A DNA stretch of 64,000 nucleotides from an uncultured Bacteroidales bacterium (GTDB taxonomy: Bacteria; Bacteroidota; Bacteroidia; Bacteroidales; P3). A model generated the notes under the pieces. The model searched no databases and had not been told where the DNA came from. It was given only the letters and a program-made list of their open reading frames with translations. The stretch spans positions 1-64,000 of the forward strand of contig CAJOEN010000004.1 of the NCBI GenBank assembly GCA_905233475.1. Direction: 5' to 3'. The translations under genes and the position numbers were made by a program. This document shows, piece by piece, positions 1 through 64,000 of the stretch; the stretch's first letter is position 1, and each line of letters starts with the position of its first letter.

Positions 1-126
1 ACTTTGAAAAAGCAAGCCCCCTCAGATAAGACCGTCTATTTATTTGCTTAATACATATACTTTTATGAGGTTTTTCAAAAGTTTTCTCGGACACCAATAG
101 AAAAAAAAACATACAGTCAAGAACCT

Positions 127-977
127 TCACCCTTTCTTCGGCTCCATGTGCAGGGTGACGTGGGTGTCCTGGCCGAAACGCTCTTTCAAACGGTGTTCGA
201 GGTCGGTGGCGCGGTCGTGGGCCTCGTCGAGGGTAACGCCGCCGTCCATGCGTATGTGCGCTTCTATGGCAATGCGGTTGCCAATCTTGCGTGTACGCAG
301 GTTGTGAGGCTCGCACACATCGGGACTGGAGTTCAGTATCTCTTCTATCTCGCCCACTGTATCTTCGGGCAGAGAACATTCCGCAAGTTCGCTCATGCTG
401 CCGCGCAGCAGCTCCACCCCAACGGGTCCAGCACCGTCCAGCGGTCGCCAAGGAGTATGGCGCCACCAATGCCTATCGCTGAGCCAACGGAGGAAAGCGA
501 GTCGCTACGATGATGCCATGCGTTGGCCACCAAAGCCTGCGAGTCGAGACGCTTGCCGGCACGCACGGTGTACCAATACAGCAGTTCCTTCACCACTATG
601 GATATAAGTGCCGCCCATAGGGCCAGACGTCCAGGGGCCGGCAGCTGCTCACCGCCCAGCCACGAGGCAAATTTCACCGCTCCCGACACAATGATTCCCG
701 TCGCGGCGGCTATCAAAGCCAGTCCCACAAATAAACAGGCCAATGTCTCGTATTTGCCGTGGCCGTAGTCATGACCTTCGTCCTGCGGCTTGGCACTGAC
801 ACGCACAAAAGCAATGACGATGATGTCCGTAACGAAATCCGACAGCGAATGCACCGCATCGGCCATCATTGCGGCACTGTGTCCCACAACGCCGGCCACG
901 AACTTAAACGCCAGAAGCGCCACATTCCCGACACTCCCAACCAACGTAATTTTGTATATTTCTCCCTCCCGTTTCAT
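127..977 (-). pseudogene. Cation diffusion facilitator (CDF) metal transporter, broken by a deletion
   Basis: The 5' part (977 down to about 420) encodes the membrane portion of a CDF metal/proton antiporter, with the metal-site motif HSLSD near residue 43, GHGKYE near 72 and HHRSD near 155. The 3' part (417-127) encodes the cytoplasmic C-terminal domain, starting VELLRGSMSE, but in another frame. At about 419-424 the sequence jumps from VLDPL straight to VELLRG. The sixth membrane helix, roughly 14-16 residues in family members, is missing and the frame shifts. A deletion of about 45 bp explains this. It is either a true pseudogene or a local assembly error. The first 126 bases of the window hold nothing recognisable. 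Confidence 0.8.
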
Positions 978-1102
978 CTGTGTTTCAATAATTTATTATC
1001 ATTAACTCATCTTTAAGTCTAAAAAAAATCAACCATCCCTCAATTCCTCATTACTAATCATCAAATTGATTCCGAGTTCAGAATTCCGAGTTCCGAATTA
1101 AT

Positions 1103-1969
1103 TTAATTTTTAACTATAATAAGTGTCGATCCCAGAATCAGGGCAATGCCCAGTGCCAGCCGCAGGGTAAAAGCGCTGTCGAACACCGCGATGCTAATAA
1201 CCACTGCCGTTGCCGGTTCCAGTGCTCCCAAAATAGCCGTAGGCGTGGACCCCGCCCGTGCTATGCCTATGTTCAGACACGTCATGGCCACTATTGTGGG
1301 AATGCACGCCAGCATCACTATCCAGCCCGCCGCGCGCCACGACGGCACCGCCATTATATGGTTTTCGGGCGCAAAGAGCGAGAAAAGCACCGTCGTTATG
1401 GTGGCGAAAAGCATGATGTAGAACGTCATTTTGAACGGCGGCAGCCTTATTCCCGACTGGTTGACTATCACTATATAAATGGCATACGTCAGCGCCGACA
1501 CCAGCACCAGAATCACCCCGAGGGTCGACAGGCGTCCCGTGCCGTCGCCTTGGTACAGAAGCACAATGCCCGCCAAGCTCAGCACTATCGAAAGCACCGT
1601 GCCTATAGTGGTGCGTTCCTTGAAAAACAGCGCCATAATCACGGCCACCATCACGGGATAGGCAAAAAGTATTGTCGAGGCAATGCCCGAGTCGATGTGT
1701 TTGAACGACGAATAGAGTGTCAGCGCCGAAGCCGCAAAGATAACTCCCAGCGACACAAGCAGTTTCAGTTCCTTCGCCGTAAGTTTCAACGACACCCGCT
1801 GTATTTTCAGTATCACAAACAGAATCAGCACCGCCAACGTAAAACGGTAGAAAATGACACTCGCCGCATTCAGTCCCTCGTCGTAAAGAAACAGCGCCCC
1901 CAGCGGGTTGGTGCCGTACGCCACCGCCGCCGTTATCCCTGCGAAATATCCCTTCAGCCGTTCGTTCAT
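1103..1969 (-). CDS. DMT-superfamily permease with two EamA domains
   Basis: The 288-residue product is almost entirely hydrophobic, with about ten predicted membrane helices in two EamA halves, the usual size for drug/metabolite exporters of the inner membrane. The N-terminus shows the family-typical AAVAYGTNPLGALFLYDEG pattern, and the second half repeats the same helix layout. The substrate cannot be read from sequence. The gene stands alone. Its 3' side (1017-1102) is low-complexity spacer built of short AATTCCGAGTTC-type words. Confidence 0.85.
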   Translation of the reverse strand: MNERLKGYFAGITAAVAYGTNPLGALFLYDEGLNAASVIFYRFTLAVLILFVILKIQRVSLKLTAKELKLLVSLGVIFAASALTLYSSFKHIDSGIASTILFAYPVMVAVIMALFFKERTTIGTVLSIVLSLAGIVLLYQGDGTGRLSTLGVILVLVSALTYAIYIVIVNQSGIRLPPFKMTFYIMLFATITTVLFSLFAPENHIMAVPSWRAAGWIVMLACIPTIVAMTCLNIGIARAGSTPTAILGALEPATAVVISIAVFDSAFTLRLALGIALILGSTLIIVKN

Positions 1970-2224
1970 GTTTTTTATATTTCTTTGATTGACAGAGCAT
2001 TGTCACAAAGCAACACTCCCCTTTTCAGCCTGCAAATGTGCGCTAAATATGAAATTTTGCCCATATATTTGAAAAATCCACATAATAGTTCAACATGCCT
2101 ATCTTCGGACTGCAAACCCTGATACAATAAATAGCATTTCGCTATTAAAAGCGCTTAACCGATTTCAGCAATGATGAAAAATAAGAATACAAGTACACAC
2201 TAAAAAAATTTTCTCAGTATTTGA

Positions 2225-3046
2225 TTATTCAACAGCTATGTATGTAAACTTATATGTAGATGAGCCACTATGCATTGAGATAGGCAGATTATGCTCATTA
2301 TATTCGTATGTACATATGCTAGTATCATGTTCATTCCAAGACTTAATCCTGTTATTGCGACTTATGTATTTGATATAATCAATTACATATCCTGTCGCAA
2401 AGAGTGGTTCATATATAAAAGCCTCGTCCAAGTTGTAGTTGGGTCGTGGGTTTGTGTCGTACTCATATTCAATAGTAGTAAAATAATATCTTCCCGTGGG
2501 TTCATAAATAGCATTCAATTCAGCCTCATGTCTTCGCTCTTTCACAACATTTCCTCTTTCGTCATATTCCAATAGCACATATGCCTCTGGATTGTTTTCC
2601 CTGAATATGCTATCCATACGGCCATTGTGATATCCAAAACACATAACATTATTAACATATTTCGATTTTACAAGCCGCCCTAAATTATCATAAAAGAAAT
2701 CTATATAACCCAGATTCTGTCCATTATAACTCTTTGTCATTTTCAACAGATGTCCATTCGAATACTCGAACGTATCTATGTAAATATCTGAATCAACAGC
2801 CAACACTCTACGTTTCATGCGGTAATATCCGTCATACTCGTATTTGCAAACATATGAACTACCACCTCTTAAAGTCACACTATCAACCAAATATTTCGGA
2901 CGAATATATGGTTGCTGATTATCATCTGGTTGTTGAGTGTTGGTTTGTTCTGTTATATTTTCTTCTTTATCACAAGACACAAACGACAATGTAACAACGC
3001 TTAACACTAATAGTGGTACTATAGCCATCAAAACAATCTTTTTCAT
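2225..3046 (-). CDS. Lipoprotein with YD/RHS-like repeats
   Basis: The 273-residue product starts with a type II signal peptide ending in the lipobox SFVSC-DKEE, so it is probably anchored in the outer or inner membrane. The mature part has recurrent YEYD, FEYSNGHL, FFYDNLGRL and LEYDERGNV units spaced about 20-25 residues apart. This is the YD-repeat pattern seen in small Bacteroidota lipoproteins (DUF4595-like). A short Asn/Gln-rich linker follows the lipid anchor. Function unknown. A -7 box on the minus strand lies at 3104-3111. Confidence 0.75.
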   Translation of the reverse strand: MKKIVLMAIVPLLVLSVVTLSFVSCDKEENITEQTNTQQPDDNQQPYIRPKYLVDSVTLRGGSSYVCKYEYDGYYRMKRRVLAVDSDIYIDTFEYSNGHLLKMTKSYNGQNLGYIDFFYDNLGRLVKSKYVNNVMCFGYHNGRMDSIFRENNPEAYVLLEYDERGNVVKERRHEAELNAIYEPTGRYYFTTIEYEYDTNPRPNYNLDEAFIYEPLFATGYVIDYIKYISRNNRIKSWNEHDTSICTYEYNEHNLPISMHSGSSTYKFTYIAVE

Positions 3047-3103
3047 ATCTTATTAAAATCTAATAATTTAAAACAGTATAAAAATACACTAGAAATAATT
3101 TTG

Positions 3104-3111
3104 CAAATATA
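3104..3111 (-). promoter_or_regulatory. Promoter -7 box of the YD-repeat lipoprotein gene
   Basis: Read on the minus strand this is TATATTTG, matching the Bacteroidota -7 consensus TAnnTTTG, about 58 bp upstream of the ATG at 3046. The surrounding spacer is very AT-rich and I do not see a clear -33 box. Confidence 0.45.
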
Positions 3112-3225
3112 CAAAAAAATTGGATTTGTGGAAATAATTTTTTTAATATAACTCTTCCTCAATTCCATTCACAAAATAAAAAGCCTCCTCCTCCGTTATT
3201 ATCGCACATCTTCATTCCAACCACG

Positions 3226-4470
3226 ATGAAAAAAATAGAGATAATGTCGCCCGTGGGCTCGTACGAGTCGCTGATGGCCGCCATACAGGGCGGTGCCAAT
3301 GCCGTTTATTTCGGCGTTGGCAACCTTAACATGCGGTCGCGCTCGGCCAACAACTTCACCCACGACGACCTGCGGCAAATCACCGCCATCTGCCACGAAA
3401 AAGGCATACGCACTTACCTTACGGTGAACACCATCATCTACAACCACGAAATCGACGAGATGCACCAGCTCCTCGACCTCGCCAAACTCTGCGGCGTCAG
3501 CGCAGTGATAGCCTCCGACATGGCCGTTATCAGCTACGCCAACTCCATCGGCCTCGAGGTGCATATCTCCACCCAATGCAACATCTCCAACACCGAGGCG
3601 GTGCGTTATTACTCGCGTTTCGCCGACGTGATGGTCACAGCCCGCGAGCTTCCTCTGAAACAGGTGGCGGAAATCACCGATTTCATCGAACGCAACGACA
3701 TACGCGGCCCCAAGGGCGAACTCGTCGAGATAGAAGTCTTTGCCCACGGTGCCTTGTGCATGGCCGTGTCGGGCAAATGCTACCTCAGCCTCGACAACTA
3801 CTACCACTCCGCCAACCGCGGACAATGCCTGCAGCTATGCCGCCGCCAGTACCGTGTTACCGATGTGGAAACGGGGCTCGAACTCGACATCGACAACAAA
3901 TACATACTGTCGCCCAAGGACTTATGCACCATCACTTTTTTGGACAAGATTGTAAAAGCCGGAGTACGTGTGCTTAAAATCGAAGGCCGCGGACGCTCCG
4001 CCGACTACGTAAAGACCGTTACCCGCTGCTACCGCGAGGCAGTGGACTCCATTGCCAAAGGCACATACTCACAAGAGAAGATAGAGCAATGGCTGGAACG
4101 TCTGAAAACGGTCTATAACCGCGGTTTCTGGGACGGCTACTACCTCGGTCGCACCCTCGGCGAGTGGACGGCGCGCTACGGCTCCCAGGCCACGCAGACC
4201 AAGGAATACATAGGCAAAATCACCAACTACTACACCAACATCGGTGTGGCCGAGATAAAGATGGAAAGCGGCGAGCTGTGCGTGGGCGACAAGTTTATGA
4301 TAACCGGCGCCACCACCGGCGTTTACGAGGCCACCGCCGACGAAATACGCGTGGACCTCAAGCCCGTGCCAAAGACCGTCAAAGGCGAGGCCTGCTCCAT
4401 TGCCACCACCGAGCCCATCCGCCGCGGCGACAAAGTATATAAAATCGTTCCCGTAACCGAGGAATTCTGA
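3226..4470 (+). CDS. U32-family protein, TrhP/YegQ-like (probable tRNA hydroxylation protein)
   Basis: The 414-residue product opens with EIMSPVGSYESLMAAIQGG, the hallmark start of peptidase-U32 proteins. It has the cysteine cluster CMAVSGKC...RGQCLQLCRR at about residues 180-208 expected for the Fe-S site, then KIEGRGRS and a C-terminal beta-barrel. Several U32 proteins first called peptidases (YegQ/TrhP, UbiU, RlhA) act in RNA or quinone hydroxylation, so hydroxylation of tRNA uridine 34 is more likely than proteolysis. The length fits TrhP. It is a single gene, and GC richness rises sharply compared with the flanking spacers. Confidence 0.75.
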   Translation: MKKIEIMSPVGSYESLMAAIQGGANAVYFGVGNLNMRSRSANNFTHDDLRQITAICHEKGIRTYLTVNTIIYNHEIDEMHQLLDLAKLCGVSAVIASDMAVISYANSIGLEVHISTQCNISNTEAVRYYSRFADVMVTARELPLKQVAEITDFIERNDIRGPKGELVEIEVFAHGALCMAVSGKCYLSLDNYYHSANRGQCLQLCRRQYRVTDVETGLELDIDNKYILSPKDLCTITFLDKIVKAGVRVLKIEGRGRSADYVKTVTRCYREAVDSIAKGTYSQEKIEQWLERLKTVYNRGFWDGYYLGRTLGEWTARYGSQATQTKEYIGKITNYYTNIGVAEIKMESGELCVGDKFMITGATTGVYEATADEIRVDLKPVPKTVKGEACSIATTEPIRRGDKVYKIVPVTEEF

Positions 4471-4617
4471 TTAAAAGAACTTCTCTTTTACAAAAAAAAC
4501 GTTTTTTGAAAATAAAATTCTAATTACAAAATAAAATATATCTCCTTCATTAACAATGTTTTATATGAACAAAAGGCGATAAATATAATAAATTCGTATA
4601 TTTTTTACTACAAAATT

Positions 4618-4648
4618 TTTGAAAATCAAATTTTAAGTTGTATCTTTG
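4618..4648 (+). promoter_or_regulatory. Promoter of the type I restriction-modification operon
   Basis: A TTTG -33 box at 4618-4621, a 19-bp spacer and a TATCTTTG -7 box at 4641-4648 give a near-perfect Bacteroidota sigma-ABfr promoter. Transcription would begin near 4655, which excludes the upstream in-frame start at 4646 and supports ATG 4676 for the first gene. Confidence 0.75.
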
Positions 4649-4675
4649 CAGTTGAAAAGTAATTCTTCTACTACT

Positions 4676-5236
4676 ATGAAAACTTTGAAACTGAAAGATA
4701 TTGCTCACATATTGTCAGGCGTGTATTTACGGCCTTCTCCGTCGGGGAGCATAGTCTATTTGCAGGTTTCCGATTTGCAGGCGTTGCCATCGGTAAACAC
4801 CACCCTGAGAGTGGACTTTGTTCCGAAATTGAACAGATACTTGCTACAAAAAGGCGACATTCTGTTTGCCGGAAAGGGTACCAAGTACCTTTGCCGTATC
4901 TTTGACTTGGAAATTCAGGCAGTGCCATCCACTACATTATATATAATACGTCCGAATCAGGAACGGGTGCTACCCGAATACCTTTGCTGGTTCTTAAATC
5001 TCCCGCAAACAGTGGCCATCCTCAAAGCAACGCAAGTGGGAAGCAACATGCCGATGATTCTTATATCATCATTGGAGGAGCTGAATATACCCCTCCCCGA
5101 CCTTGCCACCCAATCTCAAATTCTTGAAATTGCAAATTTGCAACAGCGTGAGCAACAACTACTTTCGGCAATTTCCGAAAAACGCACCCAGATAACCAAC
5201 CAGATACTATATAAATTTATAAACGAAGACAAATAA
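4676..5236 (+). CDS. Half-size type I specificity subunit (single HsdS-like half)
   Basis: This 186-residue protein has one target-recognition-like domain, from LKLKDIAHILSG at its start to IPLPDLATQSQILEI near residue 140. One C-terminal coiled coil follows (QQREQQLLSAISEKRTQI). A full HsdS has two such halves. It lies 10 bp upstream of hsdM under the operon promoter, while a full two-domain HsdS lies downstream. It could dimerise to form an alternative specificity unit, or be a decayed remnant. ATG 4676 was chosen because it sits just after the promoter. Confidence 0.7.
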   Translation: MKTLKLKDIAHILSGVYLRPSPSGSIVYLQVSDLQALPSVNTTLRVDFVPKLNRYLLQKGDILFAGKGTKYLCRIFDLEIQAVPSTTLYIIRPNQERVLPEYLCWFLNLPQTVAILKATQVGSNMPMILISSLEELNIPLPDLATQSQILEIANLQQREQQLLSAISEKRTQITNQILYKFINEDK

Positions 5237-5246
5237 TAATTTTAAT

Positions 5247-6776
5247 ATGGAAACCAAAAAGATCACCCAAGAAGACATCAACCGCACCGTATGGAAGGCT
5301 TGCGACACTTTCCGCGGCGTTATTGACCCGAGCCAATACAAGGACTATATCCTCACTATGCTTTTTCTGAAATATGTCAGCGACGTGTACAAGTCCAAGT
5401 TGAGCGACTACCTCGTGAAATATGAGGGAGACAGGGAACGTGCTGAGCGTACCATGCGTCACGAAAGGTTTGTCGTACCCGAAAAGAGTTCGTTCGACTA
5501 CCTTTACGATCACCGGAATGCCACCAACATCGGCGAGCTGATCGATGAGGCGTTGGCCGACCTCGAAGACGCCAACCGTGAGAAGATGAGCAGCGAAGAT
5601 GGCAGCAGCATCTTCCGGAATATCAGCTTCAACAGTGCCAACTTGGGCGAAACGAAAGAGAAGAACGCCCGTCTGCGCAACCTTTTGCAGGACTTCTGCG
5701 GGGTGGACTTGGACGAGTCGCATTTGGAGAATAACGACATCATTGGCGATGCTTATATGTACCTCGTCTCAACCTTTGCAGGAGAGGCGGGCAAGAAGGC
5801 TGGGGACTTCTTCACCCCTGCCGAAGTTTCTACCTTGTTGGCGAAACTGACCAAGAGCAAGCCGGGTGCACGCATTTGTGATGTCACCTGCGGTTCGGGT
5901 TCGTTGCTGATTAAGGCTGGTAAGGAGGTGGGTAACAACAACTTCTCGCTTTACGGACAGGAAGTGAACGGCAGCACATGGGCGTTGGCCATGATGAACA
6001 TGTTCCTGCACGGCTTCGACAATGCTGTTATCCGTTGGGGCGACACGCTGCGCAACCCGAAACTGAAAAACAACGACAAGCTGATGAAGTTCGACACGGT
6101 GGTGGCCAATCCGCCTTTCAGTCTCGACAAATGGGGTGCGGAGGAGGCCGCCGGCGATCCCTACAACCGTTTCTGGCGTGGCATCCCGCCCAAAAGCAAA
6201 GGTGACTGGGCCTTCATCAGCCACATGCTGGAGGTGGCCGACGACAACGCCGGAAAGGTTGGCGTCATCATCCCTCACGGTGTGCTGTTCCGTGGCGGCA
6301 GCGAAGGCAAGATCCGCCAGTACATTCTGGAAAACGAGCACACGTTGGAGGCTGTAATCGGTTTGCCGTCCAACCTGTTCTATGGCACGGGCATTCCTGC
6401 CGCCATCGCCATCTTCCGCAATGGCCGTGGCTCGGAGAATGTGCTGTTCATCGATGCCAGCCGCGAGTTTGAGAACGGCAAGAACCAGAACAAACTCCGT
6501 GAGCAGGACATTGAGCATATTGTGAACACCTATCGCCAATTCGCCGACGGCCAACTGAAGCCTGGTGTGGTGGAAGAGAAATACGCCTTCGTGGCCACAC
6601 CTGCCGACATCCGCGAGAACGACTTCAACCTCAACATCCCGCGCTACGTGGACACCTACGAGGAGGAAGCCGAAATCGACATCCCCGCCGTGCAAAAGGA
6701 GATCGAACAGTTGGAAACCGAACTTGCGAAGGTGCAAGGGAAAATGAAGGAGTATTTGAAGGAGTTGGGGTATTGA
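5247..6776 (+). CDS. hsdM: Type I restriction-modification DNA methyltransferase subunit
   Basis: The 509-residue N6-adenine methyltransferase has an N-terminal helical HsdM domain (about 1-140) and a Rossmann methylase domain. The SAM-binding motif is DVTCGSGSLLIKAG near residue 212 and the catalytic NPPF motif IV is in VVANPPFSLDKWG near 288. The C-terminal coiled coil (EIEQLETELAKVQGKMKEY) is the region that contacts HsdS. Length and motifs look intact. It shares the promoter at 4618 with the half-size hsdS. Confidence 0.95.
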   Translation: METKKITQEDINRTVWKACDTFRGVIDPSQYKDYILTMLFLKYVSDVYKSKLSDYLVKYEGDRERAERTMRHERFVVPEKSSFDYLYDHRNATNIGELIDEALADLEDANREKMSSEDGSSIFRNISFNSANLGETKEKNARLRNLLQDFCGVDLDESHLENNDIIGDAYMYLVSTFAGEAGKKAGDFFTPAEVSTLLAKLTKSKPGARICDVTCGSGSLLIKAGKEVGNNNFSLYGQEVNGSTWALAMMNMFLHGFDNAVIRWGDTLRNPKLKNNDKLMKFDTVVANPPFSLDKWGAEEAAGDPYNRFWRGIPPKSKGDWAFISHMLEVADDNAGKVGVIIPHGVLFRGGSEGKIRQYILENEHTLEAVIGLPSNLFYGTGIPAAIAIFRNGRGSENVLFIDASREFENGKNQNKLREQDIEHIVNTYRQFADGQLKPGVVEEKYAFVATPADIRENDFNLNIPRYVDTYEEEAEIDIPAVQKEIEQLETELAKVQGKMKEYLKELGY

Positions 6777-6795
6777 TGATATTTTCATCAACATA

Positions 6796-6825
6796 TTGAT
6801 TATTAAAATAAAATATGTATTTTTG
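6796..6825 (+). promoter_or_regulatory. Internal promoter inside the restriction island
   Basis: TTG at 6796-6798, a 19-bp spacer and TATTTTTG at 6818-6825 match the Bacteroidota promoter. It lies between hsdM and the wHTH gene, so the inserted cargo genes have their own transcription start. Confidence 0.6.
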
Positions 6826-6874
6826 CACAAAATATATATGTAAATATAATAAGCAGAATCACATATAATAGACT

Positions 6875-7828
6875 ATGTATAAATTAATTGAATATATAAA
6901 ATCGGAATTGGGTATAGACATTGGCGTTTCACCAATAGAAGCCACGCAGAAGAAGGATGTGCCCATTTTTCTGTCCGGATTATATAATTTCTATGACGGA
7001 GAAATTGCTGGGCAGCACATTGTTTTTGCAGAGTTTGTGCCTGAATCAACTTTGTCCCCAGGTCAGTATGCCAAACATAAAAAAATATTGATGGAGGTGT
7101 GGCAAAAACCGATTGTTTTTGTTTTTCGAAGTATTCAGAGTTACAATCGACAACGGATGATTGCACAAGGAATCAATTTTGTGGTACCTTATTCTATGAT
7201 TTATATGCCTGATTTGTTGATTGTATTTTCTAATAATGCAAAGGATAAAGACAATTCAGGGATCCTGCAATATCTTTCCCCAACTGCACAAACAATCTTG
7301 CTATATTATTTTTATGGTACAGGTAATGACTTTTCATACAAGGAGATACAGAAATCACTTGATATGCCATACCCGACGGTTTGCAGGGCGATAGAAAAGC
7401 TTGTAAAATCACAGCTTTGTGAAATTCTCGGGACGCGCAATAAGACCTTGCATTTTGAGAACGACAAGAAAAAGCTGCTTGAAAAAGCGTTGCCGCTGAT
7501 GAAATCTCCCGTAAAAAGAGTGGTATATGCAGAAGAAATCCCTCTCAATGCAATATCTTCTGGAATGACGGCATTGTCGGAATACACATTCCTCAATCCT
7601 GACGAGACGAAACATGTTGCAATAAGCATGGAAGACTTCAAAATGGAAAAAAACTACTACAGGGAAAACGCTTTTATGCCTGTTTATATTGAAGTGTGGA
7701 ATTATGCACCCAGCCTATTTGCCCATGACGGATGGGTTGACAAAATATCACTTTATCTGTCTTTGAAGGACAACAATGATGAACGTGTACAACATGAATT
7801 AACTCAAATGCTGCAAGGATTATGGTAA
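6875..7828 (+). CDS. Winged-helix protein, AbiEi-like antitoxin/regulator partner of a nucleotidyltransferase
   Basis: The 317-residue product has a central winged helix: the run TILLYYFYGTGNDFSY is followed by KEIQKSLDMPYPTVCRAIEK, with a recognition helix near residues 165-185. The N-terminal 130 residues resemble a degenerate nuclease-like fold. Its stop codon overlaps the start of a nucleotidyltransferase remnant in the string ATGGTAA. That gene order is the arrangement of Bacteroidota type IV (AbiE-like) toxin-antitoxin pairs, where the wHTH protein is the antitoxin and repressor. The region is clearly more AT-rich than hsdM. The assignment rests mainly on context and the wHTH. Confidence 0.55.
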   Translation: MYKLIEYIKSELGIDIGVSPIEATQKKDVPIFLSGLYNFYDGEIAGQHIVFAEFVPESTLSPGQYAKHKKILMEVWQKPIVFVFRSIQSYNRQRMIAQGINFVVPYSMIYMPDLLIVFSNNAKDKDNSGILQYLSPTAQTILLYYFYGTGNDFSYKEIQKSLDMPYPTVCRAIEKLVKSQLCEILGTRNKTLHFENDKKKLLEKALPLMKSPVKRVVYAEEIPLNAISSGMTALSEYTFLNPDETKHVAISMEDFKMEKNYYRENAFMPVYIEVWNYAPSLFAHDGWVDKISLYLSLKDNNDERVQHELTQMLQGLW

Positions 7829-8070
7829 TTGGATTCGACAAATTCAAATCATGGTTTCAGAATTACCATGACTGTTACAATATAATAGGCGGAACGGCTT
7901 GCGATGCAGTGTTGGATGACGCAGGTTTTACGCCAAGGGCGACAAAGGACATTGAGATAAAAGATTCTCTTCCTTCAAAACAAATGTTGCGTGACGCGGG
8001 GTATGAAGGACTTGAACCAAAAAACCTATACCAGAATCTGATCTCTATTTTTCAACTTGAAATAAAATGA
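7822..8070 (+). pseudogene. AbiEii-type nucleotidyltransferase toxin, internally deleted remnant
   Basis: Only 82 codons remain of a toxin that is normally about 220-300 residues. The N-terminal nucleotidyltransferase signature survives (YNIIGGTACDAVLDDAG, then PRATKDIEI), giving the GG and the D/E pair of the metal site. The reading frame then jumps directly into a C-terminal-like tail (LPSKQMLRDAGYEGLEP). The central domain with the third acidic residue and the substrate pocket is missing, so the toxin is probably inactive. It overlaps the wHTH gene by 7 nt. Confidence 0.6.
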
Positions 8071-8123
8071 TAACGGATTTAGAAACAACAGGTATTTTGA
8101 ATTTATAACAAAACATATTTAAC

Positions 8124-8408
8124 ATGAAACATCTAAAAGACAATTACAATTTTAGCATATCCTTACGATGCATTGTGTGCGGTCGTGAAGATTGTTTTGA
8201 ATCAAAAGAAGATGGCTCCTATATTAAGTGCACAAATTGCGGCAGGGAATACCATGGTGGACGCGACGAACTCATTGAGTACAACAATGAACAAATTCGT
8301 GAATCTATTGAACAGAAAAAGAAAGAAATAACATCCGATGTTAAAGAAGAGATTCATGATATGATCAAAAAGGCTTTTTCTGGAAATAAACACATAAAAA
8401 TCAAATAG
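8124..8408 (+). CDS. Small zinc-ribbon protein of unknown function
   Basis: This 94-residue protein has a four-cysteine zinc ribbon, CIVCGREDC near residue 17 and CTNCGREY near 37. A charged helical region rich in Glu/Lys follows (residues 52-85) and probably forms a coiled coil. It lies one base upstream of the next gene and within the restriction island. I do not recognise a family. A DNA- or RNA-binding or adaptor role is possible but only inferred. Confidence 0.6.
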   Translation: MKHLKDNYNFSISLRCIVCGREDCFESKEDGSYIKCTNCGREYHGGRDELIEYNNEQIRESIEQKKKEITSDVKEEIHDMIKKAFSGNKHIKIK

Positions 8409-8409
8409 T

Positions 8410-8847
8410 ATGGGACTTGCTTCGATAATTATATCTATCCTTGCTTTATTGGGCTCTCTGGCGACTTACATAATCCATGATCGTAAAATCAAAGGACAAG
8501 AGAAGATGATCAACGACTACCAATTGGCTAAGTTCAAAGAAGATGAGGAAGATAAAAAGAAAGCATTGGTATGTGGCAATATCATAAAAAAAGTAAGAGG
8601 TCAACGTGTTTTGAAAATCTATAATAAGGGCAAAGCCACAGCCACGAACATCAACATACAAGGCCTTGATATTCAAGAGATAGAAGTATATGATAAAATA
8701 TTGCCTTATGAATTAATGAACCCTCAAGATTGTGCTGATATACGATTCTTGATTATTATGGATGCGCCGCCCACTCTGAAATTAACATACACATGGGATG
8801 ATGAATATAAGACAGGAAATACATACACACAAATTTTATCGTTATGA
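8410..8847 (+). CDS. Membrane-anchored protein of unknown function
   Basis: The 145-residue product has one N-terminal membrane helix (ASIIISILALLGSLATYII), a short charged helix and a C-terminal region rich in beta strands (about 55-145), likely cytoplasmic or periplasmic depending on orientation. The gene starts 1 bp after the zinc-ribbon gene and overlaps hsdS by 4 nt (ATGA), so these three genes are translationally coupled. Membrane-anchored small proteins next to defence genes are often sensors or effectors, but nothing here proves that. Confidence 0.6.
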   Translation: MGLASIIISILALLGSLATYIIHDRKIKGQEKMINDYQLAKFKEDEEDKKKALVCGNIIKKVRGQRVLKIYNKGKATATNINIQGLDIQEIEVYDKILPYELMNPQDCADIRFLIIMDAPPTLKLTYTWDDEYKTGNTYTQILSL

Positions 8848-10046
8848 GCAACATTAATATCCCCTTCGGCTACAAATCCTCATCCCTCGGCATCATCCCC
8901 GAAGATTGGGAAGTGAAGAGACTGGGAGAAATAGGTGATTTCTCAAAGGGCAATGGAGTGCCTAAAGACAAAATTATCAAAGATGAGCACGAGCATCCTT
9001 GTTTGACCTATGGCGACTTATATACAAAATATGACTTTGTAATTAAGGACATAAAATCTTTCATTGATGACGATGTCGCATCAGAGAGTAAAGAAATTCA
9101 TATTGGAGATATATGTTTTGCTGGTTCAGGAGAAACGCCAGAAGATATTGGAAAGTGTGCCGCATATATTGAAGAAAGAACTGCTTATGCAGGCGGTGAC
9201 ATTATAATCCTTTCGCCTAACAAGGACATAAACGGCATTTGGCTTTCTTATGTACTTAATTCTGATATTGGTGGGAAACAACGTTACAAATTTGCTCAAG
9301 GATTTTCGATCGTTCATATTTATCCCGACAATCTTAAACGAATACAGATTCCTACTCCCACTTTGAAGGAGCAGCAACGCATCGTTTCCTTTCTTTCCCT
9401 TTGGGACACCGCCATTGCCAAACAAACTGCTCTGATAGAGAAGCTCATCCTGCGCAAGCGCGGCCTCATGCAGCAGCTGCTCACGGGAAAGAAACGGCTG
9501 AAAGGGTTTGAGGGAAAATGGAAGGAAGTGAGATTGGGAGAAATATGCGATTTAACCAAAGGCGAACAGGTAAATTCTGATACTTTAACAGAAACGGGAT
9601 TGTACCCAGTTATAAATGGCGGTATAACTCCATCTGGATATAAAGATGACTATAATACCGAAGCCAATACCATCACTATTAGTGAAGGCGGTAATTCTTG
9701 TGGATTTGTCAATCTGATTAAAACCAAGTTTTGGAGTGGAGGCCATTGTTATACGATATCCAATATTATCAACTTTGACTTGAGCTATCTGTATTATTCA
9801 TTAAAGTTTAACGAACCACATATCATGAATTTGAGAGTTGGTTCAGGTTTACCCAACATTCAACTTGGGCCATTGCAAAAATTTACCTTATTAATGCCCC
9901 AATTAGAGGAGCAAATGGCGATTTCAGCAATCCTTATTGAATCTGACAAAGAAATCGAAATACAAAAACAAAAACTGTCGGACCTGCAGGAGCAGAAGAA
10001 AGGGCTGATGCAGGTGCTGCTGACGGGAAAAAGGAGGGTGAAATGA
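8844..10046 (+). CDS. hsdS: Type I restriction-modification specificity subunit
   Basis: The 400-residue HsdS has two target-recognition domains (about 20-170 and 215-345) separated by conserved helices. The internal repeat is plain: VKRLGEIGDFSKG pairs with EVRLGEICDLTKG, and RKRGLMQQLLTGKKRLKG with EQKKGLMQVLLTGKRRVK. The two domains would read the two halves of a bipartite target site. ATGA overlaps couple it to the genes on both sides (8844-8847 and 10043-10046). No invertase or tyrosine recombinase lies nearby, so shuffling by inversion is not indicated. Confidence 0.93.
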   Translation: MSNINIPFGYKSSSLGIIPEDWEVKRLGEIGDFSKGNGVPKDKIIKDEHEHPCLTYGDLYTKYDFVIKDIKSFIDDDVASESKEIHIGDICFAGSGETPEDIGKCAAYIEERTAYAGGDIIILSPNKDINGIWLSYVLNSDIGGKQRYKFAQGFSIVHIYPDNLKRIQIPTPTLKEQQRIVSFLSLWDTAIAKQTALIEKLILRKRGLMQQLLTGKKRLKGFEGKWKEVRLGEICDLTKGEQVNSDTLTETGLYPVINGGITPSGYKDDYNTEANTITISEGGNSCGFVNLIKTKFWSGGHCYTISNIINFDLSYLYYSLKFNEPHIMNLRVGSGLPNIQLGPLQKFTLLMPQLEEQMAISAILIESDKEIEIQKQKLSDLQEQKKGLMQVLLTGKRRVK

Positions 10047-11773
10047 AAAGAACAAAGATTTGTTGTTTAAACATCAAGCAAGAAATATGCGATTACTTAT
10101 CCAAGACCTTTGAGGTATATAATGGCTGTCTTGGAAAAATAGTTGATGTTAACAAGCAAAACCATCAACAAAACTATACTTATCTTTTGCTTAATCACGA
10201 TTATCCAGAAAATATTCATGAATATGATGTTTTTATAAGTGACTTATCCAATTTCGAGATTATTGAATATAAAAACGAGGACCACCAATTGAACAATATT
10301 GTTGGCAATGAGGCATATTATTTCGTTTCTGAAGCGCCTGCGACTCACTTTAATCCGATCCCATTCGGCTGTGGATTATTAAAAGAAAAAACTTGTGTGG
10401 ACGGCAAAAATAATCGTCCAATCATAAACATTATTTTCCAATACAAAAAACAAAGTATAAATTACAAAATTCGTGATACTGCTGGTTATAGACATAATGA
10501 CACCTCATACGAAGGAACAAATTACTCGCACACCAAAGACTTTACTGTTGATAATAAATATGGAAAAGAAGTTAAAATATGTGATAATAAAATTGCAAAA
10601 ATCATCTTTGAGAACTTTACTGATGAAATTGAATATCATCAAACCTTCAAGCATCCTACAAAATGGGATGATAACGCAGGTGAATCTATTCTTGACCCAA
10701 ATTTTCTACCACTATTAAAAAACAAAAGTGGTCAAATCGTCTCGTATATGTGGATTTCAGAGTATGAAATCGCAATTATGCTGCCACAATTAAAATCAAA
10801 GAAACAACTGCTTGACATTCTTTTTAGAGAAGTACTATTTCAATATTTTTCTGAATATTTTCCCGAAATCGAAACTAAAACTTGGACTCGCAACCATCAA
10901 TATTATTTACCCGAACAACAAAGACTTGAAATAGAAAAGCAGGAAATAACGAAAAAATACCAAGAAGAATTTGATCGTATTGACAAAGAATTGGAAGCAG
11001 CCGCTAACAAGTATAAGTTTTTACACGACATTCTAATTGAAACCGGCGATAAACTCGTAAAAAGTGTAATCACCTATTTAAAATGGCTTGGCTTTGACAA
11101 TGCCATCGAAAAAGACAAAACAGCCACGGAAGGTCTATTAGAGGAAGACATTCAGATTGATTTAGGAGAAAAAGGCCTTCTTATCATTGAAGTCAAAGGC
11201 ATCAATGGAACTTCAAAAGATTCAGAATGTTCACAGATCAGCAAAATCAAATACCGTAGATCAAGAGAACGAAAGAGGTTTGATGTTTTTGCATTATACA
11301 TTGTCAATAATGAGAGGAACATTGAACCTCTTAAAAGAACCATTCCTCCTTTTAATGACAATCAAATTCAAGATGCAATAAACGATGACAGAGGTTTGAT
11401 GTACACGTGGCAATTGTTCAATTTATACTTTAATGTCAAAAACGGATTTATCACCAAAGAAGAAGCACGTAATCGCATTTTACAAACTGGTTTAGTTGAT
11501 TTTACACCAACATTGAAAGAGTTAGGAAAACCTTATTGGTTCTATCAAAACCATACGATAATATGTGTTGAACTGCAAAACAACTTAATACATGTTGGAG
11601 ACACACTTGCCTATGAAAAGGACGGAAGGTATTATCTTATTAAAATTACTGAAATACAGCAAGATAAAAAACCAATTAATGAAGCTTCAGATGGAAAAGT
11701 AGGAATAAAGGTTAATGAAAAAGTCCCTGAAATAAAGACGCTGTATTTTGTAAAACAACATATTAACGATTGA
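10043..11773 (+). CDS. Uncharacterised protein with a PD-(D/E)XK-like nuclease core, coupled to hsdS
   Basis: I do not recognise the 576-residue family. Three parts are visible: an N-terminal half of mixed fold, a coiled coil around residues 290-335, and a segment after YLKWLGFDNAIEKDK that looks like a restriction-endonuclease fold. In that segment EEDIQIDLGEKGLLIIEVKG (about 372-391) supplies the D...EVK catalytic pattern. The start overlaps the hsdS stop by 4 nt, so it is made together with the specificity subunit. Base composition is strongly AT-rich. It could be an extra effector or a separate defence protein using the operon. Nuclease activity is inferred. Confidence 0.6.
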   Translation: MKRTKICCLNIKQEICDYLSKTFEVYNGCLGKIVDVNKQNHQQNYTYLLLNHDYPENIHEYDVFISDLSNFEIIEYKNEDHQLNNIVGNEAYYFVSEAPATHFNPIPFGCGLLKEKTCVDGKNNRPIINIIFQYKKQSINYKIRDTAGYRHNDTSYEGTNYSHTKDFTVDNKYGKEVKICDNKIAKIIFENFTDEIEYHQTFKHPTKWDDNAGESILDPNFLPLLKNKSGQIVSYMWISEYEIAIMLPQLKSKKQLLDILFREVLFQYFSEYFPEIETKTWTRNHQYYLPEQQRLEIEKQEITKKYQEEFDRIDKELEAAANKYKFLHDILIETGDKLVKSVITYLKWLGFDNAIEKDKTATEGLLEEDIQIDLGEKGLLIIEVKGINGTSKDSECSQISKIKYRRSRERKRFDVFALYIVNNERNIEPLKRTIPPFNDNQIQDAINDDRGLMYTWQLFNLYFNVKNGFITKEEARNRILQTGLVDFTPTLKELGKPYWFYQNHTIICVELQNNLIHVGDTLAYEKDGRYYLIKITEIQQDKKPINEASDGKVGIKVNEKVPEIKTLYFVKQHIND

Positions 11774-11800
11774 CGTTAATTCAATTCAATTCAAAAGAGT

Positions 11801-11899
11801 ATGACAAATGCAACACACATCCATCATCGGCGCAGCATCCGGCTGAAAGGCTATGGCTATTCGTCGCAAGGGGAGTTAAAGAAGAAAAATAAAAGATAA
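11801..11899 (+). pseudogene. Remnant of a RAYT/IS200-like Y1 transposase (N-terminus only)
   Basis: A 32-codon reading frame encodes HIHHRRSIRLKGYGYSSQG. This matches the characteristic N-terminal HHRRSIRLKGYDYSQ of REP-associated tyrosine (Y1, HUH) transposases. The frame then runs into Lys codons and a stop 4 bp before the next gene. The catalytic HUH and tyrosine regions are absent. It marks an old insertion or recombination point between the nuclease-like gene and the first AlbA_2 gene. Confidence 0.55.
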
Positions 11900-11903
11900 A
11901 AAT

Positions 11904-13346
11904 ATGATAACCAAAACTGAACTTCAGGAATTGCTGCAAAGCACCGAAACCTATCGGGTGGAACGCACCACCTCCACCACTGATATGGACAAGTTTCAGG
12001 AGGCCATCTGCGCTTTCTCCAACGACTTGCCCAACTCCAAAAAGAATGGGTACCTAATTCTGGGCGCATACGATAATGGTGCGCTGTCGGGACTCAAAGT
12101 GGATGATGCTTTGATGAAAAGGATTGCCGCCATCCGTTCCGACGGCAACATCCTCCCCTTGCCGATAATGTCGGTAGAGCGTTTCGAGTTCCCTGAAGGC
12201 GACTTGCTTGTGGCCGAGGTCTCCCCCTCACTGCTTCCTCCAGTTCGCTATCGTGGACGAACCTTTGTGCGCATCGGGCCACGCCGCGACATTGCCACCG
12301 AAGCCGAGGAACGAATCCTCTTGGAACGCAGAACCTCCTATATGGCCACTTTTGATGCGATGCCCTGCTTAGGCGCCACCATCAACGACATAGACACCAA
12401 CTATATCAAGCAGGAATATCTTCCACAAGTGATAGATGCGGAGGTGCTGGCCAACGACACACGGGACATCAAAGAGCAACTTGCTTCCATACATCTGTAT
12501 GACCTGACACACGATTGTCCCACCAATGCAGCCATTATTCTTTTCGGTAATAATCCACAATATTACTTGCATGGTTGTTATGTCCAATATGTACATTTTG
12601 CAGGGAAAGACAATGGAAGTGAAATCATTAACGAACGTCAAGTAAAGGGAAGTCTATGCAAAATGTTACCTCATTTGGAGAACTTTGTCAGAGATGCTGT
12701 CGTAACGTCGCGTCCGATGCCCATTAGTATGTTGCGCGAAAAAACTGTGTACAACTATCCGGAACTTGCACTGAGAGAGTTGCTGATGAATGCATGTATG
12801 CACAGAGATTATCAGTCAAACATGCCCATCCGACTATATCAATACGAAGACCGGATAGAGATTTTGAACGCTGGAGGTTTATATGGCGAAGCGCGTCCGG
12901 AGAATTTCCCCACGGTGAATGACTATCGAAATCCCGTTGTGGCCGAAGCCATGCGAGGCTTAAAGTATGTCAATATGTTTAACCGTGGTATCCAACGCGT
13001 TAAAACGATGCTCCAAGAAAACGGCAATCCCGAGCCCGAGTTCAAAGTAGATAAAATCACTGCTTTTGAGGTAACGGTGAGACCGACTTTATCACTTAAC
13101 CTAGTCACTGATAAAGAAAAAGTGACTAAGTCTGTGACCAAGTTAACAGAAATATTCAACGAAATTCTTACATATTGTTCCAATCCTCGAAGTCTAACAG
13201 AAATCATGGGGCATATAGGCCTTAAGCATCGGTATTATGTAAAGCACCATTACATAGATCCGCTTATTGAGGGTGGTTTCCTAGTTATGACCATTCCCGA
13301 CAAACCCAACAGCAGAAATCAAAAATACCAGCGTAATTTAACTTAG
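11904..13346 (+). CDS. Schlafen/AlbA_2-domain ATPase-like protein (first copy)
   Basis: This 480-residue protein belongs to the COG2865 type. An N-terminal AlbA_2/Schlafen domain (about 1-120, with YLILGAYDNG) is followed by a GHKL-type ATPase-like domain (ALRELLMNACMHRDY near residue 291, then IEILNAGG). A Val-Thr-Lys linker (LVTDKEKVTKSVTK, about 400-413) leads to a C-terminal winged helix. Such proteins are common cargo in type I loci, where they are thought to be regulatory or defence-related; the function is unproven. The TAG stop sits inside a repeat related to the linker. Confidence 0.75.
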   Translation: MITKTELQELLQSTETYRVERTTSTTDMDKFQEAICAFSNDLPNSKKNGYLILGAYDNGALSGLKVDDALMKRIAAIRSDGNILPLPIMSVERFEFPEGDLLVAEVSPSLLPPVRYRGRTFVRIGPRRDIATEAEERILLERRTSYMATFDAMPCLGATINDIDTNYIKQEYLPQVIDAEVLANDTRDIKEQLASIHLYDLTHDCPTNAAIILFGNNPQYYLHGCYVQYVHFAGKDNGSEIINERQVKGSLCKMLPHLENFVRDAVVTSRPMPISMLREKTVYNYPELALRELLMNACMHRDYQSNMPIRLYQYEDRIEILNAGGLYGEARPENFPTVNDYRNPVVAEAMRGLKYVNMFNRGIQRVKTMLQENGNPEPEFKVDKITAFEVTVRPTLSLNLVTDKEKVTKSVTKLTEIFNEILTYCSNPRSLTEIMGHIGLKHRYYVKHHYIDPLIEGGFLVMTIPDKPNSRNQKYQRNLT

Positions 13347-13452
13347 TCACTTATCTTAGTCACTGACAAAAAACTGTGACTAAGTTATTTATCAAATCAC
13401 TGAAATCAAACATATTAGCAGATGATAACTTAGTCACTCAAAAGTGACCAAG
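13101..13452 (+). repeat. Linker-derived ~30-bp repeats inside and behind the first AlbA_2 gene
   Basis: Related copies lie at 13101-13130 (coding, LVTDKEKVTK), 13355-13384 and 13429-13452, with a part copy at 13341-13350 that contains the TAG stop. Each full copy is itself an inverted repeat, TTAGTCACT facing AGTGACTAAG, so the transcripts can fold into hairpins. The post-stop copy at 13355 still reads LVTDKKL in the frame of the gene. Confidence 0.7.
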
Positions 13453-13518
13453 TAAAATGACAATAAAACACATTCAAAAGAGATTAACCGAATATAATCA
13501 ATAACAAACATCAAAAAT

Positions 13519-15045
13519 ATGCCACTACCAGTAAACATAGAGTCATTGATTGACGGCCGTGTAGTCGAAAGCGACAGAATAGAATTCAAGAAAGGATGGA
13601 ATCCCGATGCAATCTACCGCACCATCTGTGCATTTGCCAACGACTTTGAAGACATTGGCGGAGGTTACATCGTAGTCGGTGTCGATGAAGAAAACGGCAG
13701 GGCAAAACGACCTGTATGCGGTCTGGAGATCAACGAGCTGGACAACATCCAGAAATCAATGATTGGTTTCAACAATCTAATACAGCCCTATTATCAGCCG
13801 AGAACTGCCATAGAAGATGTAGATGGCAAAAAGGTGCTTGTGATATGGGCTACAGCCGGTGATCGCAGGCCGTACAAAGTGCCAGACCACGTAACAGCAA
13901 GTCATAAAGAGTACAACTACTATATTCGTTACAACTCAAGTTCGATAGTAGCCAAAGGCGAATACGAAGTAGAGTTACTGAATATGGCAAATCGTGTACC
14001 CTTCGATGACAGAGGGAATATATCTGCCACAATTAGCGATGTTTCCATGTTGCTGATAAGAGACTTCCTCACACAAACGGGCAGTAAATTGGTTAGCCAG
14101 CTTGAGACCAGCTCCCCACTCCAAATACTTAGGCAAATGGACTTAGTCGAAGGGCCTAACGAAAATGTCAGAGTGAAGAATATTGCTTTGATGTTATTTT
14201 CCTATCAGCCAGAGAAATTTTTCCCAAATACTCAAGTAGATATTGTCATCTATCCCAAGGGTAAGGACGCCGATCCTGATAATTTCATAGAAATAGATCC
14301 CATAAAGGGACCTGTACATCAGATTATAAGGCGGACTCTTGACTATATAAAAACAATGGTTATTCGCCAAAAAGTTGTTAAGGTCTCAACCAAAGCTGAG
14401 GCTGATAGGACATATAACTATCCTTATCAGGCATTAGAAGAGATCATTGTCAATGCCTTATATCATCGTTCGTATCAAGAACGTGAACCTGTGGAAATTT
14501 CTATAATGCCAGAACAAATTGAAGTTGTCAGTTATAGCGGTGCTGATAGAAGTATCAGACTTGAAGACCTACGTGCAGGTAAACGAATTCATGCAAGAAG
14601 ATACAGAAACAGAAGATTAGGAGATTTTCTCAAAGAATTGGACTTAACAGAAGGTCGTGGCACAGGTATTCCAACCGTCAAAAAAGAATTGGAGAAGAAT
14701 GGCTCTGGAGATGCTTCTTATGAGTCTGATGAGGATAGAACATATTTCTATGTTTCAATCCCATGCCATAAAGACTTTATCTGTAAAGAATTGATTGTGG
14801 ATGAAGATGGGCATATCCGCGAACGTAAGCTTACTGTTGCAACCGCAGTTGATGTCAGGAAACAGATATTCAATCTCATTGTAGCTAATACTCATATTTC
14901 CCGACGTGAATTGTCTGATATAATTGGAATTAATCAGTCTGCGATTCAAAAACATATTGAGGCATTGGTTAGAAATGGGCTTATTGAGAAACGAGGAATA
15001 AAACGTGGACGCTATTATGTCATTCTTAAGGACATTGAATCTTAG
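13519..15045 (+). CDS. Schlafen/AlbA_2-domain ATPase-like protein (second copy)
   Basis: The 508-residue protein has the same architecture as the gene before it but is divergent. It has an AlbA_2 domain with ESDRIEFKKGWNPDAIYR near residue 16 and GGYIVVGVDEENG near 49. A GHKL-like domain (ALEEIIVNALYHRSY near 304) and a C-terminal winged helix (ISRRELSDIIGINQSAIQKH near 463) follow. It reads in the same direction between the specificity and restriction genes. Two different members in tandem suggest separate acquisition rather than recent duplication. The TAG stop is followed at once by a 12-bp tandem repeat. Confidence 0.75.
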   Translation: MPLPVNIESLIDGRVVESDRIEFKKGWNPDAIYRTICAFANDFEDIGGGYIVVGVDEENGRAKRPVCGLEINELDNIQKSMIGFNNLIQPYYQPRTAIEDVDGKKVLVIWATAGDRRPYKVPDHVTASHKEYNYYIRYNSSSIVAKGEYEVELLNMANRVPFDDRGNISATISDVSMLLIRDFLTQTGSKLVSQLETSSPLQILRQMDLVEGPNENVRVKNIALMLFSYQPEKFFPNTQVDIVIYPKGKDADPDNFIEIDPIKGPVHQIIRRTLDYIKTMVIRQKVVKVSTKAEADRTYNYPYQALEEIIVNALYHRSYQEREPVEISIMPEQIEVVSYSGADRSIRLEDLRAGKRIHARRYRNRRLGDFLKELDLTEGRGTGIPTVKKELEKNGSGDASYESDEDRTYFYVSIPCHKDFICKELIVDEDGHIRERKLTVATAVDVRKQIFNLIVANTHISRRELSDIIGINQSAIQKHIEALVRNGLIEKRGIKRGRYYVILKDIES

Positions 15046-15182
15046 GTGGTCATAAAGGTGGTCATAAAGGTGGTCATAAAGGTGGTCATAAAGGTGGTCA
15101 AAAAGGTGGTCAAAAAAATATAAAATATTCATTACCAATGATTTAATTCAAGCTCATCTAAATTATAAAAGGTGGTCATAAA
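15045..15182 (+). repeat. 12-bp tandem repeat behind the second AlbA_2 gene
   Basis: Four perfect units of GGTGGTCATAAA (15045-15092) and two of GGTGGTCAAAAA (15093-15116) follow the stop codon without a gap, and a seventh unit lies at 15171-15182 just before hsdR. Read in the frame one base back they encode Gly-Gly-His-Lys repeats; in the gene's own frame they encode Val-Val-Ile-Lys. Tetrapeptide repeats of the first kind are typical linkers in this protein family. Confidence 0.85.
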
Positions 15183-15206
15183 AAAACTAAATAATAGGTC
15201 ATAATT

Positions 15207-18200
15207 ATGAACCTCATATCCTTCAAAGAAAACGATATCAGCCAGCGGCCGGCATTGGAACTACTGGCTAAAATGGGTTACCAATATCTATCTCCGGAAG
15301 AGGCGATGGCGATGCGCGACAGCAAGACCTCCAACGTACTATTGGAGGAGGTGCTGCGACAACAACTGCGCCAGCTGAACTCCATCCGCATCGGTAGTCA
15401 CAGCGAGGCACGTTTCTCGGAACAGAACATCGAAAACGGCGTGGTCGCGCTGCGCAACGTGCCGATGGATGGCGGTTACCTCAACGCCAACGAAACGGTC
15501 TATAATATGCTCACCCTCGGCAAAGCCTTCGAACAGAGCATAGACGGCGACAAGAAAAGCTACACCATGCGCTATATCGACTGGGAACATCCTGAAAACA
15601 ACGTGTTTCACGTTACGGAGGAGTTCGCCGTCACCCGCGCAGGTTCCAACGACACTTACCGTCCCGACATTGTGCTGTTTGTCAATGGCATCCCGTTGGG
15701 CGTCATCGAGTGCAAACGTCCCGACATCAAAGGGGCCGAAGAACAGGCCATTTCGCAGCACCTGCGCAACCAGCAGGAAGACGGCATCCGAAGCCTCTAT
15801 GTATATAGCGCCCTGCTGTTGGCCATCGGCAACAGTTTCGGCAGTTACGCTACCACTGGCTCCCCCGCACAGTTCTGGAGCAAGTGGCACGAAATGTTCA
15901 TAAACAAAGAGGAGGAAACGGACTATCGGACAGAGCTCCAAAAACTTGTGGAAGTGAGGGAAATCACGCCTCAAGACGAATATCTCTACAACCTTTGTCG
16001 CCCCGAGCGACTTCTGGAACTCATCTTCCATTTCACCATCTACGATGCAGGTATCAAGAAATTAGCACGCTACCAGCAGTATTTCACCGTGAAACAGACG
16101 GTGGAGCGGGTGAAAACGATAGAGGCAGGCCATCGCAATGGAGGCGTGGTGTGGCATACGCAGGGAAGCGGCAAGTCGCTGACCATGGTAATGTTGGCGC
16201 AGAAGATCGCGCAGGAGCCCAGCATCCGCAATCCGCGCATCGTGCTCGTTACCGACCGCACCGACTTGGACAGTCAGATTACCAAGACTTTCCGCAAGTG
16301 CGGCAAAGAGGTGGAGAATGCCACCACCGGACAACGTTTGGTGGAACTGCTTGAGAGCGACACCGATGCTGTCGTCACCACGGTCATCAACAAATTCGCC
16401 ACTGCCATCAAGAAAATACGTCAGCCGCTGACCAATCCCAATATCTTCATTCTGATTGACGAAGCGCACCGCAGTCAGTACAAAGAGCTGGCCGTGCAGA
16501 TGAACCGCGTACTGCCCAACGCCTGCAAAATCGCCTTTACGGGCACGCCGCTGATGAAGAAAGACAAAAACACCGCCCGCACCTTCGGCGGCATCATCAA
16601 ACCGGTTTATACGGTAAAGCAAGCCGTTGACGACAAAGCTGTTGTGCCTCTGCTTTACGAAGGACGCATAGTGCCACAGTCGGTGAACGAAGGTCCTATC
16701 GACAGCTTCTTCGACCGCGTGTGCGAAGATCTCACCGAGTACCAGTCCACTGACCTAAAGAAGAAATTCTCCCGCACCGACAGCCTCAACCAGACCGAGC
16801 AGCGCATTTACTCCATCTCCACCGACATTTCCAAACACTATTCCGAAAACTGGCAACACACCGGCTTCAAGGCGATGCTGGTCACCCCCAAGAAAAAAGT
16901 GGCCATCCAGTACAAGAAATTCCTGGACGAAATCGGGAAAGTCTCCTCCGAAGTGCTGATCACCGCTCCCGATGACCGTGAGGGTGAAGAGATTGCCTAC
17001 GGCAGCACCGCCCAAGAGGTCAAGGATTTCTGGAAACGGATGATGGACGAACACGGCACACCGCAAAAGTATCAGGAAAACCTGATTTCCCGGTTCAAGC
17101 ATCAGGAGAATCCCGAAATCATGATTGTGGTGGACAAGTTGCTGACGGGTTTCGATGAACCGAAGGTGGCGGTGATGTACCTCGACCGCAACCTCAAAGA
17201 CCATACTTTGCTGCAGGCCGTTGCGCGCGTGAACCGCACCTGCGAAGGAAAGGATTTCGGTTACATCATTGACTACTATGGCGTTCTGCGGGAATTGGAT
17301 AACGCTTTGAGTATCTATTCCGAATACGACGAGGATGACCGTCAAGTGTTCCTCGACACGCTCGCACCTGTCAGCGACAAGATAGCAGAGTTGCCGCAAC
17401 GCCATTCCGATCTTTGGGAGCTGTTCAAGATGATTCCCAACAAACGCGATTTGGAAGCCTACGCCCAGTCGTTGCGCATGGAGGACCGCCGACACGAGTT
17501 CTACGACCGACTTAGCGCTTTCTCGTCATTGCTGCAACTGGCACTCTCCACAAAAGAATTTCACGAGAACACGGAGGCCAAAACCATCCAGCACTACAAG
17601 GACGACCTCAATATGTTCGCCAAACTGCGTACCGCTGTGCAGCTACGCTATTCCGACACCATTGACTACAAGAAGTATGAAGCCCGCATTGAGAAACTCA
17701 TCAACCATCATGTGGAGAGCGATGCCGTGAAAATCATCACCAATCTTGTCAACATTTTCGACAAAGAGGACTTCCAGAAAGAGGTGGACAGCGTGGTGGG
17801 CACTGCCGCCAAAGCCGACACCATCGCCACCCGCACGGCTAAATACATCAACGAGAATATGGATTCCGATCCGGCATTCTACAAAAAGTTCTCCCAACTC
17901 ATTAAAGAGACCATTGAGCTTTACGAGCAAGGCCGTCTGACTGACAATGAATATCTGGAAAAGATGATGCAGTACAAAGAGGATGTGCTGAACCATACCG
18001 ACAGCGAACTACCATCCGAACTGGAACACAACAATGCGGCCAAGGCCTATTTCGGCATTGCCTTGGAAAACTACAAACGGCTGTTCCCCGACATGCCTGT
18101 CAAGGATATGGCATTGGCCACCGCCCACGCTTTTGATGAGATTATTCGTCGAACGGTCATTGTAGATGGCTCTGTTTTGGTGGATTGGCAATCGAAAAGC

Positions 18201-18344
18201 GACACCATTGGACGGATGAAAATCGAGCTGGAGGACGAGTTGATAGACAACATCAAACGGAAATACGAGGTGAGTTTCCCCTTCAACGAAATGGATGTGA
18301 TTATTGACGGATGTGTAGATGTAGCAAAAATATGGATACGGTAA
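15207..18344 (+). CDS. hsdR: Type I restriction-modification restriction/translocase subunit
   Basis: The 1045-residue HsdR is complete. The N-terminal nuclease domain ends in the PD-(D/E)XK motif RPDIVLFVNG...GVIECKRPD (about 151-174). Helicase domain 1 has Walker A HTQGSGKSLTMVM near 315 and Walker B DEAHRSQY near 421. Helicase domain 2 has LLTGFDEPKVAVMYLDR and QAVARVNRTCEGK near 645-690. A long helical C-terminal region binds the methylase complex. It translocates DNA and cuts unmodified sites distant from recognition. The start is 24 bp after the last 12-bp repeat. Confidence 0.95.
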   Translation: MNLISFKENDISQRPALELLAKMGYQYLSPEEAMAMRDSKTSNVLLEEVLRQQLRQLNSIRIGSHSEARFSEQNIENGVVALRNVPMDGGYLNANETVYNMLTLGKAFEQSIDGDKKSYTMRYIDWEHPENNVFHVTEEFAVTRAGSNDTYRPDIVLFVNGIPLGVIECKRPDIKGAEEQAISQHLRNQQEDGIRSLYVYSALLLAIGNSFGSYATTGSPAQFWSKWHEMFINKEEETDYRTELQKLVEVREITPQDEYLYNLCRPERLLELIFHFTIYDAGIKKLARYQQYFTVKQTVERVKTIEAGHRNGGVVWHTQGSGKSLTMVMLAQKIAQEPSIRNPRIVLVTDRTDLDSQITKTFRKCGKEVENATTGQRLVELLESDTDAVVTTVINKFATAIKKIRQPLTNPNIFILIDEAHRSQYKELAVQMNRVLPNACKIAFTGTPLMKKDKNTARTFGGIIKPVYTVKQAVDDKAVVPLLYEGRIVPQSVNEGPIDSFFDRVCEDLTEYQSTDLKKKFSRTDSLNQTEQRIYSISTDISKHYSENWQHTGFKAMLVTPKKKVAIQYKKFLDEIGKVSSEVLITAPDDREGEEIAYGSTAQEVKDFWKRMMDEHGTPQKYQENLISRFKHQENPEIMIVVDKLLTGFDEPKVAVMYLDRNLKDHTLLQAVARVNRTCEGKDFGYIIDYYGVLRELDNALSIYSEYDEDDRQVFLDTLAPVSDKIAELPQRHSDLWELFKMIPNKRDLEAYAQSLRMEDRRHEFYDRLSAFSSLLQLALSTKEFHENTEAKTIQHYKDDLNMFAKLRTAVQLRYSDTIDYKKYEARIEKLINHHVESDAVKIITNLVNIFDKEDFQKEVDSVVGTAAKADTIATRTAKYINENMDSDPAFYKKFSQLIKETIELYEQGRLTDNEYLEKMMQYKEDVLNHTDSELPSELEHNNAAKAYFGIALENYKRLFPDMPVKDMALATAHAFDEIIRRTVIVDGSVLVDWQSKSDTIGRMKIELEDELIDNIKRKYEVSFPFNEMDVIIDGCVDVAKIWIR

Positions 18345-19090
18345 CCGTAGATGCAACCTTTACGGTTGTATCGGATAAAACGACACAGGGTGTAGTCCAC
18401 GACAGCATTGTTTACGGTTCCACCCCCATTGCGTACGAAATTGAGTATGCACAGCGTAAGACGTTGGGCATCACGGTTCATCCTGATGGCTCTGTCACGC
18501 TGAAAGCGCCTGTTGATGCAACGCTTGAGGAAATCCAAAAAAAAGTGCGTCACCGAGCAGCGTGGATTCTCCGTCAGAAACGGTACTTCGAGTCTTTCGG
18601 CACGCCCACCACAGAAAGGCAGTATGTCAGCGGAGAGTCGCATCTCTATCTGGGCAGACAATATATGCTGCGAATCAAAGAAGGAGCGGTTAATAAGGTA
18701 CATTATCAGAACAATATCCTTGAAATAGAATGTAAGAACAAGGAGGATGCCGGCAAGGTTCTACAAAAATGGTATCGGGAGCGGGCGAAGATCAAGTTTA
18801 CGGAATATGCCCAGCCCATCATTGAGCAATTTGCCGCCTACGGAGTGCAGCCGAAGAGCCTGACCATCCGGAAAATGGAAAAGCGTTGGGGCTATTGCAC
18901 GCCTGATGGCAATATCTATCTAAATCCCAAACTGATAGGTGCGCCCAGATGTTGCATTGAATACGTCATCACCCACGAACTTTGCCATTTGGTGCACCGC
19001 AACCACACCAAAGAGTTTTATGCCTTGCTCACCAAGGAGATGCCGCACTGGGAAAAGTGGAAAAACAAGCTGGAACGGATGATGCGGTAA
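18332..19090 (+). CDS. YgjP-like (DUF45/M48-type) metal-dependent hydrolase
   Basis: The 252-residue protein has the family signature GYCTPDGNIYLNPKLIG followed by the zinc-binding helix THELCHLVHRNHTKEFY near residue 212, an HExxH-type motif with a downstream His. Proteins of this family are regularly the last gene of type I restriction loci; what they cleave is unknown. ATG 18332 overlaps the end of hsdR by 13 nt. An earlier in-frame ATG at 18311 is possible but adds a Cys-rich stub. It ends just before a terminator hairpin. Confidence 0.85.
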   Translation: MDTVTVDATFTVVSDKTTQGVVHDSIVYGSTPIAYEIEYAQRKTLGITVHPDGSVTLKAPVDATLEEIQKKVRHRAAWILRQKRYFESFGTPTTERQYVSGESHLYLGRQYMLRIKEGAVNKVHYQNNILEIECKNKEDAGKVLQKWYRERAKIKFTEYAQPIIEQFAAYGVQPKSLTIRKMEKRWGYCTPDGNIYLNPKLIGAPRCCIEYVITHELCHLVHRNHTKEFYALLTKEMPHWEKWKNKLERMMR

Positions 19091-19143
19091 ATTATCGTTT
19101 CAACCAACAACTCTCAACTTTAAACAAAAACGCCATCCGGTGC

Positions 19144-19185
19144 CATTGCGTCCTCCCTTTCGGAAAGACGCAATGAAAATTTTTC
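19144..19185 (+). terminator. Terminator hairpin between the restriction island and the decarboxylase operon
   Basis: CATTGCGTC (19144-19152) pairs with GACGCAATG (19167-19175) around a 14-nt loop, followed by AAAATTTTT. It closes the plus-strand restriction operon and faces the convergent oadB gene, so it may work in both directions. Confidence 0.7.
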
Positions 19186-19201
19186 TAACTATGGAAAAGT
19201 C

Positions 19202-20377
19202 TTATTTCAAGAAGCTCAGCAGGATACCTGCGGCCACTGCCGAACCCACCACGCCCGAAACATTGGGAGCCATGGCGTGTTGCAGCAGATAGTTGGTCTT
19301 GTCGTATTCCAGACCCACGTTGTTCGACACACGTGCACTGTCGGGCACGGCGCTAACACCGGAGTTACCGATAAGCGGGTTGATTTTGTTGCCTTCCTTC
19401 AGGAACAAGTTCATGAATTTCACAAACAGCACACCGAAAGTCGTAGCCACTACGAACGATGTTGCACCAAGTGCGAAAATAAGTATCGACTTGGGAGTGA
19501 GGAACTTGGTAGCCTGGGTAGAAGCGCCCACCGTCAAACCGATAAGGATTGTGGCGATGTCGATGATGGGACCCGAAGCGGTATTTGCCAGACGTTTGGT
19601 AACGCCGCTCTCTTTCAGCAGGTTGCCGAAGAACAGCATACCCAGCAGCGGCAGACCCGTAGGCACCACAAAGCAGGTGAACAGAACACCCAAAATCGGG
19701 AAAGTGATCTTCTCCAGTTTCGACACTTGACGCGGCGGTTTCATGCGTATCACGCGCTCTTTCTTGGTGGTGAACAGTCGCATGATAGGCGGCTGAATCA
19801 CAGGCACAAGAGCCATATACGAGTACGCCGACACCGCTATGGCTCCCATTAGGTCGGGCGCCAGCTGCGACGAGATAAAGATTGCCGTAGGACCGTCGGC
19901 ACCGCCAATGATACCGATGGCGCCGGCTTCAGCAGGAGTAAATCCCAATGCCAACGATGCCATGTAGGCCGCAAAGATACCCACCTGGGCGGCGGCGCCA
20001 ATAAGCATCAGCTTGGGGTTGGAAAGAAGTGCCGAGAAATCGGTCATGGCTCCGATGCCCAAGAAAATCAAGGGCGGATACCAGCCGTTCTGCACTCCGT
20101 GGTAGAGAATGTTCAGCACACTGCTCGTCTCGTATATACCCGTCTTCAATCCGGGGAAGAAAGGGATGTTACCTATAATCATACCAAATCCGATGGGTAT
20201 GAGCAGCAGCGGCTCGAACTCTTTGGTGATGGCAAGGGTGATAAACACCAAGCCTATCAATATCATTACAAGGTGCCCTATCTCGAAATTAGCAAAAGCA
20301 GTGTAATGCAGGAACTGCATCATCTGGTTCTGCATAAAATCCATAAAGCCACCTGTGCTTTCTGCTAATGTAATCAT
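19202..20377 (-). CDS. oadB: Sodium-pumping decarboxylase beta subunit
   Basis: This 391-residue integral membrane protein is the Na+-translocating beta subunit of the biotin-dependent decarboxylases. It shows the family motif GAIGIIGGADGPTAIFISSQLAP (residues about 150-170) and GNLLKESGVTKRLANTA. In the complex it decarboxylates carboxybiotin and exports Na+. As the last gene of the mce-mmdA-oadG-mmdC-oadB operon it most likely serves methylmalonyl-CoA decarboxylation to propionyl-CoA. The gap to the biotin carrier gene upstream is 6 bp. Confidence 0.93.
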   Translation of the reverse strand: MITLAESTGGFMDFMQNQMMQFLHYTAFANFEIGHLVMILIGLVFITLAITKEFEPLLLIPIGFGMIIGNIPFFPGLKTGIYETSSVLNILYHGVQNGWYPPLIFLGIGAMTDFSALLSNPKLMLIGAAAQVGIFAAYMASLALGFTPAEAGAIGIIGGADGPTAIFISSQLAPDLMGAIAVSAYSYMALVPVIQPPIMRLFTTKKERVIRMKPPRQVSKLEKITFPILGVLFTCFVVPTGLPLLGMLFFGNLLKESGVTKRLANTASGPIIDIATILIGLTVGASTQATKFLTPKSILIFALGATSFVVATTFGVLFVKFMNLFLKEGNKINPLIGNSGVSAVPDSARVSNNVGLEYDKTNYLLQHAMAPNVSGVVGSAVAAGILLSFLK

Positions 20378-20383
20378 CTTCTG

Positions 20384-20812
20384 CTATTCTCCTATTGTTA
20401 CTAATACATCACCTTCCATTACGGAGTCGCCCTGAGCCACCTTGACAGCGGTTACTGTACCGGCGTAGTCGGACTCGATGCTGTTCTCCATCTTCATGGC
20501 TTCGAGCATAAGCAGGCACTGGCCTTCGGTAACTTTGTCGCCAACCTTTACATTGACTTTCAGTATGGTGCCGGGCAGCGGCGAAGTTACGTTGTTGCTC
20601 TTGCCCGATGTCGGTGCAGGAGCTGCAACCTTGGCTTCCACCTTGCCGGCGCTTGCCATAGGCTTAACCTTGGGGGCGGTTTTTCTCATTTCTTTGTCAA
20701 CGGTAACTTTATATGGCGTTCCGTTTACCGACAACGATATCTCCTGACCTTCCACTTCGTTGATTTCAACGTCGTAGTTAGATCCGTTTATGGTAAATTT
20801 ATAATTTTTCAT
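20384..20812 (-). CDS. mmdC: Biotin carboxyl carrier protein (decarboxylase gamma/C subunit)
   Basis: The 142-residue protein has an N-terminal small domain, a flexible Ala/Pro/Lys linker (about 45-72), and a C-terminal biotinyl domain. Biotin attaches at the Lys of EAMKMENS (near residue 108), and the domain closes with GDSVMEGDVLVTIGE. It shuttles the carboxyl group from the carboxyltransferase MmdA to the membrane subunit OadB. Its neighbours in the operon are 6 bp (oadB) and 27 bp (oadG) away. Confidence 0.93.
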   Translation of the reverse strand: MKNYKFTINGSNYDVEINEVEGQEISLSVNGTPYKVTVDKEMRKTAPKVKPMASAGKVEAKVAAPAPTSGKSNNVTSPLPGTILKVNVKVGDKVTEGQCLLMLEAMKMENSIESDYAGTVTAVKVAQGDSVMEGDVLVTIGE

Positions 20813-20839
20813 CTGTTTTTTCTCTTTAATGGGTTTGTA

Positions 20840-21907
20840 CTATCGCCTTGTGTGTCTGATGTTGTTGAAATTGTTCTGGTTCATGTTGTAGAACTTGGCG
20901 TTCCACGGTGTCCACGGTCTCTCCACCGACTTGATGGTGATAACGGTGTTCTCCTCGTCGTGCAGCTCCTCGTTGTAGAGATAAATTGCAGCGGCGATAA
21001 CAGCGTCGATATCACCCGAATGGTCGATATTTTCGAGAGCGGCCTCCACATTACCGCCGGTAGCCTGGGCTGCCTTGGCGGCACGACGTTTCTGCATGTA
21101 GGTAAGCAGTCGGCCGTATTGTGTGAATATGATAGCCAGGAACATCAGTACCAAAAACACCACCGAAACGGCAGCCACTGTAAGTCCTATACCGAATTTG
21201 TCGGCATCGGCAATAACTTCGGCTTTCTTCGGTTTGTGATAGTTCAGAACATTGGCTTTGATAACATTGGTATCTATACTGAGTTTTTCTATACCGTTGT
21301 GGACATCGAAAATGGCCACGGTGTAACCCAGCGGATTGTCGCCAACCACGCGCATACGTCCGTTGCCTATGGTGAAAGCGTTGCAAACGCCTTGGAAACG
21401 CACTTCGGCAAGTCTTCCAATCTTACCACACGGTGTAGCAAACAAAACCCTGATAATCGAGCTGTCGTTGTTGGCTGCCAGATACACAATTTTTCCATCG
21501 ACAACGTCCAGCGATTGGGGACGGTAGATTTTTGTCAGTTCGTGAACTCCTGCCACTATGTCCACAGTGTCGCGGGCACTGCGTTGGATGGTGTCGGGCA
21601 TATCGAACAGCACATCTACACTGTTGTCGGCGTCGTTTATCACGACAAACATATCCAAGCCATGATGGTGGTCGAAATAATGGGCCACTCTCTGGGGCTG
21701 GATAGCGGTGTTGAAATCGCCTGGCATATGTCCTGCCGGAAACATCGGCATGCAATGGCCGTCGGGATTAACGCTGTCGGGCATCGCACCGCCGTCGTGC
21801 ATAGGCGCACCATGCGGATGATGGTGGTGCGGACCTTGGGCGTATGCCATGCTACAGGCAAACAGCACAAGCAATCCAGACAATAAAGTTATTTTTATCT
21901 TATTCAT
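20840..21907 (-). CDS. OadG-family (delta/gamma) subunit with a periplasmic domain
   Basis: The 355-residue product starts with a signal peptide (LLSGLLVLFACSMAYAQG), then a His-rich stretch of alternating HHHHPHG and HGAPMHD. A beta-rich extracytoplasmic domain (about 60-220) and one membrane helix near residue 245 (TVAAVSVVFLVLMFLAIIF) follow, with a cytoplasmic tail containing DIDAVIAAAIYLYNEE. The tail and helix are the OadG part that assembles the decarboxylase. The long N-terminal domain is the Bacteroidota version. The His cluster could bind metal, perhaps the Zn found in OadG proteins; this is inference. Confidence 0.8.
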   Translation of the reverse strand: MNKIKITLLSGLLVLFACSMAYAQGPHHHHPHGAPMHDGGAMPDSVNPDGHCMPMFPAGHMPGDFNTAIQPQRVAHYFDHHHGLDMFVVINDADNSVDVLFDMPDTIQRSARDTVDIVAGVHELTKIYRPQSLDVVDGKIVYLAANNDSSIIRVLFATPCGKIGRLAEVRFQGVCNAFTIGNGRMRVVGDNPLGYTVAIFDVHNGIEKLSIDTNVIKANVLNYHKPKKAEVIADADKFGIGLTVAAVSVVFLVLMFLAIIFTQYGRLLTYMQKRRAAKAAQATGGNVEAALENIDHSGDIDAVIAAAIYLYNEELHDEENTVITIKSVERPWTPWNAKFYNMNQNNFNNIRHTRR

Positions 21908-21935
21908 TGTTTACTCTTTGCATTAGTTAGATTAA

Positions 21936-22391
21936 TTATGCAGCTTTTTCGCCTTTTTTGCAGCAGGCTTTCTCACCTTCTTTGCAGCAAGGTTTCTTCT
22001 CGCCTTCTTTGCAGCAGGGTTTGTCGCCTTGTTCGCCTTCTTTGCAGCAAGCTTTCTTGGCGGCGCAAGCCTCTTTGCAGTTGGGGGCGCAGCCCTCGCA
22101 ACCTTCTTTGCAGTTGGCACAGTTTTCGGCCAAGCATACGCTGTCCTTGCATTCGCATTTTTTGCAGCATTCTTTCTTTTCTGCTTTGCATTTGGTGCAA
22201 ACGCCACATTCGCAAGTGCAGTTCTCGCAGATGCAGTTCTCCGGTGTGCAACCTTCAACGCAAGTGCATTTCTCGCTGTCGCAGCATTTCTTTACTTCTT
22301 CGGTTTGTGTGTTGTTGTTTCCGCAGCTAACGGCCATAGCCAATGCGAAAAATCCCACAAATCCTGAAAATATTATTTTGTTCAATTTCAT
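21936..22391 (-). CDS. Cysteine-rich, metallothionein-like lipoprotein
   Basis: The 151-residue lipoprotein has a signal peptide ending in MAVSC-GNN. By my count the mature part carries 32 cysteines including the lipidated one, most as CC, CxC and CxxC. The C-terminal 35 residues are a tandem repeat of CCKEGE-type units. Such spacing suits metal binding. It sits inside the decarboxylase operon between mmdA and oadG, 28 bp from oadG. I know no characterised homologue; metal storage or delivery at the envelope is a guess. Confidence 0.75.
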   Translation of the reverse strand: MKLNKIIFSGFVGFFALAMAVSCGNNNTQTEEVKKCCDSEKCTCVEGCTPENCICENCTCECGVCTKCKAEKKECCKKCECKDSVCLAENCANCKEGCEGCAPNCKEACAAKKACCKEGEQGDKPCCKEGEKKPCCKEGEKACCKKGEKAA

Positions 22392-22445
22392 GTCAATTAT
22401 TTTTTTAAATCAATTACTCATTACTAATTACTCATTACTCACTAA

Positions 22446-24005
22446 TTACAGCGGTATATTCGAGTGTTTCTTGGGAGGATTGGCCTCTTTCTTGGTTATC
22501 ACCGCACGCAGGGCGCGTATAACGCGGAAACGTGTATTGCGCGGTTCGATAACATCGTCGATATAGCCGTATTTAGCTGCGTTGTAAGGATTTGCAAACT
22601 GGTCGTTGTATTCCTTAACCTTACCCTCGATGAATTTGGCTTTCTCTTCGGGGTCGGTAATTTCTTTAATCTGACGACCGTAAAGCACTTCGGTAGCACC
22701 TTCGGCACCCATAACGGCAATCTGTGCCATGGGCCACGAATAGTTGATGTCGCCACGCAACTGCTTGCAGCTCATCACTATATGAGCACCGCCGTACGAT
22801 TTACGCAGTGTAACGGTGATTTTCGGCACCGTAGCTTCGCCGTAGGCAAACAGCAGTTTTGCACCGTGAACGATAACGCCGCCGTACTCTTGGCCTGTTC
22901 CCGGAAGGAATCCCGGCACGTCAACCAAAGTTACCAGAGGTATGTTGAAAGCGTCGCAGAAACGCACGAAACGGGCGCCCTTGCGCGAAGCGTTGATATC
23001 CAGCACGCCTGCCATCTTGCAAGGCTGGTTGGCAACGATACCCACTGCCATTCCGTCGAAACGGGCGAAACCTACAACGATATTCGGAGCGAATTTCTCG
23101 TGGATTTCAAGGAATTCGTTGTCGTCGACAATAGCGTGGATTATTTCCTTAACATCGTAAGGAGCGTTGGGGTTTTCGGGAATCATGGTGTTGAGGCTGT
23201 CCTCCAAGCGGTCGATGGGGTCGCTGGTGGGTACGTAAGGAGGTTCCTCGAAGTTGTTCGAAGGCAGATAGCCAACGAGCTTGCGTATCATGGCAATAAC
23301 ATCTTCTTCGGTGTCGCCGACATAATGTGCCACACCCGATTTGGTGGTGTGTACAGTGGCACCGCCGAGGTCTTCCACGGTAACGTCTTCGCCGGTAACG
23401 GTTTTCACAACCTTAGGACCGGTAAGGAACATGTAGCTGTTCTGTTTCGACATCAAAATAAAGTCGGTCAGAGCGGGTGAATACACAGCACCGCCGGCGC
23501 AGGGGCCGAATATAGCGGAAATCTGAGGCACCACGCCCGAAGCAAGGATGTTACGCTCGAAAATCTCTGCATAGCCTGCCAAGGAGTTGCATCCCTCTTG
23601 GATACGGGCTCCGCCGGAGTCGTTAAGACCGATGACGGGAGCGCCAACTTTCATGGCCTGGTCCATCATCTTGCAGATTTTCAGCGACACCGTCTCCGAC
23701 AGAGAGCCTGCGAAAACGGTGAAATCCTGTGCAAACACGTACACCAGACGTCCGTCGATGGTACCGTAGCCGGTTACCACGCCGTCGCCCATATACGACT
23801 GTTTCTGCATGTCGAAATTGGTGCAACGATGCTGCACAAACATGTCAAATTCTTCGAACGAGCCTTCGTCGAGAAGCAGCGTAATGCGCTCGCGGGCAGT
23901 AAGTTTGCCCTGCTGGTGCTGCTTGTCGATACGTTGCTGGCCGCCGCCTAACTTGGCTTCAACTCTCTTGTCGAGAAGTTGTTTTACTTTTTCTTCAATT
24001 GCCAT
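22446..24005 (-). CDS. mmdA: Methylmalonyl-CoA decarboxylase carboxyltransferase (alpha) subunit
   Basis: The 519-residue protein has the two crotonase-fold halves of acyl-CoA carboxyltransferases. [13 protein letters not shown] near residue 125 and [17 protein letters not shown] near 375 form the CoA and biotin oxyanion holes, and [12 protein letters not shown] lies near 410. It moves CO2 from methylmalonyl-CoA to the biotin of MmdC. ATG 24005 ([10 protein letters not shown]) is preferred over the in-frame start at 24056, which adds 17 unlike residues. It lies 79 bp downstream of mce. Confidence 0.95.
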
Positions 24006-24084
24006 TTTATATCTAAATTGTTTTAGTTGTTTATAATGCTTGTTTTCAGACTGCACTTAGCGCACAGCCCTACGACAAAAAAAT

Positions 24085-24495
24085 TCAGTCTTTTGAACAG
24101 AGTTCGGTAAGCACTCCCAGTGTCGATTTCGGGTGCATGAAACCGATGTTGAGGTTTTCGGCGCCTTTGCGGGATGTCTTGTCGATAAGACGCACGCCCT
24201 TGCCTTCTACTTCGGCCAATGCCTCGCTGGAGTTTTCCACGGCAAAAGCAATGTGGTGCATGCCGCCGCGACCGCCGTTGTTTTCAATAAATTTGGCTAT
24301 GGTGCTTTCGGGCGATGTGGCTTCCAAAAGTTCTATCTTTACTTCGCCTATTTTCAGAAAAGCCGTTTTAACCTTTTGGTCTTCAACCACTTCTGTTTTG
24401 TAGCACTTAAGACCCATAACGTCTTCCCAATAGCGTATTGCCTCTTCCAAGTTAGGAACGGCGATACCGATGTGTTCTATATGTGTTGCGTTCAT
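24085..24495 (-). CDS. mce: Methylmalonyl-CoA epimerase
   Basis: The 136-residue protein has a vicinal-oxygen-chelate fold with the metal ligands in HIEHIGIAVPNLEEAI (His near residue 7) and GGMHHIAFAVEN (His near 80), and Glu in KIELLEA near 55. It interconverts (R)- and (S)-methylmalonyl-CoA, supplying the isomer used by MmdA in the succinate-to-propionate route. It is the first gene of the operon, 45 bp downstream of the predicted transcription start. Confidence 0.93.
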   Translation of the reverse strand: MNATHIEHIGIAVPNLEEAIRYWEDVMGLKCYKTEVVEDQKVKTAFLKIGEVKIELLEATSPESTIAKFIENNGGRGGMHHIAFAVENSSEALAEVEGKGVRLIDKTSRKGAENLNIGFMHPKSTLGVLTELCSKD

Positions 24496-24544
24496 TATAT
24501 TGACTATTATTTATTTATACCGTTTCGCAAATAAAAATAATGAA

Positions 24545-24584
24545 TGCAAAGATACAAAATATTTTTCAAACGGCCAAAAGTTTT
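24545..24584 (-). promoter_or_regulatory. Promoter of the mce-mmdA operon; left copy of a 40-bp exact repeat
   Basis: On the minus strand TTTTGG (24574-24579), a 19-20-bp spacer and TATCTTTG (24547-24554) form a clear Bacteroidota promoter aimed at mce. All 40 bases recur exactly, in the same orientation, at 29567-29606, so the two copies bracket the DGR cassette. Rightward of it, 24589-24755 is AT-rich spacer carrying only a small palindrome. Confidence 0.75.
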
Positions 24585-24727
24585 AGCTCTAAAAACACAA
24601 ACAGTTCGTTTCGCTCACTTTTTGTATTCTCCTGCTTGCCTTCGGCTCTCGAATTACGAAGTATTCGGGAACTCCTTTGAGATTAAATCCAATATGGTGA
24701 ACAAATCTTGTAAATCTATTAGATAGA

Positions 24728-24744
24728 TTCTGCCTCCGGCAGAA
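24728..24744. repeat. Small palindrome behind the reverse transcriptase gene
   Basis: TTCTGCC and GGCAGAA form a 7-bp stem with a 3-nt loop, 12 bp beyond the RT stop codon. Flanking words resemble the palindrome cluster at 47458-47600. It may serve as a weak terminator for the DGR operon. Confidence 0.45.
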
Positions 24745-24755
24745 AGAAATGAAAC

Positions 24756-26153
24756 TTATCTTAATAATCTATAATGCTTAAATGCCAAATCAAACATACC
24801 GCATTGGCAGAATTTCTCCTCTCTTGAAAACAAATTCCTACGATTGTTGAAATTATTCCAGTGTGAAAGCAGTCCACAATAAGAATTAAGTGGAGCGTAC
24901 CATTTATAAGACGGCAGTGCAGACAACAATGCCATTTTCCTTCCAATGCGTCCCATGCTATTTCTCGATATATATATTCTATGAGGTTTAAGCCATGCCC
25001 CAAGAAATTCCACACCATGCCAAACGGAAAAAACTTTCAGTTTTCCCTCGTGAAAATCAAGCCGCAACTGTTCTTTCAGTATAGACCTGACTTGTGGCAC
25101 CAACGAAAGTAACCATTCCTTATCGGCACTGACAACATAAAAGTCGTCCACATAGCGACCATAGTGATGAGATTTCAGTTCCCGTTTCATAAATTGGTCA
25201 AGAACATTGAGATAAACATTGCTGAACAATTGAGATGTGAGATTGCCAATGGGCAACCCACATCCATTGGGTGAATGAAACAAACTTTTTTCGCGAGGTA
25301 AATCCGACCAGTCAAAACGACTGCCTTTTACGATACAATCTTTCGTCGGATCCAACATGACAATAACTTCTGTAAGATATTTGATGAAATCCACATCAAT
25401 GACCTCATTCCAAATAACATTCCTGTGGCATGAAACTCGGTGCACAGCCATACTGTCAATTGTGGAGAAACATATATCAAGCAACCGTTTTCTGTCAATG
25501 TGCATAAAATAGCCGCGTATATCCATTTTCATCACATAGCAGGGCACGTTGTAATTGCGGCTTTCCTTCCTTATATGCTTTTCAAGTCGTTTTATTCCAT
25601 AGTGTGTGCCTCTATTTCTGATGCAACTGTAAGTGTCGTGGATAAAAGTACTCTCAAACATAGTGTGTGTATAGTTGTAATATAGGTGGTGCACAATTCG
25701 GTCTCGAAAATCTGCAGCGAACACCTCACGTTTTTTAGGGTCGTTGATTATAAAGCAGGTTGATGGACGTGGAACGTATTTCTGTGCAACCAGTTCGTCG
25801 CACAAGTTGGCAAGGTTTGTTTCCAAATCAGCCTCAAACTTCAACTGATATGGTTTGTTACGCTTATGACGGCGGGCATCAAAATAAGCCTGACGCAGGT
25901 CTGCAAACAATTTGTCCCGCGTCAGGCGATAATTGGAACTTGATGGTAAGTGCTGACGTGCGGAACGCACAGGACGGACACTGAGCCCATAGTTGCGATT
26001 GTTGTTGTTGTTCGTGTTCACGTTGTCCGAATTGAAGTTGAGGTTCCACGCGTTGTTCGGGTTGCTTGTGTTGAGAGAACTCGACCAGTAGTTGCCGTTG
26101 CTGCCGGCGTTGTTGAGTGAACTGTCCCAGTGGTAGCCTGCAGCGGGCAACAC
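24756..26153 (-). CDS. DGR reverse transcriptase (open frame includes the template repeat)
   Basis: The conserved RT occupies residues about 80-465 of the open frame. Its motifs are MKMDIRGYFMHIDRKRLL (first catalytic Asp), GLPIGNLTSQLFSNVYLN with the GxxxSQ motif that marks DGR enzymes, and GRYVDDFYVV (YxDD catalytic pair). No maturase or nuclease domain follows, unlike group II introns. The frame is open from a GTG at 26153 right through the template repeat, and no ATG occurs before the RT core. The true start could be this GTG or a downstream non-ATG codon such as TTG 25910. The enzyme copies template RNA with errors opposite adenines. Confidence 0.92.
   Translation of the reverse strand: MLPAAGYHWDSSLNNAGSNGNYWSSSLNTSNPNNAWNLNFNSDNVNTNNNNNRNYGLSVRPVRSARQHLPSSSNYRLTRDKLFADLRQAYFDARRHKRNKPYQLKFEADLETNLANLCDELVAQKYVPRPSTCFIINDPKKREVFAADFRDRIVHHLYYNYTHTMFESTFIHDTYSCIRNRGTHYGIKRLEKHIRKESRNYNVPCYVMKMDIRGYFMHIDRKRLLDICFSTIDSMAVHRVSCHRNVIWNEVIDVDFIKYLTEVIVMLDPTKDCIVKGSRFDWSDLPREKSLFHSPNGCGLPIGNLTSQLFSNVYLNVLDQFMKRELKSHHYGRYVDDFYVVSADKEWLLSLVPQVRSILKEQLRLDFHEGKLKVFSVWHGVEFLGAWLKPHRIYISRNSMGRIGRKMALLSALPSYKWYAPLNSYCGLLSHWNNFNNRRNLFSREEKFCQCGMFDLAFKHYRLLR
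25960..26150 (-). repeat. DGR template repeat (TR)
   Basis: This 191-bp sequence aligns without gaps to 26974-27164. There are 28 differences, all at positions where the TR has A on the coding strand. About 54 adenines occur in the TR by my count, mostly in AAC codons that can mutate to nearly any residue without making a stop codon. The last 34 bases on the coding-strand 3' side (25960-25993) are identical in both copies, as expected for the initiation-of-homing segment. Confidence 0.95.
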
Positions 26154-26294
26154 TTTTTTTTGCGACAGCGGTCATTATTGTTTCCGAAACGAGAGGAATG
26201 CCTTTGTGCAAGCCAATCGTTCCATCGGTGTTATCCCACTGTGTAGCGGGCCGACCGCCTGTGAACTTACCCTTGCAGTGTTCCGTTTTTGGTG
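26151..26294 (-). other. Spacer between accessory gene and template repeat
   Basis: These 144 bp separate the MutS-like accessory gene from the TR. In DGRs the RNA on the 5' side of the TR is often structured and required for cDNA priming, so this part may belong to the template RNA. An open frame crosses it (GGRPATQWDNTDGTIGLHKG) but I recognise no protein family. A run of eight A's precedes the GTG at 26153. Confidence 0.4.
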
Positions 26295-26834
26295 TTACAA
26301 TATTTCGGAAATCTGTTGTTTTGTTTCTGAAAGAAAAAACATACACTCCATTGGCGAATGTTGCTCTATTGGATACGAAAGAATATCAAGCATTATATCG
26401 GTCAAACGAGGATGTGCATTCCGTTCGGCACGCGACTTTTCTTCCTCGGCTTTTTTCTTCGAGGCCTCGGTCAGCGGCTGATTCCTTTTCCAGTTGCCAA
26501 AGTCGTTTTGCAATGCCTGCACCTCGGCCTCCGGCGGAAAAACAGATGTCTGTAAAACTATATCCACATTATTGTTTTCCAATGTTTTAACACTGGCTCC
26601 TTCGGGCGTGTAACGCTCAATGCTTGTAACCGGAAAGCCCACAAAAGCCACATCCTCTCCACCTTTGAGTAGCCGGTGGGTAATTTTCAATTCCTTGAAA
26701 TACTTTACACTCAACCATGCACTCCAATCGTATGCACGATAAAAAGTGCCCTCGCGAAACAAGTGTATCACCGAACATTGTTCCAATGAAATGCGTTCCT
26801 TTTCCTTTTCCAATATTTCTTTCAATTGTGCCAT
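26295..26834 (-). CDS. DGR accessory protein with a MutS domain I-like fold (MSL type)
   Basis: The 179-residue protein shows LFREGTFYRAYDWSAWL near residue 25 and GGEDVAFVGFPVTSIERYT near 57. This matches the mismatch-binding domain I of MutS (the FYE...D pattern followed by GVP). The rest of MutS, including the ATPase, is absent. A charged helix (about 117-145) follows. DGR surveys describe MutS-like (MSL) accessory genes as an alternative to the Avd protein. Its place between target gene and template supports that role. No Avd-like gene is visible. Confidence 0.7.
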   Translation of the reverse strand: MAQLKEILEKEKERISLEQCSVIHLFREGTFYRAYDWSAWLSVKYFKELKITHRLLKGGEDVAFVGFPVTSIERYTPEGASVKTLENNNVDIVLQTSVFPPEAEVQALQNDFGNWKRNQPLTEASKKKAEEEKSRAERNAHPRLTDIMLDILSYPIEQHSPMECMFFLSETKQQISEIL

Positions 26835-26864
26835 AAATTGTTTGTTTTTTTATATTACTTGTAA

Positions 26865-26927
26865 AAAAAACTGCCGGACGGTGGCTGGATAGCGCACTCC
26901 GTGCGCGCCACCGCCCTACAGTTTTTT
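26865..26927 (-). terminator. Long hairpin with T-run between DGR target gene and accessory gene
   Basis: On the minus strand AAAAAACTG pairs with CAGTTTTTT. A ten-pair stem (GGGCGGTGGC with GCCACCGTCC, one G-T pair) and an inner GCGCAC/GTGCGC hairpin with a 6-nt bulge lie within. It begins 40 nt past the target stop codon and ends in a run of T's. It fits a transcription attenuator separating target from RT. GC-rich hairpins behind variable repeats also aid homing in studied DGRs, so either role or both are possible. Confidence 0.7.
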
Positions 26928-26966
26928 ATGCCCGTGTTTTTCTGCCCGTGGGGGCAAGGGCAAGTT

Positions 26967-29192
26967 CTACCGGGCGGAACGCACAGGACGGACACTGAGC
27001 CCATAGTAGCGACCGTAGTAGTAGTCCGTGCTCACGTCGCCCGAATCGAAGTCGAGGCCCCACGCGCTGCTCGGGCCGCTCGTGCTGAGAGAACTCGACC
27101 AGTAGAAGCCGTAGCTGCCGGCGTCGTAGAGTGAACTGACCCAGCGGCAGCCTGCAGCGGGCAAAAAAATGCTTCTCCCGTTGGAGGACGTGAAACGCCT
27201 ACCGTAAACACCGTTTTGGGTTGTCCATTGGGAAGTGGTGTTGTTTATTAATTCTCGCCATTCCGTGGCGGTCGGTGTTCGGGCACCACCGCCCCAGTTG
27301 GCTGTGGCCGCGTCGTCGCCGGCCTGCAAGGTGGTCAAATTGTCGGTAAAGGTAAAACCGTTATAGCCGTAAGATGAATTGCTGCAGTATTTGGTAAGTG
27401 TATTATAGCTACCGTTGCAGTAGCGGTAGGTGCTCCAATCGTAAACGCTTTTTGGGGATGTCTCGCCCCATGCAAAATAGTCGCCGTAATCCTCCGGAGA
27501 GGTGGCTCCCACATTGCGTGTCGCCCACAAAATTCCGCTCGGCAAACCCAAGTCCACCCAGTCGCCTGTAGAGTTGTCGCGCGGAACCTTCACCGTGTCC
27601 CATGCTAATACGTTGCCGTTGGGGTCGTACAGTTTGGCATACAGCACATCGTTGGTCGTGGGTGTCCATGTTACGGATACCGTGCCGTTTCTGGCAATGC
27701 CGTACTCGGAAGAAAGCTGGCCGTTGGCCTCGAATTTTACTATCTGCGACAAAGGTGTCAGCACTTCCCTGCCAAACAAATAGTTCTGGTCGTAAATATT
27801 GAAACTTACCATGGCACTTTGTCCCTGCGTGGGGCGGCCTGAGGCGTGTACCACTTTCTTGGGCGAGTGGTAAAGTTTGCGGTCTATAACATTCCAATTA
27901 GGCGTGGAATAGTTTTCTATCTCGTAGCCCATAAAACGGAGACTCAGCCCACAACTGGCATCCATGCCCGCATGGCAGTCGAGGCTCCAAGCACAGTAGT
28001 CGTTGCTTTGTCCAAGCATTTGTTCGCGGAAACCTCCGCGTATTGTGTCGGCAATATAGGGCTTGAAATCGAAAGACGGACCGATAATGTCCTCAAGCAT
28101 CACACTAACACGCGGAAAAGCCCAAACCTTGGCCTGCACCTGTCCCTTGCCTTCAACCGTGGGAGGAATCAGTGTAAAAGTGTTGTTGAAAGACGAGATT
28201 GGTGTCATGCCACCAGTCTGTTCCCACTTGAAACCCACACGCCCCTCGGCGTTGTCGGTGAAACCGGCGTATGCGTGCATCTCTCCACTTGCCGAAAGTT
28301 CTACTTGTCGGAACAAGTCGGCCCGCAATGTTACAACTACTGGCACACCGTATACCAGAAACCTTACAGGTATGGGGCGGAAAAGATTGTGCTTCCAAAG
28401 GTCGTAATCCGGATTGTATCGGCAGCTGCCCTGAATGTCGCAGCGAACCTTCTGTTCGGTGGAGAACCTGCCTACAAGCTCAGCTGTTATTTTCAATGCA
28501 CGGCTTCTGTATCTTTCAACGGCATCGCCAACAATCTCTCGCACCGTTCTGCCGCCGAAGTTCATGTTCATCTCGAGGTCGAGGCTGAGGTCGAAGTTCA
28601 TTTTCTCCAACATAACAGTGTAGTTGCTTCCAGAAAACAAAACTGTGTTGTCGTAGTTGGTTTCTGGAAGTCGCCATATTTCTCCGGTAAGGCGGGAGTT
28701 TCCCTTAGCCCTTACATCCAACGCATGGTATTTGCCGTGTTTGTCGATCTGCCATGCCCTCACAGGGTGGAACACCATGCCTGTGGATTTTGATTTAGTC
28801 CTTCCTTCGGAGGCGGTGGAGAGTGTGAAGCCAGAATTGTAGAATATGTCCGTAAGATAGGCTTCGGAAGTGGCAACTCTCATTGTGTTTCCGTTCACAC
28901 TCACCGTTTCAACAAAGCGGTAGTACACTGCGGTGTCGAGGTCTATAGTGATAATGGAGCCCACATGTATGTCCGGCACACTGTCGGTGAACTGTATTTT
29001 ATAGACTCCCGCACTGTCTTCCGACGACAGCAAGTTAGCTCTGTTCCAGTCTATCGGAACGTACTCAGGGTTGATGTTAATCTCGTCGAACTCCCCAAAT
29101 TCTTCGTTGGGGTCGTCCTTTTTGCAACTTGCGGCGAGCACCATCGCCACTGTCAGCATTACGGCCGCTATGGCCTTTGTGTATTTGTGCAT
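26967..29192 (-). CDS. DGR target: variable surface lipoprotein with FISUMP/lectin-like C-terminus
   Basis: The 741-residue protein has a type II signal peptide (LTVAMVLAASC-KKDD). A large beta-rich region (about 40-520) carries an Ig-like segment near 470-550. The C-terminal domain starts at WVDLGLPSGILWATRNVGA and contains YFAWGET and ARTPTATEWREL, the Fibrobacter-major-paralogous (FISUMP) pattern whose fold resembles the C-type-lectin domains used by DGR targets. The variable repeat covers the last 64 codons and ends in YGLSVRPVRSAR. Lipidation suggests display at the cell surface. The ligand is unknown. Confidence 0.88.
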   Translation of the reverse strand: MHKYTKAIAAVMLTVAMVLAASCKKDDPNEEFGEFDEININPEYVPIDWNRANLLSSEDSAGVYKIQFTDSVPDIHVGSIITIDLDTAVYYRFVETVSVNGNTMRVATSEAYLTDIFYNSGFTLSTASEGRTKSKSTGMVFHPVRAWQIDKHGKYHALDVRAKGNSRLTGEIWRLPETNYDNTVLFSGSNYTVMLEKMNFDLSLDLEMNMNFGGRTVREIVGDAVERYRSRALKITAELVGRFSTEQKVRCDIQGSCRYNPDYDLWKHNLFRPIPVRFLVYGVPVVVTLRADLFRQVELSASGEMHAYAGFTDNAEGRVGFKWEQTGGMTPISSFNNTFTLIPPTVEGKGQVQAKVWAFPRVSVMLEDIIGPSFDFKPYIADTIRGGFREQMLGQSNDYCAWSLDCHAGMDASCGLSLRFMGYEIENYSTPNWNVIDRKLYHSPKKVVHASGRPTQGQSAMVSFNIYDQNYLFGREVLTPLSQIVKFEANGQLSSEYGIARNGTVSVTWTPTTNDVLYAKLYDPNGNVLAWDTVKVPRDNSTGDWVDLGLPSGILWATRNVGATSPEDYGDYFAWGETSPKSVYDWSTYRYCNGSYNTLTKYCSNSSYGYNGFTFTDNLTTLQAGDDAATANWGGGARTPTATEWRELINNTTSQWTTQNGVYGRRFTSSNGRSIFLPAAGCRWVSSLYDAGSYGFYWSSSLSTSGPSSAWGLDFDSGDVSTDYYYGRYYGLSVRPVRSAR
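26974..27164 (-). repeat. DGR variable repeat (VR)
   Basis: This 191-bp segment encodes residues about 677-740 of the lipoprotein. Compared with the template it has 28 substitutions, all replacing template A by G or T on the coding strand. They change 23 residues, mainly Asn to Tyr, Asp, Ser, Gly or Phe, plus one silent change. Flanks diverge abruptly at both ends: the upstream coding region has no counterpart near the template. Confidence 0.95.
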
Positions 29193-29263
29193 GGTTTATA
29201 TGTGTTTTTAATTTTTGCGTTGATTCCCTGCCGCTGATTTTTTTTTCAAACTAAAACACAATT

Positions 29264-29355
29264 AAAAAACGTGGGAATCAAGTCCTTTGCTTATCCCACC
29301 ATTCAGGCTCTCGCATTGCCATTAAGTAGAGAATAAGCAATGCCGAAGCCCACGT
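29264..29355 (-). promoter_or_regulatory. Structured leader RNA candidate upstream of the DGR target gene
   Basis: The minus-strand RNA has an outer stem ACGTGGG (29355-29349) with CCCACGT (29275-29269), followed by TTTTT. Inside, GCATTGC can pair with GCAATGC, while TTGCTTAT can instead pair with ATAAGCAA; the two options share bases and exclude each other. It lies in the roughly 370-nt stretch between the promoter repeat at 29567-29606 and the ATG at 29192. The rest of that stretch shows no gene. It may be an attenuator, a cis-regulatory element or a separate small RNA. Confidence 0.5.
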
Positions 29356-29566
29356 GTGCTGTATAATAAACATCCGTTTGCGCGGACACAATTATACATA
29401 CATGGACGTTCACCCACTGCTTTATCGTGCTACTTTGTGCGAACTTGCGAGATCCGAATGGTCGCAGATAAAACTTCAGTTCAACGTCTTTTAATTATGT
29501 CTGTCCTTTGCCCCCACCCCCTATACGCAAAGGAATTGCCCACAGGGGCTTCGGAACAAAAGACTT

Positions 29567-29606
29567 TGCAAAGATACAAAATATTTTTCAAACGGCCAAA
29601 AGTTTT
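29567..29606 (-). promoter_or_regulatory. Promoter of the DGR operon; right copy of the 40-bp exact repeat
   Basis: Identical over 40 bp to 24545-24584, including TTTTGG (29596-29601) and TATCTTTG (29569-29576) on the minus strand. It would start a transcript about 370 nt upstream of the target lipoprotein gene. Confidence 0.7.
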
Positions 29607-29635
29607 TTATCCGTAAAGGATTCGGCAAAGTTTTT

Positions 29636-29667
29636 TTTGAAAAGACGCTTGATTTTTCGTATTTTTG
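29636..29667 (+). promoter_or_regulatory. Promoter of the M64 peptidase gene
   Basis: TTTG at 29636-29639, a 20-bp spacer and TATTTTTG at 29660-29667 point to transcription starting near 29674, which fixes the start codon at 29703 rather than an earlier in-frame one. Confidence 0.65.
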
Positions 29668-29702
29668 CATATATTTCTGTTGCATTTTTATGTAAGATAT
29701 TT

Positions 29703-30980
29703 ATGACTAAACGAATTGTATATCTGGCACTTGCGTTGGTTCTCATAGTCATTTCAAACAATGTCAGAGCCATCGATTTCCAAAAATATTTCCACGACCG
29801 CACCCTGCGTATCGACTACCTGCGCACTGGCAGTGCCAAAGGCAACAGCATAAGTGTTTCGGCTTTTGTGGCCAAATCGGGCGGCTGGGCAGGCTCGTTG
29901 GTGCACACCATAGACCCGTTCGACTACGGCGCTTTCCGCGTGGTGGTGAAGGAAGACGCCACAGGCACGGAGCTCTACACTCGTACCTATAGCACTCTGT
30001 TTCAAGAATATGCCGCCACCCCCACGGGAGCCGACAGCAGTGCGATGTTTCAAGAAACGGTGCTTGTGCCTTTCCCGAAAGACAAAATAAAAATCTGTTT
30101 CCAGCAACGTGATGAAAGACAGCAGTTTGTAACTCAAGAGGAGGTGCTTTTCGACCCTGCTACCACAGCCGTTGCCACACGTACTGCCAAAAACAAGGCA
30201 CAAAAACTGCACTATTCCGGCGAATCGCATAAAAAACTCGATGTGGTGATTGTGGCCGACGGCTACAGCAAAAAAGAGAAAGGCAAGATTGAAAAGGATT
30301 TCGCCGCCTTTGTGGAGGGTCTGTTCTCGTGCCAGCCTTTCAAACAGCACAAAAACGATGTCAATGTGTGGGGGGTGGCTACGATTTCGGACGGGAGCGG
30401 CGTTTCCAATCCTAAAAAGGGAATAAAACGCAATTCCGCCATAGGGTCGTCATTCAACGTGCTTGGCATACAGCGTTATCTGATGACATACGAGATTTTC
30501 CGTCTGCACGACGCTATCGACGATGCGCCTTACGAACAGATTATTATCATGTCGAACACCGAGGAGTACGGCGGCGGAGCCATATACAATTTCTATGCCG
30601 ATGTGGTTGTGTCGTCGATGTCGGGATTTATCGTTACCCACGAGTTCGGACACACCTTTGCGGGCTTGGCCGACGAATACATCGACGAGGACATTTCCTA
30701 CGAGACTTTGCACAGTACCCAAACCGAGCCTCTGCAACCTAACATCACATCTTTGGTGGATTTCGACAAAAAATGGAAAGACCTTGTGGCAGAGGGAACA
30801 CCCCTACCCACACCGATTTCGGCTCAAAACCTCAACAAAATCGGTGCTTACGAAGGGGGCGGTTACCGCAAACGTGGCATCTACCGTCCTGCCATACGTT
30901 GCATGATGGGTACTGGTGGTGGATTCTGTGCCGTGTGCAAAAGGGCTATCAACGATATGTTCAAGATTTATACGGAATAG
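29703..30980 (+). CDS. Secreted M64-family (IgA-peptidase-like) metallopeptidase
   Basis: The 425-residue protein has an N-terminal signal peptide (YLALALVLIVISNNVRA), an N-terminal beta domain (about 25-160) and a zinc peptidase domain starting at KLDVVIVADGYSKKEK. The active-site helix is VTHEFGHTFAGLADEY (HExxH plus the downstream Asp), the M64 signature. Near the end is CMMGTGGGFCAVCKRAI. Members found in gut Bacteroidota are often called IgA peptidases after one characterised enzyme; the substrate here is unknown. An in-frame extension to 29508 precedes the promoter and is rejected. Confidence 0.85.
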   Translation: MTKRIVYLALALVLIVISNNVRAIDFQKYFHDRTLRIDYLRTGSAKGNSISVSAFVAKSGGWAGSLVHTIDPFDYGAFRVVVKEDATGTELYTRTYSTLFQEYAATPTGADSSAMFQETVLVPFPKDKIKICFQQRDERQQFVTQEEVLFDPATTAVATRTAKNKAQKLHYSGESHKKLDVVIVADGYSKKEKGKIEKDFAAFVEGLFSCQPFKQHKNDVNVWGVATISDGSGVSNPKKGIKRNSAIGSSFNVLGIQRYLMTYEIFRLHDAIDDAPYEQIIIMSNTEEYGGGAIYNFYADVVVSSMSGFIVTHEFGHTFAGLADEYIDEDISYETLHSTQTEPLQPNITSLVDFDKKWKDLVAEGTPLPTPISAQNLNKIGAYEGGGYRKRGIYRPAIRCMMGTGGGFCAVCKRAINDMFKIYTE

Positions 30981-31149
30981 GGTTTAATTCGGAATTCGGA
31001 GTTCGGAATCTTTTTTAGTTGAAAGTTGAAATTTCTGGCAACAGACAACTCTCCAATTCTTTCCTAATCTCCTTCACCATCCCGATCTGAAGGAATTCGT
31101 CTTTTTTTGATTTCTCACCATTTTTCCTCAAAATCACCATCATTGGGGA

Positions 31150-31180
31150 TTGTGGAAATGTGGGAGGCACCGTAACTTTG
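31150..31180 (+). promoter_or_regulatory. Promoter of the MptD-like gene pair
   Basis: TTG at 31150-31152, a 20-bp spacer and TAACTTTG at 31173-31180 lie 27-57 bp upstream of ATG 31207. Confidence 0.55.
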
Positions 31181-31206
31181 CAGCATTAACCCCAAAAATC
31201 AAAGAA

Positions 31207-31743
31207 ATGGATAAAAGACTGACTTTCAAAGGTTCTGCATTGTTTACGGTGCTGTATTTTGTGGCGGTGTTCGCCGCCGAGTTCATCGGATTTGTTCACC
31301 CTATGTGCTGGCTGCTGGCTCCCGCTTTGGGAGCATTGCTTGCCGCTTTCCCTTACCGCTGGATGGCGTTGCGCTGGCATAAGTTTGGCTTGGGGACAAT
31401 GCTATCCGCAGTGTTCGGCCTGCTGATGCTGGCTATGGGCGAGATGGACTTCTTATGTCTGGCCATATGCGTGGGCTTTGGATTACTTAGCGACTTGGTG
31501 CGGATTATCTTGAAGAAAGACTGTGTTGCATATCCTGTACTTGCCCTTGGCAACATCGCCATCATCATCTATATGTGGACGCGCAAAGCGTGGTATCTAC
31601 AAGGTGCTGCCGACGAGGTAGGGCAAGCCTACGCCGACGCTATGGCTCCGCTGCAAAGCACGCTGTGGCTCGTCATCGCCCTCGTCGGCATTATCGTCTT
31701 GGCCGAGTTAGGTCTCCGGATAGCAAAAAAAATAATTAAGTAA
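31207..31743 (+). CDS. MptD-family membrane protein (putative ECF transporter S component)
   Basis: The 178-residue protein has about five or six membrane helices and the pattern of MptD/Trep_Strep family S components: a short N-terminus, FVHPMCWLLAPALGALLAA, then SDLVRIILKK. Such subunits bind a small substrate and normally work with a shared ATPase module, which is not in this window. ATG 31207 follows the promoter; the in-frame start at 31150 overlaps the -33 box. Confidence 0.7.
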   Translation: MDKRLTFKGSALFTVLYFVAVFAAEFIGFVHPMCWLLAPALGALLAAFPYRWMALRWHKFGLGTMLSAVFGLLMLAMGEMDFLCLAICVGFGLLSDLVRIILKKDCVAYPVLALGNIAIIIYMWTRKAWYLQGAADEVGQAYADAMAPLQSTLWLVIALVGIIVLAELGLRIAKKIIK

Positions 31744-31767
31744 CAATATATAAATAAATTGACCATT

Positions 31768-32334
31768 ATGAAACAAGTATTTAAAGTTTTTCTGATGGCA
31801 GTAGCCCATCTTGCCATCTTTATTTTGGGAGCAACTAGTGGAATTATCCATCCAGCGTGCTATGCCTACATCGGTGCGCTTTTGCCACTGCTCTCCGCTT
31901 TCGTGTATCTCATTACTGCCGCTACTATCCGCAATTTCGGAGCTGCCACCGCCCTCAACGGGTTCATCCTCGTTCTCTTTTTGATTGCCGGCGAGGCGGA
32001 CATTGCCTTCGTTATAGGCATCGTGGCGCTTACGGCATTGGCCGAAATCATACGTTTTTTGTGCAAGTACGACACTCGCAAGGGAGTGCGTTGGAGTTTC
32101 GTGCCTTTAGCACTCTCGTTCTTTCCTTACACCATGCATTGGTGGACCGATACAGAAAGCTCTTTGGCTGCAGCCCGTGAAGAAATGCCTGCCGGTTACG
32201 ACGAGTTGATGAAGCCGGTGATTGACAACGTTCCCATGCTGATTGTGGTCCTTGTGCTGGCCATTCCAGTAGCCATTCTCGCCATGCGCCTTGCTGAAAA
32301 AGTGTTGAAAAAACAGTCAGCGGTGTTGAAATAA
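31768..32334 (+). CDS. MptD-family membrane protein (second copy)
   Basis: This 188-residue protein is a diverged paralogue of the preceding gene, with the same helix order and matching elements (IIHPACYAYIGALLPLLSAF; AEIIRFLCKYDTRKG). It begins 24 bp after that gene and so is co-transcribed. ATG 31768 is preferred over TTG 31759. The two may form a heteromeric substrate-binding unit; no substrate can be inferred. Confidence 0.7.
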   Translation: MKQVFKVFLMAVAHLAIFILGATSGIIHPACYAYIGALLPLLSAFVYLITAATIRNFGAATALNGFILVLFLIAGEADIAFVIGIVALTALAEIIRFLCKYDTRKGVRWSFVPLALSFFPYTMHWWTDTESSLAAAREEMPAGYDELMKPVIDNVPMLIVVLVLAIPVAILAMRLAEKVLKKQSAVLK

Positions 32335-32349
32335 AAAAACAAAAAATGC

Positions 32350-32357
32350 TATTTTTG
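32350..32357 (+). promoter_or_regulatory. Promoter -7 box of the efflux permease gene
   Basis: TATTTTTG, 65 bp upstream of ATG 32422, matches the Bacteroidota -7 consensus and suggests independent transcription of the permease. Confidence 0.45.
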
Positions 32358-32421
32358 TGGATGGAATCAAATGATAAATAATATGTTTATGCTTTGATTC
32401 TTAACTATTTACAAGATAACG

Positions 32422-33666
32422 ATGAAAGATTTTCTATCCGAATTTTTGAGGATGACGGCCGAGATGAGCCCCTACCTGCTGTTGGGATTCCTTATTGCAG
32501 GGGGGCTGCACGTGTATGTGCCGCGGAATTTTTACGCACGTTACCTTTCACGCGACAATAAGTTTTCTGTGCTGTGGGCCACATTGCTTGGAATTCCGTT
32601 GCCGCTCTGTTCGTGCGGTGTCATCCCCACAGCCATAGGACTGAAAAACGAGCGAGCTTCGAAAGGGGCTGTGGCATCGTTCCTCATAGCCACACCGCAG
32701 ACGGGTATCGACTCCATCCTTGCCACCTTCTCGGTGATGGGGCTGGGATTTGCCATTGTGCGTCCCGCCGCGGCTTTGGTTACCGGACTTTGCGGCGGAC
32801 TGCTGGTAAACCGTCTGGTGTCCGAAACTGACACTGCAACAACAGCAGGGGACGGACTATGCCGCGTTGAGACGGGCAGCCGCCTGTGGCGTGTGCTGAA
32901 ATATGCATATTTCGATATGATTCAGGACATTGGGCTGCGTCTGCTGATAGGCCTGATTTTGGCGGCGGTTATCGGTATTGCGGTTCCCGACGAGTTTTTC
33001 CTTACATTCGGCAACCAGCCTTTGCTGCAGATGTTGGTTATACTGGTGGTGGCCGTGCCTATGTATATCTGCTCCACGGGAAGCATCCCCGTGGCGGCGG
33101 CACTGATAATGAAAGGCCTCTCACCTGGAGCCGCTTTGGTGATGCTTATGGCAGGACCTGCGGTGAATATAGCCTCGATACTTGTGGTGCGTAAGTCGTT
33201 GGGCAAGCGTTTTACATGTATTTACCTGCTCTCGATTGTAGCGCTTTCCGTTTTTTTCGGACTTTTAGTCAATGCGTTTGGCATAGGTGCCGACATTGCT
33301 CCCGCAGCCGGAGTCCACGCTGCTTGCTGCACCCCCGAAAAAGCTTCGCCGGGCGTGTTCCGCATTGTTTGTTCGATATTATTATTGTTGTTTATTATAG
33401 TTGCACTCGTTATGAAATTATTTAGCAAATTCAAAAAACAGGTAATTGCCGAGGGTGTTTTCGTATATGGTGTTGATGGTATGCACTGCAACCACTGCAA
33501 GGCCGCCGTAGAAAGTGCCACGCTTAAGGTCAAAGGTGTTGTCGCTGCCGAAGCAGACATAGGAACTGGCACGCTTACGATAACGGGCACAGCCTCCGAA
33601 ACCGACATCCGTACAGCCGTAGAAAGCGCAGGCTTTACCTACACGGGAAAGAAAGCTGATAGTTGA
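32422..33666 (+). CDS. SO_0444-type Cu/Zn efflux permease with C-terminal HMA domain
   Basis: The 414-residue protein has two homologous permease halves: GIPLPLCSCGVIPTAIGL near residue 57 and CSTGSIPVAAALIMKG near 218, the paired CSCG/CSTG motifs of this family, with about ten helices. A Cys pair (AACCTPEK) lies in a loop near 302. The last 70 residues are a heavy-metal-associated domain with the metal site GMHCNHC near 353. It probably exports Cu(I) or Zn(II), with the HMA domain delivering the ion. No metal sensor gene lies next to it. Confidence 0.85.
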   Translation: MKDFLSEFLRMTAEMSPYLLLGFLIAGGLHVYVPRNFYARYLSRDNKFSVLWATLLGIPLPLCSCGVIPTAIGLKNERASKGAVASFLIATPQTGIDSILATFSVMGLGFAIVRPAAALVTGLCGGLLVNRLVSETDTATTAGDGLCRVETGSRLWRVLKYAYFDMIQDIGLRLLIGLILAAVIGIAVPDEFFLTFGNQPLLQMLVILVVAVPMYICSTGSIPVAAALIMKGLSPGAALVMLMAGPAVNIASILVVRKSLGKRFTCIYLLSIVALSVFFGLLVNAFGIGADIAPAAGVHAACCTPEKASPGVFRIVCSILLLLFIIVALVMKLFSKFKKQVIAEGVFVYGVDGMHCNHCKAAVESATLKVKGVVAAEADIGTGTLTITGTASETDIRTAVESAGFTYTGKKADS

Positions 33667-33771
33667 AAGTTGAAATTTCTGCCTACTGACTACTGCCTAC
33701 TGGCAACTGACAGATATCTTACAGAAACTGCGAAATTATTAGGTTAAAGCAGTGCGGTGCTTCGGCAAGTC

Positions 33772-34042
33772 TTATTTTTTTGTTACTCTAACGGCAGTGC
33801 CATAGGCAGAGTATTCTATATGGGTGGAACAGCCGTAAGACCCCCTCAGATCGGAAGAACTTAATATTTTAAGTCCGACTATGGCATTGGCTCCAAGTTT
33901 TTTTTGCGTTTTCGATAATATCGGATAAATATTTCTGCATTTCATCGTTAATAAAACAGAAATATTAGTCACATACTATGCCGCAGTATTCATTTATTGC
34001 GTATCCTTCAATGTTTGGCGTGGTTGTTACTATGAAATCCAT
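33772..34042 (-). pseudogene. YbjQ-type heavy-metal-binding-domain protein, broken
   Basis: Translation from ATG 34042 gives MDFIVTTTPNIEGYAINEYC and then GIVCD and a stop. This is the family N-terminus (normally IVTTTPxIEG...EYLGIV). Past the stop the frame continues with YLSDIIENAKK, and another frame carries the C-terminus (KLGANAIVGLKI...EYSAYGTAVRV). At least one stop and one frameshift, and probably a deletion of the central part, have destroyed it. A 66-codon open frame covering only the C-terminus should not be taken as a gene. Confidence 0.75.
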
Positions 34043-34144
34043 AAGGCTTGATTAAATTACCCAGATTAAACATGGCTAAATCACAGAAATATTATGGATA
34101 GAGGTTGTTACTCAGCTGTGAACATTAGTCTGGAAGATTTAGAT

Positions 34145-35887
34145 TTAATTAATTAAACTCTTAAGCTTCTCAACAAGCATTTTTTTTCTCATTTCAATGA
34201 ATTGAGAAAAGTTGTCTAAACTCAAGTCCACATCTGGAATGAGATGATTGTCTAAAAAAATCTTTTTATCAGCGTTTTTCGTCTGTTCCTGTACCCAATC
34301 AATTAATGGCATCTTATTTTTAGACTCATTCTCATTTGCATCAAGCATCTGTAAATTCAGAATTGAATTATAAATACACCATCCGTATTTATCTTTGTCT
34401 TCTTGTTTGAGGTTGTCAAAAGATGCTGCAGGATGTAAATGATCTTGATGAAAATTGTTGTTTCGGTAATCTAAGTTTGGATAGAGCATAGCCAAAATTG
34501 GGAATGTGTATCGTTGGTCTTTTTGATTAGTAAGTAGCTCTTCAATAAAATCATCTCCTACGTCGGATATTTTTCTGATTTCAGTATTGATCTTTTCGGC
34601 AGGGAAAATGGAATACTTTGACTCAAAAAAATGTTTGTCAATGTCCAAAGTGAAAGCTCTTCTAGATTGCATTAGAACACTGTCTGCACTTGCACCGAAA
34701 ACCCGTCTTAAAAGAATTGAAAAAATCCATTTTCTAATCAGCAGACATTCTTCTTTGTTCGCTATTTTTTTATGATAATCCATAAATATATTATTGTGAT
34801 GCAGATAGTATAATATTGGCAGGGATGCGTTGTACGATGTCATTGTGAAATCTGTTAGTCCAAACGATTTCAAAAGGTCGAATAGGCTTAATATGGAATC
34901 TCTGATACTATTCCATTTTGTTTCAATCGTATTGATAAATTCTGTGTTGAAACTGGTAATAAAAGAACGAACATCTTTGTGATATAGGTATAAGAATGAT
35001 TTTAAAACAAAATCTTGGGATATATTAAAACCCTTGGCGCTAACACCCTCTAATAGTTTTTTTATTTCGCTTTTCAAATCAATATTTTTGCAATTTGCGA
35101 CAGCAATAGACATCAAAATGTCAGAGAAACTAAGTGCTGTTCCACCGGAATTGATACGTACAAAAATATTGACCGCTTTGTCTGGTCGCTGCTCATCTTC
35201 TTCGTAATAATTAATGTTTCGACCATTATATATTACGCTGTCCAGCCTTTTAAGTATTTTCTTTGAATCTCGTTCAATGTTATTATCTTCAATAAAATCA
35301 TCCAAATCATAGTTTGAGTCTGTATGAAGAGACATTATTCTCCCGACGCGGAACCATAGGCCGTCTTTATCCTTATATAAATCTTTCTCTTTCGAAACAT
35401 TTTTATCAATGAAAAGAAAAGCATACTCCTGCTCACTTGACCCATCTTGAGATTTTTGTGGCAATATATTCATATATAGGTGTCGCGTAGGGAAATTCTT
35501 TTCTGATAATTCCCACCTCTTCATATATCCCTTATATGCGTAACTTCCACACAAACCTATATAGAGAGCTGTTAGCCTTTGTTGACCATCGAGTACGGCA
35601 TGAAAATCATTAAGATGGTTTGTCGAAATATAGCCTCCCCACGTTTGATGATTTTGTATAAAATCTGTAAGAAATTTGCAGAATCTAAAATCTGTTTTAG
35701 TTTCACCTTTAACTCTCCAAAAAAGCATTGAACTAATAGGGTACCCTTTCATAAGAGAATTAAATAGTGTCTCTATTTGTAAAGGTGACCATACAAAATC
35801 ACGCTGAAAAGCGGGTAACAAATATTCATTTTTTCTAATATGCTCAATGGCTTCAGCTATTGATACAGGTGTTTGGAAATCAGCCAT
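34145..35887 (-). CDS. DUF262/GmrSD-like protein (putative defence nuclease)
   Basis: The 580-residue protein starts with the DUF262 pattern: LPAFQRDFVWSPLQIETLF, then VLDGQQRLTALYIG near residue 95 (the DGQQR nucleotide-site motif) and VRINSGGTALSFSDIL near 245. A DHLHP element (HQDHLHPAASF, near 490) suggests a C-terminal HNH-like part. GmrSD and BrxU proteins with these domains cleave modified phage DNA. It is a single gene with strongly AT-rich composition unlike the core genes, suggesting transfer. Confidence 0.8.
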   Translation of the reverse strand: MADFQTPVSIAEAIEHIRKNEYLLPAFQRDFVWSPLQIETLFNSLMKGYPISSMLFWRVKGETKTDFRFCKFLTDFIQNHQTWGGYISTNHLNDFHAVLDGQQRLTALYIGLCGSYAYKGYMKRWELSEKNFPTRHLYMNILPQKSQDGSSEQEYAFLFIDKNVSKEKDLYKDKDGLWFRVGRIMSLHTDSNYDLDDFIEDNNIERDSKKILKRLDSVIYNGRNINYYEEDEQRPDKAVNIFVRINSGGTALSFSDILMSIAVANCKNIDLKSEIKKLLEGVSAKGFNISQDFVLKSFLYLYHKDVRSFITSFNTEFINTIETKWNSIRDSILSLFDLLKSFGLTDFTMTSYNASLPILYYLHHNNIFMDYHKKIANKEECLLIRKWIFSILLRRVFGASADSVLMQSRRAFTLDIDKHFFESKYSIFPAEKINTEIRKISDVGDDFIEELLTNQKDQRYTFPILAMLYPNLDYRNNNFHQDHLHPAASFDNLKQEDKDKYGWCIYNSILNLQMLDANENESKNKMPLIDWVQEQTKNADKKIFLDNHLIPDVDLSLDNFSQFIEMRKKMLVEKLKSLIN

Positions 35888-36001
35888 AAGAATAATATTT
35901 AATGTTGTTTATTTGATATATTATTAAAATACAAATATACATTTTTTTCTGAAATTGAAAAAAGTAATCTATATAATCTTAATAATTATTAAATACAATC
36001 T

Positions 36002-37144
36002 TCAATGTCTCCAATCGTACTCTATTTCGAGTTTATCCAGAACGATGTATTTGATGTCGTCTTGTATAAAGTTGGGCGTGAATCGGGCCTTTAACAGCTC
36101 TTTTTCGAGGCCTTTTGTCGGGGGACACGCCAGAGCCCCATACACTCCGGAAAAGAAACCCCAGTTGCGATTCTTTACCAATAGGTCGTCACCAAAATCT
36201 GGGTCCAGGCCATAGAACACAGTCCCGAGCCGTTCGAATTTGGTGCAATCCGACATATATATGCAATGGTTGTCGAGTAGCAGGGCGTATTCACCACCTA
36301 TTTCGCCAACGGGCAGCACAAACGACTCGCCTCTGAAATAAGCTTTAACTATATCGCCGGTGTATATCGCATCGCCGCGAGTGTCCTGAAACGGCGTCTG
36401 CACTCCAGCAAAATGCACCCTTCGCACATATCCTTTGTTGGGACATTCGTCGTGGAACTCGTCGTACATGATATAATTGGCATTTTTGTCTTTCCATTTC
36501 TCGTCCTTGGAACTCACGTAGAATTCCCATGGAGTATGGAAAAAGAATCCGAATCCGAAACCTGTGTAGCCGAACTTGCCTTCTTCATCGACATAGCGTA
36601 TCCCAATTTTTGGATAACAGTTGGCCAAATCGGCGCCAATCTCGTATCGGTATTGACGGCTAAGCTCCAACAGTTTATCTTCGTTCAAAGCATAGTCTAT
36701 GGTAGGAGGCTCATTTAAATGCACTCCCCTCTGAGTTGCCATGTCGGCTATTATCAAAAACCATTCCAGCGGAAAAACGGCGTTGTTCACATTATATAAT
36801 TCGTAGAACAGCGGGGCTATCTGCTTGTCCGTAAAACCCGCGATGCCGCACCCCAGACGTGTTATGAGGAACCTGTTCATGGGATGTGCCTTCACATATT
36901 CCACAAACTCATCTACATAAGGCTTTATCTCTTTCACACTGTGAAACTTGGTGGGAATGGCATAGCATTGTCCCTGCGGACCGACACCCTGTCCATACAC
37001 AGCACCGAAATGTTGGCAGGCGAAACCGGCGGCGCCACCTCGGTGTCTGCCTTCGATATTGCTGCCAAAGACAAATATCTCGCAGCGTGTCAATTCCGTA
37101 ATCTTTTTGTTGGACAATTTACGTCCTCTATAGTTGGATGTCAT
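36002..37144 (-). CDS. Two-domain protein: A1S_2505/macro-like N-terminus and YopX-like C-terminus
   Basis: The N-terminal ~140 residues show IFVFGSNIEGRHRGGAAGFA, YGQGVGPQGQCYAIPTK and ITRLGCGIAGFTDKQIAPLF. These are the conserved blocks of a phage-associated (A1S_2505-type) family with macro-domain-like glycine motifs. The C-terminal region includes FQDTRGDAIYTGDIVKAYF and DNHCIYMSDCTKFERLGTVF, which resemble YopX phage proteins. The fusion suggests ADP-ribose or nucleotide-derivative binding linked to a phage-type module. It is the third gene after the WYL regulator. Function unknown. Confidence 0.65.
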   Translation of the reverse strand: MTSNYRGRKLSNKKITELTRCEIFVFGSNIEGRHRGGAAGFACQHFGAVYGQGVGPQGQCYAIPTKFHSVKEIKPYVDEFVEYVKAHPMNRFLITRLGCGIAGFTDKQIAPLFYELYNVNNAVFPLEWFLIIADMATQRGVHLNEPPTIDYALNEDKLLELSRQYRYEIGADLANCYPKIGIRYVDEEGKFGYTGFGFGFFFHTPWEFYVSSKDEKWKDKNANYIMYDEFHDECPNKGYVRRVHFAGVQTPFQDTRGDAIYTGDIVKAYFRGESFVLPVGEIGGEYALLLDNHCIYMSDCTKFERLGTVFYGLDPDFGDDLLVKNRNWGFFSGVYGALACPPTKGLEKELLKARFTPNFIQDDIKYIVLDKLEIEYDWRH

Positions 37145-37157
37145 AGTTCAATGCAGT

Positions 37158-37397
37158 TTAAAAGTTGTTGTATTCTTCTTTCGAGACGGGAAATCGCATC
37201 ATTATCGCCTCCCACCAGCAACTGTCTGTTACGTCCTCTTTCCAGTCGTAGGGCTGTTCCTCGCCGCCTCTTGTTTTTCTCCATACATCCCATCCGTAAG
37301 GCTTTTTCGGGACGGACCGGTACATATAGTTGCCACAAGCGGGGACAAGGAACATCTCTTCAGTAAAGAGCTTTTCAAAAAACAAATCGGCTATCAT
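37158..37397 (-). CDS. Small protein of unknown function in the HIRAN operon
   Basis: The 79-residue product has many aromatic residues (Trp, Tyr, Phe) and no recognised motif. Its start overlaps the stop of the HIRAN gene by 4 nt and it ends 13 bp before the macro-like gene, so it is translationally coupled in one operon. That tight packing is the main reason to accept it as a real gene. Confidence 0.6.
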   Translation of the reverse strand: MIADLFFEKLFTEEMFLVPACGNYMYRSVPKKPYGWDVWRKTRGGEEQPYDWKEDVTDSCWWEAIMMRFPVSKEEYNNF

Positions 37398-37771
37398 TTT
37401 GCTTGTTTTTTGTCGGTTTTGTTCTCCTTGTGCCGCATGATTTTTATCGTAAGCTGCACCTGCTGTTCGGGATGGGTTTCGGGGTCCAGCTTGGAGATAC
37501 GGCAGTCGAAAATGTCGTCCCAGCCCATCTCGAGAAAAGCGGCAAGCTTTTGGTTGTCGGTGCGTGGAATATAGCCGAGGAGATAGTCTTCGCCGTCGTG
37601 GTTGAATATTACCTGCACGGCGTATGGGTCGTGAGGGTTGGTAATTTCGCGTTCAAGACGTAGTTTGCTGCCAATGCGCAGGTAATCCCAAACAAGGTCT
37701 GCATCGTAGTATTTGCGTCCTGCAAGGTGGCAGTCCATGTAAAATGTGTTGTGTGCTTTCATAACGTTCAA
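37394..37771 (-). CDS. HIRAN-domain protein
   Basis: The 125-residue protein is essentially one HIRAN domain: YMDCHLAGRKYYDADLVWDY, then GSKLRLEREITNPHDPYAVQ and LLGYIPRTDNQKLAAFLEMG. HIRAN domains bind DNA 3' ends and occur in helicases such as HLTF and as stand-alone proteins near defence and phage genes. It is the first gene after the WYL regulator. ATG 37762 is an alternative start. Confidence 0.85.
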   Translation of the reverse strand: MNVMKAHNTFYMDCHLAGRKYYDADLVWDYLRIGSKLRLEREITNPHDPYAVQVIFNHDGEDYLLGYIPRTDNQKLAAFLEMGWDDIFDCRISKLDPETHPEQQVQLTIKIMRHKENKTDKKQAK

Positions 37772-37803
37772 TATTTTTTATGTTCAACTTTTATTTAACG
37801 TTA

Positions 37804-37811
37804 CAAAATTA
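37804..37811 (-). promoter_or_regulatory. Promoter -7 box of the HIRAN operon
   Basis: Minus-strand TAATTTTG lies 33 bp upstream of ATG 37771, next to an imperfect dyad around ACACTACGTGT (37812-37822) that could be an operator for the adjacent WYL regulator. Confidence 0.4.
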
Positions 37812-37854
37812 CACACTACGTGTACCAAAACGTGGCACACCTCGAAAATATTTT

Positions 37855-38745
37855 TTAATTTTCTGCTGCCTCGATATGCATCTGTTTGATTTTCTGCGCG
37901 ATACTTTCGGGCTTAAGAACCTTTACCCAGCGGCCGCGCGAGAGAATTTGGGCGATAAAATCGGATGTAGGACGCAGAAAAAGTTCAAAATCGACATACT
38001 CGCCGGCATCTTTTATCATTTTTTGCGAATGGTGTAGAGGCAGGTCGCGCAGGGCGTAGCGCTCGTTGCCGAAAGCACGCAGCACAACACGTTCCATAGG
38101 CACGCGGTCGTCGGTCATCACGCCGAAATACTGGCTAAAAAACGCCTGAGCGTCGAAGTCGTCGGGCAGCACGAACGTCTCCTCGGTGAGTTCGATGCTG
38201 CGTATGCGGTCGAACGAAAGTGTGACAAAACCTTTGTCCGAGTACCGGCAAAGCAGGTACCACCGGCGACGGAACAGTTTTATGCAGTATGGCTCCACCG
38301 TCCACACGGAGTCTGCGTCGGCCCCGTAGCGTCGGTAGGTTATGGCGATGCGTACGCTGCGGCGCATGGCGTCAACCACGGTGCGCAGGTGTTCGCCGTC
38401 GGAAGGGATGAGCTCCAGCAGTATGCGGTCGTGGAGTCCGCGGGCCTCGCTAACAATGTTGCTCACCGTCATGGTGCTGAGCATCCAGTTCTGCACGGAC
38501 TCGTCGCGCAGAGCGTCGGAGTTGTAGATGTAGTAGCGGTATTGCGAGTCGCAATCGATAATAATGCCGAAGATGTCCTCCACGGCGGCGCGGTGGCGGT
38601 TGAAAGTGCTTCGACTCAGCTCCACGCCCTCGCTCATATCGGTGCGTAGCCATCGTTCGTTGAGCTCTCGCAGGGTGAGCGCTCCGGCACGGCTTATGGT
38701 GTTCACAAGCCATACATATTCCTTGAATAATTCTGCTGCTTTCAT
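37855..38745 (-). CDS. WYL-domain transcriptional regulator
   Basis: The 296-residue protein has an N-terminal winged helix (LTLRELNERWLRTDMSEGVE, then LSRSTFNRHRAAVEDIFGI). A WYL domain follows around residues 130-215 (AITYRRYG, EPYCIKLFRRRWYLLCRYSD), then a C-terminal WCX-like domain. This layout matches CapW/BrxR-type repressors that control phage-defence operons and release DNA on sensing a ligand. It reads into the HIRAN operon 83 bp downstream. Minus-strand TAACTTTG at 38750-38757 is so close to the ATG that the mRNA is nearly leaderless. Confidence 0.8.
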   Translation of the reverse strand: MKAAELFKEYVWLVNTISRAGALTLRELNERWLRTDMSEGVELSRSTFNRHRAAVEDIFGIIIDCDSQYRYYIYNSDALRDESVQNWMLSTMTVSNIVSEARGLHDRILLELIPSDGEHLRTVVDAMRRSVRIAITYRRYGADADSVWTVEPYCIKLFRRRWYLLCRYSDKGFVTLSFDRIRSIELTEETFVLPDDFDAQAFFSQYFGVMTDDRVPMERVVLRAFGNERYALRDLPLHHSQKMIKDAGEYVDFELFLRPTSDFIAQILSRGRWVKVLKPESIAQKIKQMHIEAAEN

Positions 38746-38838
38746 GCTGCAAAGTTACGATTTTTTGTTTAATTGTCGGGTGTTTAATGTTTAATTGTTG
38801 GGTGTTTAATTGTTTAATTGTTTTTTGGGGTGTGCAGT

Positions 38839-38921
38839 TTTCTTTCCAAAGAAAAAAAATCGTCAAAAAAGTTTCTTTTCAAAGAAAAAAAAATATGCAA
38901 AAAAGTTTCTTTCTAAAGAAA
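38839..38921 (+). repeat. Three palindromic repeats at ~33-bp spacing upstream of an ATPase gene
   Basis: TTTCTTT-nn-AAAGAAA occurs at 38839-38854, 38872-38887 and 38906-38921 (spacing 33 and 34 bp), each followed by an A-run. The third abuts AATGTGTATCTTTG, the -7 box of the next gene (38930-38937). Repeated palindromes next to a promoter suggest repressor sites. The spacer on the other side (38766-38830) consists of GTTTAATTG-type words. Confidence 0.65.
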
Positions 38922-38962
38922 AAATGTGTATCTTTGCAGTTGCAAACTAAATATAAAATATT

Positions 38963-40159
38963 ATGCAAACGCTTGTAACTACTTATAATAGAATAGTTAA
39001 CGAAGTTAATGAAAGATTTGTTAGGTATCTGAGTCCGTCGATAGACTGGGACGAGAGGCTGATAGGAATCAAAGGATCGCGTGGTGTAGGCAAGACAACC
39101 ATGATACTACAGCATATCAAGGAGGCTTTCCCAGACAGGACACAGGCATTCTATGCTTCGTTGGACAATATCTGGTTCAGCATCCACACGCTTTCAGAGT
39201 TGGTGGAGTACCTCTACACCCACGGTGTAACGCACATTTTCCTCGACGAGGTGCACCGCTACCCTAACTGGATACGCGAGGTGAAGAACATCCATGACAG
39301 CTATCCCAAACTGCATATTGTATTTACAGGCTCGTCGCTGCTCGAGATAGACAACGCACAGGCCGATTTGTCGCGCAGACTGCGTATGTATCATCTTTAT
39401 GGACTGTCGTTCAGGGAGTATCTGCAACTGGCAGGGGTGGCAAACTTGCCGGTTATACCTCTGGAGAAATTATTGGCAAAACACGTGTCGCTTGCATCGG
39501 ATATTGCCTCGCAAATAAAGGTGCTGCCACATTTTGAGCAATATGTGCGGTGCGGTTATTATCCGTTCTTTGTCGAAACGGCTTCCGACGAAAGCTATAT
39601 GGAACGTTTACAGCATGTTATAACGACAATTATCGAGAACGACATCCCCGCGGTGGAGAGCGTGGAATACGACACTTTGCTCAAAACCAAGCGTCTGTTG
39701 ATGTATTTGGCTCAGATGGTGCCATTTACGTTGAATGTAAAATCCGTTTGCGAGAAAATATCGGTTACCCGTAACCAGCTTATCAAAATGATGACGCTTC
39801 TGGAAAGAGCCTCGCTGATACGTCAGCTGAGGTCCGACACCAAAAGCCTGAAGGCGGTAGGGAAGCCGGAAAAAATTCTTTTCGACAATCCTAATGTGAT
39901 GCATGCGTTGTGCAGTACTGTAGATGTGGGGACACAGCGGGAAACGTTTCTTTCCATGGCAATGGAACAGGCTCATCATTTGCTGCATCCCAGCCAAGGC
40001 GATCTGCTTGTAGATGGCAAATATCTTTTTGAAATTGGCGGCAAAAACAAAGGCTTTGGGCAGATACGCAATCTGGACGACAGTTTTGTGGTGTCCGACG
40101 ACATTGAAGTTGGATTCGGCAACAAAATTCCTTTGTGGTTGTTCGGTTTCCTGTATTGA
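38963..40159 (+). CDS. P-loop ATPase of the AAA_14/DUF4143 type (first of three)
   Basis: The 398-residue protein has Walker A GSRGVGKTTMILQH near residue 33, Walker B HIFLDEVHRYPNW near 90 and sensor VFTGSSLLEID. A winged helix (KISVTRNQLIKMMTLLERA) precedes a C-terminal domain with DGKYLFEIGGKNKGFG, a PD-(D/E)XK-like tail. These ATPases are very common in Bacteroidota, often in many copies, and their role is not established. A clear promoter (TATCTTTG, 38930-38937) makes the gene independent. Confidence 0.85.
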   Translation: MQTLVTTYNRIVNEVNERFVRYLSPSIDWDERLIGIKGSRGVGKTTMILQHIKEAFPDRTQAFYASLDNIWFSIHTLSELVEYLYTHGVTHIFLDEVHRYPNWIREVKNIHDSYPKLHIVFTGSSLLEIDNAQADLSRRLRMYHLYGLSFREYLQLAGVANLPVIPLEKLLAKHVSLASDIASQIKVLPHFEQYVRCGYYPFFVETASDESYMERLQHVITTIIENDIPAVESVEYDTLLKTKRLLMYLAQMVPFTLNVKSVCEKISVTRNQLIKMMTLLERASLIRQLRSDTKSLKAVGKPEKILFDNPNVMHALCSTVDVGTQRETFLSMAMEQAHHLLHPSQGDLLVDGKYLFEIGGKNKGFGQIRNLDDSFVVSDDIEVGFGNKIPLWLFGFLY

Positions 40160-40246
40160 TGAGAACTTTTTTTTTCTGTTTTTGTGTCAAAATTATTAAA
40201 ATATTGATTATTAATAGTTTAATAAAATGTATCGAATAAAAAAGTG

Positions 40247-40306
40247 GCGATAGTGCTTCCGTTTTGGCAAAAAAAATGCAGTTTCGGAAGTGGTATCGCG
40301 ATTTTT
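40247..40306 (+). terminator. Imperfect 15-bp inverted repeat with T-run between two ATPase genes
   Basis: GCGATAGTGCTTCCG (40247-40261) faces CGGAAGTGGTATCGC (40285-40299) with three mismatches in the middle, followed by GATTTTTTT. It could end the transcript of the upstream ATPase. The -7 box of the next gene (TATCTTTG, 40310-40317) starts 11 bp after it, so it could also be an operator. Confidence 0.6.
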
Positions 40307-40343
40307 TTGTATCTTTGCAGTCGGAAAAAAACACAAAAAAGAT

Positions 40344-41798
40344 ATGGAATACAATCCAAAAATCATCGGACGCAGGCACGAACAAGACCTTATTGCAGAA
40401 TACTGCGAGACATCGAAAGCCGAACTGGTGGCTATATATGGACGTCGGCGTGTTGGAAAGACATTTCTTGTAAGGCAATACTTCGACGGCAAGTTCGATT
40501 TTAGTTTCACTGGCTCGTTTGAAACTCCACGCAGTGCACAGCTGACACTTTTTAAAAATGAACTCGAAGGGTACTCCAAGCAAAAAAGGCCAAAACCAAA
40601 GGACTGGAATGAGGCTTTTGCACAATTGCGAGAGTACCTGTCCTCACTTAAAAAAGACCGTATCATTGTCTTTATTGATGAACTTCCGTGGCTCGACACG
40701 CCAAAGTCGGGATTTCTGTCCGCTTTCAGCTATTTTTGGAATAACTGGGCTTCTTCGGTGGAAGGTATGAAATTGTTCGTTTGCGGTTCCGCAACCACAT
40801 GGATGCTGTCGAAATTTATTGGCGACAGGGGTGGTATGCACGGAAGGGTGAACCGCCAAATTTACTTGCGTCCGTTCACGCTTTACGAGACAGAACTTTT
40901 CCTGCGTAGCAAAAAAATAGACTGGGACAGATACCAGATAGCGGAAGCATACATGACTGTGGGAGGCATACCGTATTATCTTGATATGTTGGAAGATAAT
41001 ATGTCGTTGAATGAAAATATCGACCACCTTTTTTTTGAAGAAGGTGCAACACTACGTGCCGAATACGACTTTATTTTCCGTTCTCTGTTCAAAAACTCTA
41101 AAGTGTACCGCTCTGTGGTTGAATTGCTGGCTACGAAACGGCATGGCATGACCCGCAATGACATACAGACAGCCTTGAAAATGGATGACGGCGGACAACT
41201 GACAGAAGTCCTCGAAAATCTGTGCAAATGTGATTTTGTAAGGCGTTATTCCGCATTTGGCAAAAAAGAACAAGGGCAGATATTCCAGCTGATAGACCTT
41301 TTCTCGCTTTTTCATCAGCAGTTTGTGGAGAAAGCCAATGGCCAGGACGCTCGTTTCTGGAGCAATATGCAGGACAATCCTCGTAGGCAGGCTTGGCAGG
41401 GATATGCCTTCGAGCAGGTGTGTCTGCACCATGTAAATCAGATCAAGCAACGACTGGGGATACTTGGAGTGTTGAGCGATGTGTGCTCTTGGGCTTGCAA
41501 AGCGTTTACCGACAAAAACGGAACCGAGCACAAAGGCACACAGATAGACCTTGTTATAGACCGGCGTGATGACACGGTAAACCTATGCGAAGCTAAGTTT
41601 TCGGTGGAGCCATATCCAATCACAGAGGACTATGCCGAACGTCTGAACTCGCGCAGGGAAACCTTCCGTGCAGTAACGGGCACACGCAAGTCGCTGCACA
41701 CTACGCTTATAACCACTTTTGGAATTAAGCGGAACAAATACTCCCACGTAGTACAGCGGGAGATAACCATGGATGATTTGTTCAACGACGTCGTATAA
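40344..41798 (+). CDS. P-loop ATPase of the COG1672/DUF234 type (second of three)
   Basis: The 484-residue protein has Walker A AIYGRRRVGKTFLVRQYF near residue 29, Walker B RIIVFIDELPWLDT near 110 and sensor KLFVCGSATTWMLSK. A winged helix follows near 270, and a C-terminal nuclease-like DUF234 domain carries KGTQIDLVIDRRDD and NLCEAKFSVEPY, the D...ExK pattern. ATG 40344 lies 26 bp after the -7 box; an upstream in-frame start at 40290 precedes the promoter and is rejected. Confidence 0.85.
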   Translation: MEYNPKIIGRRHEQDLIAEYCETSKAELVAIYGRRRVGKTFLVRQYFDGKFDFSFTGSFETPRSAQLTLFKNELEGYSKQKRPKPKDWNEAFAQLREYLSSLKKDRIIVFIDELPWLDTPKSGFLSAFSYFWNNWASSVEGMKLFVCGSATTWMLSKFIGDRGGMHGRVNRQIYLRPFTLYETELFLRSKKIDWDRYQIAEAYMTVGGIPYYLDMLEDNMSLNENIDHLFFEEGATLRAEYDFIFRSLFKNSKVYRSVVELLATKRHGMTRNDIQTALKMDDGGQLTEVLENLCKCDFVRRYSAFGKKEQGQIFQLIDLFSLFHQQFVEKANGQDARFWSNMQDNPRRQAWQGYAFEQVCLHHVNQIKQRLGILGVLSDVCSWACKAFTDKNGTEHKGTQIDLVIDRRDDTVNLCEAKFSVEPYPITEDYAERLNSRRETFRAVTGTRKSLHTTLITTFGIKRNKYSHVVQREITMDDLFNDVV

Positions 41799-41927
41799 AA
41801 TAACGTAAGCATAATTGCTTTTGGCACTATTGAAAAAAAACGGCGAAATTCAATAAATTGAAAAAAAATGTGTATTTTTGTCGTGTGAAATTAGTCATTT
41901 TCATCAATACGTTATGAACTAATACCC

Positions 41928-42863
41928 ATGGGACAAAGAAAATTCCGCAAAAACAGGCGTGTTATTAGAAGGCAATTGCGCAAAGCCATCTTCGGATATC
42001 CCTCAACGATAGCGGGAGCACTGGTAACGTTGGTTGCGTTCTACACTTTGTGGATGTTGATACTTTTTTGTGCTGATGATCGTTCCACCTACAAGTGGAT
42101 AATACACGAATTGGAAACGGGAGACTATGCCATAGCGAAGATTGAAGCCTATCGCGACAGTAACGACGGCAGACTACCAGAAACTCTCGAAATTGTTGGA
42201 TTTCGAAAAACATTTGATAATATATATTGGGCTCCATTTTTCATTCATGGTTACGGCTACGGAATTGAATACATCAAACTTAACGACACCTCTTATTTCG
42301 TTGGTTTTCAAGCACCGATGATTGGTAAAGGTCAATACTTGTCGTCCGAAAAAGAATGGCGTATTGCAATGTACGAATACTATGATACCTTTCTTTACGA
42401 AGGTCCGGATATGGCCTCGATGTATCTGTATGAATATGAGTTGAACGAGCCATTAAGTGATTTGTTGTGCAAATTCGTTGGCAAAAAAAGCCGGGATCAG
42501 CAGTATTTGCTGACATTGTTTACATACGACACGGTGGTGCGATATCGTTTCACAAACGATTCTGTCCGCAAGACTTACAACGCTGTTTTTCAGACCTTCG
42601 AGGCAAGCCAATATAATGCTCCAGAACTTTTCAGCGAGATAGATGGTTATACCATATTGAATGGTCATATCTGCTTTATTACCAACAAACCATGGCACTG
42701 GTACGGCTTTCGCAGATTGGTGGAACGTAATTTTGAAAAAGGACGGCTGTTTACTTTTCCCAAATACGAGCCGTGCGTTGGGGGCGAACAATACTGGCTT
42801 CTCGATTTGGAGTCATTTCCCACCCCAAAGGCGACATTTCAAGGTTACTATAATGAAGAATAA
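41928..42863 (+). CDS. Single-span membrane protein of unknown function
   Basis: The 311-residue protein has a basic N-terminus, one membrane helix (TIAGALVTLVAFYTLWMLIL, about 26-46) and a large, aromatic-rich soluble domain that by the positive-inside rule lies outside the cytoplasm. I recognise no family. It has its own promoter (TATTTTTG, 41873-41880) and sits between two ATPase genes. A bias to Tyr and Phe in the outer domain may point to ligand or glycan binding, which is only a guess. Confidence 0.65.
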   Translation: MGQRKFRKNRRVIRRQLRKAIFGYPSTIAGALVTLVAFYTLWMLILFCADDRSTYKWIIHELETGDYAIAKIEAYRDSNDGRLPETLEIVGFRKTFDNIYWAPFFIHGYGYGIEYIKLNDTSYFVGFQAPMIGKGQYLSSEKEWRIAMYEYYDTFLYEGPDMASMYLYEYELNEPLSDLLCKFVGKKSRDQQYLLTLFTYDTVVRYRFTNDSVRKTYNAVFQTFEASQYNAPELFSEIDGYTILNGHICFITNKPWHWYGFRRLVERNFEKGRLFTFPKYEPCVGGEQYWLLDLESFPTPKATFQGYYNEE

Positions 42864-42902
42864 AGCATTGAATTTCTTGACGTAGCATAATCGCAATTTT
42901 CT

Positions 42903-42948
42903 TACCTCTTCACAAACACCTGCGAGTGGTGGCGGCCGTCGCCGGTGG
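42903..42948 (-). repeat. Left copy of a 46-bp exact direct repeat
   Basis: All 46 bases equal 44543-44588, which encode the last residues and stop of the secreted nuclease (GDGRHHSQVFVKR). Here the fragment has no gene attached: it is a stranded 3' end. With the other copy it brackets the third ATPase gene. The remaining spacer 42949-43082 shows nothing else recognisable. Confidence 0.85.
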
Positions 42949-43082
42949 TTGAACATGTCGAAAACACTGGCAAGAAAGCCTCTCGAAACTTTTTTACCCA
43001 TTTTTATTTGATATAAAGCAAATAATTTTGTATTGAAAATCACTTACTTACGGAAAATTTTATAAAAATTTTGTCGTATTTT

Positions 43083-43214
43083 GCGAAAAATGTGTATTTT
43101 TGCACTGAAAATGGTGCGAAAAATGTGTAAAATTACGCCAAAAACCATGTGAAAAATGTGAAAAATCACCCTTGAAAAGGTGCTAAAAATGTGAAAATGC
43201 TATATGAAACGCAA
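43083..43214 (+). repeat. Four-unit, 33-bp tandem repeat forming promoter and leader of an ATPase gene
   Basis: AAAAATGTG recurs at 43086, 43119, 43152 and 43185, exactly every 33 bp, with related flanks. Unit 1 contains the -7 box TATTTTTG (43095-43102). Unit 4 runs over the start codon at 43204. Units 2-4 supply ATG codons, three of them followed at once by TGA, all in the frame of the gene. Confidence 0.75.
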
Positions 43215-44529
43215 GATTTACAGATATTTACAAGAGTGGAGAAAATCTCCCGACCGCAAGCCTCTTGTGGTTGGTGGTGCCCGACAGGTGGGAAAGACTT
43301 ATTCTATACGTCAGTTCGGACGCAGTTACAGGTCGTTTGTCGAAATTAACTTTATTACTCAACCTGCTTTCAAACAGATATTTAACGAGGGCTACGACAC
43401 CGATTCGGTAGTGAAACAGATTACCTTTTTGCGTCCCGACGTGAAGTTTGTCCCTGGTAATACGCTCATTTTTTTCGACGAGTTGCAGGAGTATCCCGAT
43501 TGTGCCACATCGCTGAAATTTTTCAAGGAGGACGGTCGATACGATGTGATTTGCTCCGGCTCCATGATGGGATTGAATTACAGCGACATAACTTCCAACA
43601 GCGTAGGCTACAAGAGTGATGTCATGATGTACTCACTCGACTTTGAAGAATTCCTGTGGGCGCGAGGCTTTGGCGATGATGTGGTGGAGAGTATGCTGGC
43701 ACACATGAATTCCCTTCAACCCTTTAGCGATCTGGAGATGCAACGGTTCGACTCGCTTTTTCTCGACTATGTTGCCACAGGCGGAATGCCTGAAGTAGTG
43801 GCACATTTCGTTAAAAACGGCAACTTCGGGAATGTCCTTGCTATGCAGAAACAGTTGCTGGAAGACTATGAGGAGGATATTGTGAAATACGCCACAGGCT
43901 TGGACAAAGCCAAAATACGCAATGTGTACCGCAACATCCCAGTTTTCCTTGCCAAAGAAAACAAGAAGTTTCAAATAACCAAAGTTTCCCCACACGCCCG
44001 TAGCCGTGAATATGTAGGGTGTGTGGACTGGCTGCAAGACGCAGGAATTGTCAATGTGTGCCACTGTCTGCACCAGCCGGAATTGCCTATGAAAGGCAAC
44101 TACGACGAAACCAAATACAAACTCTATTACCACGACAACGGCTTGCTAATGGCCGCTCTCGACGATGAATCGAGCACCGACCTGCGCGAAAACCGAAATC
44201 TGGGTGTTTACAAAGGTGCCGTGTATGAAAATATCGTTTCCGAGGCTCTTGCAAAACAAGGATATGGCTTGTATTATTACAACCGCGAGGACGGACGGCT
44301 GGAGATGGATTTCTTTGTCCGCGACAACGAATCGTTGATTCCTGTGGAAGTAAAAGCCACCGATGGCGCCACAGTCTCGCTGAACAACCTGATTAAAAGC
44401 GAAAACTATCCCGATATAAAATATGGGATAAAACTTTGTCGTAAAAACATAGGTTTCAACGGGATTTTCTACACATTCCCTTATTTCTGTGCATTTCTTA
44501 TAGGACGGTGGCTAAAGAGGAAACGTTAG
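43204..44529 (+). CDS. P-loop ATPase of the AAA_14/DUF4143 type (third of three)
   Basis: The 441-residue protein has Walker A VVGGARQVGKTYSIRQFG near residue 21, Walker B TLIFFDELQEYPDC near 90, sensor VICSGSMMGLN, and a C-terminal DUF4143 domain ending in EMDFFVRDNE...PVEVKATDGA, a PD-(D/E)XK-like D...ExK pattern. It is a cousin of the gene at 38963 but quite different in sequence. It lies inside a pair of 46-bp repeats and behind a 33-bp-periodic leader, so it looks like an inserted unit. Confidence 0.88.
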   Translation: MKRKIYRYLQEWRKSPDRKPLVVGGARQVGKTYSIRQFGRSYRSFVEINFITQPAFKQIFNEGYDTDSVVKQITFLRPDVKFVPGNTLIFFDELQEYPDCATSLKFFKEDGRYDVICSGSMMGLNYSDITSNSVGYKSDVMMYSLDFEEFLWARGFGDDVVESMLAHMNSLQPFSDLEMQRFDSLFLDYVATGGMPEVVAHFVKNGNFGNVLAMQKQLLEDYEEDIVKYATGLDKAKIRNVYRNIPVFLAKENKKFQITKVSPHARSREYVGCVDWLQDAGIVNVCHCLHQPELPMKGNYDETKYKLYYHDNGLLMAALDDESSTDLRENRNLGVYKGAVYENIVSEALAKQGYGLYYYNREDGRLEMDFFVRDNESLIPVEVKATDGATVSLNNLIKSENYPDIKYGIKLCRKNIGFNGIFYTFPYFCAFLIGRWLKRKR

Positions 44530-44541
44530 TGAAGCCCCCCT

Positions 44542-45837
44542 CTACCTCTTCACAAACACCTGCGAGTGGTGGCGGCCGTCGCCGGTGGCGATAAGCATCA
44601 CGTAGGTGCCTGAGGGCAGTATTGCCACGGGTATGCTGCAACGGCGCTCCTGAGTGTTCACACATCGCATCACCCTGCCGTTTTGCGAGACAACGGAGAT
44701 AGTGTACCATGTGCCTTCGCTGTTGTCGGCAATATCCACATTAACAGTGTTTTCCGCAGGGTTGGGACTCAGCGTCACCGCCAAGGGCTTGTATTCCGGC
44801 GCTTCTATGCCCACGCTCGGAGTGGCGTCCACTGCCAGTTTCATCACTATAGGCAGGTGGTCGGAGTTGTTGTAAAGGGCGTTGAGAACGGCGGCGGGCA
44901 CTGAGGTGTTGCCGTCGGCGATGATGGATTTGTTGTAGTGGTTGCCGTCGTTGCCGAGGGTTTTATAGCTGCCTTCCACATAACCGAGTCCGGCCGAGTG
45001 GTCTTTGATATTGCGGTTGAAAAGGATATAGTCGAAACGGTCGTCGAGGCCGCCAGTGGAGGCGCATCCCGAGCCGCCGCCCCCGCGTGTGGACTGTGTG
45101 TGGCAGGCCGCAAAGGCGGTATTGCTGTTCCAGCTGCCCAGCTGGTTGATGGGGTCGTAGAAACGTATCAGGCTGTCGCTGTGGTTGATAAATGCTTGGA
45201 AAGCCAATTCGGTGTGGGTGTAAACGTTGAAATCGCCCATCACCATGAAATTCTGTTCGCCGAGACTGTCGTAGTCCTCAATCCACGACATCAGGTTTTC
45301 GGCCATAATGCCGCGGTCCTCGTCGTTGCCCTCGTAGGAGCCGGCCTTGAGGTGGACAAGCACGCAGTGGAAAAACACCGTGTCGCCCCATTGCAGGTCG
45401 GGACTGAGGTAGTACATCTTGTACACCGTGGCGTCGCGGATGTAGTTCTGAGCCACGTAGCGGGCGGCGCACTCCACCTTGCGCGAGTCGTAGTACAGGG
45501 CGTTCATCAGGTAGGTGTTGGTGGTATTGGTAACGGGTGCCAGCTTGTAGTAGTTTATTCCATTGACATTCATCACGTTATGCAGCAGAGAGTCGTGCAT
45601 CACGGGCTGGCGGTTCATCTCGTTAACCGTAAAGATGGTGGGTTTTACGTAGTCGAAAATGGTTTTGGTCCAATTGTTTTTGTCGGTAACCTTGTTGGAA
45701 TCGTCGGGGCAATAAGAAGTTACGTTGCCGTAGTTGAGCAGGTTGTATTGCAAAAAAGTGATGGTATCCTTGTCCTGTGCGATGGTTTTAAGCAAAATAC
45801 CGATGCAGAATGTCGCAAAAAGGATATTTTTTTTCAT
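44542..45837 (-). CDS. Secreted endonuclease/exonuclease/phosphatase-family protein with sorting-tail domain
   Basis: The 431-residue protein has a signal peptide (FATFCIGILLKTIAQ), then an EEP-fold catalytic domain with QYNLLNYGN, VNEMNRQP, MVMGDFNVYTHTE and NNSDHLPIVMKL, which supply the Asn, Glu, Asp-Asn and Asp-His catalytic residues. The last 80 residues (LSPNPAENTVNVDI ... GDGRHHSQVFVKR) match a type IX secretion sorting domain. It is probably an extracellular DNase or phosphodiesterase. Overlaps the PAP2 gene by 4 nt. Confidence 0.82.
   Translation of the reverse strand: MKKNILFATFCIGILLKTIAQDKDTITFLQYNLLNYGNVTSYCPDDSNKVTDKNNWTKTIFDYVKPTIFTVNEMNRQPVMHDSLLHNVMNVNGINYYKLAPVTNTTNTYLMNALYYDSRKVECAARYVAQNYIRDATVYKMYYLSPDLQWGDTVFFHCVLVHLKAGSYEGNDEDRGIMAENLMSWIEDYDSLGEQNFMVMGDFNVYTHTELAFQAFINHSDSLIRFYDPINQLGSWNSNTAFAACHTQSTRGGGGSGCASTGGLDDRFDYILFNRNIKDHSAGLGYVEGSYKTLGNDGNHYNKSIIADGNTSVPAAVLNALYNNSDHLPIVMKLAVDATPSVGIEAPEYKPLAVTLSPNPAENTVNVDIADNSEGTWYTISVVSQNGRVMRCVNTQERRCSIPVAILPSGTYVMLIATGDGRHHSQVFVKR
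44543..44588 (-). repeat. Right copy of the 46-bp exact direct repeat
   Basis: This is the 3' end of the secreted nuclease gene; an identical copy lies at 42903-42948. The two are in direct orientation 1640 bp apart. Confidence 0.85.
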
Positions 45838-46427
45838 AATTTATGCTCGGCAGTCACTTTATTATACGAAACCTTTGTAAAAACATAATTTACAATAAGA
45901 TAAACCAAACATCCCAACAGTAACCCCAACAAGGCACCACAAATTATGTCGCCCGGGTAGTGTTTGCCAAGATATGGACGGCTGTAGCTTGTAAGGATAG
46001 CCCATGTAAAGGCAATATAAGGTATAGCTTTGATTTTCATCTTTTTACCGCACCAAAGTGTAAGAAAAATTGCCAATGCAAAGCTGTTGGCTGCGTGCGA
46101 CGAGACGAAACCGTACTGACCGCCACAACCCATGCCGAAAATCATACGCACGTCGGGCAGGGCGTGGCACGGACGCAGCCGTTGGAACACGTCCTTGAAA
46201 CAGAGCACCGAAATACGGTCGGCAAGGAGGAAACAGAGGGCAATGCCCAAAAGAACCGCCCACCACATTTTCTTGTCCTTGGCCACAGCCCACACAAAAA
46301 TCGCCACAAGCACCAACACCCACATCCAGTGGTGTGTGAAAGTGTATAGTACATAGTCGGCCAGCGTGCAGTGGTGCTGGTTTATCCAGTAAAAAACCTC
46401 GGTATCGAGGGCGTTAATCTTCTCCAT
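45834..46427 (-). CDS. PAP2-family membrane phosphatase
   Basis: The 197-residue protein has about five or six membrane helices and the acid-phosphatase motifs [11 protein letters not shown] (KxxxxxxRP), [12 protein letters not shown] (SSH) and [14 protein letters not shown] (SRxxxxxHxxxD). Such enzymes recycle undecaprenyl pyrophosphate or dephosphorylate lipid phosphates. It overlaps obgE by 14 nt upstream and the nuclease gene by 4 nt downstream, so the three are co-transcribed. Confidence 0.88.
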
Positions 46428-47421
46428 CGGCGGTAGTGTTTAGTTTTTTCCAAAGAATGTCCTTCAACTCCATAATATTTTTTCCCGTCACTGAGCTTAT
46501 CATCACACTTTCGATATTGCTGGGCAATGTCTTTTTCAACTGTTTCAACATTTCATCATCCATAATATCGCATTTGGTGATGGCCAGAACACGTTGTTTG
46601 TCAAGAAGTTCGGCATTGTACTGTTTCAGTTCGTTGAGAAGAATTTTGTATTCCGCTTTGATGTCGTCGCAGTCGCAGGGAATCATAAACAGCAGTATGG
46701 AGTTACGCTCAATGTGTCGCAAAAACCTGATGCCCAGTCCCTTGCCTTGCGATGCCCCTTCGATGATGCCCGGAATGTCGGACATTACGAAAGATTTGTC
46801 GTCGCGGTAACGCACAATACCGAGGTTTGGCACGAGGGTGGTGAAAGGGTAGTCGGCAATTTCGGGCTTTGCCGCCGACACCACGGACAGCAGAGTGGAC
46901 TTGCCAGCGTTGGGGAATCCCACCAGACCCACGTCGGCGAGGATTTTCAGCTCTATTATCACCCAACGTTCCACGCCCGGCTCGCCGGGTTGAGCGTAGC
47001 GCGGGGTGCGGTTGGTAGGCGATTTGAAATGGTCGTTGCCCAAGCCGCCGCGACCGCCCTCGGCGATGATGGCCTGCTGGCCGTCCTCGATAATTTCGCA
47101 AATCTGTTCGCCCGTCTCCGCGTCGCGAGCTATGGTGCCGAGGGGCACGTCGAGAATCACGTCCTCGCCCTGCGCACCGGTGCAGAGGTTCTGTCCGCCT
47201 GCCACGCCGTTTTTGGCTATCACGTGCTTGGTGTATTTCAGGTGGAGCAGAGTCCACAGCTGAGTGTTGCCACGCAGGATGATGTGTCCTCCGCGACCGC
47301 CGTCGCCGCCGTCGGGACCCGCCTTGGCGTTGTATTTCACACGCAGCAGGTGCGCCGAGCCGGCACCGCCCTTGCCCGAGCGACAACAGATTTTTACGTA
47401 ATCGACAAAGTTGGATGTCAT
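46414..47421 (-). CDS. obgE: Obg-family GTPase
   Basis: The 335-residue protein has the glycine-rich Obg domain ([15 protein letters not shown], then [15 protein letters not shown], about 1-158) and a GTPase domain with G1 [11 protein letters not shown] near 168, G3 [10 protein letters not shown] near 214 and G4 TKCD near 285. The C-terminal OCT domain is short or absent. Obg acts in late assembly of the 50S ribosomal subunit and stress response. The gene lies downstream of adk. Confidence 0.96.
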
Positions 47422-47457
47422 GAATCTTTTTTGCTTCTTGTTTTATTTGTTTTTCTA

Positions 47458-47600
47458 TTCGCCTTCGGCGAAAGAAATCTTATAATGCATGTTATGTTCT
47501 ATAACATATTCTCCTGCTCGCTGGCGCTCGCGAAATCTTGGAAATCCTTTCCGCTTTCAGCGGAAAAGTTTGTTTAGATTTTATAGATTTCTGCCCGCAG
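47458..47600. repeat. Cluster of short palindromes between obgE and adk
   Basis: In 143 bp there are four perfect hairpins: TTCGCC/GGCGAA (47458-47472), ATGTTAT/ATAACAT (47489-47507), TTTCCGCT/AGCGGAAA (47548-47566) and CTGC/GCAG (47591-47600), plus two GCTCGC words, joined by GAAATCTT and AGATTT words. They lie between two genes read in the same direction. Similar pieces occur at 24640-24744. Confidence 0.7.
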
Positions 47601-47626
47601 GGCTAGGAGCCTTTCAACTTTCAATT

Positions 47627-48199
47627 TTAAACTATCTTTGCGTCTACTTCGCGCATTATGTTCTGCGATATTTCCTGAATGTCGCCGAAACCGTTCACGG
47701 CCACGTAGAGGCCTTTTTGTTTGTAGTAGTCGGCCACGGGCAGGGTTTTGTTCTCGTATTCGCGCAGACGGTTTTTGATGGTTTCCTCGTTGTCGTCGGA
47801 GCGGCCAGAAACCTTGGCGCGTTCCAGCATACGGCGCACCAGTTCTTCGCGGGGCACGTCGAGGCTTATCATGCACAGCAGGTTGGTGCCGTATTTGGCA
47901 AGGAGTTTGTCCAAAGTCTCGGCCTGTGCCACATTACGTGGGAAGCCGTCGAAAAGCACGCCCTTGCGGGTGTTGCCGGCAATAATTTTGTCTATCATCT
48001 CCACCACAATTTCGTCCGACACCAGCTGTCCGGCGTCCATAATATCTTTTATGCGCATGCCCAGCTCTGTGCCGTCGGCAATTTCCTTGCGCAGGGCTTC
48101 GCCTGTGGACACGTATGTAAGGTCGTATTTCTCTACCAGCATTTTGGACTGGGTTCCTTTTCCGGCTCCCGGAGCCCCGAATAAAGCTATGTTTATCAT
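47627..48199 (-). CDS. adk: Adenylate kinase
   Basis: The 190-residue short-form enzyme has the P-loop LFGAPGAGKGTQSKML at its start, the AMP-binding segment YVSTGEALRKEI, and FDGFPRNVAQAETLD. It catalyses ATP + AMP to 2 ADP. ATG 48199 is fixed by the family N-terminus (MINIALFGAPG); an upstream extension to 48316 crosses the promoter (TACTTTTG on the minus strand, 48235-48242). Confidence 0.96.
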   Translation of the reverse strand: MINIALFGAPGAGKGTQSKMLVEKYDLTYVSTGEALRKEIADGTELGMRIKDIMDAGQLVSDEIVVEMIDKIIAGNTRKGVLFDGFPRNVAQAETLDKLLAKYGTNLLCMISLDVPREELVRRMLERAKVSGRSDDNEETIKNRLREYENKTLPVADYYKQKGLYVAVNGFGDIQEISQNIMREVDAKIV

Positions 48200-48234
48200 G
48201 TTTAAATATCTTTTATTAGTAATATATTTTTTTG

Positions 48235-48242
48235 CAAAAGTA
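48235..48242 (-). promoter_or_regulatory. Promoter -7 box of adk
   Basis: Minus-strand TACTTTTG, 36 bp upstream of the adk start, within an AT-rich spacer shared with the divergent patatin gene. Confidence 0.5.
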
Positions 48243-48364
48243 CGATTTTTTTTGCAAAACAGACACTGATTTTTTGCATATAATAACGATTCTGCAAGCA
48301 TCCGTGATAATAACAAGCGTAAATTGACGTTTTATAAGCCGTTACAGATTAAAAACAGACATTT

Positions 48365-49273
48365 ATGCCAACAAAAAAATACAAATTGGGGTTTGCTTTT
48401 GGCGGCGGCGGCGCCAAAGCCGCGGCTCACTGCGGAGCACTGCAGGCCATGAAAGAATACGGACTTGAACCCGATATAGTGTCGGGAACGAGTGCCGGCG
48501 CCCTTGTAGCCACGCTTTACTCTGTGGGCTACACTCCAGTGCAAATGGTAGAACTGTTCGAAGGGCTGAACTTTTTTAAGGACATAGTGACGCCGGCTGT
48601 TCCAAAAGGCGGTTTTTTCGATTCCAAACCACTTGTTGAGTATATCCGGAAACTTGTCCCCTACTCCAAAATCGAAGATTTGCCGATACCCACCAATATT
48701 GTAGCTTCCGACATGGAACACGGCATTGCCAAGGTATTTGCCAAAGGCGAAATAGCCTCCCGTGTGGTGGCTTCGTGCTCAATACCCGTCATTTTCCGTC
48801 CCATGCTGATAAACGGAGTTCATTATATCGATGGCGGTACCCTGCAAAACCTACCTGTGCCAGCAATACGGCAAAAATGCGAAAAAGTCATAGCTTTCAA
48901 CCTTATAAACCTTATCGACGAAGAGAAATACAAGGACAACATTATTTCCGTAGCTTATCGCTCTTTTTCCATGATGTTCATGTCCAATATTATAACCGAC
49001 GCAAAACAGGCGGATTTGTTTGTAGAATTAGACACAAAGGGCTGTTCGTTTTTTGACATGTCGAAACTCGAAGAACTGTTTTTCAGAGGTTACCAAAACA
49101 CCATTAACACGCTTGAAACCAACGGATACACTCGCCTACACGAGCCAGAGAAAATTGTTTTCAAAAAAAGCAATAAATCCAAAAGTGCAAAAATGAAACG
49201 CGACCATAGCGTAAGAGACACCATAAAAGAACGTGTGGGCACAATAAGCGGCAATATGCTCAAGAAAGAATAG
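48365..49273 (+). CDS. Patatin-like phospholipase
   Basis: The 302-residue protein has the oxyanion loop LGFAFGGGGAKAAAHCGAL at its start, the nucleophile elbow VSGTSAGALVA (Ser near residue 43) and the catalytic Asp in YIDGGTLQNLP near 158. Together they form the Ser-Asp dyad of patatins. No signal peptide is seen, so it likely hydrolyses membrane lipids from the cytoplasmic side. The 3' spacer (49274-49430) holds nothing recognisable. Confidence 0.9.
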   Translation: MPTKKYKLGFAFGGGGAKAAAHCGALQAMKEYGLEPDIVSGTSAGALVATLYSVGYTPVQMVELFEGLNFFKDIVTPAVPKGGFFDSKPLVEYIRKLVPYSKIEDLPIPTNIVASDMEHGIAKVFAKGEIASRVVASCSIPVIFRPMLINGVHYIDGGTLQNLPVPAIRQKCEKVIAFNLINLIDEEKYKDNIISVAYRSFSMMFMSNIITDAKQADLFVELDTKGCSFFDMSKLEELFFRGYQNTINTLETNGYTRLHEPEKIVFKKSNKSKSAKMKRDHSVRDTIKERVGTISGNMLKKE

Positions 49274-49432
49274 CAAAACGCACATTAAAATAACTTTTTT
49301 CCTCTTCCCGCTGACGGATTTTAAAGATTATCGCAGTATTATTTTCCTACACAAAGATGTATATCAAACTATAAATCACAACATTACCTCTCACAACATC
49401 ATTCATGAATAGGTGCATTCGGAAATTTTGTG

Positions 49433-49440
49433 TACTTTTG
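49433..49440 (+). promoter_or_regulatory. Promoter -7 box of the RNase P RNA gene
   Basis: TACTTTTG ends 5 bp before the predicted 5' end of the RNA, the right distance for a direct transcription start. Confidence 0.65.
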
Positions 49441-49445
49441 CATAC

Positions 49446-49835
49446 GGAAAAGCCTCGGTTGTTCTATCGCCGGTCGGGAATATCCGACGGGAGGAAAGTC
49501 CGGGCAACACAGGGTCCCATACTTCTTAACAGGAAGGTGTTCCGAAAGGGGCAACAGACAGTGCCACAGAAAATATACCGCCTGCGCAAACACGGTGCCA
49601 ATCCGGAGCAGGTAAGGGTGAAAACGCGAGGCAAGAGCTCACGACACATTGCAGTGATGTATGTGCTGGCAAACCTTATGGGTTGAAAGACCAAATATAC
49701 CGGCAGTCAAGGGCTGACCCGTCCGTTGCCGGGGGGTAGGTCGATTGAGACGGGGGGCGACCTCCGCCCTAGATAAATGATAGAAGCGTTATTTTAGAAC
49801 GGCACAGAACCCGGCTTACAGACCAAGGCTTTTCC
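49446..49835 (+). ncRNA. rnpB: RNase P RNA (bacterial type A)
   Basis: The 390-nt RNA has a 10-bp closing P1 helix (GGAAAAGCCT at 49446 with AGGCTTTTCC at 49826). It also has the universally conserved 5' block GAGGAAAGTCCGGGC (49491-49505), the 3' block CAGAACCCGGCTTACAG, and internal GGGTGAAA and GGCAAG elements. It is the catalytic part of RNase P, which matures tRNA 5' ends. Open frames across it are spurious. Confidence 0.95.
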
Positions 49836-49866
49836 TTTGTTTTACTGTACTACAGACGTTTCAACC

Positions 49867-51165
49867 TTATATTTCCCAGAAATTCCTATACTGTGGCAGA
49901 CGTTCTTGGTAAACAATGCGGTACAAATTATACAACAGCATGTAATCCAACATGTTAAAATCACCCGTTGCCGATTTGTGCCACGGACAGAAAAGCGAAA
50001 GTGTGTGCCAAGGAGCGTCGGTACGTTCAATACTGTCATTCAGCGTATAAGTACACGCGCCATATTCCGGCGCTGTGTTGAGAAAATCGAGGTAAATGTC
50101 GGATGGCTGTGCTTTGTCGCCTCTGTAGCCGTACAAGACCACATTTGCAAGCGGCAGGTGCGGGAACAGCATCGGCTGTTGCAGGTCGGGACGGCGCTGT
50201 GCAAGAGTTTGACATTTGTCGATAAGCCAGTCGTAACAATATTTGCTGCCGCGTCCGGGATCGTTAATAACTGTTGAAAGCACCATTATACCGTACCAGC
50301 GGAAATTGCCCTCCTTTGCAAGGAATACGTTGTTCTGTACCACATTCCATATAAATTTCCAATAGGAACTTTCCGAACGGTCGAAATCCATATCCTCGCC
50401 GCATAGCAATAATCCTGCGCGTGCATGGGCGTACTTAAGCCATTTTATGTCGCCCGCGATTTGGGCGACATCACCGTTCACCGGATTTATTATTTCCCAC
50501 CGTTTCTTGCCTTTGGCTGTGGTGTTCTGCATACCGGTTACCATGCGTTTGACAATATCTCTCACCTCGTTGCACAAAGTGGTGTCGTCCACAAGTCTGA
50601 GCGTAAGCGCAAAACCGAGATAGCTACTCCAAGCCTGATCTTGCGACGGGGTGTTTGATGTTCCAGACCTGCCGCAGTTACTGTAGTCGCCACTAATAGT
50701 CTGAATATTAGGAAAATGTGGCAAAAGGTTGTAATCAACGTCATCGCGGATATAAAAACCGTTCAGCTTGGAGAAAGTATCACATCCCCAGCAATGTTCG
50801 GCCTCCAAGTCAAGACGGTTGTAGGTATGTATGGCCTGTCGCAGTTCGTTGAGGGTGCTTACTGTGCTTTCGCCGTTGAGTTGTTTCAAATAATATTCTG
50901 TTGCCAAGACAGCCACATAATGTCCCTGCCACCATGTAGCGTCGGCCCAATAGCCAATTGTTTGTCCATTTACCGTATAGCGGCGTTCCATTGGCAGGTG
51001 CGAGCCTTTTACACTTGCGTCGCCGGAATAGTACATCATTTCGTATTTTAGGCGTATGCGGAACAGGTCATATTTTTCCTGATTTTCCTCCGGCGTCTGT
51101 GCTCTGACACATGGCAATGCAAAAATCAGTAGTGTACAAAATGTGATAGCGATTTTTTTTTTCAT
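49867..51165 (-). CDS. Secreted protein of unknown function
   Basis: The 432-residue protein has a signal peptide (FCTLLIFALPCVRAQ). The mature part is rich in Trp and Tyr (YWADATWWQGHYVAV, WSSYLGFALTLRL, WLKYAHARAGLLLCGED), spaced like an alpha/alpha-barrel of the kind found in carbohydrate-active enzymes. I cannot name a family. It ends LPQYRNFWEI without a sorting domain. It lies 6 bp downstream of the peptide ABC ATPase gene and is probably co-transcribed with it. Confidence 0.7.
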   Translation of the reverse strand: MKKKIAITFCTLLIFALPCVRAQTPEENQEKYDLFRIRLKYEMMYYSGDASVKGSHLPMERRYTVNGQTIGYWADATWWQGHYVAVLATEYYLKQLNGESTVSTLNELRQAIHTYNRLDLEAEHCWGCDTFSKLNGFYIRDDVDYNLLPHFPNIQTISGDYSNCGRSGTSNTPSQDQAWSSYLGFALTLRLVDDTTLCNEVRDIVKRMVTGMQNTTAKGKKRWEIINPVNGDVAQIAGDIKWLKYAHARAGLLLCGEDMDFDRSESSYWKFIWNVVQNNVFLAKEGNFRWYGIMVLSTVINDPGRGSKYCYDWLIDKCQTLAQRRPDLQQPMLFPHLPLANVVLYGYRGDKAQPSDIYLDFLNTAPEYGACTYTLNDSIERTDAPWHTLSLFCPWHKSATGDFNMLDYMLLYNLYRIVYQERLPQYRNFWEI

Positions 51166-51171
51166 AAAAAA

Positions 51172-52887
51172 TTAGTGTTTGTCCATTTTTGGTATAGAAT
51201 TTATAAGCTGCTTGGTGTATTCCTGTTGCGGATTTGCGTAAATATCGTCGGCATCGCCGTATTCCACAATTTTTCCTTTCTGCATTATCAGCAGACGGTC
51301 GGATAGGAATTTCACCACCGAAAGGTCGTGAGAGATGAAGATATATGTAAACTGGTAACGTCGTTTCAGGTCGTTAAGCAAGTTCAGCACCTGCGCCTGA
51401 ACCGACACATCGAGTGCCGACACCGATTCGTCGCAGATTATGAGTTTGGGATTGAGGGCAAGAGTTCGTGCTATGCATACACGCTGCCGTTGCCCACCCG
51501 AAAATTCGTGCGGATAGCGGTCGAAATGCGACTCTTCGAGACCCACGTTACGCATAAGTTCCAAGGTTCTGGCACGCCGTTCCGCGTTGTCTTTGCCAAT
51601 ATGGTGCGTCTTGAGCACTTCCGTAATGGCTCCCCCGGCCGTAATTCGCGGATTGAGCGACGAATACGGGTCTTGGAAAATTATTTGTATCTCGCTACGC
51701 AGTTTCCGCATTTTGGAAGGTGATAGCTTACTGATTTCCACACCGTTGTAAACCACGTTGCCGGCACTGCAATCGATAAGTTTCAGCAGGACCCTGCCAA
51801 GTGTGGTTTTTCCACATCCCGACTCGCCCACAAGTCCGAGCGTTTCACCACGGTACACGTCGAAACTTACGCCGTCCACAGCGTTTAAGGAAGTTTTCAC
51901 CTTGCCCGTCCATGTCTTTTCCAAAGGGAATGTTACCGAAAGATTTTTTACCGAAAGCAATGGCCTTTGGTTGCTATAAATTCCCGCAAGTCGCTGAGTA
52001 CGTTCTTCATAGGTTTCGCACTCGGGCACAGGGATATTGCCGCTAAGGAAATCCGACACCACATTAAGATGCTTTGGCCTTGGGCCCATCGGTGGCCTGC
52101 ACGACATAAGTCCCTTAGTATATGGGTGTTGCGGATTATTCAAGACCTCGTCTTTGGTACCGGCTTCCACAATCTCACCCTTGTACATAACGGCGATGTC
52201 GTCGGCTATATTCGCCACAACGCCAAGGTCGTGGGTTATAAAAATTATGCCCATGCCGTATTGCCGCTGCAATTTGCGCAAAAGTTCCAAAATGCCTTTC
52301 TGCACGGTAACATCGAGGGCTGTAGTAGGTTCATCGGCTATAAGCACTTCGGGCTGGCATGCCAAAGCCATAGCTATCATAACACGCTGCTTTTGTCCGC
52401 CCGAAATTTGATGCGGATAACTGTCGAAAATCTTTTCGGGACGCGGCAGCTGCACTTCTTCGAACAGTTTCAAAGTGCGGTTGCGCGCCTCATTAACGGT
52501 AGTCTTTTCGTGTATGCGTATGGTCTCCATCACTTGTTCGCCGCACTTGTGCACAGGGTTGAGCGATGTCATAGGCTCCTGAAAAATCATGGCTATGTGC
52601 CTGCCTCGGTACATCTCCATTTGCCTACGGTCGAGCGCAAGCAAGTTCACCGATTCCCTTTCAGAGACATAAAATTTTATCTTTCCGTTAGTTATGTTGC
52701 AGTTTTTTTTAGGCAGAAGTTGCAGTATAGCCATAGAACTGACCGATTTTCCGGAACCCGACTCTCCCACTATGCCCAGTGTCCTGCCCCGGAAAACGGA
52801 ATACGACACATTCTTTACCACAGTGCGGTCGGCACCGTCGGTTGTAAAACTGATACTCAGATTTTCGATGTCTAAAATTTTCTGCAT
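51172..52887 (-). CDS. Peptide/nickel-type ABC transporter, two fused ATPase domains
   Basis: The 571-residue protein carries two complete nucleotide-binding domains. The first has VGESGSGKSVSSM, SGGQKQRVMIAMAL and VLIADEPTTALD; the second has VGESGCGKTTLGR, SGGQRQRVCIART and IICDESVSALDVSVQ. Each has an Opp-type region after Walker B. The DppD-DppF fusion resembles YejF and GsiA, which power oligopeptide or glutathione uptake. Permease and binding-protein genes are not in the window. Confidence 0.9.
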   Translation of the reverse strand: MQKILDIENLSISFTTDGADRTVVKNVSYSVFRGRTLGIVGESGSGKSVSSMAILQLLPKKNCNITNGKIKFYVSERESVNLLALDRRQMEMYRGRHIAMIFQEPMTSLNPVHKCGEQVMETIRIHEKTTVNEARNRTLKLFEEVQLPRPEKIFDSYPHQISGGQKQRVMIAMALACQPEVLIADEPTTALDVTVQKGILELLRKLQRQYGMGIIFITHDLGVVANIADDIAVMYKGEIVEAGTKDEVLNNPQHPYTKGLMSCRPPMGPRPKHLNVVSDFLSGNIPVPECETYEERTQRLAGIYSNQRPLLSVKNLSVTFPLEKTWTGKVKTSLNAVDGVSFDVYRGETLGLVGESGCGKTTLGRVLLKLIDCSAGNVVYNGVEISKLSPSKMRKLRSEIQIIFQDPYSSLNPRITAGGAITEVLKTHHIGKDNAERRARTLELMRNVGLEESHFDRYPHEFSGGQRQRVCIARTLALNPKLIICDESVSALDVSVQAQVLNLLNDLKRRYQFTYIFISHDLSVVKFLSDRLLIMQKGKIVEYGDADDIYANPQQEYTKQLINSIPKMDKH

Positions 52888-53063
52888 AAAACAATTGCAA
52901 ATTTACAAATTTTATTCCAAATGCCAAAATGCACTTTATAAAGAGCTGTAAATATGCCACTTCCGAACCGCAACTCCCAAAACGTCATAAAAACCTTCTT
53001 CAACCAACAATATGCGGTTTATATTTTTTTACATAGAAATTCCTTATCTGTTCATAATACGAG

Positions 53064-53071
53064 TATTTTTG
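53064..53071 (+). promoter_or_regulatory. Promoter -7 box of lpxK
   Basis: TATTTTTG, 44 bp upstream of ATG 53115, in the AT-rich spacer between the divergent ABC and lpxK genes. Confidence 0.5.
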
Positions 53072-53114
53072 CATTATACATTTGTTCTAAATTATTATAG
53101 ATAAAAATTTGAAT

Positions 53115-54191
53115 ATGAGAAAGATATTTGCATGGATACTATTACCTTTAAGCGTTTGGTACGCCATAGGAGTGGCTATAAGGAATTTCTGTTTCCTGAT
53201 AGGGATTTTGGAGGAACGTACACACCGCGTTACAACCATTGGCGTCGGCAATTTGTGTGCCGGTGGCGCAGGAAAAACTCCTCACGCCGACTATCTGCTA
53301 AAACTCTTGAAAAAGGATTACCGCATGGCTAACCTCAGCCGAGGATACAAACGTGCCACCAAAGGTTTTTTAGAAGTTTCGCACGACACTACAGTATCGG
53401 AAATCGGCGACGAAGCCTTTATGCTCCACAAACGCAATCCCGACGTGCGTGTGGCCGTTTGCGAAAACCGCAACATCGGAATAGAAAAACTGCTGTCGCT
53501 ACCCGAACCGCCGCAGATAATAGTTTTGGACGACATTTTCCAGCACCGTTACGTAAAGCCATCGGTGAACATTCTGCTTACCGAATACGGGAACCCGTTT
53601 TTCAATGATTTTGTACTACCTTTCGGCAACCTACGCGAGCCAAGAAATGGCTACCGGCGCGCCAACATCATAATTGTGACCAAAACGCCTCAAAATCTCA
53701 ATCCCATTGAAAAATACGCTTTCCTGCAGAAAATCAAGGCGAAACCCCACCAGCAAGTTTTCTTCACCACAATAGAATATCAAAATCCGGTACCCTTGGA
53801 CAAAAACCGTCCTTCGTTGCAACTAACTGATTTAAAGAACATTCTATTTATAAGCGGAATAGCCAACCCACAACCCGTTATTGAAAAACTATCGGCCACC
53901 GCCACAGTGCGACACCTGTCATTTGCCGACCACCACCCGTTTTCAAGAAACGATGTCGAAACCATAGCAGACTCTTTTGAAAAGATTTCGGAAAAAAATA
54001 AAATCATCCTCACCACCGAAAAAGATGCCGTTCGCATTGCCGGAAGCCCATATTACCAGTATATAGAGCAGTTACCCATCTACTATCTGCCCATAGAAAT
54101 AAAGTTTTTGGGCAACGACGAAGAAAAGTTCTGCGAAAGCCTGTTCAAAACCGTAAAGGAGAATGTGTATTATTTAGAACACCTTGTATAA
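53115..54191 (+). CDS. lpxK: Tetraacyldisaccharide 4'-kinase
   Basis: The 358-residue membrane-associated kinase has an N-terminal amphipathic or membrane helix (ILLPLSVWYAIGVAIRN) and a P-loop VGNLCAGGAGKTPHADYLL near residue 45. NLSRGYKRATKGF and LDDIFQHRYVKPSVNILLTE follow. It phosphorylates the lipid A disaccharide at the 4' position. ATG 53115 is favoured over the in-frame TTG at 53109. It converges on dnaB with 7 bp between stops. Confidence 0.95.
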   Translation: MRKIFAWILLPLSVWYAIGVAIRNFCFLIGILEERTHRVTTIGVGNLCAGGAGKTPHADYLLKLLKKDYRMANLSRGYKRATKGFLEVSHDTTVSEIGDEAFMLHKRNPDVRVAVCENRNIGIEKLLSLPEPPQIIVLDDIFQHRYVKPSVNILLTEYGNPFFNDFVLPFGNLREPRNGYRRANIIIVTKTPQNLNPIEKYAFLQKIKAKPHQQVFFTTIEYQNPVPLDKNRPSLQLTDLKNILFISGIANPQPVIEKLSATATVRHLSFADHHPFSRNDVETIADSFEKISEKNKIILTTEKDAVRIAGSPYYQYIEQLPIYYLPIEIKFLGNDEEKFCESLFKTVKENVYYLEHLV

Positions 54192-54198
54192 CAATCGT

Positions 54199-55749
54199 TT
54201 AGAAAGCATCATCCGAATCCTTCGGAGAGTTTGAGAAATCGGGTATATTGTCATCGAAATCGCTTGTGGCACGGGACTCTATGTAATAACCTCCACTTTG
54301 GTCGAAACTTTGGTTGGGCGGAATAGTACCCACATTTTCGAGCTTACCTCCGGGATTTTCGAAACGGGCGTATTGCGCTTGGAAACGGAGATTGATTCTT
54401 CCTGTACCTCCGGCACGGTGTTTAGCCAAAAGCACTTTGGCCAATCCGAGTGTGGGGTTGCCGTCCTCGTCCTCGGGAATATTGTAATACTCAGGACGAT
54501 ATAGAAACATCACCATGTCGGCGTCCTGCTCGATGGCTCCCGATTCGCGCAAGTCCGACAACTGAGGTTCTTTGTTGCCTCCACGTGTCTCCACAGCGCG
54601 GCTCAGCTGGGCAAGGGCGAAAATGGGTATTCCCAACTCTTTCGACAACGACTTCAATTGGCGCGAGATGTTACTAATCTCCTGTTCGCGGTTAGCATTG
54701 CGGTTGTCCGTCTCGCCTTTCATAAGTTGCAGATAGTCAATGAATACCGCTTGAATATCGAAACGTTGTTTCAATCGGCGGCATTTGGCGCGAAGCTCGA
54801 AAATAGACAGTTGCGACGAGTCGTCGATATACATCGGTGCGGTGTTAAGTTGCTGAGTTTTAGCGGTAATCTGCTCTTTCATCCACGGTTCGAGGTCGCC
54901 TTTTTTAAGTCTTTGCGCCTCAATCTCGCTTTGCGCCGAAATAAGACGCATGGCTATTTCGGTGGCAGGCATTTCCATGGAGAAAAATGCCACAGGACGC
55001 TTGTAGTCGATGGCCATGTTGCGCATCATCGTTAGCGCGAAAGCCGTTTTACCCATAGCAGGACGGGCGGCTATAATGATAAGGGTGCCCGGATGGAAGC
55101 CCGCCGTAAGGTTGTCGAGTTCGGTAAATCCTGACGGCAAGCCCGTTATGCCTCCTTCAATTTCCGAAGCCTCCTCGATTTCCCTCATCGCTTTCGACAC
55201 TATATCGCTGATATTCTGATAGTCGCTACGGAAGTTATTGTCGTTGATGTCCATCAGTTTCTGCTCGGTGCTGTCGAGCAGCTGAACCACGTCGGTGGTC
55301 TCCTCGTAGGCGTTTTTTATGGTTTCGGTGGAGATGCGTATCAGCTCGCGCTGTATAAATTTCTCCGAAAGTATTCGTGCATGGTGTTCCACGTGTGCCG
55401 ACGAGGTAACGTGGTTGGTTATTTGCGCTATAAAGTACGAGCCTCCGGCGTTTTCGAGATTGCCCTCGTGCCTCAGTTGCTCTATCACGGTAAGCAAGTC
55501 CACCGGACGGGCTTTCTCCACCAAATTATGGATGGCGCGAAAAATATACTGATGTTCCGGTTTGTAGAAAAAGTCGGGGTGAAGCATCTCTATGGCGTTC
55601 ACAATTGCGTTCTGGTCGAGCATAAGAGCGCCCAGTACTGCCTCTTCTATATCAACTGCCTGCGGAGGCGTTTTTCCGTTGAGAACGAATGCCTGGTCGT
55701 AAGTCATTCGTTGCGACTTTCTTACTTGTTTTTTCTGTTCTTGTTCCAT
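54199..55749 (-). CDS. dnaB: Replicative DNA helicase
   Basis: The 516-residue protein has the N-terminal DnaB domain (PPQAVDIEEAVLGALMLDQ) and the RecA-like helicase domain with Walker A IIAARPAMGKTAFALTMM near residue 217, Walker B VFIDYLQLMKGE near 330 and LRESGAIEQDADMVMFLYR. The Asp/Ser-rich tail (DFDDNIPDFSNSPKDSDDAF) is typical of Bacteroidota. No intein is seen. ATG 55749 lies 5 bp after the -7 box (minus-strand TACCTTTG, 55754-55761), so the mRNA is nearly leaderless. Confidence 0.96.
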   Translation of the reverse strand: MEQEQKKQVRKSQRMTYDQAFVLNGKTPPQAVDIEEAVLGALMLDQNAIVNAIEMLHPDFFYKPEHQYIFRAIHNLVEKARPVDLLTVIEQLRHEGNLENAGGSYFIAQITNHVTSSAHVEHHARILSEKFIQRELIRISTETIKNAYEETTDVVQLLDSTEQKLMDINDNNFRSDYQNISDIVSKAMREIEEASEIEGGITGLPSGFTELDNLTAGFHPGTLIIIAARPAMGKTAFALTMMRNMAIDYKRPVAFFSMEMPATEIAMRLISAQSEIEAQRLKKGDLEPWMKEQITAKTQQLNTAPMYIDDSSQLSIFELRAKCRRLKQRFDIQAVFIDYLQLMKGETDNRNANREQEISNISRQLKSLSKELGIPIFALAQLSRAVETRGGNKEPQLSDLRESGAIEQDADMVMFLYRPEYYNIPEDEDGNPTLGLAKVLLAKHRAGGTGRINLRFQAQYARFENPGGKLENVGTIPPNQSFDQSGGYYIESRATSDFDDNIPDFSNSPKDSDDAF

Positions 55750-55753
55750 ATTT

Positions 55754-55761
55754 GCAAAGGT
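55754..55761 (-). promoter_or_regulatory. Promoter -7 box of dnaB
   Basis: Minus-strand TACCTTTG ends only 5 bp before the start codon, which implies a leaderless or nearly leaderless transcript. The divergent holB promoter box (TATTTTTG) lies at 55931-55938. Confidence 0.5.
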
Positions 55762-55954
55762 AATCAGTTTTTTTGTTTTTTTGTTCCTTTGTTGATAAAA
55801 AAACTTTTCAACCATCGCACAAGCGGTTATTAGAAAAGGAAACGGCTTATACATAATTGCAGAAACGACTGTATATCACTCCGTTAAAATATTTTTAAAT
55901 TAAAAAAGCACGATTATCGGATTTTTTTCGTATTTTTGTAGTTATTTTTTACCT

Positions 55955-57127
55955 ATGCAATTCAAGAAAATAATAGGACAACGGAAACTGATAAACCAGC
56001 TTACGCGGGTTATTGACGAAGGCAAGGTGAGCCACGCCCAGCTGTTTGTGGGCAACATGGGCTACGGCACTTTGGCAATGGCTATGGCATACGCACAGTA
56101 TCTCAATTGCCAAAATCGTCAGCATTTCGGCGATGAGGGCGACGGTAGCGGCCTTATGGCCGACTCGTGCGGCGAATGTCCAAGTTGCAAAAAAATCAGT
56201 TCGTTGATGCACAGCGATTTGCACATCATATTCCCAAATACCTCCACCAAAAATGTAACCAAAAACCCCTCGTCGGCGGATTTCCAAAACGAGTTCCGCG
56301 AATACGTAACGGCCAACGGCGGGTACTGCTCTTTCGACGGATGGTTCAGACATCTCGGCGTGGAGTCGAAACAGGGACTGATAAACGTGCGCGACGGCAG
56401 AGACCTGATACGCGAACTGAGCCTGAAAACCTACGAATCGAAATACAAGACGGCAATAGTGTGGCTCCCCGAGAAAATGAACGCCGATACTGCCAACAAA
56501 CTTCTCAAAACCATAGAAGAACCTTCGGAAAACACTCTGATACTGCTCGTTGCCGAGGAGCGCGAACGTTTGCTACCCACTATAATTTCCCGCACACAGC
56601 CCGTAAACCTGCATAGGATAGACGACCAAAGCCTGTATGCAAGACTTTCGCAGGAGCATACCGAAATCCCATCGGAAACGCTCAACGACATTGTTGTAGC
56701 AGCCGAAGGTAATTATCTATTAGCCAACGAGTTCGTAAGTCAGTCGGAACAGCGGAGATATTTTGCCGAACTTTTTGTAAATTGGATGCGAAAACTCTTC
56801 AAACTCGACATAAAGAACTTGTCGAAAACCGTTGAGGAGATATGCTCGTTGGGACAGGAGCAACAAAAACAGTTCCTCCGTTACGTACTCGACGTATTGA
56901 GGGCTTGTTTCATTAAAACCGCCACCGGAAGGCCGTCGCCGCACATGCTTTCTTTCGACGACGAGAAATTTGCCAACGCTTTTCCTGCCATGATAACCGT
57001 AAGGAATATCGAAAGACTTGAAAAAGACATAAACGAAAGTTTATACAATATAAGCCGCAACGCTTACGACAAAATAACTTTTATGAGTTTGTCGTTCGCC
57101 ATTAGTAAATCACTAAAAAACAAGTAA
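55955..57127 (+). CDS. holB: DNA polymerase III delta' subunit
   Basis: The 390-residue clamp-loader protein has an AAA+ domain with a degenerate P-loop (FVGNMGYGTLAMAMAYA, no GKT/S), as expected for the non-ATPase delta' subunit. A zinc site of four cysteines (CQNRQ upstream, then CGECPSCKK near residue 71) and KLLKTIEEPSENTLILLV with ISRTQP near 175-215 follow. The C-terminal helical domain mediates clamp-loader assembly. Preceded by TATTTTTG (55931-55938); ricT follows 6 bp later. Confidence 0.9.
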   Translation: MQFKKIIGQRKLINQLTRVIDEGKVSHAQLFVGNMGYGTLAMAMAYAQYLNCQNRQHFGDEGDGSGLMADSCGECPSCKKISSLMHSDLHIIFPNTSTKNVTKNPSSADFQNEFREYVTANGGYCSFDGWFRHLGVESKQGLINVRDGRDLIRELSLKTYESKYKTAIVWLPEKMNADTANKLLKTIEEPSENTLILLVAEERERLLPTIISRTQPVNLHRIDDQSLYARLSQEHTEIPSETLNDIVVAAEGNYLLANEFVSQSEQRRYFAELFVNWMRKLFKLDIKNLSKTVEEICSLGQEQQKQFLRYVLDVLRACFIKTATGRPSPHMLSFDDEKFANAFPAMITVRNIERLEKDINESLYNISRNAYDKITFMSLSFAISKSLKNK

Positions 57128-57133
57128 CCACTT

Positions 57134-58831
57134 ATGCAAAGCGATAATAACAGCGATAATAACAATATTGTTGAGAACACCGAAAACACAATCGAAACAA
57201 AACCATTGGCCGAAACTGTTTCGGGAACGGAATTTACAGCCGCCGATGACGACATGCTCGGCGACGAAGACGTGATAACATCTCAGGAGATTGAGGCCGT
57301 AATTGCCGAACGTCGTAACCACAAACCAGTAAAGGAACAAGAGGACGAGGAAGGCAGTCCGCTTATAGCCGAGGAAAATTCGGTGGACGCCTATTTGGAG
57401 GAAGACCCCAAGATATACGCCATTCCCTACGAGGAACCCGACTTCCTAACTCGCGGGTGCCACAGCTGTCCCAACTCTTACAAAGCCATACCGGAACAGG
57501 AGTTGAACAGTTGCAGCAAACTCAACGCCAAAAACTGGATGAAAAACATACGCAAGCCGTTCAACGAAAATAATTTCGATGTGGTGGAAGTGCGTTTCAA
57601 AAACAACCGCAAGGAGTTTTTCCGCCTGCCCGACGGCTTGGAGGTTACCGAAGGCGACGTGGTGGCAGTGGAAGGCATGCCCGGACACGACGTGGGCATA
57701 GTAAGCCTTACCGGAGAGCTGTGCCGTCTGCGCATGAAGAAACAGAAAATCGACCCGGAGTCGGAAACAATAAAACGACTGTTCCGCCGCGCAAAGAAAA
57801 GCGACATCGACAAATGGGCTGAAACCATTCGCGATGAGAGACACACACTGATACGCACACGGGAGATAAGCCGCGAACAGGGGCTTGTTATGAAAATCAA
57901 CGATGTAGAGATGCAAGGCGACCACACCAAAGCCATATTCTACTACACCGCCGACGAGCGCGTGGATTTCCGCAACCTCATCAAAGTGCTTGCCGAGGAA
58001 TTCAACGTGCGTGTGGAAATGCGACAGATTGGCGTGCGGCAAGAAGCGAGCAAAGTGGGCGGCATAGGAACCTGCGGACGCGAGCTGTGTTGTTGCACCT
58101 GGCTTACAAATTTCCAGTCCGTAACCACAGGAGTGGCAAAAGTGCAACAGATTGTGCCCAATCCCCAGAAATTGGCCGGACAGTGCGGCAAACTCAAGTG
58201 CTGTCTCAATTTCGAACACAAAGTATATCTCGACGCCCAAAAGGACTTTCCGCCGGCAAACACACCAATACGCACGAAAAAAGGTCTCGGCTTGTACAAA
58301 AAAACCGACGTACTGCGCGGAGTAATGTGGTATGCCTACGAGGGCGAGAACGACCTTATAGCAATCCCTGCAAAATCCGTAAAGGAAATCATTGAGATGA
58401 ACCGCCGTCAGGAGTATCCTGAAAAATTGGAGGACTTCCAAGTGGTTCTTGCCTCTGGAACGGCTATAATTGAGGAACAAGGCAACGCCGAATACGAACG
58501 CGAACTGAAAATGTTGGCCGACAACAGCCACGACATTTCGCTACAAAGTGGAGCACAAAACCAAAACAACGCCGACAACAGGCAGAATCGCAACCAAAAC
58601 AACTCCCATAACAAAAACCGCAACAAGGACGGAAATAGGCAAAACCAAAACCGAGGAGGGAATCAGGCAAAGCCTAACAACAACCCTCAACAGCAACAGC
58701 AAAAGCCAAGAAACCAAAACCGAAACAACGGGAATTTCCGTAATGGTGCTGACAACAGAAAAGCGAAACAACAAAACCGCAACAACACGACGACAAACAA
58801 TAATTCGCCCCAAAACAACAATGGCGAATAA
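57134..58831 (+). CDS. ricT: RicT/YaaT-like PSP1-domain protein with Asn/Gln-rich tail
   Basis: The 565-residue protein has an acidic N-terminal extension (about 1-95). The PSP1 core follows, with GIGTCGRELCCCTWLTNFQ near residue 312 and QCGKLKCCLNFEHKVYLDA near 353, the Cys clusters thought to hold Fe-S in the RicAFT complex that tunes mRNA processing in Bacillus. The last 95 residues are almost only Asn, Gln, Lys and Arg, a disordered RNA-binding-like tail. It lies in the conserved Bacteroidota order holB-ricT-gldH-PBP1A. Confidence 0.88.
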   Translation: MQSDNNSDNNNIVENTENTIETKPLAETVSGTEFTAADDDMLGDEDVITSQEIEAVIAERRNHKPVKEQEDEEGSPLIAEENSVDAYLEEDPKIYAIPYEEPDFLTRGCHSCPNSYKAIPEQELNSCSKLNAKNWMKNIRKPFNENNFDVVEVRFKNNRKEFFRLPDGLEVTEGDVVAVEGMPGHDVGIVSLTGELCRLRMKKQKIDPESETIKRLFRRAKKSDIDKWAETIRDERHTLIRTREISREQGLVMKINDVEMQGDHTKAIFYYTADERVDFRNLIKVLAEEFNVRVEMRQIGVRQEASKVGGIGTCGRELCCCTWLTNFQSVTTGVAKVQQIVPNPQKLAGQCGKLKCCLNFEHKVYLDAQKDFPPANTPIRTKKGLGLYKKTDVLRGVMWYAYEGENDLIAIPAKSVKEIIEMNRRQEYPEKLEDFQVVLASGTAIIEEQGNAEYERELKMLADNSHDISLQSGAQNQNNADNRQNRNQNNSHNKNRNKDGNRQNQNRGGNQAKPNNNPQQQQQKPRNQNRNNGNFRNGADNRKAKQQNRNNTTTNNNSPQNNNGE

Positions 58832-58856
58832 CCTAAGCTAAAAAAATGACAGAAAA

Positions 58857-59330
58857 ATGACAAAAAACACAATTATAAAAATCATTTTCTCCGCATTGCT
58901 CCTTGTATCGTGCGGAAACAACGTGTATTACTACTCGGAACACGTGCAAATTGACGAGGAAGGCTGGAACATGAACGACGCCAAATATTTCAGCGTAAAC
59001 ATGGACGACAATATTCGTTTGTTCAATTTCTACGTGGACTTACGTAACACACAGGACTATCCGTACTCCAAAACTTTCCTCTTCATAAAAACCATTTTCC
59101 CCGACGGCGGTATAGCCATCGACACCATGGAATGTCCCTTGGCCGACCCCAACGGGCAATGGTACGGAAAAACATCGGGCAGATATGTGGACAACAGGTA
59201 TTTCCTACGCAAAAACGTGATATTCCCGCAGAAAGGCGAATACCGCTTTGCCATAACACAGGCTACCCGCGACACCAATTTGGTGGGGATAAAAAATGTG
59301 GGTATCGTAATAGAATATGCAAAACACTAA
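58857..59330 (+). CDS. gldH: GldH gliding/secretion lipoprotein
   Basis: The 157-residue lipoprotein has the lipobox LLLVSC-GNN and the compact GldH beta-sandwich with YYYSEHVQIDEEGWNM, FYVDLRNTQDYPYSKTFLFI and FPQKGEYRFAITQATRD. GldH was found in gliding Flavobacteria but is kept in non-gliding Bacteroidales, where its job is unclear. It lies 25 bp after ricT and is probably in the same operon. Confidence 0.88.
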   Translation: MTKNTIIKIIFSALLLVSCGNNVYYYSEHVQIDEEGWNMNDAKYFSVNMDDNIRLFNFYVDLRNTQDYPYSKTFLFIKTIFPDGGIAIDTMECPLADPNGQWYGKTSGRYVDNRYFLRKNVIFPQKGEYRFAITQATRDTNLVGIKNVGIVIEYAKH

Positions 59331-59343
59331 AAAACAAAATACT

Positions 59344-61602
59344 ATGTCGCAAAACAAAGGAAAAAAGGCAAAAAGCAAACCTACAATCCGATATTCCCGC
59401 CTGTGGTGGGGCTTTGCAGGATTGTGGCTGTGCATTTTCATATTCTTCATATCCCTATCTATGGGATGTTTAGGCTTCATGCCCTCTTTCGAAGAACTGG
59501 AAAATCCACAAAGCAACCTTGCCAGCGAGGTAATCTCCGCCGACGGCGAAATACTTGGTTTCATCGGTGTGGAAAACCGTTCCAACGTAGCTTTCGACGA
59601 AATTTCGCCCAACGTCATCAACGCACTTATAGCCACCGAGGACGTGCGTTTTTACGACCATTCGGGTATCGATATCCGAAGCCTCGGACGTGTGTTTGCC
59701 AAAACAATAATCGGGCGTAGCAGCAGCTCCGGCGGCGGAAGCACCATCACGCAACAGTTGGCCAAAAACCTCTTTCCGCGCGAGAAAAAATCGAAACTCG
59801 GAATCATCTATTCAAAATTCAAAGAATGGGTCGTGGCCGCAAAACTTGAACACAACTACTCTAAAAACGAGATACTTACCATGTACCTCAACACGGTGGA
59901 TTTCGGTAGCAACGCCTTTGGCATTAAAACCGCCGCCAAGACTTTCTTCAACAGAGCCCCCAACGAACTCAAAATAGAGGAAGCCGCCGTACTTGTGGGA
60001 TTGCTCAAGGCACCTTCGACCTACAATCCCAAACGCAACCCCGAAAACGCCCTACATCGCCGCAACACAGTGCTTGCGCAGATGCTAAAATACGATTATC
60101 TATCGCAAGCCGAGTACGACAGTCTTTCGGCGATACCGATAAACATGAGCAACTACTCGCCACAGACCCACGACGAGGGAAACGCCACTTATTTCCGCGA
60201 GTATGTGCGGGCATTCATGAAAGACTGGTGCAAAAGCCATAAAAAACCCGACGGCGGTTACTACGACGTACACAAGGACGGACTGCGCATATACACCACC
60301 ATCGACTCTCGTATGCAACGCTATGCGGAACAGGCTGTGGCCGAACACATGGGCAACGAGATTCAACCAGCATTTTTCAAAGAACTGAGCCGTCGCAAAA
60401 ACCATTCCCCTTTTGTAAAAGTAACTCAGAAACAGATAGATGCATACCTCACCAGCGCCATGCGCAGTAGCGAACGCTACAGAAACATGCGAGATGAAGG
60501 CATGAGCGAAACCGAGATTCGCAAGGCTTTCAACGAAAAAGTGAAAATGCATATATTTACATGGAAAGGCACAAAAGACACTCTTATGAGCCCGTGGGAC
60601 TCGCTGCTGTATTACAAGTCGTTCCTCAATGCCGGACTGATGTCGGTGGAACCCGGCACAGGCCATGTAAAAGCCTATGTGGGTGGCATAAACTACCGTT
60701 ATTTCAAATACGACAACGTAATGCAAAGCCGACGACAGATAGGCTCCACCTTCAAGCCCTTTGTTTACACCTGCGCCATGATGAACGGACTTTCGCCATG
60801 CTCTCAGGTTCCCAACTCTGAGGTCTGTTTCGAGAACGCCGACGGTACCGACTGGTGTCCCAAAAACTCCACCGACGCCCGCAAAGACGAGATGGTAACA
60901 CTGAAATGGGCTTTGGCAAACTCCGTAAACTACGTGTCGGCATACCTTATGAAATACCACACTTCGCCGGAAGAGGTGATAACTCTTGTCCGCAAAATGG
61001 GCATAAAGAGCGACATACCCGCAGTACCGGCTATCTGTCTCGGCACCCCCGACCTCACCGTGGCCGAAATGGTTGGAGCCATGGCCACATTCCCCAACCA
61101 CGGCGAATACGTGGAACCTATCTTCATCACTCGTATCGAGGACAACAAGGGCATGGTGCTTGCCACCTTCACCCCCGAACGCAACGAGGCTATCGACGCA
61201 CAAACAGCATACCTCACAGTGGAACTGATGAAAGGCGTGGTGGACGGCGGTACCGGCGGCAGACTGCGTTACAAATACGGCATAACCACCCCGGTGGCCG
61301 GAAAAACAGGTACCACACAGAACAATTCCGACGCTTGGTTTATAGGTATGACACCGAAACTCGTAACCGGCGTGTGGATTGGCGGCGAAATGCGCTCCAT
61401 ACACTTCAACAACATGACCTACGGTCAGGGTGCTGCCGCCGCATTGCCAATCTGGGGTATCTATATGAAAAAGATTTATGATAATCCCAACATAAATTTG
61501 TACAAAGGCAATTTCGACCGACCCGCCCACCTCAATGTCGAGATGGATTGCAGCAAATACCAACAGGAAATACAACAAGAGGAATATGAGTATAATTTTT
61601 AA
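59344..61602 (+). CDS. Class A penicillin-binding protein (PBP1A-like)
   Basis: The 752-residue bifunctional murein synthase has one membrane helix (LWWGFAGLWLCIFIFFISLS). The glycosyltransferase domain has the catalytic Glu in ALIATEDVRFYDHSGID near residue 98 and GGGSTITQQLAKNLF. The transpeptidase domain has SRRQIGSTFKPF (SxxK) near 460, SVNYVS (SxN) and the KTGTT motif (VAGKTGTTQNNSDAWF) near 650. ATG 59344 is chosen; an in-frame ATG at 59317 would overlap gldH by 14 nt and adds nine residues. Confidence 0.95.
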   Translation: MSQNKGKKAKSKPTIRYSRLWWGFAGLWLCIFIFFISLSMGCLGFMPSFEELENPQSNLASEVISADGEILGFIGVENRSNVAFDEISPNVINALIATEDVRFYDHSGIDIRSLGRVFAKTIIGRSSSSGGGSTITQQLAKNLFPREKKSKLGIIYSKFKEWVVAAKLEHNYSKNEILTMYLNTVDFGSNAFGIKTAAKTFFNRAPNELKIEEAAVLVGLLKAPSTYNPKRNPENALHRRNTVLAQMLKYDYLSQAEYDSLSAIPINMSNYSPQTHDEGNATYFREYVRAFMKDWCKSHKKPDGGYYDVHKDGLRIYTTIDSRMQRYAEQAVAEHMGNEIQPAFFKELSRRKNHSPFVKVTQKQIDAYLTSAMRSSERYRNMRDEGMSETEIRKAFNEKVKMHIFTWKGTKDTLMSPWDSLLYYKSFLNAGLMSVEPGTGHVKAYVGGINYRYFKYDNVMQSRRQIGSTFKPFVYTCAMMNGLSPCSQVPNSEVCFENADGTDWCPKNSTDARKDEMVTLKWALANSVNYVSAYLMKYHTSPEEVITLVRKMGIKSDIPAVPAICLGTPDLTVAEMVGAMATFPNHGEYVEPIFITRIEDNKGMVLATFTPERNEAIDAQTAYLTVELMKGVVDGGTGGRLRYKYGITTPVAGKTGTTQNNSDAWFIGMTPKLVTGVWIGGEMRSIHFNNMTYGQGAAAALPIWGIYMKKIYDNPNINLYKGNFDRPAHLNVEMDCSKYQQEIQQEEYEYNF

Positions 61603-61680
61603 TTTGTTGAATTGTTAAATATTGAATCGTTGCGAATAAAAAAGCTCTGAACTCTTAATTATTAACTCTTAACTAAAAAA

Positions 61681-63468
61681 ATGAACAATATACGTAATTT
61701 CTGCATAATAGCCCACATAGACCACGGCAAAAGCACCTTGGCCGACCGTTTGCTCGAAGTTACCCAAACCGTATCGCAACGCGACATGGAAGACCAAGTG
61801 CTCGACGATATGGAACTTGAGAAAGAACGTGGCATAACCATCAAAAGCCATGCCATACAGATGGAATATGTGCGCGACGGACAGAAATACCTCCTCAACC
61901 TTATCGACACTCCGGGCCACGTGGACTTCTCCTACGAAGTGTCGCGTTCCATCGCCGCCTGCGAAGGCGCCCTGCTTGTGGTGGACGCCACGCAAGGAAT
62001 TCAGGCCCAGACCATTTCCAACCTCTACCTCGCCCTCGACAACGACCTCGAAATTATACCCGTGCTCAACAAGATAGACCTCGACAACGCCATGGTTGAA
62101 GAGGTCTCCGACCAGATAGTGGAACTCATCGGATGCAGCCACGACGACATACTGCCCGCCAGCGCCAAAACCGGCTACGGCGTTGAAGCCATACTCGACG
62201 CAATTGTGGACCGCATTCCCGCACCCAAAGGCGACCCCGAGGCTCCACTGCAGGCTCTCATCTTCGACTCGGTGTTCAACTCGTTCCGGGGCATTGTGTC
62301 GTATTTCCGCATAATGAACGGCACACTGAAAACCAACGACTTCGTGAAATTCGTGAACACACAAAAAGAATACCACGCCGACGAGATTGGGGTGCTGAAA
62401 CTGAAGATGGAACCACGCAAACAGCTGTCGGCAGGCGATGTGGGGTACATCATCTCCGGCATCAAGACCTCCAAGGAAGTGCAGGTTGGCGACACTATCA
62501 CCCACGTGCAACGCCCCTGCGACAAAGCCATCGAGGGTTTCGAAGCCGTGAAACCGATGGTGTTTGCCGGTGTGTACCCCGTGGACAGCGACGACTACGA
62601 GGAACTGCGCGCCAGCATCGAAAAACTACAGCTCAACGACGCCTCGCTCACCTTCGAGCCGGAGTCGTCGCTGGCGTTGGGATTCGGCTTCCGCTGCGGT
62701 TTTCTCGGACTGCTCCACATGGAAATAGTGCAGGAACGTCTTGAGCGTGAGTTCAATATGGACGTGATAACCACCGTGCCCAACGTGCAGTACAAGGCGC
62801 ACCTCACCAACGGCGACGTGATAGACGTTTACAACCCCTCCGGTCTGCCCGAGCCCAACTATATCGACTTTGTGGAAGAGCCCTACATCAAAGCACAGAT
62901 AATCACCAAAGCCGACTACATAGGAGCTATCATCAAGCTGTGCATCGACAAGCGCGGCATACTCAAAAACCAAGTATATCTCACCACCGACCGCATAGAG
63001 ATAACTTTCGAATTACCTTTGGGCGAAGTGGTGTTCGATTTCTACGACAAGCTGAAAAGCATCAGCAAAGGCTACGCCTCGTTCGACTATTTCCAAAGCG
63101 GCTACCAACCTTCCAAGCTCGTAAAGCTGGAGATACTGCTCAACGGCGACCCCGTGGACGCCCTCTCGGCACTAACCCACGTGGACAACGCATACCCTCT
63201 GGGACGCCGCATGTGCGAGAAACTGAAAGACCTCATCCCCCGCCAGCAGTTCGACGTGGCTATACAGGCCGCCATCGGCAGCAAGATAATAGCGCGCGAA
63301 ACGGTGAAAGCCGTGCGCAAGGACGTTACCGCAAAGTGTTACGGCGGCGACATCACGCGTAAGCGCAAACTGCTCGAAAAACAGAAAGAAGGCAAGAAAC
63401 GTATGCGTCAGGTAGGCAACGTGGAAGTGCCGCAAAGCGCTTTCCTTGCAGTACTGAAATTAGACTAA
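61681..63468 (+). CDS. lepA: Elongation factor 4 (back-translocating GTPase)
   Basis: The 595-residue translational GTPase has G1 [16 protein letters not shown] near residue 11, the switch segment [15 protein letters not shown]3 [15 protein letters not shown] near 77 and G4 NKID near 131. EF-G-like domains and the LepA-specific C-terminal domain follow, ending [20 protein letters not shown]. It remodels stalled or early ribosomes. The 78-bp upstream spacer is made of TTAACTCTTAACT-type words. Confidence 0.97.
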
Positions 63469-63518
63469 AAATAGTTTATAGTTTACAATCGATAGTTAAT
63501 AATTAAAAACAAAAAAAT

Positions 63519-64000
63519 ATGGCAACAGCATTAATAGTAATTCTTTCGTCCACACTCTCCGCCGCCATAGTCGGTGCAGTGGCTTACCTTATTATCAAAA
63601 AGTTTGTGGAAAACGAGCAAAAGAAATCCCTTCTTGAACTCAAGAAAATCCAAGAGTCTGAAACTCTTAAAGTGGTGAATCCCATACGCTTGCAGGCTTA
63701 CGAGCGTCTGGCTCTGTTTTTGGAACGCATATCGCCCAACAGCCTGATACTGCGTTGCTACCGGCCGGGCATGGACATAAAACTGCTTCAAGGCGTAATG
63801 ACCAAAAACGTGCGCGACGAATTCGAACACAACCTCTCGCAACAGGTGTACGTTTCCACCGAGGCGTGGAGCCGCATCAAGGAGGCCAAGGAAGAGATGA
63901 TAAACCTCATCAACTCCGCCGCCGTGCGTCTGCCCGAAGGCTCCGACCCCTTGAGCCTTGCCGGAGCAATTTTCGAAAATTCCGCTAAGCAGAATCCTCT
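63519..64000 (+). CDS. DUF7935-like membrane-anchored protein (cut by the window end)
   Basis: The first 160 codons are present. One N-terminal membrane helix (LSSTLSAAIVGAVAYLIIKK) is followed by a charged helix and a soluble domain with NPIRLQAYERLALFLERISP and EFEHNLSQQVYVSTEAW. This is a widely conserved but uncharacterised Bacteroidota family. The frame is still open at the last base. ATG 63519 follows an A-rich leader. Confidence 0.75.
   Translation, partial: MATALIVILSSTLSAAIVGAVAYLIIKKFVENEQKKSLLELKKIQESETLKVVNPIRLQAYERLALFLERISPNSLILRCYRPGMDIKLLQGVMTKNVRDEFEHNLSQQVYVSTEAWSRIKEAKEEMINLINSAAVRLPEGSDPLSLAGAIFENSAKQNP

Follow-up and report, generated by a model that had tools for sequence, protein, structure and literature searches.

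The stretch of DNA analysed here (64,000 nucleotides, hereafter the window) carries a type I restriction-modification (R-M) locus, in which profile matches placed hsdM (5247–6776), hsdS (8844–10046) and hsdR (15207–18344) together on the forward strand. Two further forward-strand genes lie between hsdS and hsdR, and both encode proteins with AlbA_2 and HATPase_c_4 domains: the first (11904–13346; protein P0002) ends in a Fic-like_C domain by Pfam, and the second (13519–15045; protein P0001) ends in a winged helix, as assigned using Pfam, AlphaFold2 and Foldseek. Each is accompanied by repeated DNA sites of its own, giving the order first AlbA_2 gene, its sites, second AlbA_2 gene, its sites, hsdR, an arrangement that might possibly constitute a two-step cascade. 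While hsdM and hsdS provide the context, hsdR is the candidate for a controlled gene. Several other forward-strand open reading frames (ORFs) occur in the locus. A 196-aa ORF 5′ of hsdM (4646–5236) matches half of a type I specificity subunit, and is possibly a partial hsdS able to recombine with the hsdS at 8844–10046. The sizeable ORFs at 10043–11773 and 6875–7828 have no Pfam or NCBIfam family, the sole match of the latter being a weak PADLOC winged-helix match, and a short ORF (8124–8408) resembles the ECs_2282 CxxC putative zinc-binding family at a score under the curated cut-off.

P0001 is 508 aa long and comprises SLFN_AlbA_2 (PF04326, E 5.7e-17, residues 17–143), HATPase_c_4 (PF13749, E 1e-9, residues 324–407) and a C-terminal winged helix (PF13412, E 4.5e-8, residues 447–490). 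An AlphaFold2 model (mean pLDDT 82.1, pTM 0.59) placed the winged helix at codons 440–502 (14836–15024, forward strand). Its third helix, residues 473–485 (QSAIQKHIEALVR; 14935–14973, forward strand), was assigned as the recognition helix from the model together with a position check. Using Foldseek, the whole model matched the family structure 3lmm, and the modelled winged-helix part resembled ArsR/MarR-type repressors. P0001 thus has all three parts of the Schlafen AlbA_2 – HATPase_c_4 – wHTH family, in the same domain order and in a defence context. Schlafen-kinase-wHTH proteins are described, in the accessible part of the account, as RNase back-up effectors found in at least 1,017 taxa and linked to BREX-type systems (PMC12839542). 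The initial annotation of this DNA had called the two AlbA_2 genes unrelated, a description that does not hold, as P0001 and P0002 share both the AlbA_2 and the HATPase_c_4 domain, at 24–25% identity.

Directly at the 3′ end of the P0001 gene lies an array of six 12-bp units (15045–15116, forward strand; core GGTGGTCA), which is the proposed operator. It consists of four copies of GGTGGTCATAAA followed by two of GGTGGTCAAAAA, with the consensus core RGTGGTCA, and its first G is the final base of the P0001 stop codon (TAG, 15043–15045). Tandem Repeats Finder reported 15044–15116 with period 12, 6.1 copies, 98% matches and a score of 132, the highest of all 47 rows returned for the window. The place, unit and frame given in the initial annotation were therefore confirmed, as was its reading of the frame one base back: frame −1 runs GGHK four times, GGQK twice, then NIKYSLPMI and a stop. 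A lone seventh copy of GGTGGTCATAAA was found by sequence scan at 15171–15182 (forward strand), 36 nt 5′ of the hsdR ATG. When a doubled unit was searched for with up to 3 mismatches, the 2.3-Mb genome contained a single such place, the array locus itself, and outside the array the 64-kb window holds two chance copies of RGTGGTCA. Twelve-bp repeats are also familiar from EcoR124-type systems, where repeats in hsdS alter the spacing of the target site. The array is like these in being a 12-bp repeat of variable number in a type I R-M locus; it differs in lying outside hsdS (8844–10046) and, in the window subfamily, outside any gene.

To place the array in its subfamily, eight distinct relatives of P0001 at about 74–90% identity were compared (L010, L039–L044 and L107; L011 is the same contig as L044). 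In all eight, an array lies 3′ of the stop codon and is untranslated, mostly in the form RGTGGTCAAATA. Copy number varied, with 6+1 units in the window, 8 in L039 and L040, 6 in L041 and L042, 9 in L107, 7 in L044, at least 4 in L043 (where the contig ends) and 13.2 in L010 by Tandem Repeats Finder. The genes of L042 and L107 are 97.2% identical, yet 6 units follow the first and 9 the second. Across the seven relatives scanned (L039–L044 and L107; 7.6–13.5 kb each), RGTGGTCA was confined to the array and the other strand was empty. The array overlaps a TAG stop in the window, L010, L041, L042, L044 and L107; where a motif contains TAG, it is natural for a gene to end in its own repeat. In L039, L040, L041, L042 and L107 the hsdR ATG follows 10–22 nt past the last core. 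L044 keeps its array although no HsdR match was found in 7.75 kb, so that hsdR need not be the target.

These loci also bear on a suggestion of the initial annotation, that the repeats serve frame-switching expression, with ribosomes slipping into the GGHK/GGQK frame and producing an extended protein or an HsdR fusion. The GGQ frame is indeed open across the array in all nine loci, window included, and in L041 it continues into hsdR. However, a unit that has no stop in this frame keeps it open by itself, and hsdR is entered in only one of the six loci in which it comes next in the DNA examined; elsewhere the frame stops after 28–46 residues or, in L043, at the contig end. The stop codons before the array differ (TAG in six of the nine loci, TAA in two, TGA in one). 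When repeat number and phase were surveyed in these homologues, as the same annotation had suggested, number varied and so did phase: in seven of nine loci the array GGQ frame is shifted by 2 relative to the gene, and in the other two by 1, which counts against frame-switching. With stops and frames varying and hsdR entered so rarely, frame-switching or read-through of the array was rejected, and we regard it as exceedingly improbable.

The array was then considered across the wider family. The 80 loci kept from 195 relatives, together with whole genomes, gave 258 non-redundant family proteins, 160 of which have a P0001-type winged helix. After removal of window-gene pieces and exact duplicates, 164 winged-helix instances in 154 proteins were scanned for arrays with copies spaced 9–13, 20–24 or 32–34 apart. 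At the required score of 3.0, an array was present in 138 of the 164 instances and absent from the other 26, while the same score was reached by one of 3,280 codon shuffles and by 13 of 297 other ORFs from the relatives' loci. As many of the sequences are metagenome-assembled genomes, their tandem arrays may be mis-assembled. Where placing was compared (134 cases), the array lay within the gene before the winged helix in 90 and after the stop in 36, with both in one and a spread arrangement in seven; the 90 in-gene versus 36 downstream cases indicate that the element has two alternative places. The in-gene arrays translate as tetrapeptide linkers such as GGQK, TTQK and SSEK, which are mostly polar, and the GGQ-type linker that the initial annotation had placed inside related proteins is present there. 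Exact core copies were counted for 74 genes whose motifs contain three or more G/C (34 further genes with A/T-rich motifs were skipped): 347 of 372 copies fell inside arrays, and none was found within 600 nt upstream. For these 74 genes a conventional operator at an upstream promoter was consequently rejected. R-M controller (C) proteins are small regulators in R-M loci that delay the restriction gene; they are Xre-type HTH proteins, and their C-boxes lie at promoters. P0001 is unlike them in being a 508-aa AlbA_2 protein with 12-bp direct repeats downstream, and in belonging to a family in which the survey of 74 genes found no upstream sites. At other loci, three of seven neighbour proteins matched PADLOC families (TmtA, MkoA and, weakly, type III restriction enzymes).

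The spacing of copies was measured in 64 in-gene arrays. The commonest distances between neighbours were 12 (207 cases), 21 (41), 24 (9) and 33 (7), with other frame-keeping distances being rare (9, three; 15, one; 18, three; 27, none; 30, one; 36, three); these counts rest on our first k-mer caller, which mis-called some arrays, for example those of L011 and L021. In addition, in-gene copies alternate at 10 and 11 bp in L250 and L262 and recur at 11 bp in L038. Copies thus mostly lie about one or two helical turns apart, and since such distances approximate whole B-DNA turns, they argue for proteins aligned on one face of the double helix.

If the array is a binding site, its DNA might be expected to change with the recognition helix. 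This comparison covered one winged-helix class, the Fic-like_C class being viewed around the first gene of the window alone, and used 81 representatives in 24 N-terminal clusters, pairs with less than 45% N-terminal identity and 5,000 permutations; the array of L021 was mis-called in this set, which lowers the statistic. Over 2,703 pairs, array similarity correlated with recognition-helix similarity (r 0.241, reached in 0/5,000 permutations) and equally well with similarity of the remaining winged-helix residues (r 0.230, 0/5,000). Array and winged helix adjoin, so part of this covariation is shared inheritance. Linkage was broken by taking the 971 pairs in which one array lies before and one after the winged helix. 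In these, r was 0.236 for the recognition helix (0/5,000) and 0.091 for the rest of the winged helix (273/5,000). When the GGTGGTC class was removed, the helix correlation was 0.127 in the in-gene/downstream pairs (30/5,000) and 0.224 in all pairs (0/5,000); removal of both the GGTGGTC and the xG[VI] classes from all pairs left 0.110 (64/5,000). N-terminal similarity is not what carries the array motif: among pairs with at least 55% N-terminal identity, mean array similarity was 9.29 where the helices differ (1,145 pairs) and 19.45 where they are alike (213 pairs). Prediction from helix to array is far from perfect: when partners were ranked by array similarity in 52 cases, the one with the nearest helix came within the top tenth only 20 times.

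The GGTGGTC class provides an example. Helices of the form SA[IVA][QG][KRG]H pair with GGTGGTC in four N-terminal backgrounds that are 22–28% identical to one another: the window subfamily, where the array is downstream, and L006, L035/L142/L173 (counted as one subfamily at 61–80% N-terminal identity) and L289, where it is in-gene. A fragment from a viral contig (L450) likewise pairs GGTGGTC with a helix of this form, and both L289 and L450 were found by pattern searches blind to the helix. Of the seven genomes that matched the GGQ pattern among 395 of the phylum, one held the window array, one (G257) a gene already in the set and one (G278) the new family gene L289; in the remaining four, a family gene was not seen in the DNA examined. 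The TTQK pattern gave no match in the 395 genomes.

We also asked how far these data could arise from passive repeats, that is, from a linker-coding or hitch-hiking tract whose untranslated copy is a relic and whose correlation with the helix comes from adjacency. Cassette exchange does occur, arrays do adjoin winged-helix codons, and, over all pairs, the remainder of the winged helix correlates as strongly as the recognition helix does. On the other hand, the GGTGGTC core lies on the opposite side of the winged helix in the window subfamily, only the recognition helix clearly correlates in the in-gene/downstream pairs, and the untranslated array is retained in all nine loci. In-gene periods of 10–11 bp, moreover, mean that in some genes the reading frame is not repeated unit by unit, and the synonymous codons described below follow the helix as well. 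A passive origin is therefore considered unlikely.

The TTQK-type linkers offered a means of separating DNA from peptide. Where the helix reads xG[VI]KY, TTQK is spelled ACT-ACC-CAR (L034, L037, L089 and L259), and where it reads DG[VI]NY the spelling is ACT-ACA-CAG (L070, L242 and L279). The same was seen for TTGK, with ACC accompanying Lys in L233 and ACA accompanying Asn in L207, and TTE[KT] uses ACG with DG[VI]YWN in six of six genes. In this first set the Thr codon followed the helix residue in 15/15 genes; against the code, L070 also has two TTEK units with ACG, and ACC occurs alongside ACT in L272, whose helix has Arg. When 149 genomes were searched for TTQKTTQK in any spelling, 13 distinct loci were returned, eight of them new. 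Five of the six informative new loci fit the code (L297, L298, L300, L301 and L302, the last two being short ORFs of 132 and 76 aa), and the exception, L294, is a 131-aa ORF with a Lys helix and ACA; L296, in which the winged helix is absent, and L299, of another helix class, were uninformative. The association of Lys or Asn with ACC or ACA gave p 0.0014 by Fisher's exact test, and 0.015 when near-identical winged helices were merged. Among viral contigs, 130 loci were read from 154 stretches matching three patterns; two ORFs had a P0001-type winged helix, L332 fitting the Thr-codon rule (ACC with Lys) and L450 the GGTGGTC class.

Selection on the peptide cannot act on the choice among synonymous Thr codons. 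This bears on a reading in which protein-level selection favoured the tetrapeptides as flexible linkers, with tandem duplication giving rise to the DNA repeats. Most in-gene periods are 12 or 21 and so keep the frame, and the peptides are mostly polar, both as such a linker would have it; yet some arrays are untranslated, one peptide has different synonymous spellings that follow the helix, and L038, L250 and L262 have in-gene periods of 10–11 bp. Selection for a peptide linker alone was rejected on these three grounds, and the linker reading as a whole is highly improbable. Taken together, comparison of these sequences shows that the DNA of the array, synonymous bases included, tracks the recognition helix of the winged helix encoded with it. 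What the initial annotation had missed is that the repeat is a DNA element going with this helix.

The first AlbA_2 gene of the window has sites of another kind. The motif CTTAGTCAC occurs nine times in 13050–13520, versus 0.70 expected (up to 2 mismatches, both strands), and six of the 12 exact AGTCAC 6-mers in the window fall in the same interval. Sites of this type lie within the gene at 13100 (forward), 13122 and 13134 (both reverse), spanning 13100–13142, and around and after its stop at 13342, 13355 and 13429 (forward) and 13376 and 13444 (reverse), spanning 13342–13452. The TAG stop falls within one such site, both in the window and in three homologues at 84–85% identity (L275–L277). 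The observation that both AlbA_2 genes have repeats at the stop, made in the initial annotation, was thus borne out.

That annotation had further attributed the shared feature to terminal domain exchange at the repeats, and one half of this stands. L278 and L279, at 66–70% identity to the first AlbA_2 protein, differ from it in winged helix and in array, and TTAGTCAC sites are absent from them. Similarly, L045 and L046 are 68% identical to P0001 only up to residue 433, beyond which they have another C-terminus and other repeats. These sequence comparisons indicate that exchange of the C-terminal domain is real. The array as the crossover homology is not supported, as exchange of the winged helix changes the array too; in the window subfamily, moreover, it is located outside the domain that is exchanged, on its far side. 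The initial annotation had also tied its proposal to repeats inside homologous proteins and to a repeat number that is not fixed, and both were found, as in-protein repeats exist in relatives and copy number varies (6 in L042, 9 in L107).

The first gene is also informative about whether the array might act as RNA, in the hsdR leader or in the mRNA of the AlbA_2 gene itself, where it would be bound by AlbA_2 or act on translation. The array does sit in the hsdR leader, and the record names of AlbA_2 proteins often describe them as RNA-binding. The sites of the first gene, however, are on both strands, the spacings fit whole turns of DNA, and the array goes with the winged helix, a DNA-binding fold. 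An RNA role appears very unlikely.

We propose instead, with a probability of roughly 0.7, that the array is an iteron-like operator for the protein encoded beside it, and that array and winged helix are exchanged as a pair. The AlbA_2-HATPase protein would bind, through its winged helix, the RGTGGTCA cores just 3′ of its own gene, with several molecules side by side, one per unit and about one helical turn apart, forming a row on the DNA. Physical binding of the array by the encoded winged helix is very likely, judging by the covariation. Since the row of sites lies at the 3′ end of the regulator gene and in the hsdR leader, the most likely effect of binding would be to keep hsdR low at the level of read-through transcription or of translation; expression of the regulator gene itself would perhaps be limited too. 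Control of hsdR or of the operon through the array is put forward tentatively, at slightly less than even odds. In relatives with the element inside the gene, it is necessarily translated, as the tetrapeptide linker, and the block would act within that gene. Self-binding would keep the Schlafen effector at its own locus, and since array and winged helix change together, the regulator would keep recognising this locus. It is doubtful that AlbA_2 acts as an RNase which array binding restrains. We consider it somewhat likely that the family carries its own address, an array of winged-helix sites about one helical turn apart, lying after the stop or in the linker codons, where a single stretch would be peptide and operator alike, that moves with the winged helix as one cassette, in a helix-to-DNA code that can be read.

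The protein family and the binding of winged helices to direct repeats are already known. In TubR-tubC, according to the accessible part of the report, a winged-helix protein occupies direct repeats lined up close to its own gene, represses the operon and forms a nucleoprotein filament (PMC5016525). The array described here likewise consists of consecutive direct repeats, spaced by about a helical turn and close to a winged-helix gene, with binding suggested by covariation. From the same accessible text, tubC lies upstream of its operon and serves plasmid partition (PMC5016525), whereas the present row is at the 3′ end of, or inside, the regulator gene in a defence locus; homology is not claimed. 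The Schlafen-kinase-wHTH account presents a back-up RNase effector and, in its accessible part, includes no array, binding site or link between linker repeats and the wHTH (PMC12839542). TrlG of Photorhabdus is an AlbA_2 and HATPase_c_4 protein from a small operon; the accessible part of that paper deals with temperature-dependent growth, and arrays are not mentioned there (PMC7554251). In open-licence PubMed Central text, no description of the arrays as binding sites, or of a match between helix and array, was found. A tandem repeat was absent from the regions scanned around L270 (Escherichia coli IncC plasmid) and L273 (Yersinia ruckeri plasmid), which encode shorter AlbA_2 proteins (383–388 aa) adjoining TrlF.

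If the proposal is correct, GGQK, TTQK, SSEK and other such repeats would be encoded operators and not linker curiosities, and would represent a clear example of a coding sequence under selection as the site to which its own product binds. What a common defence-linked family binds could then be tested directly and cheaply, and the arrays would lend themselves as data for working out a code of DNA recognition by winged helices, in which SA[IVA][QG][KRG]H would correspond to GGTGGTC, DG[VI]K to ACTACC, DG[VI]N to ACTACA and DG[VI]YW to ACTACGG. Such a code would make the specificity of many uncharacterised regulators readable from their own genes. It would also suggest how a possibly harmful Schlafen effector, and the restriction enzyme adjoining it, might be restrained.

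A number of further arrays were seen in the course of the survey. The strictest, in L159, has twelve copies of an exact 11-bp repeat directly 3′ of a family gene. In L157, L140, L164 and L180, cores of the TTGGCGATT, ATTGGGCAA and ATTGCACA types, spaced at 9/11 bp or 20 bp, lie 3′ of family genes, and are perhaps dyad half-sites. L239 and L240 (685–719 aa) have 21-bp periods that correspond to 7-residue peptide repeats in a long C-terminal part, and L121, L149, L152 and L124 each have at the C-terminus two near-repeated winged-helix-like domains with scattered AQV/AQD peptides. A short 12-bp array of GGNGGACAA units lies in a 48-aa ORF of genome G342 (L287, contig C26); a family gene was not seen in the 3 kb examined, and this is possibly an orphan array. 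Finally, the genome of the window itself encodes a further AlbA_2 paralogue (L248, contig C40), which has an in-gene 12-bp array, ATTAAATGGTCA, unlike either array in the window.

Follow-up and report, generated by a model that had tools for sequence, protein, structure and literature searches.

Overlap between the template repeat (TR) and the 5′ or 3′ end of the reverse transcriptase (RT) ORF is a described architecture of DGRs, DiGReF group 3 (PMC3521204). In the text examined, the class rests on annotated ORFs, and evidence on frame conservation, start codons, or RNA is not found. The DGR of Bordetella phage BPP-1 (mtd-avd-TR-brt) combines a target gene carrying the VR, an accessory gene, and a TR located upstream of the RT gene, and its mutagenesis is A specific. 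A separate spacer lies between its TR and brt; structure in this spacer recruits the RT, and natural brt has no clear RBS (PMC12875486). The accessory protein of BPP-1 is Avd, and proteins with MutS domain I (MSL; PF01624) are also known DGR accessories (PMC10053308).

We analyzed a 64,000-nt stretch of DNA (termed the window) from an uncultured gut bacterium of the Bacteroidales, corresponding to positions 1 to 64,000 of contig CAJOEN010000004.1 in assembly GCA_905233475.1. Its minus strand carries an intact DGR, in which the target gene with the VR is followed by an accessory gene, the TR, and the RT gene (Table 1). This layout, the A-specific mutagenesis, and the weak translation signal of the RT resemble BPP-1 (PMC12875486), whereas the inclusion of the TR end in the RT frame, the MutS_I-like accessory, and the presence of a three-way-junction RNA before the TR set the locus apart. 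The TR and the VR (27164 to 26957) differ at 34 of 208 sites and 31 of these 34 mismatches are located at TR adenines, the specificity expected of a DGR, which shows that the element has been active in the past. As in other DGRs, the VR forms the C-terminal end of a C-type-lectin-like protein, with the reservation that the Lcl_C match of the 741-aa target (8.6e-7, 29.7 bits) is under the Pfam cut-off of 34.9 and that its TIGR02145 match is weak. The accessory gene belongs to one of the types found in DGRs (Avd, HRDC, or MSL), its MutS_I match being barely over the cut-off. The RT possesses the DGR-type [IVL]GxxxSQ motif and an intact catalytic motif (LPIGNLTSQ and YVDD), nearly all residues of which are invariant across our alignment. 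The best solved match of the RT profile was 8ub7, which we take to be the BPP-1 bRT. The genome of the bacterium (2.3 Mb) contains one such RT, and the relatives found belong to the Bacteroidales. The terminator hairpin downstream of the target gene likely splits it from a unit composed of the accessory gene, the TR, and the RT gene. On the other side, the target gene adjoins a gene for a Peptidase_M64 (IgA-type) protein (29508 to 30980, plus strand; 2.6e-70).

Table 1. Features of the DGR locus and of the putative RT start region (positions in the window)
Feature	Position	Strand	Remarks
Target gene	26967..29192	-	741 aa; lipoprotein-like N-terminus; Lcl_C/FISUMP-like (C-type-lectin-like) C-terminal domain with VR
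VR	26957..27164	-	Target stop TAG falls within the TR/VR homology
Hairpin and T-run	26855..26925	-	Likely intrinsic terminator after target gene; z -6.1
Accessory gene	26295..26834	-	MutS domain I (DGR "MSL" type); PF01624, 21.4 bits vs cut-off 20.6
Three-way-junction RNA	26150..26270	-	Immediately 5′ of TR; also in 22 relatives; no Rfam match
GTG after eight A's	26151..26153	-	Unlikely RT start; not conserved
TR	25943..26150	-	208 nt; in frame with RT
GTG inside TR	26019..26021	-	Best candidate RT start; context AAC-GTG-AAC-ACG-AAC
ACG at conserved TR column	26013..26015	-	Two codons downstream of GTG 26021
TR-end motif	25947..25955	-	CAGCACTTA; IMH*-like; conserved; CAG replaces VR stop and opens frame
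12-bp hairpin in first RT codons	25888..25927	-	Common to window, L031, L032, L034, L035; candidate 3′ spacer element of template RNA
TTG inside RT helix 1 and hairpin loop	25908..25910	-	Unlikely start; plain Leu position
RT core	24756..25910	-	LPIGNLTSQ and YVDD motifs; RVT_1 9.9e-13

The original prediction held that the RT frame runs without a stop from a GTG at 26153, preceded by eight A's, through the TR into the RT, and that no ATG occurs before the conserved domain; the sequence confirms both points. The frame is open from 26171, next to an upstream stop at 26172 to 26174, down to the RT stop at 24756, and it contains the entire TR, an overlap at the 5′ end of the RT frame as in DiGReF group 3. 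No in-frame ATG precedes the RT core in this open frame. The RT frame is also the one in which the TR corresponds to the VR frame, and the TAG stop of the VR is matched by CAG (25955 to 25953) in the TR. An open TR in this frame is expected because the VR is coding, and its being in frame with the RT is alone worth only ∼1/3; the VR moreover constrains the TR codons, and coding selection for the RT is therefore not measurable within the TR. We rejected the loss of the VR-type stop as a proof of fusion, since out-of-frame loci with their own ATG (L054 and L057 to L059) also have CAA for TAA. The list of candidate starts that came with the prediction needed correction: TTG 25910 falls within the first RT helix and not before the domain, and two GTG codons inside the TR (26021 to 26019 and 25970 to 25968) had gone unlisted.

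We compared the locus with 29 loci from genome and viral contigs and with further whole-genome matches, to which a TR/VR finder was applied. Eleven loci have no ATG in the linker between TR and RT, namely, the window, L031, L032, L034, and L035 (lineage A), L033 and L036 (lineage B), L107, L109, and L110 (lineage C), and L053 (lineage D); L109 was added to this set by hand, and L003 was counted with the linker-ATG loci. The frame from TR to RT was open in all 11 of them and in only 4 of the 21 loci with a linker ATG (Fisher, 1e-5), these counts sharing descent and amounting to about four observations when taken by lineage. The other linker-ATG loci show a stop or a different frame between TR and RT, and the length of the TR-RT linker changes by whole codons only. 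With an RT start after the TR, nothing would require an open frame through the TR, and the open frames thus argue for a start inside the TR. The ordinary Bacteroidales relatives (e.g., L037 to L049, L112, and L113) have the same RT family and TR type, and many share the 5′ RNA and the TR-end motif, but they differ by an ATG located 5 to 14 codons before the RT core (5 to 16 codons ahead of it among all ATG-bearing relatives) and usually by a stop or a different frame in the TR-RT interval. Viral contigs yielded three relatives only, each with its own ATG, and phage and plasmid records yielded only distant RTs. L005, an RT of the window's family, contains one internal TAG and one internal TAA and is apparently decayed or mis-assembled.

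In the RT tree, lineage B is placed beside L038 and L039, two loci with an ATG of their own and a stop behind the TR, and lineages C and D are found in a separate, well-supported part; the base is poorly resolved, deep forks of lineage A included. From these placements, the open-TR-frame state without an ATG probably arose or was lost more than once. The frame across the TR, the conservation of which the original prediction had proposed as a check, is kept in close relatives and in more than one lineage; in many other relatives, stops, a different frame, and an ATG lie between TR and RT, so that the refuting condition stated with the prediction applies in part. As judged from these sequences, the in-frame arrangement belongs to some lineages and is not a general rule of DGRs. 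Compared with group 3 as the DiGReF text examined presents it, the overlap is here kept in frame in several lineages that have no downstream ATG. Second VR-like copies were detected in L031 (10630 to 10818) and L033 (50 to 206), several kilobases from the TR, which makes two or more targets per DGR probable in these loci.

Purifying selection acts on the RT genes of lineages A and B (pN/pS of 0.16 to 0.44, with synonymous sites near saturation), which implies that the enzyme is made somehow. An AF2 model built with 18 aligned relatives gave a pLDDT of <50 for residues 1 to 71, the part encoded by the TR, and a confidently modeled RT starting near residue 72; the TR-encoded tail is probably without a fold in this model.

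We scored each ATG, GTG, and TTG in the open frame for local structure (61-nt MFE) and for upstream bases. One column in the 3′ half of the TR (AAC-ATG-AAC-AAC-AAC) was occupied by ATG in L031, L033, L034, L035, and L036 and by GTG in L032, L107, L109, and L110. ATG or GTG was present there in 9/11 loci without a linker ATG and in 3/21 others (Fisher, 3e-4, for counts that are not independent by descent), the latter three being L048, L113, and L003, which have ATG and own a downstream ATG as well. The two exceptions among the 11 are L053, with neither codon, and the window, with ACG. The codon at this column has an A at -3 and an MFE of -0.5 to -8.0 (-0.5 to -5.7 in lineages A and B), comparable to the values at genuine ATG starts of relatives (0 to -10.6). 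In lineages A and B, no other candidate is less structured (with a tie in L031). For lineage C, the TR GTG is slightly more structured than an ATG in the leader that precedes the TR. Bacteroidales genes seldom begin with GTG, and the GTG of the window stands two codons away from the conserved column. In the window, GTG 26021 has the best context among the candidates, with an unpaired value of 0.69 and an MFE of -3.5. From these comparisons, we somewhat favor initiation of the RT within the 3′ half of the TR, with GTG 26021 as the most likely codon in the window; the actual start codon is one that we infer from the sequences.

A start just after the TR, at a non-ATG codon such as the TTG or TTA of the IMH*-like motif (read QHLP), another near-cognate codon, or TTG 25910, would make the open TR frame a by-product; we regard this as possible but unlikely. 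Six of the seven lineage A and B loci have TTG at the QHLP position, 12 to 14 codons ahead of the RT core and thus within the 5-to-16-codon range of the ATGs of relatives, but the window itself has TTA there. Moreover, this TTG is part of a DNA or RNA motif, YAGCACTTR, that ends the TR in many relatives (as TAGCACTTR in several) and occurs also in loci that do not use it as a start. With TAG, the motif closes the frame in L038; with CAG, it is open in lineages A and B and reads QHL (QPL in L035, where the motif is CAGCCCTTG). The motif can explain the conservation of the linker TTG with no start function required. The TTG contexts show a C at -3 and are more structured than that of the TR codon, and a start after the TR leaves the 11 open TR frames unexplained. 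As for TTG 25910, which the original prediction had offered as a non-ATG start, the remaining loci of lineages A and B have CTN at its column, as befits a plain Leu position, and the codon sits in the loop of the 12-bp hairpin. Translation from it would cut the first RT helix (residues 79 to 94 of the AF2 model) and lose a conserved LTREQ-like segment retained by nearly all relatives that start with ATG, and we rejected it.

The hairpin itself is formed by the inverted repeat GCCTGACGC/GCGTCAGGC, with a near-identical stem sequence throughout lineage A. Compared with synonymous-codon shuffles, it was more stable in the window, L031, and L032 (z of -2.9, -2.7, and -2.0, respectively) and not clearly so in L034 and L035; covariation was seen in 1 of 14 pairs, and synonymous divergence over the hairpin codons was not consistently below that of the rest of the RT. 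These data are only suggestive of a functional RNA element. By analogy, the hairpin may correspond to the spacer structure of BPP-1, now within coding sequence.

Translation of the whole TR from a start located 5′ of it, at GTG 26153 in the window, at an ATG 120 codons before the core in L033 and L036, or at the leader ATG of lineage C, appears decidedly unlikely as a general explanation. The A8-GTG of the window would be an A-rich start site, but relatives have no A run at this place (L031 has an unaligned GTG and L034 a TTG), and L035 has no ATG, GTG, or TTG between the upstream stop and its TR-column ATG, whether before the TR or inside it. In addition, the adjoining 5′ DNA encodes a conserved element (GTAAGTTCACAGGYGGYCGGCCC ... 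GTTGGCTTGC ... GGCATTCC ... CTGACGC) that folds as a three-way junction. Compensatory changes affected 14 of its 25 pairs among eight sequences, and none of 500 shuffles was as good; the alignment fitted to the covariance model gave 23/25 pairs, the independent count being 14/25. The covariance model found 23 matches in 48 sources, 21 with an E value of <1e-3, and in every source with a mapped TR the match sits at its 5′ border (e.g., L031, 4638 to 4762; L033, 4644 to 4761; L034, 1277 to 1404; L035, 4632 to 4763; L037, 2011 to 2138; L039, 1863 to 2002). A search of Rfam gave no match to this RNA, and a search of 295 Bacteroidales genomes with strict filters returned only the window's own copy. 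We propose that the three-way junction is probably the 5′ domain of the template RNA across this DGR family. Among relatives, its length differs in ways that change the frame relative to the TR, which precludes a general use of starts upstream of the TR in the window's lineage. Consequently, the part of the original prediction that gave the RT a TR-encoded N-terminus stands in reduced form: some TR-encoded residues are probable, the frame being kept in relatives, and translation of the full TR from GTG 26153 is not supported, the codon being rejected as a start for this lineage. A frameshift at the A8 run from an upstream ORF (26346 to 25879) was also considered and rejected by inference, as the run is unconserved and the "ORF" overlies the structured RNA.

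Lineage C offers a case for a start 5′ of the TR. Four loci of one genus (ATG at 3692 in L107, 3695 in L108, 3743 in L109, and 3686 in L110) have an ATG leader of ∼30 codons in frame through the TR into the RT, giving ORFs of 464 to 481 aa. The leader (MVNKKKSA.KLH..KECSLSLFSIDDY) joins the TR in frame and free of indels, and L109, which has a 5′-truncated TR, carries a 19-codon deletion at the leader/TR border that leaves the frame intact. On the other hand, DNA conservation extends upstream of the leader ATG in these loci, and the excess of third-position changes (5, 7, and 11) is not significant (p 0.30). Full translation of the TR may occur in lineage C.

That the frame relation is a coincidence inherited by descent, in a decaying element whose RT is hardly or not translated, is highly unlikely: an in-frame TR arises by chance in about 1/3 of cases and weak RT translation would be normal, given that BPP-1 brt lacks a clear RBS (PMC12875486), but the RT is intact with YVDD and a pN/pS of ∼0.25, the adenine-biased TR/VR differences attest past activity, and the same in-frame state is found in several lineages.

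We propose that the RT gene of this Bacteroidales DGR overlaps the TR with its 5′ end. The template RNA would comprise, in order, a structured 5′ domain, the TR, the IMH*-like motif, and a hairpin already within the RT coding sequence. Translation of the RT would start inside the 3′ half of the TR, at GTG 26021 in the window and at ATG or GTG codons of the same AAC-rich, weakly structured stretch in relatives, and the ribosome would pass the IMH*-like motif because the TAG there is CAG. The product would be an RT with a disordered tail of 31 to 37 residues, the first ∼20 of which would be encoded by the TR. Speculatively, RT bound to the template RNA could repress its own translation, or ribosomes and RT could compete for the TR. 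A stronger version, in which template RNA and RT message are by design a single overlapping molecule and the RT, together with the accessory protein, blocks its own translation from the template RNA as an autoregulatory switch recurring in several DGR lineages, strikes us as doubtful.

Both the candidate RT start inside the TR and the 5′ three-way-junction RNA look new; the literature searched, with subscription papers mostly outside it, contained no prior report of either, which is weak evidence of absence. If the RT start does lie in the template, the mutagenic template is also coding and must serve the VR, the reverse transcriptase, and the ribosome together. RT dosage could then be tied to template occupancy, a control point of DGRs without description in the literature examined. 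The 5′ RNA gives concrete access to the 5′ domain of template RNAs in Bacteroidales DGRs, and its covariance model can help to find TRs.
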